Notes under the pieces: generated by a model
Databases searched by the model: none
What the model saw: only the letters and a program-made list of their open reading frames with translations
Told to the model about the DNA's origin: nothing
From: a virus
Virus record (IMG/VR): IMGVR_UViG_3300034104_000607
Coordinates: 1-33,912 of that record
Reading direction: 5' to 3' (one strand)
Length of the DNA: 33,912 nt
Shown here: positions 1-33,912 of the stretch, piece by piece
Layout of the letters: each line of letters opens with the position of its first letter
Position numbering within the stretch: the stretch's first letter is position 1
Program-made: the position numbers and the translations under genes

Positions 1-127
1 CTTCATTGAGTATTCCGATCATTGGAACAGGGTCTCCAGAAGGCGCAGTAACAGCTAGACAATACAGTTTATACATTGATTCTACGGGTCTGGCTGGGTC
101 TATTGAGTACAGGAAGATGCTTCCTGA
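1..127. repeat. Terminal direct repeat (copy 1) of the circular genome
   Basis: These bases are identical to 33786-33912. A 127-bp perfect end overlap is what a de Bruijn assembler leaves when it closes a circular contig at k=127, so it is more likely an assembly overlap than a biological terminal repeat. It shows that the sequence is a complete circular or circularly permuted unit of 33,785 bp. The repeat lies inside a small gene that reads continuously through the join. Confidence 0.95.
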
Positions 128-167
128 TATTGGCGGAGATGTAACACAAGGATGGAAATTAGTGTAA
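1..167 (+). CDS. Small tail/head-completion region protein, 3' part (gene crosses the contig join)
   Basis: This is the C-terminal part of an 84-residue protein that starts at 33698 and passes through the circular join. The frame is open from base 3 to the TAA at 165-167. The whole protein starts MTGPRLNAANAIVEANG and ends near GGDVTQGWKLV. It sits between the gp10-like DNA stabilisation protein and the gp14-like gene, a slot where P22 carries its tail needle gene, but it is far too short and lacks a coiled coil, so it is not a P22-type needle. Family not recognised. The downstream gene starts inside it at 152. Confidence 0.8.
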   Translation, partial: SLSIPIIGTGSPEGAVTARQYSLYIDSTGLAGSIEYRKMLPDIGGDVTQGWKLV

Positions 168-517
168 GAGCGTGTGATGACGTTGAGGCTTTGGAGTATC
201 TCCGCGACCCGTCTGTCATCAAGTTACTAAGTGTAGACCCGCAAGGTTTAAGCTCGGACTGGATCACGCTTGTCATGGATGAAAAACTTCTGGTGGTAGC
301 AAAGCCAGAAGGCACCGAGTTAGAGATTCATGTAGCGTGTAAGTTCCGGGATCGTGGCGAAGTCCGCGAAACAATGAAACAAACGCTTGAATGGTTACAC
401 GGTCAGGGCTTTTCAAAGGTGTGGACTACTGCACCCGATGAGAGAAAAGCTCTTGGAAAAATGTTAGAATTTCTGCAATTCCGCAAGGTCGGAGAGAGGT
501 GGGAACATGGGTATTGA
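152..517 (+). CDS. P22 gp14-like head-completion protein, GNAT-like fold (DUF2824 type)
   Basis: The 121-residue product looks like a small acetyltransferase-fold protein. It has an alternating strand-helix pattern, a central strand (about residues 50-62, ELEIHVACKF) followed by a basic RDRGEVRETMKQ helix, and a C-terminal LEFLQFRKVGERWEHG segment typical of GNAT ends. P22 gp14, a head assembly protein placed just before the ejection genes, belongs to a comparable small family (DUF2824), and gene order here matches. The start overlaps the previous stop and the end overlaps the next start at 507. Whether it acetylates anything is not shown; a structural or assembly role is inferred from position. 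Confidence 0.6.
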   Translation: MEISVRACDDVEALEYLRDPSVIKLLSVDPQGLSSDWITLVMDEKLLVVAKPEGTELEIHVACKFRDRGEVRETMKQTLEWLHGQGFSKVWTTAPDERKALGKMLEFLQFRKVGERWEHGY

Positions 518-989
518 AGCTGCAATTTTGGCTGGTGCGGCATCATTGGCAGGTAGCGCAATGGATAGACGCGCTCAGGGTAAAGCGGTAAACAAGGCTA
601 ACGAAGCTGCTGCGGCTCGAACTGGTGCCGGTCTTGGGGCGCTTCGTCCTGCTTTTGAAGCGTCACAGAATGTACGCCGTGAAGCTCTTGGCATGGGTTC
701 CCAGATGCGTCAGCAGGGAATGCAGCAAGGTCTTGGCATGATTGGTCAGATGTACGGGCCGACTGCCGATCTGATGCAGCAGGGTAATCTCTCAGCCCAG
801 AGGATGATGCTTGCAGGTCTCCCGATGCAGAGGGCTGCAATTCTCGGTGGCAATATTGATTACAGTCAACTTCAACCCCAGACCATGAACTACGACCCTA
901 ATATGCTTGCTGGTATATTCGGACAGGCTCAGTTGCCACAAGGTGATGTAACCTACGCTCCCTTCCCGACTGCTCAGGCGATGAGGTAA
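507..989 (+). CDS. DNA ejection protein, gp7-like
   Basis: The 160-residue protein starts with a hydrophobic Ala/Gly segment (IEAAILAGAASLAGSA, residues 3-18), followed by a basic, Ala-rich helix and a Gln/Met-rich region (about residues 60-95). This composition and the position as first of four successive virion-type genes before the tail fibres match gp7 of P22-like phages, which is released through the tail with the DNA. Its start overlaps the gp14-like stop by 11 nt. The exact family is not certain because such proteins diverge rapidly; the assignment rests on order and composition. Confidence 0.6.
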   Translation: MGIEAAILAGAASLAGSAMDRRAQGKAVNKANEAAAARTGAGLGALRPAFEASQNVRREALGMGSQMRQQGMQQGLGMIGQMYGPTADLMQQGNLSAQRMMLAGLPMQRAAILGGNIDYSQLQPQTMNYDPNMLAGIFGQAQLPQGDVTYAPFPTAQAMR

Positions 990-993
990 TCAC

Positions 994-2934
994 ATGGCTG
1001 TTATGAATCAGCAGCAGGAGAAGATCGTCCGGGGCTGGGCCGCTGCCAACGGATTGAATCCCGGTATTCAGGTTCAGGAAGCTGAGAAGCTGTTGCAGTC
1101 CGGGGCTTATTCTACGTTTGATGCACTTGCTCAAGCTGCAAGCATGAAGCGCACCGATGAATTGCGTCAGGCTCCAGTCTCTACCCAGCAAGCTACTGAC
1201 TTCACTGCCCAGCCTATTGATAACCAGATGACCCAGATACGGGGATGGTTCTCTCAGAATCCAAACGCAAGTCAGGCTCAGATTCAAAACGCAATGGATC
1301 AATATGGGGTGTCTCCCACAACGGTTGCTCTGGCGATGGGTAACACTCGACTCCCTAATGCGCCTGCTGCTATTCAGGTTGCTCAGTATCAAAATATCAC
1401 TGGTAATCGGTCTGACATTAACGATATCAACCGGGCGATTGTAGCTAGGAATCTGGGTGTATCGGCAGAGGAATTGTCTGCTCTCGGCGGAATGACTCTC
1501 CCCCAAGCTCAGGGTCTCACAGGACGAGCATCAGAGCAGAATCCCTTGGGTGGGCAAGTAAGCACCGATCAGATCAGGGCGTTTATTGCAACTAATCCTA
1601 ATGTGTCCGACCAACAAATTGCAGGCATGATGTCAGAGTATGGCGTTACGCCTATTCAGCTTTCACAGGCTACTGGAGTTGATGTAGGGGTAATCAATCA
1701 ACAGTTAGGTGATGCGGTACGCTCAGGAGCTGAGAATATCCCGACGGGTCTGGCTGGGTTTGAGCAGGCTCTTACGTCTGGACTAGCAACTGCAACGGGA
1801 ACGCTTCAAGGCGCTGAGACCGCTGCAAGGGCTGATCTCACTCCAGCAATGGAAGAAGTGGCTCGACTCTATGGATTGAATGTCGATGACCTTAGATCGG
1901 CTGGGCAGGTAGCTCGTGGCGATATAGAGCGCACCTACGGGCAGGCTGGAGGTTTGTTCACCCCCTACCAGCAGGCTGGCACAACGGCTCTCCAGCAGCA
2001 ACTGGCGCTGTCTGGTGCGCTCGGTCAAGATGCCTTCAATGCAGCGTATCAGGAAAGCCCCTATATAAACTTTCTCCGTGAACAGGGTGAAAGGTCTACT
2101 CTGTCTGGTGCTGCTGCAACTGGTGGTCTGGGTGGTGGTCGGGTACAGCAGGAACTTGTCCGCTTCGGTCAGGGTCTGGCTGGTCAGGGACTACAACAGC
2201 AGATTCAGAATCTGTCTGGATTGTCTGGACAGGGTATGCAGGCTGCTGGTGCTGGTGCTGACATCTTCACTGGCATGGGTACGAATCTTGCCAACTTGGG
2301 TACGGGTACTGCTCAGAACATTGCAGGCCAGCGTCAGGGACTTGCAGGCGAGAGAAGCGCATACGGTGTAAATCTGGCTAATCTTGCCAGTTCCACTGGT
2401 AGCAACATTGCTAACCTTCAAGCACAGGCTGCGCAGAATACAGCCAACCAAAGAGCAAGGGCTGGCGAGTTGCTGGCGGCTCAGATTAGCGGGACAACAA
2501 CAAACCTTGCCGATCTTGCAAACGCTCAGGGAGCTAACCTGTCTAACCTTTTCCGAGATTTTGGCAGCACAGGTCTGAACCTTTCGCAAAGCGCCATCAA
2601 CCAGCAGATCGCAGCACAACAGCAGGCCGCACAGGATGAGGCTGGAGCGCAGCAGAACTATGGTATCAACACGGCAGCAGCTTTGAGTGGTCAGCCTTTC
2701 ATGCAGCAGCAGCCGTTTAGCTATGGTCAGGCATTTGGCAATGCTGCTCAAGCTGCTGCGCTGGGTTATGATCTTGGTGGTGGGAAAGGTACTGCTCCGT
2801 CCGGTATGTCTAAGACTGCGCCTGTTGACCCATATGCTTTCATGCAAGGTCGAGGCCCGACAATGCAGCCGCAACAAAATAACTTCCTGTACAACGCAAT
2901 AATGTCTCGGAATTTGACGGGAGGTTCAAACTAA
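994..2934 (+). CDS. DNA ejection / internal virion protein, gp20-like, with two sets of internal repeats
   Basis: The 646-residue protein is rich in Gln, Ala, Asn and Gly and has almost no cysteine, as usual for P22 gp20-like proteins that leave the capsid and help the DNA cross the envelope. The N-terminal third carries three copies of a helical module of about 40 residues (roughly 80-118, 127-166 and 191-230), with shared pattern I-R-x5-NPN-x-S-x2-QI, then YGV-x-P. Residues about 420-545 contain a second repeat type built on NLANL/NIANL/NLADL/NLSNL spaced through Gln/Ala-rich helices, likely a long amphipathic bundle. It starts 5 nt after the gp7-like stop and overlaps the next gene by 1 nt. 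Confidence 0.65.
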   Translation: MAVMNQQQEKIVRGWAAANGLNPGIQVQEAEKLLQSGAYSTFDALAQAASMKRTDELRQAPVSTQQATDFTAQPIDNQMTQIRGWFSQNPNASQAQIQNAMDQYGVSPTTVALAMGNTRLPNAPAAIQVAQYQNITGNRSDINDINRAIVARNLGVSAEELSALGGMTLPQAQGLTGRASEQNPLGGQVSTDQIRAFIATNPNVSDQQIAGMMSEYGVTPIQLSQATGVDVGVINQQLGDAVRSGAENIPTGLAGFEQALTSGLATATGTLQGAETAARADLTPAMEEVARLYGLNVDDLRSAGQVARGDIERTYGQAGGLFTPYQQAGTTALQQQLALSGALGQDAFNAAYQESPYINFLREQGERSTLSGAAATGGLGGGRVQQELVRFGQGLAGQGLQQQIQNLSGLSGQGMQAAGAGADIFTGMGTNLANLGTGTAQNIAGQRQGLAGERSAYGVNLANLASSTGSNIANLQAQAAQNTANQRARAGELLAAQISGTTTNLADLANAQGANLSNLFRDFGSTGLNLSQSAINQQIAAQQQAAQDEAGAQQNYGINTAAALSGQPFMQQQPFSYGQAFGNAAQAAALGYDLGGGKGTAPSGMSKTAPVDPYAFMQGRGPTMQPQQNNFLYNAIMSRNLTGGSN

Positions 2935-4208
2935 TGGCTCAAGATATCGGTTTACTTCTTCGCGGTCTCGGTGCCGCAGTCTCGAATCAGGTTCCTCAGT
3001 TCCGTCAGCAGATGGCACAGGAACAAGAAGCTCAGATGCGCCAGCAGGAGTTCCAAGCGCAGCAACAGCAGCGTATGCGTCAGGGTGAGATGCAGAACAT
3101 GGAGATGATGCAGGCTCGCCAACAGGCTACGTTCCAAGATGCTGAAGCGGCTATTCGTCTGGCTGCTGCTGGAAACTATGAAGCCATCATTGCGCTTGGT
3201 GAAGATCGGATGCGGCTGGATGAGAGACTTGGTGGCCCGCTGAAAGGCGACACTACACCAATGCTGGTTAACATGGCTCGCAGGGCTGCTATGGGAGATA
3301 CCCAAGCTGCAAACCAGCTGAACCTTCAGTTGCTTGGTACTGTTGAGCAAGGCAGATCGCGTGGTGTATTGCAGATGCCGGAGTCTAAAAAACCAATTGA
3401 GGTTGGCGGGAGGCTTCTCGATCCGGACACATATAGTGTTTTGTATGAGCCGCCAGCCGGATCGCAAACCGATGAATACAGTCCCGGCATTACAAGATAC
3501 AGGAATGGCGTTGCTGTTCAGTACAGCAGGCAAGGCAATGTAAGAGTTGTGGATGAGAAAGGGCAGGCGGTAATGGGTCAAGCTGCTCAAGATGCTATTC
3601 AGAGAGGCATTGATTCGGGCGTGACTGAAGCTGGTCAAGTTGCCATTTCGCAGGCGCAAGGGAAGGGGTCAACTGATCGGGCGCAAGGCATTATCAACGT
3701 TGGCGTGGATGCTATTGGTCAATTTCCTGTTCTTACTAGATCGCTTGATCTGCTAGATGAAATTCAAACAGGTGGATATGCAGGGGTTGCCACAAGAGCC
3801 AAGGCAATGTTTGGTGTTGAAAGTGCTGACGAGGGCGAATTGGCATACAACCTTGCTATCAATGTACTCCAGCAACTTAAGCCAATTTTCGGCGCTGCTT
3901 TCACTGCTTCAGAGGGGGAGAGGCTGCAAAGGATTGAAGCATCTCTTGGAAGGAACACCGGCACAAACAAACGCCTATTGAAGCAAGCACTTGATCTCTC
4001 AAGAACTAGCGCAGAAAAAGCATTAGACAGAGCAAGAGAGCTTGAAGACCAAGCTACGGTTCGAGAACTCGAAAACGCACTAACATTCCTTGATGAATGG
4101 GATGTTGACTTAAATGTTCCGGAAGACTGGATATCTGGTGGCGGCACTGTTGAATCATGGAGCCGTCAGCCAAATGAGATCAAGCGAGAATTTATAAGGG
4201 CGCAATAA
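2934..4208 (+). CDS. DNA ejection / internal virion protein, third of the set
   Basis: The 424-residue product has a Gln/Met-rich coiled coil near the N-terminus (about residues 20-65), a middle region with a beta-like domain (around 150-200, ending in VDEKGQAVMG), and a C-terminal helical part with LLDEIQTGGYAG and a charged helix rich in ARELEDQATV. The TAATG overlap with the preceding gene and the strong GGGAGG ribosome binding site support the start. Position among four ejection-type genes suggests it is packaged in the capsid and ejected. P22 has only three such proteins, so this may be an additional component. No enzyme motif seen. Confidence 0.55.
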   Translation: MAQDIGLLLRGLGAAVSNQVPQFRQQMAQEQEAQMRQQEFQAQQQQRMRQGEMQNMEMMQARQQATFQDAEAAIRLAAAGNYEAIIALGEDRMRLDERLGGPLKGDTTPMLVNMARRAAMGDTQAANQLNLQLLGTVEQGRSRGVLQMPESKKPIEVGGRLLDPDTYSVLYEPPAGSQTDEYSPGITRYRNGVAVQYSRQGNVRVVDEKGQAVMGQAAQDAIQRGIDSGVTEAGQVAISQAQGKGSTDRAQGIINVGVDAIGQFPVLTRSLDLLDEIQTGGYAGVATRAKAMFGVESADEGELAYNLAINVLQQLKPIFGAAFTASEGERLQRIEASLGRNTGTNKRLLKQALDLSRTSAEKALDRARELEDQATVRELENALTFLDEWDVDLNVPEDWISGGGTVESWSRQPNEIKREFIRAQ

Positions 4209-6301
4209 TGGCTAGGACAAAAGAGCAAATCCTTCAAGAAGCTATGTCGGGTCAGGTTTCCATGCAAGCGGCAGTGCCTGCTGCAAGCCCAATCTCACCA
4301 CAATCAACAGTCCCTATTGTTGGCGGCAGAAGCAGAAGGCAGGAAATTTTGAGCCAAGCACAAGCTCAAATGTCTCCGGGCGAAAGGTATCAGCAAGCAA
4401 TCCAGCAAGACCCTATTGCCAGAACTTTATACAGCATACCGGGAACACGCCCGTTGATGGAGTTTGCAAACGCTGCTGGAAGGTCTGCTGCTGATGTGGT
4501 GGATTTCTTTGGGCCTGATTTTATCAACAGCATTTTACAAGTGTCTGGTGTTGATGCCCGTATGCCAACACTAAGAGGATCTCTTGAGTCTGTTGGTGCA
4601 TTGGCTCCTAGTGGCGCATATATGCAGCCGGGTCTAGCTCAGGAAGTTGTGTCAGGCGCTGGTTCTGCGATTCCTATGGCTATGGGTGGTCAGGCGTTAA
4701 TAAGGGAGGGGGTTAGGCGGGTTCCTCAGTTACCGGGATTTCAAAGCACAGGCAGGCGTGTTGCTGAGACTATGGCAAGAACTACTCCTGCACAGGAGGC
4801 TACTGCTGCCACGGGAGCTGTTATAGGCGGTGAACTTGGCGAGGAAACCGGAATTCCGGGCGCTGGCTTTGTTGGGTCTTTGGTTGGAGGCGTGGGCGCA
4901 ATTCCGGCAATTCAAGGAATTGATAGGGCTATGACTGACACAAAAGACTTTCAGTCTATGGCTGGGAACCTTTCAAGGCTTAGGACGGACATTGCTGGAG
5001 AAATGCTGGCGAAGTCTCTGCGGGCTTCCGGAATGTCAGTTGATGACGCTATGGCTCAATACAGGGCACTTGGCCCTAATGCACTCCCTGCTGATATTGA
5101 TGACTCATTCCGTCAAGTGTTGCGAGCAGCAATGAATGTAGACGAAGGCATATCGGGTCAGGCAAGGCGCTCGGTATCTGGTAGGCAACAGGGCGCGGGA
5201 CAGCGCATATCGAAGTCATTGGATATTATCAGCACCGACAATATCAACGATTACATGGATCAACTTGATACAACGCTAGGGCCGCAGGTTAAAGCATTGT
5301 ATGACGCAGCAGCAGCGCAGCCTGTTAGGTTGTCTGGAAGGCTCAGAACTCTCATGGAGGGGACTAGCTCTCTTGGAAGGGCGACAACAGAGGCTCAGGC
5401 GCGCCTTGCTGACCGCAGGGCTGCTGGGGATAAGGTAAGCCATTTTGATCTAGTAGATGAGACCAAACGGGTGCTAGATGACAACATTGCAACTGCTTTG
5501 AATTCTGGCAGAAGGAATGAAGCAAGAACTTTAATTAGGCTCAAGAATGAACTTGTGGCAGAGGCTGATGCGCAGATACCTGAATACCGGCAAGCTAGGA
5601 GCCTATATGCGGGCAAGGCTGCTATTGAGGATGCCGCAAAGCTAGGGTCTACAATATTCAAGATTGACGCTAGGGAGTTGCGCAATCTTGCATCCTCAAT
5701 GACTGGGCAAGAACGCAATGCTTATATCTTGGCGGCAAAGGATGCCATCATAGATCAGATTGACCGCACTGGAATGAACCGTAATCAGGTTCAAGCATTG
5801 TTTGGTAAAAATGGCGATGCAATGAAATTGGCTACGCTCTTTGATGATAGACAATCAATGCGACAATTTATGGATGCCTTAAAGAGGGAGTCAGACTTTG
5901 CAATCACACGCAACGCCGTTCTGGGCAACTCAACAACAACGCAACAATTGAATCGCATCCGCGAATCTCTCTCTCCTGCTGGCGGGTATAAGCAGGTCAT
6001 AAGTCAGGCCGCCTCACTGCTAACAAGCAATCCTGCTTCAATCGGGCGCGAAGTTGCTGGTATTATGGACAACATAAGCGCAGAGAAGGGCAGCGACCTT
6101 TATTTTAAAGGCCTGATTCAGGCCGGTGATATATTGCTGACGGCTGGCATGAACCCGCGAGAGTTGGATAACATTTTGCGTTCTGGAAGTGTTGATAGGT
6201 TGACCACGGAATTGCGCAGAATTGCAGAGCCTAATTATTCACGCAGAGCAGCAGCGGCGGCAGGTATGGCTGCGCAGCAAGTAACAACCCAAGAGGAATA
6301 A
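4208..6301 (+). CDS. DNA ejection / internal virion protein, gp16-like
   Basis: The 697-residue protein is the last and largest ejection-type protein before the tail fibres, the place of gp16 in P22 (609 aa). Residues about 155-240 form a glycine-rich, weakly hydrophobic stretch (for example GFVGSLVGGVGAIPAIQG) that could act on membranes. The rest is mostly alpha-helical with charged helices, including a segment with LYDAAAAQPV and a later region with YRQARSLYAGKAAIEDA that resembles helical segments in other phage virion proteins. No peptidoglycan hydrolase motif is visible. It begins 1 nt inside the previous gene and ends 4 nt before the fibre gene. Confidence 0.6.
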   Translation: MARTKEQILQEAMSGQVSMQAAVPAASPISPQSTVPIVGGRSRRQEILSQAQAQMSPGERYQQAIQQDPIARTLYSIPGTRPLMEFANAAGRSAADVVDFFGPDFINSILQVSGVDARMPTLRGSLESVGALAPSGAYMQPGLAQEVVSGAGSAIPMAMGGQALIREGVRRVPQLPGFQSTGRRVAETMARTTPAQEATAATGAVIGGELGEETGIPGAGFVGSLVGGVGAIPAIQGIDRAMTDTKDFQSMAGNLSRLRTDIAGEMLAKSLRASGMSVDDAMAQYRALGPNALPADIDDSFRQVLRAAMNVDEGISGQARRSVSGRQQGAGQRISKSLDIISTDNINDYMDQLDTTLGPQVKALYDAAAAQPVRLSGRLRTLMEGTSSLGRATTEAQARLADRRAAGDKVSHFDLVDETKRVLDDNIATALNSGRRNEARTLIRLKNELVAEADAQIPEYRQARSLYAGKAAIEDAAKLGSTIFKIDARELRNLASSMTGQERNAYILAAKDAIIDQIDRTGMNRNQVQALFGKNGDAMKLATLFDDRQSMRQFMDALKRESDFAITRNAVLGNSTTTQQLNRIRESLSPAGGYKQVISQAASLLTSNPASIGREVAGIMDNISAEKGSDLYFKGLIQAGDILLTAGMNPRELDNILRSGSVDRLTTELRRIAEPNYSRRAAAAAGMAAQQVTTQEE

Positions 6302-6304
6302 GCA

Positions 6305-7981
6305 ATGGCGAGGTTCGGTTCGCTGGATACACAATACTTTGACGATGCGGGAGATCCGCTTGTCAGTGGCAAGGTCTACTTTTACGAGACGGGAACCACG
6401 ACTCCGAAAGCTACCTATGCCGACATCAACTACAACATTCCGAATGCCAACCCGGTAATACTCACTGCTGCTGGCCGTCAGCCCAACATCTTCTTCGATG
6501 GTGTAGCTAAAGCTATTCTCACGAAGTCAGACAACACTCAGGTGCTTGTAAGAGATCCGGTGGGTGATACTGCTTCGACATTCGGTAACGCTTGGATCGC
6601 ATCTAAAGACTACAACGCAAACGATGTTGTTCAGGGTTCGGATGGTAACTTCTATGTATCGCTGATTAACGGTAACGTTAATAACAATCCCGTTACTACT
6701 TCTGGTTCGTGGACGTTCCTCTACTCCGTAGAGTGGAATGCCGGGACTACTTATAAACTTGGCTCGGTAGTAACTTACGAGACCATTGTTTACCAGTCCC
6801 TTCAGAACGCTAACTTAAACCAGAACCCGTCCACGATAACGGCTTACTGGGTTCCGATTCAGTTAGTGTGGATGTCAACGTCTACCTATGCGCTCAACGC
6901 TAACGTAGTTGGAACTGACGGCGTTTTGTATACGTCAATCCAAGCGGCTAACATTGGTAACATTCCTGCTAGTTCACCATCGTGGTGGGTGGGTACGTCT
7001 GCTGCTGCTGCTGCTTCTGCGATTGCTGCGGCTTCATCGGCTAGTGCCGCATCTACGTCTGCGACCAACGCTGCGGCTTCTGCATCTACTGCTACGACTC
7101 AGGCAAGCAACGCTGCTACATCAGCAAGCAATGCTTCAACGTCTGCCACCAATGCTTCCAATAGCGCGTCTGCTGCGTCTACGAGCGCAACTAATGCTGC
7201 TAACTCGGCTACTGCTGCGGCCACCAGTGCAAGCAATGCTGCGGCTAGTTATGACTTGTTTGATGACAGGTATCTGGGTGCTAAGGCATCCGACCCTACT
7301 GTCGACAATGACGGGAATCCACTTGTCACTGGTGCGATGTATTTCAACACCACCACCACTACGACTAGGATTTACAACGGTTCTGGCTGGCAGGATTCAG
7401 CGGCGATTGCGACCATTATTAACCTTGCGACTCAGGTCACGGGCACTCTTGCTACTGCCAACGGCGGTACAGGCATAACCTCGTTAGGCGCTAACGTAGC
7501 TACATTCCTCGGAACGCCGTCAAGCGCAAACCTTGCTTCTGCGGTGACAGATGAAACTGGCTCCGGTGCGTTGGTGTTTGGCACATCGCCTACTCTGGTA
7601 ACTCCTGCGCTTGGCACTCCTGCTTCGGGCAACCTCTCCAACACAACAGCAGACGGCACAAATGCCGTAGGCTTCAAGAACGTCCCAGCAGTCGGAACTA
7701 AGACATCCAGCTATACACTAGCAGTAGGTGATATAGGAAAGTACGTCCAGCTCGGCGCAAGTGGTGCTATCGTTATCCCAGACGCGACCTTTTCTGAGGG
7801 CAACGCGATTACCCTGTTCAACAACACAGCATCTACTGCGACCATCACTTGCAGTATAACTACAGCCTACATCGCAGGCACTTTCACTGACAAAGCTACC
7901 ATGACCCTTGCTGCTGCGGGTGTTGCTACCATCCTGTTTATATCTGGAACCGTGTGTGTCGTTGCGGGGAATGTGACCTAA
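6305..7981 (+). CDS. Tail fibre protein with carbohydrate-binding-like modules and a long Ala/Ser/Thr stalk
   Basis: The 558-residue protein begins with a conserved fibre adaptor (MARFGSLDTQYFDDAG, residues about 1-90) that attaches to the virion. Residues about 95-230 hold three similar small beta modules built on W-x-Y-NxNDVV-x-DG-x-FY and related patterns, resembling CBM5/12-type modules. Residues about 230-315 are almost only Ala, Ser, Thr and Asn and probably form a trimeric stalk. A beta domain with VTGTLATANGGTGITS and a compact C-terminal domain, probably the tip, follow. GAGGAA lies upstream of the start. It overlaps the second fibre gene by 1 nt, so both are translated together. Confidence 0.8.
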   Translation: MARFGSLDTQYFDDAGDPLVSGKVYFYETGTTTPKATYADINYNIPNANPVILTAAGRQPNIFFDGVAKAILTKSDNTQVLVRDPVGDTASTFGNAWIASKDYNANDVVQGSDGNFYVSLINGNVNNNPVTTSGSWTFLYSVEWNAGTTYKLGSVVTYETIVYQSLQNANLNQNPSTITAYWVPIQLVWMSTSTYALNANVVGTDGVLYTSIQAANIGNIPASSPSWWVGTSAAAAASAIAAASSASAASTSATNAAASASTATTQASNAATSASNASTSATNASNSASAASTSATNAANSATAAATSASNAAASYDLFDDRYLGAKASDPTVDNDGNPLVTGAMYFNTTTTTTRIYNGSGWQDSAAIATIINLATQVTGTLATANGGTGITSLGANVATFLGTPSSANLASAVTDETGSGALVFGTSPTLVTPALGTPASGNLSNTTADGTNAVGFKNVPAVGTKTSSYTLAVGDIGKYVQLGASGAIVIPDATFSEGNAITLFNNTASTATITCSITTAYIAGTFTDKATMTLAAAGVATILFISGTVCVVAGNVT

Positions 7982-9969
7982 TGAGCAATAAACAACAACT
8001 GCTATTGGGTGAAGGTGCTGGTGGCGCTCCAGCAGTCTTCATTGAGGATGTGTTCTCGACTTATCTCTACACCGGCAACGGCTCTACCCAGACGATCACC
8101 AACGGGATTGATCTGTCCACGAAGGGTGGGTTGGTTTGGCTTAAAGCAAGAAACAATGCACAAAACAACTTCATTTCCGATACTGTAATTGGGCGTGGGG
8201 CTTCTCGTTGCACTAACAGCACATCAGCTGATGCGGCAGAAACACTTGGGTCTACTGGAATTCAGAGTTTTAATTCAACTGGCTTTACAGTAAATTTGTA
8301 CAGCAACTTTGGTAGCGGGGCAGCACAAGCTGGTATCAACAACTCTGCTAATAACATGGCCTCATGGACATTCCGCAAGCAGCCGAAGTTCTTTGATGTT
8401 GTGACGTATACGGGCACAGGCTCCAACAGAACCATTGCACACACTCTAGGCTCTGTTCCGGGCTGCATTATTGTTAAACGCACCGACGCAGTTCAAAACT
8501 GGGTGGTTCAACATCGCAGTGCTGGAGGCGGGACTCAACGAGGAATTTTAAATAGCACACTTTTATTTGGGGCCAATGCTTTTTTTTGGAACAACACTGA
8601 CCCAACAAGCACTGTTTTTACAGTGGGAACATCTGACGACACTAACGCTTCAGGTAGCACATACGTTGCCTACCTATTCGCCCATGACGCAGGCGGCTTT
8701 GGCCTGTCTGGTACAGACAATGTGATTTCGTGCGGGAGTTATACGGGGAACGGTAGCGCAACAGGGCCGACAGTCACACTAAGTTATGAGCCGCAATGGC
8801 TGCTGATAAAGCGCACCGACACAACTGGCGACTGGAACCTTATTGACAATATGCGCGGGTTTGTTGCTGGCGGGGCGGATGCAGAGCTTAACCCAAACTC
8901 GACAAATGCCGAAAGCACCGGAACCTTTGTCACGCCCACGGCAACAGGGTTTCAGTTAAACACAACAGACGCTGGTTACAACGCCAACACAGGCACCTAC
9001 ATCTACATAGCCATACGCCGTGGCCCGATGAAAGTGCCGACCAGTGGGACGAGTGTGTTTAGTCCTATTGCTCGTTCGGGTACTAGCGCGACAGCAACTA
9101 TTACTGCTCCCGGTTTTGCACCTGATTCAGTGTGGGTGAAATCCAGAAGTGATGCCTATGGTTGGTATGATTGGGACAAACTAAGAGGTGTCGGAGCCGG
9201 AAGGTTGGCGTTTAATACCACTGGCGCGGAACAGGGTTCTAGCTTCGACATATTTACTGCGTTTACTAATACAGGCTACACATTAGGCCCGGATACAGCA
9301 TCAAGCCAAGTTAATGCATCTGGCTCGACGTATATCAATTATGCACTTGGCCGCGCTCCCGGCTTCTTTGATGTGGTTTGTTATACGGGGACGGGCTCTA
9401 ACACAACGGTAGCACACAACTTGGCAGCAGTGCCTGAGTTAGTGATTGTTAAAGGCCGGTCTGGCGCAACCGCGTGGCAAGTGTACTCAAGCGCATTGGC
9501 AAACACGGAGTATCTTGTACTTAATACAACTGCTGCTAAAGCAACAGGGGCGACTCGCTGGAACAGCACCACGCCAACAAGTACGGTCTTTAGTATTGGA
9601 ACTGCGAGTGAAGTAAATACCTCAACAGCAACCTACGTTGCCTACCTCTTCGCCACAGCCCCCGGCGTGAGCAAAGTCGGCTCTTACACAGGCACCGGAA
9701 CAACGCTTCAGATCAACTGTGGTTTTACTGCTGGCGCAAGGTTCGTTCTCATCAAACGCACCGACTCTACTGGCGACTGGTACGTTTGGGATAGCGCAAG
9801 GGGAATCGTGGCTGGCAATGACAGCTACCTCGTTTTGAACTCTACTGCGGCAGAAGTAACCACAACAGATTGGGTTGATACTCATAGTGCAGGCTTTGAG
9901 TTAAGCAGCGCAGCAGGAAACAATGCTAATATAAATGGAGCAAGTTACATTTTTCTGAGCGTGGCCTGA
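7981..9969 (+). CDS. Tail fibre / receptor-binding protein made of repeated DUF7483-like modules
   Basis: The 662-residue product starts at the ATG that overlaps the previous TAA. An N-terminal segment with FSTYLYTGNGSTQTI and GGLVWLKARN is followed by about four to five repeats of a beta module of roughly 100 residues. Each repeat contains a version of VxxYTGTGSN, then xxxVPxxxIVKRTD, a Trp-containing strand, LNST, and TYVAYLFA or TYIYIAI. This matches repeated modules (DUF7483 type) found in phage and marine viral fibres. The last repeat forms the C-terminus (SGASYIFLSVA-like), typical of a folded tip. The role as a host-recognition fibre is inferred from position and family. Confidence 0.75.
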   Translation: MSNKQQLLLGEGAGGAPAVFIEDVFSTYLYTGNGSTQTITNGIDLSTKGGLVWLKARNNAQNNFISDTVIGRGASRCTNSTSADAAETLGSTGIQSFNSTGFTVNLYSNFGSGAAQAGINNSANNMASWTFRKQPKFFDVVTYTGTGSNRTIAHTLGSVPGCIIVKRTDAVQNWVVQHRSAGGGTQRGILNSTLLFGANAFFWNNTDPTSTVFTVGTSDDTNASGSTYVAYLFAHDAGGFGLSGTDNVISCGSYTGNGSATGPTVTLSYEPQWLLIKRTDTTGDWNLIDNMRGFVAGGADAELNPNSTNAESTGTFVTPTATGFQLNTTDAGYNANTGTYIYIAIRRGPMKVPTSGTSVFSPIARSGTSATATITAPGFAPDSVWVKSRSDAYGWYDWDKLRGVGAGRLAFNTTGAEQGSSFDIFTAFTNTGYTLGPDTASSQVNASGSTYINYALGRAPGFFDVVCYTGTGSNTTVAHNLAAVPELVIVKGRSGATAWQVYSSALANTEYLVLNTTAAKATGATRWNSTTPTSTVFSIGTASEVNTSTATYVAYLFATAPGVSKVGSYTGTGTTLQINCGFTAGARFVLIKRTDSTGDWYVWDSARGIVAGNDSYLVLNSTAAEVTTTDWVDTHSAGFELSSAAGNNANINGASYIFLSVA

Positions 9970-9970
9970 T

Positions 9971-10447
9971 ATGACTAAGGATAAATTCAGACAAGGGTAT
10001 ACCCGCAGCAAGGCAGATTCAAAGCGCAGAGGGATAGAGTTTCTATTCACGTTTGAAGAATGGAAATCTTGGTGGGTTGATACTGGAAAATGGGAACGTC
10101 GTGGCAAGAAATCTGGTTGCTATCAGATGTGCCGCACGAATGATGTTGGCCCTTATGCGGTTTGGAACGTCTACTGCGACACGGTTGAAGCTAATAGCAG
10201 ATTACCTCATGCTGGGACAAAACGCGCTGCTGAATGGGCAGAGAAAATTGGTAATTCATTGCGCGGAAAAGCAAAGTCCGTAGCGCACGCAAAAGCATTA
10301 GCTGCCGCTCAATTAGGTAAACGCTACAAGACTCCAGTTGGAGTATTTGATACCTCCGCTGAGTGTGAAGCAGCAACCGGAGTAAAGCGAGCAACCGTCA
10401 TGTGGCGCTGCAAAAATAACTTTCAGGGCCAATGGGCATACGCATAG
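9971..10447 (+). CDS. Homing-endonuclease-like protein (GPY-x-NV HNH/NUMOD type)
   Basis: The 158-residue basic protein has an N-terminal region with SKRRGIEFLFTFEEWKSWW, a central MCRTNDVGPYAVWNVYCDT segment that resembles the DxGPYxxxN core of phage-borne HNH-type homing endonucleases, and a C-terminal small DNA-binding repeat (about residues 118-156, GVFDTSAECEAATG then WRCKNNFQGQWAY), which looks like the NUMOD/AP2-like ends of such enzymes. It lies between the fibre gene and its assembly chaperone, a usual insertion place for free-standing homing endonuclease genes. Canonical HNH histidines are not clear, so activity is uncertain. Confidence 0.6.
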   Translation: MTKDKFRQGYTRSKADSKRRGIEFLFTFEEWKSWWVDTGKWERRGKKSGCYQMCRTNDVGPYAVWNVYCDTVEANSRLPHAGTKRAAEWAEKIGNSLRGKAKSVAHAKALAAAQLGKRYKTPVGVFDTSAECEAATGVKRATVMWRCKNNFQGQWAYA

Positions 10448-10455
10448 GAGTAACT

Positions 10456-10950
10456 ATGGAAATCAGAATCAGGGCAACAGGTCAGGTACTACTCGACCAC
10501 GAATGGATCAAGTGGGTAGCAACGACCTACGCAAAGTCTATTAGCGCAATGACCGCAGACATATACGACCGCTTCGACTCAGACGCAGTGTTTGAAGGCG
10601 CACAAGCAACGGGTGGGACTGTGTATCAATACTCCCAGCGTGACGGAGTAGAGCAGCAGTCCGATGGCAAGTGGTACACCAAATATATCCTTGGCCCTGT
10701 ATTCGTTGACGGTGAGACTACCGCAGCAGAACAGGAAGCAGCTTACAAAGCCATGAAAGACGCCGAGTTTGCCAAGTCTGCCCGCGACTCGCGTGACACC
10801 CTGTTATCAGAGTGTGACTGGGTGGTGGTAATGTCTCTGGAAGCAGGGCGAGCTATTCCTACTGACCTAGCCACCTATCGCCAAGCACTTCGTGATCTAC
10901 CACAGCAAGATGGCTTCCCCACTGCAATCGTCTGGCCTGTTAAGCCGTAA
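10456..10950 (+). CDS. Tail fibre assembly chaperone-like protein
   Basis: The 164-residue protein ends with the recognisable phage tail assembly chaperone segment (about residues 115-164): RDTLLSECDWVVV, then RQALRDLPQQDGFP and IVWPVKP. This matches the C-terminal domain family of tail fibre assembly proteins (Phage_tail_APC, PF16778 type). The start at 10456 is chosen because TAGGAG lies 6 nt upstream; an upstream in-frame codon at 10432 lies inside the preceding gene. Its position after the two fibre genes supports a role in fibre folding or attachment. Confidence 0.75.
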   Translation: MEIRIRATGQVLLDHEWIKWVATTYAKSISAMTADIYDRFDSDAVFEGAQATGGTVYQYSQRDGVEQQSDGKWYTKYILGPVFVDGETTAAEQEAAYKAMKDAEFAKSARDSRDTLLSECDWVVVMSLEAGRAIPTDLATYRQALRDLPQQDGFPTAIVWPVKP

Positions 10951-10960
10951 GGAATAGATC

Positions 10961-11203
10961 ATGGAAATCGAAGAAGGCACTCTCCGTCAAATAATCCGCG
11001 AGGAGATGAAGTCAGTCCTGAAAGAAATAGGTTTGCATGATGATGACGCTGGAACCGATGTACGCGACTTGCGTAGTCTTATTACCGACTGGCGTGGCAT
11101 GAAGAAAACCATCTGGCACACCGTGGCTCGTGCTGGAACCATGTTTGTGCTTGGCCTGCTCATGCTTGGTGCGTGGACTAAGATTAGCGGGGACGGTGAA
11201 TGA
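10961..11203 (+). CDS. Small membrane protein, DUF6127-like, lysis region
   Basis: The 80-residue product has a charged N-terminal helix (IRQIIREEMKS-like), a conserved DVRDLRSLITDWRGMK segment and one transmembrane helix near the C-terminus (about residues 57-73, AGTMFVLGLLMLGAW). This resembles DUF6127 phage proteins that sit before lysis genes. It could be a holin partner or antiholin; function is inferred only from topology and from the following holin and lysozyme genes. Confidence 0.65.
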   Translation: MEIEEGTLRQIIREEMKSVLKEIGLHDDDAGTDVRDLRSLITDWRGMKKTIWHTVARAGTMFVLGLLMLGAWTKISGDGE

Positions 11204-11204
11204 G

Positions 11205-11681
11205 ATGCTTGATCCAATCACAGCCTTCGCTACTGCTTCTGCTGCTTTTAATTTTGTAAAAAAGGCAGTCGAAGCTGGCCGTGAGATTGAGGACGTAGGC
11301 TCGCAGCTGGGGACGTGGTTCGGTGCCTGCGCTGATCTGAAGCAGCACGAAGAAGAATCCCGAGATCCTCCGCTGTTCAAAAAGCTGTTGAGCAAGGGTT
11401 CCGTTGAGCAAGAGGCAATGGAAAACTTAATGCGTAGGAAGAAGATCGAACAGCAAGAGAAGGAACTTAGGGAACTTATTGTCTACCGCTTTGGCGTTGA
11501 TTCGTACCGCGAGATGATGGAGGAGCGCAGGCAGCTAAAGGAAGGCCGTGAGCGCAGAGTCATGCTTCAGGGCAGGCGTAGGGCCAAGGCTATTCAGAAT
11601 GCAATCGCTGTTGTGTTGATTGTAATTATTTTCGCAGTACCTGTTGCTGTATCCATGTGGCTATTTGGGAAGACTGACTAA
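11205..11681 (+). CDS. Coiled-coil membrane protein of the lysis region, unknown function
   Basis: From the ATG at 11205, directly after the previous stop, the product has 159 residues. It begins with a small Ala-rich segment (TAFATASAAFNFVKKAVEAG), continues with a highly charged helical region (about 65-125, many Glu, Lys and Arg, e.g. MRRKKIEQQEKEL) and ends with one transmembrane helix (about 135-155, AIAVVLIVIIFAVPVAV). There is no lipobox, so it is not an obvious spanin, although a C-terminally anchored coiled coil in a lysis cassette invites that idea. It overlaps the holin gene by 1 nt. Confidence 0.65.
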   Translation: MLDPITAFATASAAFNFVKKAVEAGREIEDVGSQLGTWFGACADLKQHEEESRDPPLFKKLLSKGSVEQEAMENLMRRKKIEQQEKELRELIVYRFGVDSYREMMEERRQLKEGRERRVMLQGRRRAKAIQNAIAVVLIVIIFAVPVAVSMWLFGKTD

Positions 11682-12163
11682 TGCTGACTCTACTCTCTAC
11701 TATCATTTCATTCCTCGCCGGTGGTCTTCCTAAACTTCTGGATTTCTTCCAAGACAAGCAAGACAAGAAGCACGAACTCCTGTTGTTACAGGCTGCGAAA
11801 GAACGTGAACTTGAGATGGCCGAGCGTGGTTACATTGCTCAGGCTAAGATGGAGGAGATCAAGAACGAGGCCATATTTGTACAGACGGCAGCCTCTCAAC
11901 AAGCAGCCCTGCTCAACCATGACATCGAGATAGGTAAGGGTGCATCCACTTGGGTAATCAACCTACGCGCCCTTGTACGACCTCTCATCACATATGGCAT
12001 GTTCCTCCTGCTCTGCGCCGTAGATGGATTTGGTTTCTACTATGCCATCGAGACCGGGGTAGCCTTCCAAGACGCAATGGCGCTTTTGTGGGATGAGGAG
12101 ACTCAGATCATCTGGAGTTCCATCGTGGCGTTTCACTTTGGTTCGCAAGCATTCAAAAAATGA
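11681..12163 (+). CDS. Holin, three-transmembrane type
   Basis: The 160-residue protein has an N-terminal hydrophobic segment (about 2-18, LTLLSTIISFLAGGLPKLL), a long charged helix (25-85) and two further hydrophobic segments (about 100-122, LITYGMFLLLCAVDGFGFYY, and about 142-157). The motif LRALVRPLITYGMFLLL with R-P-x-x-TY is typical of GTA_holin_3TM-like phage holins. The endolysin starts in its last codons (ATGA overlap at 12160-12163). It would form pores in the inner membrane to let the signal-less lysozyme reach the cell wall. Confidence 0.75.
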   Translation: MLTLLSTIISFLAGGLPKLLDFFQDKQDKKHELLLLQAAKERELEMAERGYIAQAKMEEIKNEAIFVQTAASQQAALLNHDIEIGKGASTWVINLRALVRPLITYGMFLLLCAVDGFGFYYAIETGVAFQDAMALLWDEETQIIWSSIVAFHFGSQAFKK

Positions 12164-12639
12164 AGACATCTGACTTTGCTGTCGAGATGATTAAGCACCA
12201 CGAAGGAGTCAGGCTCAAAGCATACAGATGCCCTGCCCTGCTTTGGACGATTGGTGTAGGTCATGTACTTTACCCGCAACAAGCAAAGCTCAAGATGGAA
12301 GAACGGAAAGCCTTTCCACTTAACCCAGAGCATGACAGGCAGTGGACAGAAGGGGGAATAGATGCAATTTTTCGGAGCGATCTTACTCGGTTTGAGAGCG
12401 GTATACTTAGACTGTGCCCTCGCTCTATTGATAGCCAAGCACAGTTTGACGCTCTGGTTTCCTTCAGCTTCAACGTGGGCCTCGGAAATCTGCAATCGAG
12501 TACTCTGCGGATGAAGTACAACCGAGGCGAGATCGAAGGAGCTGCTGACGAATTCCTCAAGTGGGTTCGCGGTGGTGGCCGAGTGCTTCCGGGCTTAGTT
12601 AAACGCAGGTCAGACGAACGCTCACTTTTCCTAAAATAA
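12160..12639 (+). CDS. Endolysin, GH24 phage lysozyme with E-C-T active site
   Basis: The 159-residue protein is a GH24 muramidase: HHEGVRLKAY with catalytic Glu15, then WTIGVGH, QFDALVSFSFNVG and VKRR near the C-terminus. In T4 lysozyme the triad is E11-D20-T26; here the same spacings give E15-C24-T30, a cysteine replacing the aspartate, as in the triad of phage P1 Lyz. There is no signal peptide or SAR segment, so export should depend on the holin just upstream. It is the last gene before the early promoter region at 12.64 kb. Confidence 0.9.
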   Translation: MKTSDFAVEMIKHHEGVRLKAYRCPALLWTIGVGHVLYPQQAKLKMEERKAFPLNPEHDRQWTEGGIDAIFRSDLTRFESGILRLCPRSIDSQAQFDALVSFSFNVGLGNLQSSTLRMKYNRGEIEGAADEFLKWVRGGGRVLPGLVKRRSDERSLFLK

Positions 12640-12643
12640 CCGC

Positions 12644-12673
12644 TTTACTTCTCTAAACTCCCTGCTTTATACT
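12644..12673 (+). promoter_or_regulatory. Candidate sigma70-like promoter for the recombination operon
   Basis: In the 72-nt gap after the lysozyme, TTTACT (12644-12649) and TATACT (12668-12673) are 18 nt apart, matching the -35 and -10 elements at 4/6 and 5/6 positions. The region shares the pattern CTTTAC, CTAAAC, CTTTA with the gap at 15970-15999 at almost the same spacing. It would start transcription about 30 nt upstream of the DUF1071 gene. Confidence 0.6.
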
Positions 12674-12711
12674 GCGCCCTGTGCAATTCAGCACATCAAG
12701 GGCTAATAACA

Positions 12712-13281
12712 ATGAATTACAAAGATATTTGGCAGAAACTCTCTGCCATTGATTGTTCCGCGCACGTTGAAAAGAAAAATTCCATGAATTACCTGAGTTG
12801 GGCATGGGCATGGGGTGTCTTGATGGAGCATTACCCGGAAGCCCAGTATTCTTTTGACGCTCCGCAGGTCTTTCCTGACCAGACCCAGATGGTGTTTTGT
12901 ACTGTCAACATCGGTGAATGCTCTCGCCGGATGTGGTTGCCGGTGATGGATCATCGGAATAAGGCGCTGGTCGGGCCGGATTCTTTCGCTATCAATACCG
13001 CCATGATGCGCTGTCTGGTGAAGTGCTTGGCTCTGTATGGGCTTGGTCATTACATCTACGCTGGGGAGGATTTGCCTCAGTCAGAACTGGATCGCCTTTA
13101 TTCCCCGATCACTGAAGATCAATCTAAACAACTTCACGGGATGATTGCTTGTCTGGATGGCGACATTGATATGACTGCATTCCTCAAGTTCTTCGGTATC
13201 TCAGTGTTGTCTAACCTGAAGCAATCCGACTTCCAGAAGGCCAAGCTGGCTCTGGAAAAGAAGCTGGGAGCCAAGGCATGA
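12712..13281 (+). CDS. Single-strand annealing recombinase, DUF1071 (Sak-type)
   Basis: The 189-residue protein shows the DUF1071 signature: YKDIWQKLSAIDCSAHVEKK, NYLSWAWAWGVL, and FAINTAMMRCLVKCLALYGLGHYIYAGEDLP (pattern about residues 82-118). Members of this family are phage annealing proteins, analogous to Sak/RecT/Erf, that pair complementary single strands. The C-terminal part (about 130-185) is less conserved. The next gene, overlapping by 4 nt, is a YqaJ-type exonuclease, giving the usual exonuclease-annealase pair for recombination-dependent replication and end repair. Confidence 0.85.
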   Translation: MNYKDIWQKLSAIDCSAHVEKKNSMNYLSWAWAWGVLMEHYPEAQYSFDAPQVFPDQTQMVFCTVNIGECSRRMWLPVMDHRNKALVGPDSFAINTAMMRCLVKCLALYGLGHYIYAGEDLPQSELDRLYSPITEDQSKQLHGMIACLDGDIDMTAFLKFFGISVLSNLKQSDFQKAKLALEKKLGAKA

Positions 13282-13868
13282 GAATAATCAACGTCCCACA
13301 ACGCAGCCCAGAGTGGTTCGCAGCCCGATTGGGCGTGCCCAGTGCCAGCAACTTTGCGAAGGTAATCACTCCCGGCGGGAAGAAATCAACTCAAGTTGAG
13401 GGGTACTTGAATCGACTTGTCGCTGACATTCTCACTGGTCGATCAGAGCAGCAGGAACCGAACGAAGCAATGCAAAGGGGAACTGACTTGGAACCTGAAG
13501 CAAGAGCCTACTATGAACTGATCGCAGGGCCGGTGGAGGAAGTGGGTTTCTGTATCCACGATGACGGCTTTGGCTGTTCTCCAGATGGGGTGGTGGGTGA
13601 TGGTCTGCTGGAGATCAAATGCCCACTGGCCCATACACACGTTGAATACTTGAGAGAGGGAGTTATTCCATCGATCTACATTCCGCAGGTACAAGGCCAG
13701 ATGCTCGTGATGGACAAAAAGTGGTGCGACTTCCTTTCCTACCATCCCGACATGAAACCGCTACTGGTAAGGGTGGAGAGAGACGAGAAGTTCTGTAACA
13801 CACTTCACGAAGCACTCAAGGAACTGGTGGAGAACATAAAAACCAACGTGGAGGCATTCAAAAAATGA
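13278..13868 (+). CDS. YqaJ / lambda exonuclease-like recombination nuclease
   Basis: The 196-residue protein has the complete YqaJ-type PD-(D/E)XK core: QRSPEWFAARLGVPSAS at residues 8-24, the GTDLEPEA helix with Glu72/Glu74, SPDGVVGDG with Asp103, and LEIKCP with Glu112 and Lys114 as the metal-binding E-x-K. A QVQGQMLV helix follows. It would resect DNA ends 5' to 3' and hand the strand to the DUF1071 annealase encoded just upstream. It overlaps both neighbours by 4 nt, so the three genes are translationally linked. Confidence 0.9.
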   Translation: MRIINVPQRSPEWFAARLGVPSASNFAKVITPGGKKSTQVEGYLNRLVADILTGRSEQQEPNEAMQRGTDLEPEARAYYELIAGPVEEVGFCIHDDGFGCSPDGVVGDGLLEIKCPLAHTHVEYLREGVIPSIYIPQVQGQMLVMDKKWCDFLSYHPDMKPLLVRVERDEKFCNTLHEALKELVENIKTNVEAFKK

Positions 13869-14023
13869 GCATGTTGGAATTGATGTATAAGGAGTGGTTT
13901 GGAGTTGAGTTCAGGGAAGAACCGGAAGAAATAAGGCATCTGGTAGGAGAGGTCTGGAACATGGCTCTCCAATCCGTAAACAGGCAAGTAATTTTAATTT
14001 CATACGACAATGAGGTGATCTAA
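13865..14023 (+). CDS. Small hypothetical protein in the recombination operon
   Basis: A 52-residue ORF starting MSMLELMYKEWFGVEF, with ATGA overlap to the exonuclease stop and a one-nt overlap with the SSB-like gene. The sequence is acidic in the first half (EFREEPEEIRHL) and helical. The perfect operon spacing argues for a real gene. Family not recognised. Confidence 0.7.
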   Translation: MSMLELMYKEWFGVEFREEPEEIRHLVGEVWNMALQSVNRQVILISYDNEVI

Positions 14024-14268
14024 TGAGCTACGACAACAATAACACGGGCGCAATCTGGGGTAACAAAGACAGGAAGACTGATAAACACCCTACTCATACC
14101 GGATCTTTGAACGTGGAGGGAGTTGAGTATCGAGTAAGTGCTTGGGTGGGTGATAAGAGCAAGAACCAGCCGAGTCTTAGTTTCAAAATACAAAAGAAAG
14201 AACCGAAGCAGTCTAAACCCCCTGCTGCTCCGGCAGAAACCTTCGACCCTGATTCCATCCCATTTTAA
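14023..14268 (+). CDS. SSB-like single-strand DNA binding protein with an SSB-type C-terminal tip
   Basis: The 81-residue product has a compact beta domain (NTGAIWGNKDRKTDKHPTHTG, then VEGVEYRVSAWVGD and PSLSFKIQKKE) seen in small phage proteins with an OB-like fold, followed by a Pro/Lys-rich linker and the C-terminus DPDSIPF (residues 75-81). Bacterial SSB ends in an acidic DDDIPF tip that recruits RecQ, RecO, exonuclease I and primase; the match in sequence and position is clear. With exonuclease and annealase upstream, a role in coating single strands and recruiting host factors is likely. The OB fold itself is inferred. Confidence 0.7.
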   Translation: MSYDNNNTGAIWGNKDRKTDKHPTHTGSLNVEGVEYRVSAWVGDKSKNQPSLSFKIQKKEPKQSKPPAAPAETFDPDSIPF

Positions 14269-14278
14269 AGGATACCTT

Positions 14279-14485
14279 ATGCACCTTGGTCAACAGCTTC
14301 GAAAGTACATCGAAAAGAACTACTCTACTAAAAGTGACTTTGCTCGCGCCATTGATTGCAGTCCGCAGTTGCTGCACTCCTACATGCGTAGGGAGAACAT
14401 CAAGTATTCCACGATCACCCGAATCGCTCGCAAGATGGGCATGGAGGCAGCAGACCTTATGGCTTTGCTGAGTGCCTGTGAGTGA
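14279..14485 (+). CDS. Small helix-turn-helix DNA-binding protein (Cro/XRE-like)
   Basis: The 68-residue protein contains a five-helix HTH: LGQQLRKYIEKNYSTKSDFARAIDCSPQLLHSYMRR, with SDFARAIDCSPQLLHSYM as the likely helix-turn-helix (about residues 19-36). It ends shortly after MGMEAADLMALL. The start at 14279 follows AAAGGATACC; upstream in-frame sequence lies in the SSB-like gene. No divergent repressor gene is near, so it is more like a solo transcriptional regulator than half of a lysis-lysogeny switch. Confidence 0.75.
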   Translation: MHLGQQLRKYIEKNYSTKSDFARAIDCSPQLLHSYMRRENIKYSTITRIARKMGMEAADLMALLSACE

Positions 14486-14897
14486 GGGCTTTTCGTGGAT
14501 AGTGAACAGTGATTTTGCTCTGAAGCAGTTCATTGCCTTTGCGGAGGAGCATTACAACAAACACAAGTATGTCATTTTTACATGGAGGCACGGAAAGCAG
14601 CGGACACCCAAGCAGAATTCCAGTCTGCATGTGTATCTCAAGGAAGTGTCAAAAGCACTGAACGATGCCGGGTATGACATGAAGAAAGTGATGAAACCTG
14701 AAGTTGAAATACCGTGGGACGATGATGGGCTGATGGCTAAAGAGCATCTGTGGCGTCCGATTCAAAAGATCATGTTGGACAAGGAATCCACTACAGAACC
14801 TGAAAGGGGTGACTACACGAAAGTGTACGAGGTCTTGAATCGTCACCTTTCAGCGAAGTTCGGTATCTCAGTACCGTGGCCTGTAAATGAAAAATAA
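14472..14897 (+). CDS. NinB-like recombination protein
   Basis: Up to 141 residues depending on the start. The conserved part is WRHGKQRTPKQNSSLHVYLK, followed by KEHLWRPIQKIM and VYEVLNRHLSAKFGISV, a pattern of the NinB (lambda Orf-like) type that helps RecA or annealases load on SSB-covered DNA. No ATG fits; GTG codons at 14472, 14478 and 14502 are in frame, and the ribosome binding site does not decide between them. Position next to an exonuclease, annealase, SSB-like protein and NinG agrees with the recombination role. The family call is moderate: only the RT-x-x-QN core is strongly suggestive. Confidence 0.55.
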   Translation: MPVSEGFSWIVNSDFALKQFIAFAEEHYNKHKYVIFTWRHGKQRTPKQNSSLHVYLKEVSKALNDAGYDMKKVMKPEVEIPWDDDGLMAKEHLWRPIQKIMLDKESTTEPERGDYTKVYEVLNRHLSAKFGISVPWPVNEK

Positions 14898-14908
14898 ACG
14901 AGGGCATC

Positions 14909-15208
14909 ATGAAAAAAAGCAAAAGCGTACAACTGACCGAATCAGCACAACCTGAATATGTAAACATTTGCATCCGAAGCAGAATCGGCAGGTACTTATG
15001 TCGAGATTGGAAATTTAGAAACGACATAAAAAAAGCCCGTGAATATGGATCTGTTCGTAGTTGTATAACCGCAGTCGCACAAATGAAACCAGAAGTAAGA
15101 CAGGATTTGCTTAATCGTGGCGCTCACATAGAAATGACAGTGCGAAGCCAGATCACGCTTCCGCCTTCTGCATTTAATTCTGCAAGCAAATCAAATGAAC
15201 CAGATTGA
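14909..15208 (+). CDS. Hypothetical basic protein
   Basis: A 99-residue basic protein starting MKKSKSVQLTESAQ. It has a predicted strand-helix region (VNICIRSRIGRYLC then WKFRNDIKKAREYG) and a C-terminal Ser-rich tail. It lies 11 nt after the NinB-like gene and overlaps the Rmf/CrpP-like gene by 14 nt. No family recognised; probably binds nucleic acid judging by charge only. Confidence 0.65.
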   Translation: MKKSKSVQLTESAQPEYVNICIRSRIGRYLCRDWKFRNDIKKAREYGSVRSCITAVAQMKPEVRQDLLNRGAHIEMTVRSQITLPPSAFNSASKSNEPD

Positions 15209-15362
15209 ATCGCAGATGTATGATCTCGGAAGGCAGGCTAGGAAAGCTGCTTTCCCGATTGAGGCTTGTAACTTGTCTATGCTCGACTGGAAAAGATCAT
15301 GGTGGGTTGCTGGCTGGCATGACGAGGACATCGAAACCAAGGCAAAAGATGGCGAACAGTAA
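15195..15362 (+). CDS. Small Rmf/CrpP-fold-like protein
   Basis: The 55-residue ORF encodes YDLGRQARKAAFPIEACN, then a W-x5-WVAGWHDED segment. This is the layout of ribosome modulation factor and its CrpP-like relatives (G-x-x-A-x5 then C, then W-x2-GW-x-D/E). Phage members of this group are common and mostly uncharacterised. It overlaps the preceding gene by 14 nt and the NinG start by 14 nt. Whether it touches ribosomes or modifies small molecules is unknown. Confidence 0.6.
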   Translation: MNQIESQMYDLGRQARKAAFPIEACNLSMLDWKRSWWVAGWHDEDIETKAKDGEQ

Positions 15363-15966
15363 ATCACGCTGCTTGCACTGTCGGGAGTACCATCCAGCGG
15401 AGTCTGTTCTGAGGCTCCCGGCAGGTTCTTTTTGCTCACTCCAACACGCCGTGGATTACGGCAGGGCCAAGGCTCAGAAGTCCCGTGAGAAGGCTCAGGC
15501 TACGGCTCACAAGATTCAGAAGGCTAAGGTCAAGGAAGGTGATATCCGGCATCAACATAAACTCACACAATCCACTGTCAACCGCCTTTGCCTTTTGTTG
15601 GATCAGGGGAAGCCCTGTATCTCGTGCGGCAGGCCAGATCAGGGTGGACGGATGAGGAATGCAAGTCATTTCAAATCCCGTGGAGCCAACAGCTTTCTCA
15701 GGTATGACTTGCGCGGACTACACGCATCTTGCGTCCCCTGTAATTTGTACCAGTCTGGGAACATCGAAGGATATCGTTCAGGACTCATACAACGCTACGG
15801 GAGCGCGATTGTCGAATATCTGGATACATCTCCAAGGGTCAAGGCGTGGACGGCTCCAGAGCTAATCCAGATGCGATCTGAGATCTCTGAAGAAATCCGT
15901 CGATTAGAGCGTGGCGAATCCCCTTCCCGGAACTGGCGTCAAATTGTTACAAATATCTTAGTCTAA
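15349..15966 (+). CDS. ninG: NinG-like recombination nuclease
   Basis: The 205-residue protein has the NinG (Rap) layout: an N-terminal zinc site with C8-x2-C11 and C29, a long basic linker helix (about 38-65, AKAQKSREKAQ), then a treble-clef nuclease-like domain with CISC (90-93), NASHFKSRG with His107, and CVPCN (128-131). Lambda NinG/Rap is a structure-specific nuclease that cuts branched recombination intermediates. The start at 15349 places MANSKSRCLHC at the N-terminus as in the family; longer in-frame codons run through the preceding gene. Confidence 0.85.
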   Translation: MANSKSRCLHCREYHPAESVLRLPAGSFCSLQHAVDYGRAKAQKSREKAQATAHKIQKAKVKEGDIRHQHKLTQSTVNRLCLLLDQGKPCISCGRPDQGGRMRNASHFKSRGANSFLRYDLRGLHASCVPCNLYQSGNIEGYRSGLIQRYGSAIVEYLDTSPRVKAWTAPELIQMRSEISEEIRRLERGESPSRNWRQIVTNILV

Positions 15967-15999
15967 GGGCTTTACACGCTAAACCCAAGGCTTTACAGT
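15957..15999 (+). promoter_or_regulatory. Candidate promoter for the small-gene operon, with an 11-bp palindrome upstream
   Basis: TTTACA (15971-15976) and TACAGT (15994-15999) are 17 nt apart, close to sigma70 -35 and -10 elements. CTTAG-T-CTAAG (15957-15967), a perfect dyad overlapping the NinG stop codon, lies just upstream and could be an operator. The CTTTAC, CTAAAC, CTTTA pattern matches the gap at 12643-12670. The promoter would drive 16045 onward, where a good GAGGAG site precedes the first gene. Confidence 0.55.
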
Positions 16000-16044
16000 T
16001 CCGTCCACTGCCACTAAATAGGCAGACTACTGAGGAGCTGCACT

Positions 16045-16245
16045 ATGAACAACCTTATCTGTCTACACGCTACAACCGCCAACGGCGTCACCCAAGAGGT
16101 TTGCCCAGAGGGTGATCTGATGTCATTTGAATCCTTCTGCAATTCCCTGCGTGACTTAGCAGACTGGGAACTGATTTCTTGCTGGGCTACCCAAGCGCAA
16201 GCTGACGAACTTGATGAAGAATATGGCATTCGGGGGATCGCATGA
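16045..16245 (+). CDS. Small hypothetical acidic protein
   Basis: A 66-residue acidic protein starting MNNLICLHATTANGVT, with a helix-rich FNSLRDLADWELIS-like centre and a QADELDEEYG end. GAGGAG at 16032-16037 is a strong ribosome binding site. It is the first gene after the candidate promoter near 15.97 kb. No family recognised. Confidence 0.65.
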   Translation: MNNLICLHATTANGVTQEVCPEGDLMSFESFCNSLRDLADWELISCWATQAQADELDEEYGIRGIA

Positions 16246-16337
16246 AGCAATCAATCACTACTTTCCTGACCGCCGCATGTGTGTACATCGTGTGGCTTTA
16301 CATCCTGCTCGAAGTCGTTGACGGGGTGCTGCAATGA
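16242..16337 (+). CDS. 31-residue single-span membrane peptide
   Basis: MKQSITTFLTAACVYIVW followed by LYILLEVVDG is one predicted transmembrane helix (about residues 7-25). ATGA-type overlaps with both neighbours (start 16242 inside the previous stop, stop overlapping the next ATG at 16334) support translation. Function unknown. Confidence 0.55.
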   Translation: MKQSITTFLTAACVYIVWLYILLEVVDGVLQ

Positions 16338-16522
16338 TTAACCGCGAACATGGCAGTCCGTTTGACCGGGGTGGCGCTGACAGCTACTACAGACGCAGGC
16401 AGATGCCGCACAAGATGGTCGGCACTGAACGGGTCTGGCTCACTCCGGACTCTGAGGAGTGGAAGGAGTACATGGAGGGGTATCAAATCAACGAGTCAAT
16501 CGGCAATCATAAGGAGTGGTAA
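16334..16522 (+). CDS. Conserved small phage protein (NREHGSPFDRGGADSYY type)
   Basis: The 62-residue protein begins MINREHGSPFDRGGADSYY, a motif I recognise from small proteins in the accessory regions of many enterobacterial and Vibrio phages, continues with a PHKMVGTERVWLT segment and ends acidic (EEWKEYMEGYQ). No function is assigned to the family. It overlaps the preceding gene by 4 nt and is adjacent to the HNH-recombinase gene. Confidence 0.7.
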   Translation: MINREHGSPFDRGGADSYYRRRQMPHKMVGTERVWLTPDSEEWKEYMEGYQINESIGNHKEW

Positions 16523-16963
16523 ATGGTGGCTATTTGCTTTGAGTGTTCTAAGCCAGCACAACATCTACACCATGTGGTTCCTCGAAGTTGCGGTGGAACA
16601 AAAACTTTACCTTTATGCGAACAATGCCACGGGCTAGTCCATGATAAACAATTTATGTCTATCTCGGCGCTCACCAGCTCGGCTATGCAGCATATGAAGG
16701 CAGAGGGCCGGTTTACAGGCAATGCTCCTTACGGCTGGCAGGTTGGTGCTGATGGTCATCTGGTCGAATCTGAAGCAGAGCAGCGTGTATTGAGCATAGT
16801 CAGTCATTACCGCGCACAGGGGCTGTCAGTACGAAAAATTGCCAGCATCCTTGCTGAAAAGGGGTTCAGATCAAGGGCAGGCAAGCCTTTGCACTTCCAA
16901 TCGGTTGCGAGGATGGCGGGCAGACCCGACCCATCAATCTTTTGTCAAATACAACAAATATAG
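16523..16963 (+). CDS. HNH-type zinc domain fused to a serine-recombinase DNA-binding domain
   Basis: The 146-residue protein starts after a strong AAGGAG site. Residues 5-40 form an HNH/zinc cluster: CFEC (5-8), HHVVPRSCGG (16-25), CEQCHGLVH (32-40). Residues about 60-135 match the Recombinase domain of large serine recombinases: GRFTGNAPYGW, then QRVLSIVSHYRAQGLSVRKI and LAEKGFRSRAGKPL. The catalytic serine domain of those enzymes is absent. It may be a site-directed endonuclease using a recombinase-derived DNA-binding module. The fusion appears genuine, since the frame is unbroken and the spacing between the two parts is short. Confidence 0.75.
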   Translation: MVAICFECSKPAQHLHHVVPRSCGGTKTLPLCEQCHGLVHDKQFMSISALTSSAMQHMKAEGRFTGNAPYGWQVGADGHLVESEAEQRVLSIVSHYRAQGLSVRKIASILAEKGFRSRAGKPLHFQSVARMAGRPDPSIFCQIQQI

Positions 16964-16975
16964 AAGGAATTATGT

Positions 16976-17146
16976 ATGGTACTCAAAAAGATTAGCGATC
17001 ATTTCTGGATGCTGTCGAGTGATGACGGATTGGTAAAACTAACATGGTTCGGCGCAACCAAGGGTGAGGTGCTGTTTAGGTTCAACGCCTACATCCGCTC
17101 AGTTGATCTGGACAAGATTCGTTACAAGCCGAGGGTAAGTGTATGA
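16976..17146 (+). CDS. Small hypothetical beta-rich protein
   Basis: A 56-residue protein starting MVLKKISDHFWMLSSD, apparently all-beta (LVKLTWFGATKGEVLFRFNAY). AGAAGGAATT upstream of 16976 can serve as ribosome binding site, and the stop overlaps the next gene's ATG (17143). A nearby ATG at 16972 runs into an early stop. Function unknown. Confidence 0.6.
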   Translation: MVLKKISDHFWMLSSDDGLVKLTWFGATKGEVLFRFNAYIRSVDLDKIRYKPRVSV

Positions 17147-17535
17147 GCATCGACAACTGCCAGAAGTGCGACAAGAGGCTGGACACTGACTTTGTTGAGT
17201 ACCAGCCAGACGGGAGCCTGTATTGCGGAGCGTGTGAGGCTGACATTGAGGAGGAGAAGTTGCAGAAACCAGACTGGAAAGCACTGGCGGGGGAGCTTGC
17301 GGATGCTTTGGACGCACTATTCGCTGGTAAGGTGCTGTGCGATGCGGAGCCGGTACGATGGATCAAGCCCGGATGCGAGCAGTACGACAACTTGATTGCT
17401 ACCGCCAACAAAACCGACATTGGCACGATGCGCATAGTTGCCATACAGGGAGCGGCAGAAGAATACGCTAGGCAGGGTAACGCGGTGCTAGCTAACGAGC
17501 TGTGGGGTAAGTTTGGCAAGGAGGGCGGGGAATGA
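17143..17535 (+). CDS. Zinc-ribbon protein, unknown function
   Basis: The 130-residue protein has an N-terminal zinc module CQKC (6-9) with DTDFVEYQPDGSLYCGAC providing CGAC about 20 residues later, as in small zinc ribbons, followed by a helical domain (WKALAGELADALDALFAG) and an Ala-rich end. Proteins with a C-x2-C-x-K-x2-DTDF start are common in phage accessory regions. It overlaps the neighbouring genes by 4 nt on each side. Confidence 0.65.
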   Translation: MSIDNCQKCDKRLDTDFVEYQPDGSLYCGACEADIEEEKLQKPDWKALAGELADALDALFAGKVLCDAEPVRWIKPGCEQYDNLIATANKTDIGTMRIVAIQGAAEEYARQGNAVLANELWGKFGKEGGE

Positions 17536-17624
17536 TTCGACTGATATCCCAACTGACCCTAGTCACTTTTTGCATGTTAACTATTTTTATTCTTTTAATC
17601 GCATTAACAGTGAGGATTGTATGA
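17532..17624 (+). CDS. 30-residue hydrophobic membrane peptide
   Basis: MIRLISQLTLVTFCMLTIF and LLIALTVRIV form one long hydrophobic helix. The start overlaps the previous stop (ATGA) and the stop overlaps the ATG of the MazG-like gene, so the operon reading is continuous. It is the second tiny single-span peptide of this region. Function unknown. Confidence 0.55.
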   Translation: MIRLISQLTLVTFCMLTIFILLIALTVRIV

Positions 17625-17929
17625 TCGAAAAACTAATTGCTGACTGTACGAAGTGGAGTGAAGATCGGCTGATATTTAAAAATGGCCGGAGGGAAACGCA
17701 GATGCTGAAGTTAATGGAGGAGATGGGAGAACTGGCGTCCAATATCGCAAAGCAAAGGGACGTACGCGACGATGTAGGCGATTGCTTGGTAGTCCTGAAC
17801 AACCTCGCACATATGTCAGGGACTACACTGGAGGAGTGTCTGGGGATTGCCTACTACCAGATCAAGGATCGCAAGGGCTTCCTGAACGGCAGCGGTGTAT
17901 TTATCCGGGATGTTGAGGTGATGCGATGA
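17621..17929 (+). CDS. MazG-like nucleotide pyrophosphohydrolase
   Basis: The 102-residue protein shows the MazG-type metal site: KLMEEMGELASNI with Glu33, Glu34 and Glu37, and VRDDVGDCLVVLNNLA with Asp50, Asp51 and Asp54 (E-x-x-E then E/D-x-x-D). The family hydrolyses nucleoside triphosphates to monophosphates, and phage members are thought to alter the host nucleotide or ppGpp pools. The length fits a single MazG domain. It is part of the small-gene operon with 4-nt overlaps on both sides. Confidence 0.85.
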   Translation: MIEKLIADCTKWSEDRLIFKNGRRETQMLKLMEEMGELASNIAKQRDVRDDVGDCLVVLNNLAHMSGTTLEECLGIAYYQIKDRKGFLNGSGVFIRDVEVMR

Positions 17930-18108
17930 ATAAGCGGATTAAGGTTGAACTTGTAAAGCCTGAGTGGCATGGGCTGACTCTGGCAGAAGTGAGAGCCGCT
18001 ATCGAATCAGTCAATGGTGTATCGCAAACTTATGATCCTGTGCTGCAATTTGCCCTGTATGAGTTTGCTTCAGAGCTTGAGGAATTGCTTATGGAGAAGA
18101 ACGGATGA
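17926..18108 (+). CDS. Small hypothetical protein
   Basis: A 60-residue protein starting MNKRIKVELVKPEWHGLTL, followed by an acidic helix (EFASELEELLMEK). 4-nt overlaps with the MazG-like and DUF3310 genes support it. No family recognised. Confidence 0.6.
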   Translation: MNKRIKVELVKPEWHGLTLAEVRAAIESVNGVSQTYDPVLQFALYEFASELEELLMEKNG

Positions 18109-18317
18109 CAGCAATCAACGAACAGATCGGTGGGGATCATTACAAACACATGCCTATTCAGCCGATGGAATATAGTATGAAAAACAATCTCAACGCTTGT
18201 CAGCATACGGTGGTCAAATATGTAACCCGGTACAAAGTCAAAGGCGGTAAACAGGATCTGTTGAAAGCAATCCACTGTATCGAAATGCTAATCGAAATGG
18301 AGTACGGCGATGACTAA
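18105..18317 (+). CDS. DUF3310 (SaV-like) phage protein
   Basis: The 70-residue product has the full DUF3310 pattern: GGDHYKHMPIQPMEYSMKNN, CQHTVVKYVTRYKVKGG and DLLKAIHCIEMLIE. This family is widespread in tailed phages, often in early operons near nucleotide metabolism genes; the molecular role is not settled. Here it follows MazG by one gene. The first ATG at 18105 overlaps the previous stop. Confidence 0.85.
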   Translation: MTAINEQIGGDHYKHMPIQPMEYSMKNNLNACQHTVVKYVTRYKVKGGKQDLLKAIHCIEMLIEMEYGDD

Positions 18318-18471
18318 TATCCAAAAGTGCAAGTGTGATCCTTCAACATGGGGACATCGGGTTCCTGATATCTGCGAAGAATACGAGCCGATCATGCTTT
18401 CGCTAGAGCGAATCGTAAATATCTGCGACAACTGCCACCATGACGAGAAATGCCATGAACCTCAGAAATGA
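18310..18471 (+). CDS. Small cysteine-rich protein, probably zinc-binding
   Basis: A 53-residue ORF with CKC near the N-terminus (about residues 7-9) and a second cluster CDNCHHDEKCH (39-49). The spaced Cys/His clusters suggest a zinc-stabilised fold. The start overlaps the DUF3310 stop by 8 nt. Function unknown. Confidence 0.6.
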   Translation: MTNIQKCKCDPSTWGHRVPDICEEYEPIMLSLERIVNICDNCHHDEKCHEPQK

Positions 18472-18709
18472 TCGAAGATTTGTTTTAACCGATTCAGGCA
18501 AACGCAATCACCCCGGCTGGGTGTCCGAAATCGAACAGCAGAAGCAGGAGTTTTTAAGCCGTGGTGGACGAGTTGAAGAAGTGCCAATTGGCGTTTCAAG
18601 ATATACGAATACCCTGTCTGCGAAGCTCCGAGCAGCATTCTGCGCACACTCTAGCCCCGCGAGTCAGGTACGAGTCAAGGCAGGGGACACTGGTGCCGAG
18701 GATTGTTGA
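18455..18709 (+). CDS. Small hypothetical protein, overlapped by another ORF
   Basis: An 84-residue frame from the ATG at 18455 (a longer reading from 18440 is possible). Residues LRNDRRFVLTDSGKRNHPG and EFLSRGGRVEEVPIGVS resemble short phage proteins with a GG-x-V-x-x-VP-x-GVS centre. The last third, after GVSRYTNT, looks poorer. It shares 18561-18709 with a second ORF in another frame that ends in a credible zinc motif, so either the genes overlap strongly or a frameshift is present. Confidence 0.5.
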   Translation: MNLRNDRRFVLTDSGKRNHPGWVSEIEQQKQEFLSRGGRVEEVPIGVSRYTNTLSAKLRAAFCAHSSPASQVRVKAGDTGAEDC

Positions 18710-18749
18710 GTATTGGTGTACAACATGTGGATTAACTGTGGAGAAATGA
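18561..18749 (+). CDS. Overlapping small ORF with CxxC end, status uncertain
   Basis: Read from a GTG at 18561, this 62-residue frame contains IPCLRSSEQHSAHTL and ends VPRIVEYWCTTCGLTVEK, a zinc-ribbon-like C-terminus (CTTC). It overlaps the 18455-18709 frame by 149 nt. The last 40 nt (18710-18749) are coding only in this frame and lead to the next gene's ATG at 18751 without gap, which supports at least its 3' part being translated. It may be the continuation of the upstream frame after a frameshift. Confidence 0.4.
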   Translation: MVDELKKCQLAFQDIRIPCLRSSEQHSAHTLAPRVRYESRQGTLVPRIVEYWCTTCGLTVEK

Positions 18750-18750
18750 A

Positions 18751-18921
18751 ATGATCTGGAATCCGTGGAAGGAAATAAAGCGGTTGAATGTAGAGTTGGA
18801 TCTGGTCAAGGAGCAGTACAAACTTTTGCAAACCAAGCATCAGATCCAGACCGAGATGCTCAAGCAAGCTCAGAAAAACGACCACCGTGGTAAAGACGGG
18901 AAGTTTAAGAAGGCGCATTAA
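18751..18921 (+). CDS. Small coiled-coil protein
   Basis: A 56-residue basic protein starting MIWNPWKEIKRLNVELDLV, mainly one heptad-like helix (Leu-rich, residues 8-40), with a HRGKDGKFKKAH basic tail. GGAGAAATGAA precedes the ATG. It is the last gene of the small-gene operon, and a hairpin follows at 18924-18941. Function unknown. Confidence 0.6.
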   Translation: MIWNPWKEIKRLNVELDLVKEQYKLLQTKHQIQTEMLKQAQKNDHRGKDGKFKKAH

Positions 18922-18923
18922 AA

Positions 18924-18941
18924 AGCCCCGGCGAAGGGGCT
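18924..18941. terminator. Hairpin after the small-gene operon; T-tract only on the minus strand
   Basis: AGCCCC (18924-18929) pairs with GGGGCT (18936-18941) around the 6-nt loop GGCGAA. Read on the minus strand the stem is followed by TTTTT, giving a normal intrinsic terminator, but on the + strand, where the genes are, no U-tract follows. It may end stray antisense transcription, or act on the + strand as an mRNA 3' stabiliser or weak terminator. Confidence 0.45.
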
Positions 18942-18974
18942 AAAGCGGTACTGCTGAGGGCTTACGGGCGGCGA

Positions 18975-19009
18975 TTGTAGATGCTTCCCGTCATATAGCA
19001 AGATATAAT
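18975..19009 (+). promoter_or_regulatory. Candidate promoter with perfect -10 before the DUF1376 gene
   Basis: The 197-nt gap 18922-19118 contains TATAAT at 19004-19009. The best upstream hexamer, TTGTAG at 18975-18980, is 23 nt away, too far for a normal -35, so an activator or extended contact would be needed. A roughly 100-nt leader to the ATG at 19119 would result; it holds a 20-codon ORF (19045-19107) that could be a leader peptide. I see nothing else in the gap. Confidence 0.4.
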
Positions 19010-19118
19010 GTTCCATGCCGGTGGCCGGTTCATAGCTGATCCCTATGAATGGTTCCGTCCGCTACCCATGCGGTCACTGGCAAGTTTTAAATCGCGGACA
19101 GACATAGCGGAACACATA

Positions 19119-19451
19119 ATGAACTTTTACCGCCGTTTTCCGGGCGATTATTTGCGTGACACCGGCACGTTGACCCTTCAGCAACATGGCGCATATTGCG
19201 TGATGCTTGACTACCACTATTCAACCGAAATGCCATTGCCGACTGGTGATGCCTTGTACCTGTTGCTTCGAGCGACAACCAAGGTTGAGAAGGCTGCGGT
19301 TGATTTTATCTGTGAGAATTACTGGAGCCTGATCCCTGAAGGTTACATCAACAGGAAGGCGGTGAAGGAGTTTTCAAGGACAGAAAAGCGCAGGGTGGTG
19401 AATGCTCAAAATGCTCGAAAGCGATGGGCACCAATCGAGATACCAAGCTAA
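19119..19451 (+). CDS. DUF1376 replication-associated protein
   Basis: The 110-residue protein matches DUF1376: MNFYRRFPGDYLRDTGTLTL, QHGAYCVMLDYHYSTEMPLP, LYLLLRATTKVEKAAVD. The family is common in phage replication modules and resembles the winged-helix N-terminus of some replication initiators or helicase loaders. An in-frame longer reading from 19008 adds residues unlike the family, so 19119 is preferred, although its ribosome binding site (AGCGGAA) is weak. It opens the replication group followed by helicase and nuclease. Confidence 0.75.
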   Translation: MNFYRRFPGDYLRDTGTLTLQQHGAYCVMLDYHYSTEMPLPTGDALYLLLRATTKVEKAAVDFICENYWSLIPEGYINRKAVKEFSRTEKRRVVNAQNARKRWAPIEIPS

Positions 19452-19458
19452 TGCTTTA

Positions 19459-19482
19459 TGCGAATCGCACTGCGAATTGCAC
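19459..19482. repeat. Tandem 12-bp near-palindromes, candidate operator
   Basis: TGCGAATCGCAC (19459-19470) is followed directly by TGCGAATTGCAC (19471-19482), one mismatch apart. In the first, TGCGA and TCGCA are perfect inverted arms around a single A. A third related stretch, ATCGCAATGC, lies at about 19487-19496. The element is in the non-coding gap 19452-19574 ahead of the Cys-rich and helicase genes, so binding of a small dimeric regulator is plausible. A weak TATACT (19519-19524) follows. Confidence 0.5.
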
Positions 19483-19574
19483 AAAAATCGCAATGCAACA
19501 CCAGACACCAGATATTTATATACTCATACACGGGCTTGGCTGGCCTGTACTACGGGTTAACAGGGGATTGGCTG

Positions 19575-19790
19575 ATGATCTACTGCGGTGAATGCGTCCA
19601 CTTCCTTGTCAACCCCACAACTGCCGACAACCCAGATGGCCGGTGCTTGGCACCAATACCTGCAGCAATCATCAAACCAGACCGCTATACAGTCTCGGCT
19701 TTAACTATGCTAGACTGCTCGGTGAGTCATAAAAAACCAAAAGAGGGTAAACAATATGGAATTAAGACCGCACCAGATCAAAGCCATTGA
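19575..19790 (+). CDS. Small Cys-rich protein preceding the helicase
   Basis: From the ATG at 19575, with AGGGG about 8 nt upstream, the product has 71 residues: MIYCGECVHF (CGEC pair), then PDGRCLAPIPA and a later Cys. Such C-x2-C-x-HF then DGRC proteins look like small zinc-binding phage proteins. The 3' end overlaps the helicase start by 35 nt; the tail is basic (KKPKEGKQYG). The frame stays open upstream to 19458, but there it lies in a repeat-containing gap and is unlikely to be translated. Confidence 0.55.
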   Translation: MIYCGECVHFLVNPTTADNPDGRCLAPIPAAIIKPDRYTVSALTMLDCSVSHKKPKEGKQYGIKTAPDQSH

Positions 19791-21222
19791 GATGATCCGG
19801 CACTCACTCAGGACTGGGCACAAACGACCCTTGTTGGCTGCTCCCTGCTCCTTTGGCAAAACCATCACTGCTGCGTGGTTACTCAAGGCTGCTGCTGAGA
19901 AGGGCAAGAGGGTAATTTTCTTCGCTGACCGAGTTAAGCTGATCGACCAAACTGTCAACGCCTTTGAATCCCTTGGGTTGGACTTCGGGGTGATGCAGGC
20001 CCAGCACTACCAGACCGACCATACGAAGCTGGTTCAGATTGCCAGCGTTCAAACAGTGGCTAGACGAGACCGCAAGCCGGAGTTCGATTTAGCCATAGTG
20101 GACGAATGCGCGACTATGTACGACTCCCTGACTCAACTCATGGATCGCTACGATCAAGTTCCCTTTATTGGTCTCTCAGCGACTCCCTACAGCAAGGGAC
20201 TGGGCAAGGTATACGATGACCTCTTGGTTCCGATTACGACTCAGGAGCTGCTGGATCAGGGGTATCTATGCCCGGTGGATTACTACGGTGGCCGGTCGGT
20301 ATCAACGAAAGGGATCAAAACCAAAGCACTTAAGACGGGTGGTTCTGATTACGATCCTGAAGCACTCTCTGAAGCCATTGAGAACGACAAAGAACTGGCA
20401 GGGGACATCGTTAAAAATTTTATGGAGCATGGAGTAGGACAAACCATAGCCTTCAGCCCATCGATCAAGCACTCCAAATACCTTGTCGACCTGTTCTTGG
20501 ATGCCGGGATATCAGCTGCTCACATTGACGGCTACATGGATGAGGAGGAACGGAAGCGGTTGTTTAAGGCCCACGATGACGGGACTATTAAAATCCTGAG
20601 CTGCTCAAGACTTCTTAATACCGGCTATGACGCTCCGACCGTTAGAACATTGATCGACTGCTTCCCTACTCGCTCACTGATTGTTTACCAGCAACGCGCA
20701 GGAAGAATATTTCGCACTGCTCCGGGCAAGGATAAAGCCATCTATTTAGACCACGCTGGGAATGTTGCTAGACATGGGTTTGCTGAGTCCCTGATTCCGT
20801 CTGTACTGGATGACGGTGAGCAGAACTTTCGAGAGGAAAGGCAGATCAAGGATAGGGAGGAGAAGGAAAAGCGAGTACAGACTTGTCCTGTGTGCAAGAA
20901 GCAGATGATGGGCATTCGATGCCAGTGTGGGTATACGATCCCGATTCGTGAACAGATCGAAACCGATGGCACGATGCTCCAGAAGATTGAGAAGGTCAAA
21001 ACGTACACAATGGCTGAGAAGAGCGCATGGTACTCCTCCCTGCTCCGCTACGCTCGATTCAAGGGTTACTCAGAGGGCTGGGCTGCTCACCAGTACAGGG
21101 AGAAGATGGGTGTCTGGCCGAGGTCTCTAGTGGTCGATGCGAACCGGCCTATGCTGCCAGAGGTTGAGGGGTGGATCACTCACAAGCAGATCAAGTGGGC
21201 GAACAGGCGAGAGGTTCGGTAA
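19756..21222 (+). CDS. SF2 (DEAD-like) DNA helicase with C-terminal zinc cluster
   Basis: The 488-residue protein has the SF2 motifs in order: LRPHQ (3-7), Walker A APCSFGKT (29-36), VDECAT (115-120, DECA variant), GLSATP (139-144), and motif VI YQQRAGRIFR (311-320). Residues 377-391 (CPVC then CQC) are a zinc cluster, followed by a helical C-terminal domain. It resembles phage UvsW/RecG-like and SSL2-type helicases that remodel branched DNA. AGAGGG precedes the ATG. With no polymerase or primase in the genome, it is the central replication-recombination motor. The nuclease gene starts in its stop codon (TAATG). Confidence 0.9.
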   Translation: MELRPHQIKAIEMIRHSLRTGHKRPLLAAPCSFGKTITAAWLLKAAAEKGKRVIFFADRVKLIDQTVNAFESLGLDFGVMQAQHYQTDHTKLVQIASVQTVARRDRKPEFDLAIVDECATMYDSLTQLMDRYDQVPFIGLSATPYSKGLGKVYDDLLVPITTQELLDQGYLCPVDYYGGRSVSTKGIKTKALKTGGSDYDPEALSEAIENDKELAGDIVKNFMEHGVGQTIAFSPSIKHSKYLVDLFLDAGISAAHIDGYMDEEERKRLFKAHDDGTIKILSCSRLLNTGYDAPTVRTLIDCFPTRSLIVYQQRAGRIFRTAPGKDKAIYLDHAGNVARHGFAESLIPSVLDDGEQNFREERQIKDREEKEKRVQTCPVCKKQMMGIRCQCGYTIPIREQIETDGTMLQKIEKVKTYTMAEKSAWYSSLLRYARFKGYSEGWAAHQYREKMGVWPRSLVVDANRPMLPEVEGWITHKQIKWANRREVR

Positions 21223-21743
21223 TGCAAATTGACATACCGCCATCTTGGATAGCGTATGCGCGTGAAAAGGAAACCGGACATCGATTTAACGGCACCACGA
21301 TTCTTGATCAAGGGGCTGGTCAGTTTGTGGGAATGCTGGGCGAGATCGCGTTCGGTATTTTTCTCCGGGATGTTGTCGGTATTGAATTCCAGCACTGCGG
21401 GTTTGATAGCTACGATTTTGACTTCATTGCTGGTGGGCTGAAGATCGATGTTAAAACTAAGGCTTGTAACACGCCCCCCCTGCCCCACTACACCGTCCAC
21501 GTTACAGAATCCCAAAAGGATAGGGGCTGCGACATCTACGTTTTCTGTCGCGCCTCACCTGACACCATGTATCTACTAGGGTGGATTCCAAAGGCTGAGT
21601 TCTGGTCATGTGATGCCGGGATAGACAGCAGGGGAGGGCAGACCGACTCAGATGGATTCACCGAGCGGGCTGATGCCCGGAAGCTGAGCGTCTCACAGCT
21701 CAAAGGCATGGGACTGCTGGGGAAGGCGCTGAGTCGAAAATAA
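21222..21743 (+). CDS. PD-(D/E)XK-like nuclease coupled to the helicase
   Basis: The 173-residue product, from the ATG that overlaps the helicase stop, contains Glu41 (GMLGEIAFG), DSYDFDFIAGG with Asp65/Asp67, and LKIDVKTK with Asp76 and Lys78, the E...D...D-x-K arrangement of restriction-endonuclease-fold enzymes. A beta strand YTVHVTESQ and a WIPKAEF end follow. No specific family recognised. Tight coupling to the helicase suggests a joint role in processing branched or broken DNA, or attack on host DNA. Its last codons run into the phased A-tracts. Confidence 0.65.
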   Translation: MQIDIPPSWIAYAREKETGHRFNGTTILDQGAGQFVGMLGEIAFGIFLRDVVGIEFQHCGFDSYDFDFIAGGLKIDVKTKACNTPPLPHYTVHVTESQKDRGCDIYVFCRASPDTMYLLGWIPKAEFWSCDAGIDSRGGQTDSDGFTERADARKLSVSQLKGMGLLGKALSRK

Positions 21744-21766
21744 TTTAAAATAATTCAAAATAAGTG
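21737..21766. repeat. Three 10-bp phased A-tract repeats (predicted curved DNA)
   Basis: AAAATAATTT, AAAATAATTC and AAAATAAGTG are consecutive at 21737-21746, 21747-21756 and 21757-21766. A-tracts repeated at exactly one helical turn give intrinsic curvature. The first unit contains the nuclease stop codon. This AT-rich stretch opens the 162-nt gap before the ribbon-helix-helix gene and could be part of a replication origin or a regulatory bend. Confidence 0.7.
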
Positions 21767-21775
21767 TCGCATCTC

Positions 21776-21793
21776 TTAAACACATGAGTTTAA
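21776..21793. promoter_or_regulatory. 18-bp imperfect palindrome, candidate operator
   Basis: TTAAACACATGAGTTTAA is a dyad with one mismatched pair (8 of 9 pairs match). It lies 9 nt after the phased A-tracts and is followed by a CAA-rich stretch (about 21809-21826). A dimeric repressor such as the ribbon-helix-helix protein encoded at 21906 could bind it. Confidence 0.45.
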
Positions 21794-21833
21794 ATACACC
21801 CATACCGCAGCAACAACACAACAACAGAGGGCG

Positions 21834-21900
21834 CCCCTCGACAAAAAAATATAGTTATCGTGCAGTAAGTATATTTATCGCACGACCGGCAACCGAGGGG
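21834..21900 (+). promoter_or_regulatory. Nested dyad at the ribosome binding site of the ribbon-helix-helix gene
   Basis: An outer pair CCCCTCG (21834-21840) and CGAGGGG (21894-21900) encloses an inner pair TCGTGC (21858-21863) and GCACGA (21880-21885). TTATCG also repeats directly at 21855-21860 and 21875-21880, exactly 20 bp apart. CGAGGGG contains the ribosome binding site of the gene at 21906, so an RNA stem would hide it; alternatively the inner dyad is a DNA operator for autoregulation. Both readings are inference. Confidence 0.5.
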
Positions 21901-21905
21901 AAACA

Positions 21906-22115
21906 ATGAAAGGCAGACCAAAAGGCACCCCAGCTCCCAACAAGGGCAAGTCACACAGACCTCCTAGCACCACAATCAGCGTCAGGCTTCCTGTATCGCT
22001 GCTGGAGGAAGGAAAGGCACGGGCCATAGGGTTGGGTATTACTTGGAATCGTTTTGCCGTACAGGCGATTCTGGAGGCTGCGGAGGCAAATGGCTTTGAC
22101 CATGTATCTGATTAG
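21906..22115 (+). CDS. Ribbon-helix-helix (Arc/Mnt-type) regulator
   Basis: The 69-residue protein has a basic N-terminus (GRPKGTPAPNKGKSHRPP) and a ribbon-helix-helix core: TISVRLPVSLLEEGKARAIGLGITWNRF with the strand ISVRLP (about residues 25-30) and helices after it, ending AVQAILEAAEANG. This resembles phage Arc/Mnt/CopG repressors. It sits exactly at the boundary of the replication region and the late packaging genes, behind dyad symmetries, so autoregulation or late switching is plausible. No partner antirepressor was seen. Confidence 0.7.
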   Translation: MKGRPKGTPAPNKGKSHRPPSTTISVRLPVSLLEEGKARAIGLGITWNRFAVQAILEAAEANGFDHVSD

Positions 22116-22308
22116 GACAAGGGGACATAAACAGAAAGCCCATATTTGGAAGGGTGAAGATACCGCTTGCCGGATGTGGTCAACGGGCGGCTTGAAAAAA
22201 GAATTGTTCGTTATACATGAAACGGCTCTGGGCAAGGATATTTGTGTAATGTGCAACAACAAGCATTATGGTGGTGAAAACAGAACGCACTACATGGGGC
22301 CAAGGTGA
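22102..22308 (+). CDS. Small Cys-containing protein
   Basis: A 68-residue product from the ATG at 22102 (overlapping the regulator by 14 nt; ATG 22090 in frame is an alternative). It starts YLIRTRGHKQKAHIWKGED, with DTACRMW and CVMCNN suggesting a small metal-binding fold, and ends basic. No family recognised; it belongs to the short set of genes before the terminase. Confidence 0.55.
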   Translation: MYLIRTRGHKQKAHIWKGEDTACRMWSTGGLKKELFVIHETALGKDICVMCNNKHYGGENRTHYMGPR

Positions 22309-22333
22309 CAATCATCACACAACGGGTTAAAAT

Positions 22334-22549
22334 ATGACCATGACACCTGAGCAAGTATTCGAAGACATAGCTAACTTACTGGATGACTCTGACATCTCGG
22401 CAGAGGATGCTATGAAAATATGTTCTGCCATCTGTATTGGTATTTGTATAGACTCAGGCAAACCAAAGCAGATATACATCCAGTACATGAGCGATGCTTG
22501 GAACTATTTCAGCAACCACCGGAAAGAGGAGTTGACGCTATGCCAATGA
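22334..22549 (+). CDS. Small acidic hypothetical protein
   Basis: A 71-residue acidic protein with a helix (PEQVFEDIANLLDDSD) and a Cys/Ile-rich hydrophobic segment (MKICSAICIGICI). The 25-nt gap before it holds no clear signal. It overlaps the next gene by 10 nt. Function unknown. Confidence 0.55.
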   Translation: MTMTPEQVFEDIANLLDDSDISAEDAMKICSAICIGICIDSGKPKQIYIQYMSDAWNYFSNHRKEELTLCQ

Positions 22550-22686
22550 AAAAAGGTTACGGTAAGAAGACCGTCTCAAAGAATATCAAAAATGAGATAA
22601 AGTCGGGTAAGCCACAGGCCCAAGCTGTAGCAATGGCTATGGACTCTGCCCGTAGATCGAAGAAGTCTAAAGGGACGCTTGAGTAA
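22540..22686 (+). CDS. Small basic protein, DUF6496-like
   Basis: From the ATG at 22540, the 48-residue basic product begins MPMKKGYGKKTVSKNIKNE and contains SGKPQAQAVAMAMDSARRS, a pattern found in many small phage proteins (SKNI-x-x-E-x-x-x-GKPQ-x-QAVA-x-A). GGAAAGAGGA precedes the ATG. Its stop overlaps the terminase small subunit start. Probably nucleic-acid-associated by charge only; role unknown. Confidence 0.65.
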   Translation: MPMKKGYGKKTVSKNIKNEIKSGKPQAQAVAMAMDSARRSKKSKGTLE

Positions 22687-23060
22687 TGGCCGGAGGTCGC
22701 CCCAGCAAGCTCACGCCTGAGATCATTGAACGGGCATACGATTACATCCAACACTATGAAAAGTATGGAGATGTTATCCCGTCTGCCGCTGGGCTTGCTG
22801 TAATCTCAGAGGTATCAGAGCAGACCGTTTACAACTGGGACTGTGAAGCACACCCAGAGTTTTTTGGGTTGTTAGCAAAACTGAAGGCCAAGCAGCAGCA
22901 AGTGCTGATTACCAAGGGGCTTTCAGGTGACTTCAACGCAGCAATCACTAAGCTGGTTCTGAGCAAGCACGGATACCATGACCGAGTAGAGCAGTCTGGC
23001 CCAGACGGCGGCCCGATCAAGACTGACACCACTTGGACGATCAAGGTAGTCGATGCCTGA
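22686..23060 (+). CDS. Terminase small subunit (P22 gp3 / Sf6 gp1-like)
   Basis: The 124-residue protein starts GGRPSKLTPEIIERAYDYI, with IPSAAGLAVISEVSEQTVYNW, the HTH-like N-terminal part of the GP3_package family, and ends with the characteristic VEQSGPDGGPIKTDT segment. It would recognise the pac site and load the large subunit. It overlaps the large subunit by 8 nt, the usual order. Confidence 0.85.
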   Translation: MAGGRPSKLTPEIIERAYDYIQHYEKYGDVIPSAAGLAVISEVSEQTVYNWDCEAHPEFFGLLAKLKAKQQQVLITKGLSGDFNAAITKLVLSKHGYHDRVEQSGPDGGPIKTDTTWTIKVVDA

Positions 23061-24477
23061 GATGAAGATCCCTCGAAAGCTCTTGCCGCTGCTGCGAAAG
23101 CCCAAGCGGTTCAAGATCGTGATCGGTGGCAGGGGATCAGGTAAGAGCCAAAGCGTAGGTGACATCTGTTTGATGGATGCACAGGCCAAGGGGATTAGGA
23201 CGGCTTGCTTCCGCGAGTTTCAAGTAAGCATGGATGACTCTGTCCACGCTCTCTTGTCTGCTGAGATTGAAAGGCTAGACCTACAGGGCTTTAAGGTTCA
23301 GGCCAGTTCCATACAGCACAACGGTGAGGATGTTTTCAAGTTCCGAGGTCTCGCTAGAAACCCAGAGGGCATCAAGTCCATGCACGGGTTTAAGCGGTTC
23401 TGGGTAGAAGAGGCTCAGACCATATCGTTCGATTCTCTCAAGGCTTTGACGCCTACTCTCCGGTCGGAGGATTCCGAAATCTGGATGACAGGGAATCCAA
23501 GGCATTCGTCCGATGTATTCTCCCAGCGATTCATCAAACCTTGGGAGAAGCAGTTGAGAAGGGACAAAATGTACGAAGATGACCTTCATCTTGTCCTGTG
23601 GGTGAACCATGATGACAATCCATTCTTCCCGGACGTACTGGAGCAGGAGCGGGCTTATGACCAATCTAACCTGTCAACTGCCCTTTATCGTCACATCTGG
23701 CTGGGTGAATACTATGATGAGGTAGAGGATTCAATCATCCCGGTAGAGTGGTTTGATGCTGCAATTGACGCTCACGAGAAGCTCGGCTTTAAACCGGAAG
23801 GCGCAATCATTGCTTCCCACGACCCATCTGATGAGGGTGGAGACACGAAAGGTCTAGCGATACGCAGGGGTTCAGTTGTTCTTCAGGTAATGGAGAAGAC
23901 AACAGGAGACTCGAACGCTGGCATGGACTGGGCGCTTGAAGAATCCAGAAAGGCTGGAGCAGATTGGTTTGTGTGGGACTGCGATGGAATGGGCATCAGC
24001 TTAAAGCGTCAGGTTGAGCAGGCACTGAGCGGAACCAAGATGCAGTGGTGGATGTTCCGGGGTAGTGAATCTCCCGATGATGCCGAATCTATTTACGCCA
24101 GTGACAGGGATCAACATAAGACCAACAGGGATACGTTCTTCAACAAACGAGCGCAATACTGGTGGAAGCTGCGGGAACGGTTCGAGGCTACATGGCGAGC
24201 AGTTGAGCAAAAGAGATATATCAATCCAGATGAGATGATTTCACTCTCTTCGAGTATTGATAGCCTAGATCAACTGAGGGCTGAGGTCTGCCGGATTCCC
24301 TTGAAGCGTAACAATAATGGTAAGATACAGATCATGAGCAAGATTGAGATGGCTAAGAAGCCGTATCAGTTGCCGTCTCCAAACATGGGTGATTCTCTGA
24401 TGATGTCGATGTACTCACCCAAGGCTGCGCTTTCAAGTGTAGCTACAATCAAATTCGCCGGATGGGGTGGAAGATAA
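23053..24477 (+). CDS. Terminase large subunit, PBSX/Sf6-type
   Basis: The 474-residue protein has Walker A GGRGSGKS (25-32), Walker B KRFWVEEAQ with Glu119/Glu120, a C-motif-like MTGNPR segment, and a C-terminal RNase H-like nuclease with SHDPSDEGGD (Asp257), WDCDGMG (Asp307 and Asp309) and a late Asp447 in GDSLMMSMY. It packages DNA into the prohead using ATP and cuts headful lengths. The headful mode of P22-like phages agrees with the circularly permuted contig. The portal gene starts in its stop codon. Confidence 0.95.
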   Translation: MPEMKIPRKLLPLLRKPKRFKIVIGGRGSGKSQSVGDICLMDAQAKGIRTACFREFQVSMDDSVHALLSAEIERLDLQGFKVQASSIQHNGEDVFKFRGLARNPEGIKSMHGFKRFWVEEAQTISFDSLKALTPTLRSEDSEIWMTGNPRHSSDVFSQRFIKPWEKQLRRDKMYEDDLHLVLWVNHDDNPFFPDVLEQERAYDQSNLSTALYRHIWLGEYYDEVEDSIIPVEWFDAAIDAHEKLGFKPEGAIIASHDPSDEGGDTKGLAIRRGSVVLQVMEKTTGDSNAGMDWALEESRKAGADWFVWDCDGMGISLKRQVEQALSGTKMQWWMFRGSESPDDAESIYASDRDQHKTNRDTFFNKRAQYWWKLRERFEATWRAVEQKRYINPDEMISLSSSIDSLDQLRAEVCRIPLKRNNNGKIQIMSKIEMAKKPYQLPSPNMGDSLMMSMYSPKAALSSVATIKFAGWGGR

Positions 24478-26666
24478 TGGCCGAGTACGAAAGCGGTTCC
24501 GAGATGGACTCGAAAGACGATAGTTATATCAGTAAAGAAGCGTCCGAGATGGGTGACGAAATCTATGATGAGACCGACAAGTACGACTCTCACGATGACG
24601 TTATCTACATGCTCAAGGCTGCTCAGTGGGCTGACCATGACAACCGCGAGAAGGCCCGTGAGGCTCACCTGTTCGTTTCCAAGAGAGACGGTCAGTGGGA
24701 GCCATACTGGTGGAACAACAACATCAACAAGCCGCGTTACACGTTTGACATGGCCTCTCCCATTGTCGACCAGATCGCCGGTGAGCTAGAACAAGCTGAC
24801 TTCGATGTGAAGGTCTCCCCTGCCGGTGGAGCAGCTACGAAAGATATTGCAGAGGTCTATGATTCGATCATCCGCAACCTTGAAACCATATCAAACGCTT
24901 CGCTGGTTTACGCTCAGGCTGGTCGTGGCGCTGTAACGTGTGGCTTCGATGCGTGGCGAGTAGTGCAGAAGTTCGCTGACGACAATTCCTTTGACCAAGA
25001 CCTGCTGATTGAACCGATTGGTAACGCGATTGACCGGGTGTGGTTTGATCCGTCTGCCCAGATGCAAGACAAGTGCGATGCAAGATATTGCTTTGTTCTA
25101 CATCCGATAGCTACCAGTGAGTACTACCTGAGATGGCCGGAAGGTTCTGGGTCGAGTGTATCGGATGACCGTGAAAGCGATGCCTACTACGACAAGGCTG
25201 AGGTGGTTGTCATTGGTGAACTGTTGTACATCGAAGAAGAAATGCGCGAACTGGTCTTGATGTCCAACGGTCAAGTCCATGAGGTCAACGATGACTTCGA
25301 GACGATTACAGATGAACTGGAAGCGATGGGCGTTACCGAGGTTCGCAGGCGTGAGCGTAAGTACAAGAAAGTCTGCTCGAGATTGTTCGATGCTTCGGAC
25401 TGGCTGGAGGATGATCGGGATACAGCATTCTGCTATCTGCCTGTAGTTCCTGTTTACGCTAACTTCAAGATACTCGAAAACAAGACGATCTATTACGGCG
25501 CTGTAGAGAAGCTCATGGATTCCCAGCGAGTCCTGAACTACTCACTCTCCCGTGAGATTGAGGAAGGCGCACTGGCTCCACGGTCTAAGTACTGGATGAC
25601 GATGGCGCAAGCTGCTGGTCATGAGCTACAGCTCCAGACCCTGAATACCAACAGCGATCCGGTACAGTTCTACAACATAGACCCGCAACTTCCCGGCCCA
25701 CCACAGCAACAAGGTGGCGCTCAGATCAACCCCGGACTCAGGACTATCTCCGAGGCCATGAGGGGAATCATTGGGATGTCTGCGGGTTTGTTTGCTTCCA
25801 ACATGGGCGACAATCCCGGTCTCCAGTCTGGTGTTGCCATTGAGCGACTTCAGAGCAAGGGCGACAACGGTACTCACAAATACTTCCAAGCACTCGAAAT
25901 CGCCATCGGTTACACAGGGAAGATTCTGGTCTCCACGATTCCAAAGGTTTACGACAACCAGCGTCAGATGAGGTTGATGTACGAAGACGGATCAATGGAG
26001 ATGAAGCCGATCAATCAGGAGGTCATTGATAACCAGACCGGCAAGGTAGTGAAGGTGAACGACTTGTCTGTCGGGACGTATGACGTAGTGTGCAAGGCTG
26101 GCCCTAGTTTCAGGAATCGTCAGGAACAGACGCTTAGAACCATGCTCGATCTGGCTCAGGTTGATCCAGACATCCTCAAGCTCGGCGGTGATCTCCTGTT
26201 GCGTAACGTAGTGTCCCCTGTTGCTGACGCTCTTGCTGACCGTAGACGGGCACAGATGCTTGCACAAGGCGTTATCCCTGAGTCCCAGATGACGGACGAG
26301 GAGAAGGCCGAGATGCAGCAGAAGATGCAGATGCAAGGCCAGCAGCAAGACCCGAATATGGTTCTCGCTCAAGCTGAACAGATGAAGGCCCAAGCAGATC
26401 AGATGAGAGCGCAGGTTGAGATGCAGAAGCTCCAGCTTGAGATGGCTCGGATTCAACTGGAAGCACAGAAGATACAAATGGGTCTCCAAACAGATCAGGC
26501 TAATATCCAGCTTGATTCGTTCAACGCTGAGACTAAGCGCATGGATACCCAGATCAAAGCCCAGCAAGCCGGAGCTAAGATACAAAGGGATCAAGTTGCA
26601 ACCCAAGGCCAGCAGATCGACAACCAGTTGAAGGTGGTCAGTGCCTTGAATCCGTTGGTGAGGTAG
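24477..26666 (+). CDS. Portal protein, P22 gp1-like
   Basis: The 729-residue protein is almost as long as the P22 portal (725). The N-terminus contains DHDNREKAREAHLFVSKRDG and WEPYWW, typical of the family; the middle holds WFDPSAQMQDKCDARYCF, and the last 120 residues are a Gln/Met-rich helical barrel (QQKMQMQGQQQD onward). The start at 24477 follows GGTGGAAG and overlaps the terminase stop, while an in-frame ATG at 24462 lies in the terminase. Twelve copies form the DNA gateway at one capsid vertex. Confidence 0.9.
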   Translation: MAEYESGSEMDSKDDSYISKEASEMGDEIYDETDKYDSHDDVIYMLKAAQWADHDNREKAREAHLFVSKRDGQWEPYWWNNNINKPRYTFDMASPIVDQIAGELEQADFDVKVSPAGGAATKDIAEVYDSIIRNLETISNASLVYAQAGRGAVTCGFDAWRVVQKFADDNSFDQDLLIEPIGNAIDRVWFDPSAQMQDKCDARYCFVLHPIATSEYYLRWPEGSGSSVSDDRESDAYYDKAEVVVIGELLYIEEEMRELVLMSNGQVHEVNDDFETITDELEAMGVTEVRRRERKYKKVCSRLFDASDWLEDDRDTAFCYLPVVPVYANFKILENKTIYYGAVEKLMDSQRVLNYSLSREIEEGALAPRSKYWMTMAQAAGHELQLQTLNTNSDPVQFYNIDPQLPGPPQQQGGAQINPGLRTISEAMRGIIGMSAGLFASNMGDNPGLQSGVAIERLQSKGDNGTHKYFQALEIAIGYTGKILVSTIPKVYDNQRQMRLMYEDGSMEMKPINQEVIDNQTGKVVKVNDLSVGTYDVVCKAGPSFRNRQEQTLRTMLDLAQVDPDILKLGGDLLLRNVVSPVADALADRRRAQMLAQGVIPESQMTDEEKAEMQQKMQMQGQQQDPNMVLAQAEQMKAQADQMRAQVEMQKLQLEMARIQLEAQKIQMGLQTDQANIQLDSFNAETKRMDTQIKAQQAGAKIQRDQVATQGQQIDNQLKVVSALNPLVR

Positions 26667-26668
26667 TT

Positions 26669-28201
26669 ATGGCCCAGTCAGCACTCCGGGGATTGGTTTC
26701 AGGATTGATGCAGGGCGGGCCAGCACCTAGTGGAATGGTGAGCGCACAAACAGCCATCCAGAACGCTGCACAACGCCCGCAGCCATCGGGAGGCCAGTCA
26801 GCATTACGGTCGCTAATGCAATCGCAAGAGCCTTGGTACACGAAGCAGTTGCGGGAGTCGCAAGACGGGATTGGCATCAGCGATGCTGCCATGATCCAAG
26901 GCAGAGGAATGCCAGAGTCCAGCAGGCTGCAACGCTTCACATCCTTGGACTCGCCGCAGGATATGTCTCTTGGGGAAACGGCTGCTGATATCGTCATGGG
27001 TTTTACGCCCGGAATAGGCACTGCGCAGGGCTTGCGTGATTTCGAGCGAGCACGGCGAGATGAAGATGCGCTAGGAATGCTTCTAGGAGGCTTGGGTGTT
27101 GTTGGCGCTGGCGGTATCGTGAAGGCCGGAAAGGCTGCTGGAAAGGCTGCTGGATACATACCAGAAGCACTCTCCGGCCAAAGAATTGTCCAGCCGAAGC
27201 CCGGTGATTTCCCTGCTGGATTTGAGAATAGGGTTGGTGAGTTGCGCAAAATTTATGATACCCCGATGCGCTACGTTGGGGCTGGTGTTGAGCCTCCTCC
27301 AATCAGCATCTACGATCTTGAGGGCAGGCAGTTTGTTACCAGTATGGCAGATCGGTCTGACGCAGGAACAAGCCTCATAGGCATAGGTGATGTGGATTTT
27401 GACATTCCTGTAGATTTGCGTGGCGGTCAAGGGTATATGTTTAACAATCCCGGTGAACTGTGGGCGGCAGCTAAAGGCCCATCAGGACTGATACAGTCCA
27501 CGGCTGACATGGCTTTTAATGCTGCTGCATTGGCAGGCAGAACGGATGCTCCGCTGTATATACCGTACCGAATGGGTGCGCCCGGTGGAGATTTCTCGCA
27601 CCACACTACGGACACCATGCTTACCTATGCCAGAAGCAGTATGCCTCAAAATATGATCAGGCGGGCCAACGCAGAAATTGCTACGGTAATGCCAGAGTTT
27701 CTTGGTATCGAAAATCCAAATAGCATGAGGCAATTATCGTCTGTTTCTAACCGCCAAAGGCAAGAAGTGCGGAACATTCTTGATAAACAGTTTAGAGACC
27801 AAGGCGGCATTGGCATTGGTCAAGCGCGGCTAGCTATTAGCGATCCAGCACAATATAACGCTATGACCGGCGGCATTCAGAATGTAGGGCAGTTTGATGT
27901 CAGCAGGCGTATCGCACCAAGCAGCCATCCTAGCTATCCATATTCAATACCCGGAGAAGGGCTAGGCGCATTGGTCGAGCAAGATATATCTGTATACGAT
28001 TTGCTGCCCGATCTTGCAATTGCTCGCGGGGTTGACCCCTCTATGCCAATACCGCAAAGCGAAATGTATACACTGCAGACCGGGTTAAAGGGAATAGGAC
28101 AGCCGCACCAAATTGACCCCACGGGAAAAGCTAGGCCGTTTGTTGGAATTATCACGGACAAGGTGCTGCGGAATATAGAGCGCAAACGAGGCCAGCAATA
28201 A
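26669..28201 (+). CDS. Unusual 510-residue protein between portal and scaffold, possible virion-carried effector
   Basis: This gene starts 2 nt after the portal stop, a place where P22 goes straight to scaffold. Residues 1-170 are low-complexity with a Gly/Ala-rich amphipathic stretch (GVVGAGGIVKAGKAAGKAAG, 143-162). Residues about 205-480 look like a globular domain: ISIYDLEGRQFVTSMADRSD, PVDLRGGQGYMFNNPGELWA, DAPLYIPYRMGAPGGDFS, later GQARLAISDP and QFDVSRRIAPSSHPSYP. Similar text occurs, to my memory, in large polyvalent or ejected proteins of phages, but no enzymatic motif is certain. With a clean start, no hydrophobic anchor and no homologue in P22, it is best called a virion or injected protein of unknown activity. 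Confidence 0.6.
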   Translation: MAQSALRGLVSGLMQGGPAPSGMVSAQTAIQNAAQRPQPSGGQSALRSLMQSQEPWYTKQLRESQDGIGISDAAMIQGRGMPESSRLQRFTSLDSPQDMSLGETAADIVMGFTPGIGTAQGLRDFERARRDEDALGMLLGGLGVVGAGGIVKAGKAAGKAAGYIPEALSGQRIVQPKPGDFPAGFENRVGELRKIYDTPMRYVGAGVEPPPISIYDLEGRQFVTSMADRSDAGTSLIGIGDVDFDIPVDLRGGQGYMFNNPGELWAAAKGPSGLIQSTADMAFNAAALAGRTDAPLYIPYRMGAPGGDFSHHTTDTMLTYARSSMPQNMIRRANAEIATVMPEFLGIENPNSMRQLSSVSNRQRQEVRNILDKQFRDQGGIGIGQARLAISDPAQYNAMTGGIQNVGQFDVSRRIAPSSHPSYPYSIPGEGLGALVEQDISVYDLLPDLAIARGVDPSMPIPQSEMYTLQTGLKGIGQPHQIDPTGKARPFVGIITDKVLRNIERKRGQQ

Positions 28202-28209
28202 AGCTAATA

Positions 28210-28299
28210 TTGACAATTTTTGTCACAATGTGACAGACTGTAAACAGGCACACGACCTTATCGTGGCGTTTTAAAGGGTACGCGACCCTATTCGTGGCA
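28210..28299 (+). promoter_or_regulatory. Structured control region before scaffold and coat
   Basis: The 117-nt gap (28202-28318) holds TTGACA at 28210-28215 (perfect -35, no good -10 at normal distance; TGTAAA is 22 nt downstream), a perfect 15-bp palindrome TGTCACA-A-TGTGACA at 28221-28235, and two direct repeats of CGACCTTATCGTGGC type (28253-28267 and 28283-28298) with AGGGT/ACCCT (28275-28279 and 28285-28289). ATTACCTTAAGGGG (ribosome binding site) precedes the scaffold start. Probably a late promoter with an operator or activator site. Confidence 0.5.
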
Positions 28300-28318
28300 A
28301 TTACCTTAAGGGGCAATC

Positions 28319-29152
28319 ATGAGCAAAGAGCTGCAACCAGACGATGGCGGGTATTTAATCGAACAGGATGAACCGCTAGAAACTGAAGATCAGGAGGAAC
28401 AGGAGGAGACTCCAGAACCTGATTCCGAATCAGCAACGGATAGTGGTAACTCAACGCACGAAAAACAGGTTGAGTTTACTGAGGAACAGCAGAAGGTTTT
28501 CAACGATGCTGTAGGGAAGAAGGTCTTCAAGCTCCGAGAAAAGGAACGAGAAGCCGAAACTCTCCGCAGACGACTTGAGGAGCTGGAAGCGAGAATTCCC
28601 CAGCAAGGAAGGCCGGTAGTTCCTGAATCGCCAGACCCGTTTGCGCTCTCAGATGTAGAGTACAGGCAGAAACTGGTACAGCGGGATCAGGCCATCCGAG
28701 AAGCAGCGGCTTGGGAAGCGCAGCAGCAGGCACTGCAATGGCAGCGTCAGCAGGCGCAATTCGAGCAGCAACAGCGGCAACAGGAAAGACAGCAGACGGA
28801 AGTAATGGCCTACGCAGATCGCGCTAAAAAGCTCGGTGTTGCGGCGGCAGAGCTACAAGAGGCTGGAACTTTGGTAGCAGGATATGGGATTGACCCAGCA
28901 TTGGTGGAGATGATTCTCGCTGATGACCACGGGCCACTACTCACGAAGTATCTTGCGAAGAACCAGTTAGAACTTGAGAGGCTTGTGCAGATGCCAATAA
29001 CAATGGCCGCTGTTCGACTTGCGACTGATCTGAAAGCCAAAGCCGTTGCCATGAAACCCAAGGTAACTAAAACGCCAGATCCGCTGAATCAACCCCGTAA
29101 CTCGGGAGTCAGCCCAAAGCCGAGAGGCCCATCTGGTGCCACTTTTGAATAG
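28319..29152 (+). CDS. Scaffold protein
   Basis: The 277-residue product is strongly acidic in its first 50 residues (QDEPLETEDQEEQEETPEP), followed by a coiled coil (about 65-165, KLREKEREAETLRRRLEEL, then a Gln-rich helix QQQRQQERQQ), and a basic C-terminal tail (KPKVTKTPDPLNQPRN). This is the plan of P22-like scaffolds: the basic helix-turn-helix end contacts the coat. It lies directly before the coat gene (11-nt gap). The P22 scaffold has 303 residues. It directs prohead assembly and leaves before DNA packaging. Confidence 0.85.
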   Translation: MSKELQPDDGGYLIEQDEPLETEDQEEQEETPEPDSESATDSGNSTHEKQVEFTEEQQKVFNDAVGKKVFKLREKEREAETLRRRLEELEARIPQQGRPVVPESPDPFALSDVEYRQKLVQRDQAIREAAAWEAQQQALQWQRQQAQFEQQQRQQERQQTEVMAYADRAKKLGVAAAELQEAGTLVAGYGIDPALVEMILADDHGPLLTKYLAKNQLELERLVQMPITMAAVRLATDLKAKAVAMKPKVTKTPDPLNQPRNSGVSPKPRGPSGATFE

Positions 29153-29163
29153 GAGAAGCCACA

Positions 29164-30429
29164 ATGGCTAACAATCTTAGTAGTAACATTACCCGAAAAG
29201 TCGCCCGAATCTTTCTTGATAAGTTTGAATCGGCACGAGTCCTGACGAAGACGGTTGACACCCAGCTTCTGTCCAACAAGTTCAATCCTTCCACTGGCTC
29301 CATCGTTGACTTCAAGCGTCCTACTGACTACCGCAGCATCCGTACTTCTGGTGGTGATATCTCGGCTTCCACGAAGTCCGACATCATTGCTGGTAAGGCA
29401 TCTGGTGTGGTTCAGGACTACTTCACTGTAGCTACAGAATGGACGAACATTCAGGAAGCTCTGGAACTGGATCAGCTTGATGACATCCTTGCTCCGATGG
29501 CTACCCGTCTGGTTACCGATCTGGAACTGGACTGGTCGAGCTACATGGTCAAGAACGCCAACTTGAAGTATGGCAACCCCGGCACTGCAATCGATGCTTG
29601 GTCGGATGTAGCTGGCGCTGCTGCCTTCATGGATAGCGTTGGTGTACCGATGGACGGCGAGAAGTACTATGTCGTCAACCCCTTCGTTGCTGCTACCTTG
29701 GCTTCTGCTCAGTCCGCACTTCTGGCTAACAAGCTGGTCGAAACGGCTTGGGAAAAGGCTCAGATCAGTGCCAACTTCGGTGGTCTTCGCGCCCTGACTG
29801 CAAGCACTCTGGCAAGCTACACTTCCGGCACTGCTTCGGATCGCGCTGGTACTCTGGCAAGCAACCCCACTGTGACCTACGTTGCAGCTAAAGACACCAT
29901 GCAGCAGAGCCTTGCTGTGACTGGCTTCTCGGCTGCCGCTACTGTGAAAGCTGGTGAGATCATCACTATCGCTGCTCGCAACCGCCTGAACCTGTCTACC
30001 CGCAGTCCGATTCTGGATGGTACTGGCGCAACGATTATCTTCAGCGGTGTAGTAACTGCTGACGTTACTCTGGGTGCAAGCGGTGAAGGTACTCTGGTAG
30101 TGTCCGGCGCTGCTATCTACGAAGCTAACGGCCAGTACAACACTGTCGCCTCGGCTCCCGTAAGTGGTGACGTTGTGACCCTGCTCGGCTCTGCAAGTAC
30201 CCTGTACCAACCGGCTATGTTCTACCATAAGCAGGCATTCGGTCTGGGCACTGTGAAGCTGCCGAAACTGTACGAAGGCGACACCATTGCTACTACTGAA
30301 GACGGTATGAGCATCCGTGTTACTAAGTACTCGGACGGTGATGCCAACAAGCAGAAGATTCGTTTCGACTTGTTGCCTGCCTACGCTACCTTCAATCCCT
30401 TCTTTGCAGGTCAGGGATTCGGCGTTTAG
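29164..30429 (+). CDS. Major capsid (coat) protein, P22 gp5-like
   Basis: The 421-residue protein (P22 coat: 430) matches the P22 coat family: MANNLSSNITRKVARIFL, LTKTVDTQLLSNKFNPSTG, VDFKRPTDYRSIRTSGGDIS, then the long HK97-fold body and a telokin-like I-domain region around 215-320. Its codons are strongly biased to GCT, CTG and GGT, a sign of high expression. Preceded by GAGAAG, followed by a strong terminator at 30441. It forms the T=7 shell. Confidence 0.95.
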   Translation: MANNLSSNITRKVARIFLDKFESARVLTKTVDTQLLSNKFNPSTGSIVDFKRPTDYRSIRTSGGDISASTKSDIIAGKASGVVQDYFTVATEWTNIQEALELDQLDDILAPMATRLVTDLELDWSSYMVKNANLKYGNPGTAIDAWSDVAGAAAFMDSVGVPMDGEKYYVVNPFVAATLASAQSALLANKLVETAWEKAQISANFGGLRALTASTLASYTSGTASDRAGTLASNPTVTYVAAKDTMQQSLAVTGFSAAATVKAGEIITIAARNRLNLSTRSPILDGTGATIIFSGVVTADVTLGASGEGTLVVSGAAIYEANGQYNTVASAPVSGDVVTLLGSASTLYQPAMFYHKQAFGLGTVKLPKLYEGDTIATTEDGMSIRVTKYSDGDANKQKIRFDLLPAYATFNPFFAGQGFGV

Positions 30430-30440
30430 TAGTAAACATA

Positions 30441-30466
30441 AAGGGCACATGGAAGTGCCTTTTTTG
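30441..30466 (+). terminator. Rho-independent terminator after coat
   Basis: GGCAC (30444-30448) pairs with GTGCC (30455-30459) around a 6-nt loop, and six T (30460-30465) follow directly. AAA upstream can extend the stem. It is the cleanest intrinsic terminator of the genome and would reduce expression of genes after coat relative to coat itself. Confidence 0.9.
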
Positions 30467-30479
30467 CTTTGAGGTAATC

Positions 30480-30767
30480 ATGGCAAAAGCGAAAGACCCA
30501 CGACTAGCTAAGGCTGGCGTATCCGGTTTCAACAAGCCCAAGAAAACCCCGAGCCATCCGACTAAATCTCATGTTGTTGTTGCCAAGTCAGGTGACGAAA
30601 TTAAAACAATTCGATTTGGGCAGCAGGGTGTGGTGGGAGCTGGCAAGGCACCGAAAACCGCAGGAGAGAAGGCAAGGCGCGCATCTTACTATGCAAGGCA
30701 TAATGCGCAGGATTCATCTCCGGACAAACTGTCTGCTAGGTACTGGAGTCACAAAACGAAGTGGTAA
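30480..30767 (+). CDS. Conserved basic phage protein of the head region
   Basis: The 95-residue basic protein starts MAKAKDPRLAKAGVSGFNKP and contains SHVVVAKSGDEIKTIRFGQQG and ARRASYYARHNAQ, a combination conserved in many phages with P22- or podovirus-like heads and usually placed after the coat or portal genes. Function is not assigned; it may be a small DNA- or capsid-associated protein. TTGAGGTAATC precedes the start. It lies just after the terminator. Confidence 0.75.
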   Translation: MAKAKDPRLAKAGVSGFNKPKKTPSHPTKSHVVVAKSGDEIKTIRFGQQGVVGAGKAPKTAGEKARRASYYARHNAQDSSPDKLSARYWSHKTKW

Positions 30768-30934
30768 CACAGATTTGGGTAAAGCCCAGTGGTGTTGAGA
30801 TGTCGATCAACCCCGAAAACATCGAACTAGCAAAATCACTTGGCTGGGTGCCGAAAGATCAAGTACCCATTGTCGAGGAAGTGGTAGAATTGCCCAAGCG
30901 CAGGGGCAGACCGCCCAAGATTAAAGAGGCTTGA
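30761..30934 (+). CDS. Small protein with AT-hook-like tail
   Basis: The 57-residue product, read from GTG at 30761, has QIWVKPSGVEMSINPENI, then a LAKSLGWVPKD segment and a C-terminal RRGRPPK motif (AT-hook core GRPPK). The start by GTG is chosen since IWVKPSG aligns with the usual beginning of such small phage proteins, while the ATG at 30800 would remove it; GGAG lies upstream. The AT-hook suggests minor-groove DNA binding. It overlaps the previous stop by 7 nt. Confidence 0.55.
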   Translation: MVTQIWVKPSGVEMSINPENIELAKSLGWVPKDQVPIVEEVVELPKRRGRPPKIKEA

Positions 30935-30935
30935 A

Positions 30936-31418
30936 ATGGCTACTGTTGCGCAAGTCGCAAAGGCATCACTCCAGCGAATTCTGGTACAGGCTTCTGAAGC
31001 TCCTCTCGAAGCTGACGAGTACCAAGATTTCATCTTCGCAATGAACAACTACATGCTCGCGCTTGATGCGTCTGGTGTGCATTTGGGGTATACGCAAGTA
31101 TCTAACTTGGGTGATCTGGTAACAGTCCCTGTCGGCGCTCTGCGTGGAATGATCGCGAATCTGGCTATTGAAGTTGCTCCCGATTACGGTGGAGTAGTTA
31201 CCGAGGCGCTTGCACTACAGGCTAGAGAAGGCTTCCAAGCAATGAGAATGCTTGGTCAAACTATCGGCGCAACCCGCAATCCTTCTACGCTTCCAATTGG
31301 CTCTGGCAATACAGATACTGGCTACGGCTTTACATGGAACTTCTATCCCGAAAGCGAGGAGTCTATTCTCGCTGAAACTATTGGCGCGATTTCTTTGGAG
31401 AACCAGACCAATGTATGA
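30936..31418 (+). CDS. Tail accessory factor, P22 gp4-like
   Basis: The 160-residue protein (P22 gp4: 166) matches P22_Tail-4: QVAKASLQRILVQASEAPLE, FIFAMNNYMLALDASGVHLGYT, VTVPVGALRGMIANLAIEV. It binds under the portal ring and connects it to the gp10-like tube. It stands directly upstream of the other tail completion genes. GAGGC precedes the start. Confidence 0.85.
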   Translation: MATVAQVAKASLQRILVQASEAPLEADEYQDFIFAMNNYMLALDASGVHLGYTQVSNLGDLVTVPVGALRGMIANLAIEVAPDYGGVVTEALALQAREGFQAMRMLGQTIGATRNPSTLPIGSGNTDTGYGFTWNFYPESEESILAETIGAISLENQTNV

Positions 31419-32253
31419 GAGATCATATGGGGTTAAACAGTCTGACTTCACCCAGCAGACTTCGATAATCTCAGGATCATTTCTGGGATTCTTCGCTAAC
31501 GGTTACAACTACAAAATCAGCTATGACAACTTCCTCGGTGGACTCGGTGTAACGGGAACCATAGTGCAAGATGGCGCTGTTACTGGTACGCCTGTTTTAG
31601 ATATTCAAGGCACTGTTAACTACATCCGCAATCTTGAAGATGGGTCGGGGATTGTTACTAACGTCTCTGCTGAAAACGGCATCACGATAGCCCACAACTT
31701 CACTGTCAACACTACTGGCGAGCCTTTGATGCAGGACATTGCTTCGGCCAGTCCGACATTTGTTTCATTGGTGGGCGGTACGGGTATTGCGGTAACAACG
31801 TCGGGAGACACGATTGAGATTGCTTCTACGGAGGCTGCATCCTTCGCGTCTGTATCAATGGCCGGTAACGCCACTGCTACCACGATTGCATCCACGGCTA
31901 CTCCAGTGAAGGTAGCAGGCACATTTGTTGTAGGCGATGTGTCTGCGGGGTGGACTGCTGCGACTGATGGCAGGATTACATTCACAGGTCAGACTAGCCG
32001 ACACATTGTTAACGCTATTGTGACTTTGGATGCAGCCAGTGGTAGCAACCATCTTATCTCGCTGTTTATCGCCAAGAATGGAGCAGTGATCAGCACCAAG
32101 ATGACCGATACAGTTTCTTCTGGCTTGCCGAGAGCAATTGCTACCTTCGCCAATATAGTCCTGAACCAGAACGACTACGTTGAGCTGTTTGTAAGGAACG
32201 AATCCACCACGACTAGCGTGATCGCTGTAAACGCTGTTCTGAGTGTTCTCTGA
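31411..32253 (+). CDS. Tail protein with C-terminal jelly-roll-like domain, possible needle equivalent
   Basis: From ATG 31411 the product has 280 residues. The N-terminal part (DFTQQTSIISGSFLGFFANG, then YKISYDNFLGGLGVTGTIVQDG) resembles beta-rich virion connectors. A middle segment (about 75-145) repeats short beta arches. The last 130 residues (TSRHIVNAIVTLDAAS, LFIAKNGAVIS, NDYVELFVRNES, VIAVNAVLSVL) read like a TNF/C1q jelly roll, the fold of the Sf6 tail needle knob. Lying between gp4- and gp10-like genes, it may plug the tail, but the long trimeric coiled coil of a P22 needle is absent. It could also be a head decoration. Confidence 0.5.
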   Translation: MYERSYGVKQSDFTQQTSIISGSFLGFFANGYNYKISYDNFLGGLGVTGTIVQDGAVTGTPVLDIQGTVNYIRNLEDGSGIVTNVSAENGITIAHNFTVNTTGEPLMQDIASASPTFVSLVGGTGIAVTTSGDTIEIASTEAASFASVSMAGNATATTIASTATPVKVAGTFVVGDVSAGWTAATDGRITFTGQTSRHIVNAIVTLDAASGSNHLISLFIAKNGAVISTKMTDTVSSGLPRAIATFANIVLNQNDYVELFVRNESTTTSVIAVNAVLSVL

Positions 32254-33701
32254 TGCCGATTGTCTCCCTGCCGATCACTAACGGGTTCTATGTAAGTAAC
32301 TCCCTGCCTATCTCGGCTCAAGAGTGTACTAACTGGTATACCGTAGTGGAGAGCGCACCTTCACTGGCTCCAGAAACGCTCAGGGGAACGCCGGGGATTG
32401 AACAGGTAGAGACATCAGGGACTATCCTACAAGCGAACAGGGGCGCTCACACGATGGCTGGTGTGGCCTACTTTGTGAACGGAACTAAACTGTATCAGCT
32501 AGACCAGACCCAAGTAGTCCCGATTGAGATTTATGATCTGGTGGAACTTGGTACGGTAGCGGGTACGGCACGTTGTTCGATGGCTGATAACGGCACTCAA
32601 ATGCTGATACTGGTTCCCGGTGGGAATGGGTACATCTACAACCATGTGACGGATGCGTTCGCTCAGATTACAGACTTAGACTTTACCGCCAACGGTAATC
32701 CACAGTTTGTGGTGTTCATTGATGGCTACTTTGTTGTCACCACTGATACGAAGAAGTTTATAGTTTCAGCAATCAACGATGGACTTAGTTGGAATGCTTT
32801 AGACTTTGGTACTGCTGAATCCGACCCTGATAACATCGTTGCTCCGATTGTATTCAAGAACCAGTTGTTCATATCAGGTAGTCAAACCTTCGAGGCTTTC
32901 CAGAATATCGGTGGAAGTGATTTCCCCTTCCAGAGGTCTGGCTTGTTCTTAGATAAGGGAGTGTTCTCTCCCTACTCACTAATCAACACTCAAGACACGT
33001 TTATGTGGGTCGGTGGTGGACAGAATGAGTCTCCATCCGTCTGGGCATTTGCTGGTAACTCAACTCAAAAGATATCCACGGTAGCGATTGATTTCATTCT
33101 CAAAGCACTCACTAACGATCAACTAGCTGCTGTATATTCGTGGACATACTCACAGAATGGGTCTTATTTTGTAGCTTTTGCGCTACCGAATTCGACTCTG
33201 GTTTATGACCATGCCTCGAAACGCTGGCACGAGAGAAAGTCCTATATTGAAGGCGAGCAGGTGGGCTACAGGGTTTCAGGATTGACCCAAGCGTATAACC
33301 ATATCTTCTGCGGTGATCTCATTGATGGACGGATAGGTAAACTAAATCCTGATCTGTTCACTGAATACAGTGGGAACATTATTCGGACAGTGGCTACTCA
33401 GCCTTTCCAGAACAACACGCAATCCATATTCGTACCTTCCATTGAATTGACCGTTGAATCAGGCGTGGGTAATGCGGAATCTGTTAATCCCTTGATCGCA
33501 ATGGATCGGAGTGTGGATGGGAAAACGTGGTCAGATCAGAGAACCCGAGAACTGGGCAGGGTTGGTCAGTACAACCGGAGAGCGATCTGGCGCAGGAATG
33601 GCAGGGCTGCACGGTTTGAGGTGTTTAGATTCACCCTGTCCGACCCTGTTAAACCAGTCATTATTCAGTTGAATGCAGACATCCTGCCGGGGACGAAATG
33701 A
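32253..33701 (+). CDS. Packaged DNA stabilisation protein, P22 gp10-like
   Basis: The 482-residue protein (P22 gp10: 472) starts MPIVSLPITNGFYVSNSLPI and has SAQECTNWYTVVE, LRGTPGIEQV, GVAYFVNGTKLYQLD, FVVFIDGYFVVTTD and RSGLFLDKGVFSP, signatures of the Phage_stabilise family. It forms the tube that seals the portal after packaging and receives the tail spike or fibre. It overlaps the previous gene by 1 nt and the next start by 4 nt. Confidence 0.85.
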   Translation: MPIVSLPITNGFYVSNSLPISAQECTNWYTVVESAPSLAPETLRGTPGIEQVETSGTILQANRGAHTMAGVAYFVNGTKLYQLDQTQVVPIEIYDLVELGTVAGTARCSMADNGTQMLILVPGGNGYIYNHVTDAFAQITDLDFTANGNPQFVVFIDGYFVVTTDTKKFIVSAINDGLSWNALDFGTAESDPDNIVAPIVFKNQLFISGSQTFEAFQNIGGSDFPFQRSGLFLDKGVFSPYSLINTQDTFMWVGGGQNESPSVWAFAGNSTQKISTVAIDFILKALTNDQLAAVYSWTYSQNGSYFVAFALPNSTLVYDHASKRWHERKSYIEGEQVGYRVSGLTQAYNHIFCGDLIDGRIGKLNPDLFTEYSGNIIRTVATQPFQNNTQSIFVPSIELTVESGVGNAESVNPLIAMDRSVDGKTWSDQRTRELGRVGQYNRRAIWRRNGRAARFEVFRFTLSDPVKPVIIQLNADILPGTK

Positions 33702-33912
33702 CCGGGCCTAGACTCAACGCTGCCAATGCTATTGTTGAAGCCAATGGAACGATGTCGCAGCAGTTCAGGACATGGACTCTGGACGCTTCATTGAGTATTC
33801 CGATCATTGGAACAGGGTCTCCAGAAGGCGCAGTAACAGCTAGACAATACAGTTTATACATTGATTCTACGGGTCTGGCTGGGTCTATTGAGTACAGGAA
33901 GATGCTTCCTGA
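33698..33912 (+). CDS. 5' part of the small gene that crosses the contig join
   Basis: Starts at ATG 33698, overlapping the gp10-like stop (ATGA). The frame stays open to the contig end and continues at base 128 after collapsing the 127-bp repeat, to the TAA at 165-167 (84 residues in total). The part here contains QQFRTWTLDASLSIP and SPEGAVTARQYSLYIDSTG, with short beta strands. See also the feature at 1-167. Family unknown; a minor head-tail joining role is inferred only from place. Confidence 0.75.
   Translation, partial: MTGPRLNAANAIVEANGTMSQQFRTWTLDASLSIPIIGTGSPEGAVTARQYSLYIDSTGLAGSIEYRKMLP
33786..33912. repeat. Terminal direct repeat (copy 2)
   Basis: Identical to 1-127. See the first copy: this is the overlap that closes the circular contig. 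Confidence 0.95.

Follow-up and report, generated by a model that had tools for sequence, protein, structure and literature searches.

The window, that is the whole stretch of viral DNA that was analysed (33,912 nucleotides), contains a 441-bp open reading frame at 16523-16963, whose ATG stands directly 3' of the upstream gene's stop codon. The features of the locus are as follows.

12712..15966, + strand: recombination cluster just upstream, with a Sak-like annealing protein, a RecE-like exonuclease, NinB and NinG (Pfam, PHROGs)
16334..16522, + strand: upstream flanking gene, 62 aa, function unknown (ORF, relatives)
16511..16516, + strand: Shine-Dalgarno-like site AAGGAG inside the end of the upstream gene (read from the sequence)
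16523..16975, + strand: insertion of 453 bp that is absent from the empty allele of contigs L207 and L208, with ATGGT at both ends (allele comparison)
16523..16963, + strand: coding sequence, 146 aa, HNH-like module plus serine-recombinase DNA-binding domain (ORF, Pfam, PHROG, model)
16523..16651, + strand: compact HNH-like zinc module, residues 1-43 (Pfam, alignments, model; Cys/His set in 57/57 family members)
16658..16921, + strand: predicted end of the alpha-E helix and complete DNA-binding domain of a short serine recombinase, residues 46-133 (PHROG_95, structure superposition, homologues)
16964..16968, + strand: Shine-Dalgarno-like site AAGGA, which the insert supplies to the downstream gene (from inspection of the sequence)
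16976..17146, + strand: downstream flanking gene, 56 aa, function unknown, conserved in 25 contigs (relatives)

Two-part architecture of the protein

The protein begins with the HNH-like zinc module (1-43), followed by the end of an alpha-E helix and a complete DNA-binding domain (46-133). Pfam placed HNH (PF01844) on residues 5-42 (E 0.0065; 17 bits, curated cut-off 21.4 bits) and Recombinase (PF07508) on residues 89-131 (E 0.033), each below its curated cut-off for the window protein alone. Among 24 aligned homologues, HNH was detected in 24/24 (best E 1.8e-5) and Recombinase in 21/24 (best E 1.6e-8). Residues 46-131 matched the integrase group PHROG_95 (E 1.2e-9), and an AlphaFold model (pLDDT 86) comprised a beta-beta-alpha zinc unit (4-40), a helix (47-60) and a domain at 72-133. 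The resolvase domain PF00239 had no match anywhere in the 33.9-kb contig, window protein included. The protein has the RD-type DNA-binding domain of a serine recombinase but not the resolvase catalytic domain with its active-site Ser. A preliminary description of this DNA had proposed an HNH-zinc module fused to a Recombinase domain, which the reading frame, Pfam, PHROG_95, the 24 homologues and the model bear out; its statement that the resolvase catalytic domain is missing agrees with the absence of PF00239 from both protein and contig.

The module carries the zinc cysteines C5, C8, C32 and C35 and four further histidines (H16, H17, H36 and H40), and all eight (CxxC...HH...CxxCHxxxH) are invariant in 57/57 family proteins. 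The search pattern contained the core HHxxPxxxGGTKTxPLC and so in part enforced its conservation; the residues C5, C8, C35, H36 and H40 lie outside the pattern, yet are invariant as well. The layout CxxC...HHxxP...C..CHxxxH is common to the HNH domains of IscB and McrA, and the HNH profile of the family matched the IscB nuclease domain with E 1e-7 and McrA with 0.0014. In contrast to these, the window protein has neither RuvC nor an RNA guide, and its short strand-connecting loop (GGTKTxPLC) is four residues shorter. This four-residue deletion removes the central Asn of H-N-H throughout the set found, so that two CxxC zinc knuckles and the His pairs of HNH (His-Me finger) nucleases are present but not the Asn. 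The model predicts strands at 14-18 and 27-31 and a helix at 33-39 (beta-beta-alpha); a fold search with the module alone matched mainly zinc fingers, none significantly.

For pairs with measurable divergence, dN/dS was 0-0.29 in the HNH part versus 0.12-1.09 in the DNA-binding part, and purifying selection is stronger on the former. Roles for the histidines were assigned by analogy with T4 endonuclease VII and ZRANB3 (PMC5481773): H17 would act as general base, with H16 and H36 coordinating the metal. Because the middle Asn is absent, we infer catalysis from the conserved His/Cys set only; a nuclease activity of the module is plausible. The idea put forward in the preliminary description, an endonuclease whose targeting domain derives from a recombinase, holds up by architecture, but its catalytic half carries this qualification.

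When residues 45-146 of the model were superposed on integrase structures, we obtained Z 9.5 for the SPbeta-type integrase 9dxf_A (2.5 Å over 93 positions), 8.3 for Bxb1 9iu8_A (2.9 Å over 96) and 8.2 for PhiC31 9ifc_A. The superposition (Z 8-10) covers the last part of helix alpha-E and the recombinase domain of these integrases, and in the model the DNA-binding part adopts the RD fold of serine integrases. While this fold is common to the large serine integrases, the window protein lacks both their catalytic domain and their zinc-ribbon/coiled-coil domain. The nearest recombinase outside the family is a 219-aa Methylomagnum plasmid protein (WP_221067418, 45% amino acid identity over residues 51-131). 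The closest recombinases are found on plasmids (Methylomagnum, Solidesulfovibrio), and the plasmid matches examined (219-239 aa) consist of a catalytic domain and a part of about 85 aa that resembles the window DNA-binding domain, so the window protein retains everything that follows the catalytic domain in a short serine recombinase. With such proteins it shares the alpha-E end, the whole DNA-binding domain and the C-terminal end; since both end alike, the DNA-binding part is complete and not truncated. Where they have the catalytic resolvase domain, the window protein has the HNH-like module. The preliminary description had named large serine recombinases as the source, and the fold does match large integrases, but short serine recombinases match too, and those of 219-226 aa are the nearest parents.

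Occupied and empty alleles of the insertion site

Relatives of the window phage were traced via the terminase and via the downstream gene. Two of them, L207 and L208, are identical to each other and share about 90% nucleotide identity with the window. In both, AAGGAGTGGTAA closes the upstream gene, and the downstream gene starts immediately after it (ATGGTACTC). Both gene ends are present in the window with exactly 453 bp between them and no flank lost, and the insertion point is the start-codon junction of the two flanking genes. The AAGGAG site lies 5' of the downstream gene in the empty allele and 5' of the HNH gene in the window. Since the insert opens with ATGGT like the gene it displaces, it takes over this site and supplies its own AAGGA for the downstream gene.

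Among the 25 contigs that hold the downstream gene, the two flanking genes abut or nearly abut in 9, and short inserts of other kinds lie between them in others; the HNH gene occurs in none of these contigs. A single-sequence search of IMG/VR revealed no donor phage with the same insert; the presence/absence pattern could therefore also reflect loss or ordinary gene gain. An inverted repeat around the insertion point in the empty alleles L105, L107 and L109 (GAGTA-N10-TACTC) was considered as a possible binding site and dropped, because its left arm is absent from the closest empty alleles, L207/L208. Blastn gaps at 17147-17531 and 18989-19723 of the window mark further segments that are missing in L207, and this region holds several accessory insertions besides the HNH gene.

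The family, its neighbours and domain exchange

Scanning DNA with a degenerate pattern of the HHxxPxxxGGTKTxPLC core yielded 42 IMG/VR contigs, and alignment searches added others. The same architecture, for which the preliminary description had suggested a search in other phages, recurs in a mostly uncultured phage family: 57 distinct proteins, nearly all on viral contigs and encoded in many unrelated neighbourhoods, carry the module. In about 24 of them a PyGy-type recombinase domain follows it, and the others have a second resolvase-type domain ('RAKERGVxLG...') or simple HTH domains. In bacteria and archaea, the core occurred at only 9 loci among 84,980 genomes. The IMG/VR single-sequence search returned no close relative of the whole window protein, nor of the neighbouring gene at 17143. 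No record among 50,697 cultured phages reached 80% query coverage with any of three queries; the partial matches checked were HNH-only proteins or recombinases and not fusions, and the window region had no nucleotide relatives among cultured phages. The composite has no family in Pfam, PHROGs or NCBIfam, and no description of an HNH and recombinase-domain fusion was found in the literature searched, which covered only a minority of the subscription journals. Free-standing phage nucleases are a known kind; for this composite neither a description nor a cultured phage was found.

Some members differ from this pattern. A tandem pair of HNH and recombinase-domain genes with differing DNA-binding domains lies at 4120-5184 of L042. 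Repeated HTH units replace the recombinase domain after the HNH module in L031, L035, L046 and L048, and about 130 aa separate the module from a resolvase-type domain in L053 and L054 (Polaribacter and Psychroserpens genomes). DNA methyltransferase genes adjoin the HNH gene in two large phages (L088, 9033-9923; L093, 10438-11130). An HNH reading frame beside an Oscillatoria plasmid recombinase (L232) was set aside, as its HNH is of normal length and the reading frame stands in an unrelated context.

The related phages L010, L015 and L023 share one slot for the HNH gene. When L010 was compared with L023, nucleotide identity was 85% in the 250 bp upstream, 84% in the HNH codons and 76% in the 300 bp downstream, but 47.5% in the DNA-binding part, which is the level of shuffled sequences (mean 44, maximum 47). 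The break in identity lies at the domain border, near residue 52. The recombinase DNA-binding domain has been swapped as a unit, with the HNH module kept constant. A comparison of L083, L087 and L089 with L095-L098 likewise revealed one slot, beside a recombinase gene, occupied by HNH proteins with unrelated C-termini. In a tree of DNA-binding domains, HNH proteins and recombinases were intermixed; overall resolution was weak, and a single HNH clade was rejected (p-AU 0.012).

Serine recombinase genes were present on 15 of the 42 contigs; the window contig is among the 27 without one, many of which are fragments. In 12 of the 15 the recombinase and the HNH gene were at most 1 kb apart (random placement would give 1.6 such contigs), and these 12 represent at least three phage lineages, ten of them apparently a single one. 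At 9002-10408 of L061, a recombinase gene is followed by a small excisionase-like HTH gene and the HNH gene, and the DNA-binding domains of recombinase and HNH protein are 60% identical in amino acids and 67% in nucleotides, a case of domain duplication. This trio sits just after the capsid genes and before a ParA-like gene. In the 128-kb contig L200, what appears by eye to be an IS607-type TnpA/TnpB pair (219-2073) lies about 2 kb from a family gene.

Candidate roles of the gene

We consider the window gene to be a free-standing (intronless) homing-type endonuclease with a probability of about 0.55, whereby we infer DNA cleavage, target identity and homing mobility. Since the precise 453-base insertion is absent from the closest relatives and the family is recurrent, the gene probably encodes a mobile nuclease with site-directed action and a previously undescribed design. 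The C-terminal half, derived from a short serine recombinase, would bind a specific DNA site, and the HNH-like module would nick or cut nearby in phage genomes that lack the gene. Recombinational repair, aided by the Sak, exonuclease, NinB and NinG proteins of the phage, would then copy the gene into the space between its two small neighbours. The targeting domain is exchangeable, different recombinase DNA-binding domains being swapped in next to a constant nuclease-like module.

The exact empty site in L207/L208 and the intergenic position beside conserved genes support homing. The recurrence of the family in unrelated neighbourhoods, the IscB/McrA profile matches, the conserved Cys/His set, the low dN/dS of the HNH part, the RD fold of the DNA-binding part, the domain swapping and the rejection of a single HNH clade lend it further support. 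Against it count the deleted middle Asn, the lack of a significant structural match for the module alone, the other short inserts in the slot, and the observation that in some lineages the slot of the gene has not changed despite large divergence, whereas an element that roams freely would move. T4 seg/mob nucleases are intergenic and lie beside conserved genes (PMC2988022). The window gene resembles these free-standing homing endonucleases as a small stand-alone gene between conserved genes, with a clean empty allele in relatives and a nuclease domain joined to a DNA-binding domain, but the DNA-binding domain is a different one and the likeness is known here from sequence and model alone. Phage homing nucleases also shuffle their DNA-binding domains (PMC10448857): ICP1 Odn and the IPA-HNH/T5orf172 homing nucleases combine a nuclease with a borrowed, swappable domain, as does the window protein. 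However, those have a T5orf172 fold or an AP2 domain, and Odn borrows RepA_N, not a recombinase domain; a Pfam scan found neither T5orf172 nor RepA_N in the window protein.

The preliminary description had offered either a homing or a defence/exclusion nuclease. The clean presence/absence insertion favours the former; a less likely candidate is defence or exclusion, in the form of an interference nuclease directed at the att or res sites of competing satellites, prophages or plasmids. Odn is the precedent (PMC10448857): its homing-type nuclease domain is joined to the RepA_N of a satellite and cuts the satellite's origin, and from one related phage to another its DNA-binding domain is exchanged. 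The phage would here carry a copy of a competitor recombinase's DNA-binding domain, and swaps, such as those seen at a constant slot, would track the competitors present. The nearest recombinases are indeed plasmid-borne (Methylomagnum, Solidesulfovibrio), but none is nearly identical (best 45% in amino acids), PADLOC returned no match for the window protein, and homing accounts for the clean insertion equally well; we regard this role as rather unlikely. Less likely still is a partnership with a serine recombinase of common DNA specificity at the same site, in which the nuclease might, for example, cut the unoccupied site in a mobile module. The proximity in 12 of 15 recombinase-holding contigs (1.6 expected, at least three lineages) and the recombinase/HTH/HNH order of L061 with its similar domains (60% amino acid, 67% nucleotide identity) fit such a pair. 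Yet 27 of 42 contigs, many of them fragments, lack the recombinase, and outside L061 the HNH domains are not clearly nearest to that of their own neighbour. The window copy would have to be a member that lost its recombinase or acts on one elsewhere.

The missing middle Asn and the zinc-finger matches of the module would also suit a non-catalytic DNA-binding regulator with a purely structural zinc module. We consider this improbable: zinc binding needs no more than four Cys, yet H16, H17, H36 and H40 do not vary across the 57 proteins, and purifying selection is stronger on the HNH part than on the DNA-binding part. A recombinase N-terminus in homologues or a frameshift, the outcomes named in the preliminary description as pointing to a decayed remnant, did not emerge: homologues are overwhelmingly HNH fusions with a conserved reading frame, and the survey ruled decay out as a candidate. 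Although the DNA-binding part is clearly recombinase-derived, the intact architecture in dozens of contigs, the purifying selection and the clean insertion edges leave a decayed serine recombinase or an assembly artefact with a negligible likelihood.

A broader reading is tentative and less likely than the homing nuclease. In a protein-guided nuclease class, a constant mini-HNH would repeatedly acquire its DNA-binding domain from a recombinase, either a neighbour or a competitor. Nuclease and recombinase would therefore share one site, and the nuclease would serve as a weapon aimed at attachment sites or as the cutting partner in a guide-free analogue of the IS607 TnpA/TnpB pair. In nature, serine-recombinase DNA-binding domains are interchangeable units that are found joined to a nuclease-like module. 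Should the enzymes cut DNA, they would be small (~140 aa) nucleases that are specific for a site and whose specificity can be swapped; they would offer a route to reading recombinase half-site specificity and possibly represent a new layer of conflict over attachment sites. With the exchanged pair L010/L023 and the L061 pair of matched domains, this can be tested directly.

Elsewhere in the window, after the tail genes, a 158-aa reading frame at 9971-10447 matches PHROG_16521 (unknown function, 2.4e-24), and by eye its end looks like the DNA-binding repeats of homing nucleases.
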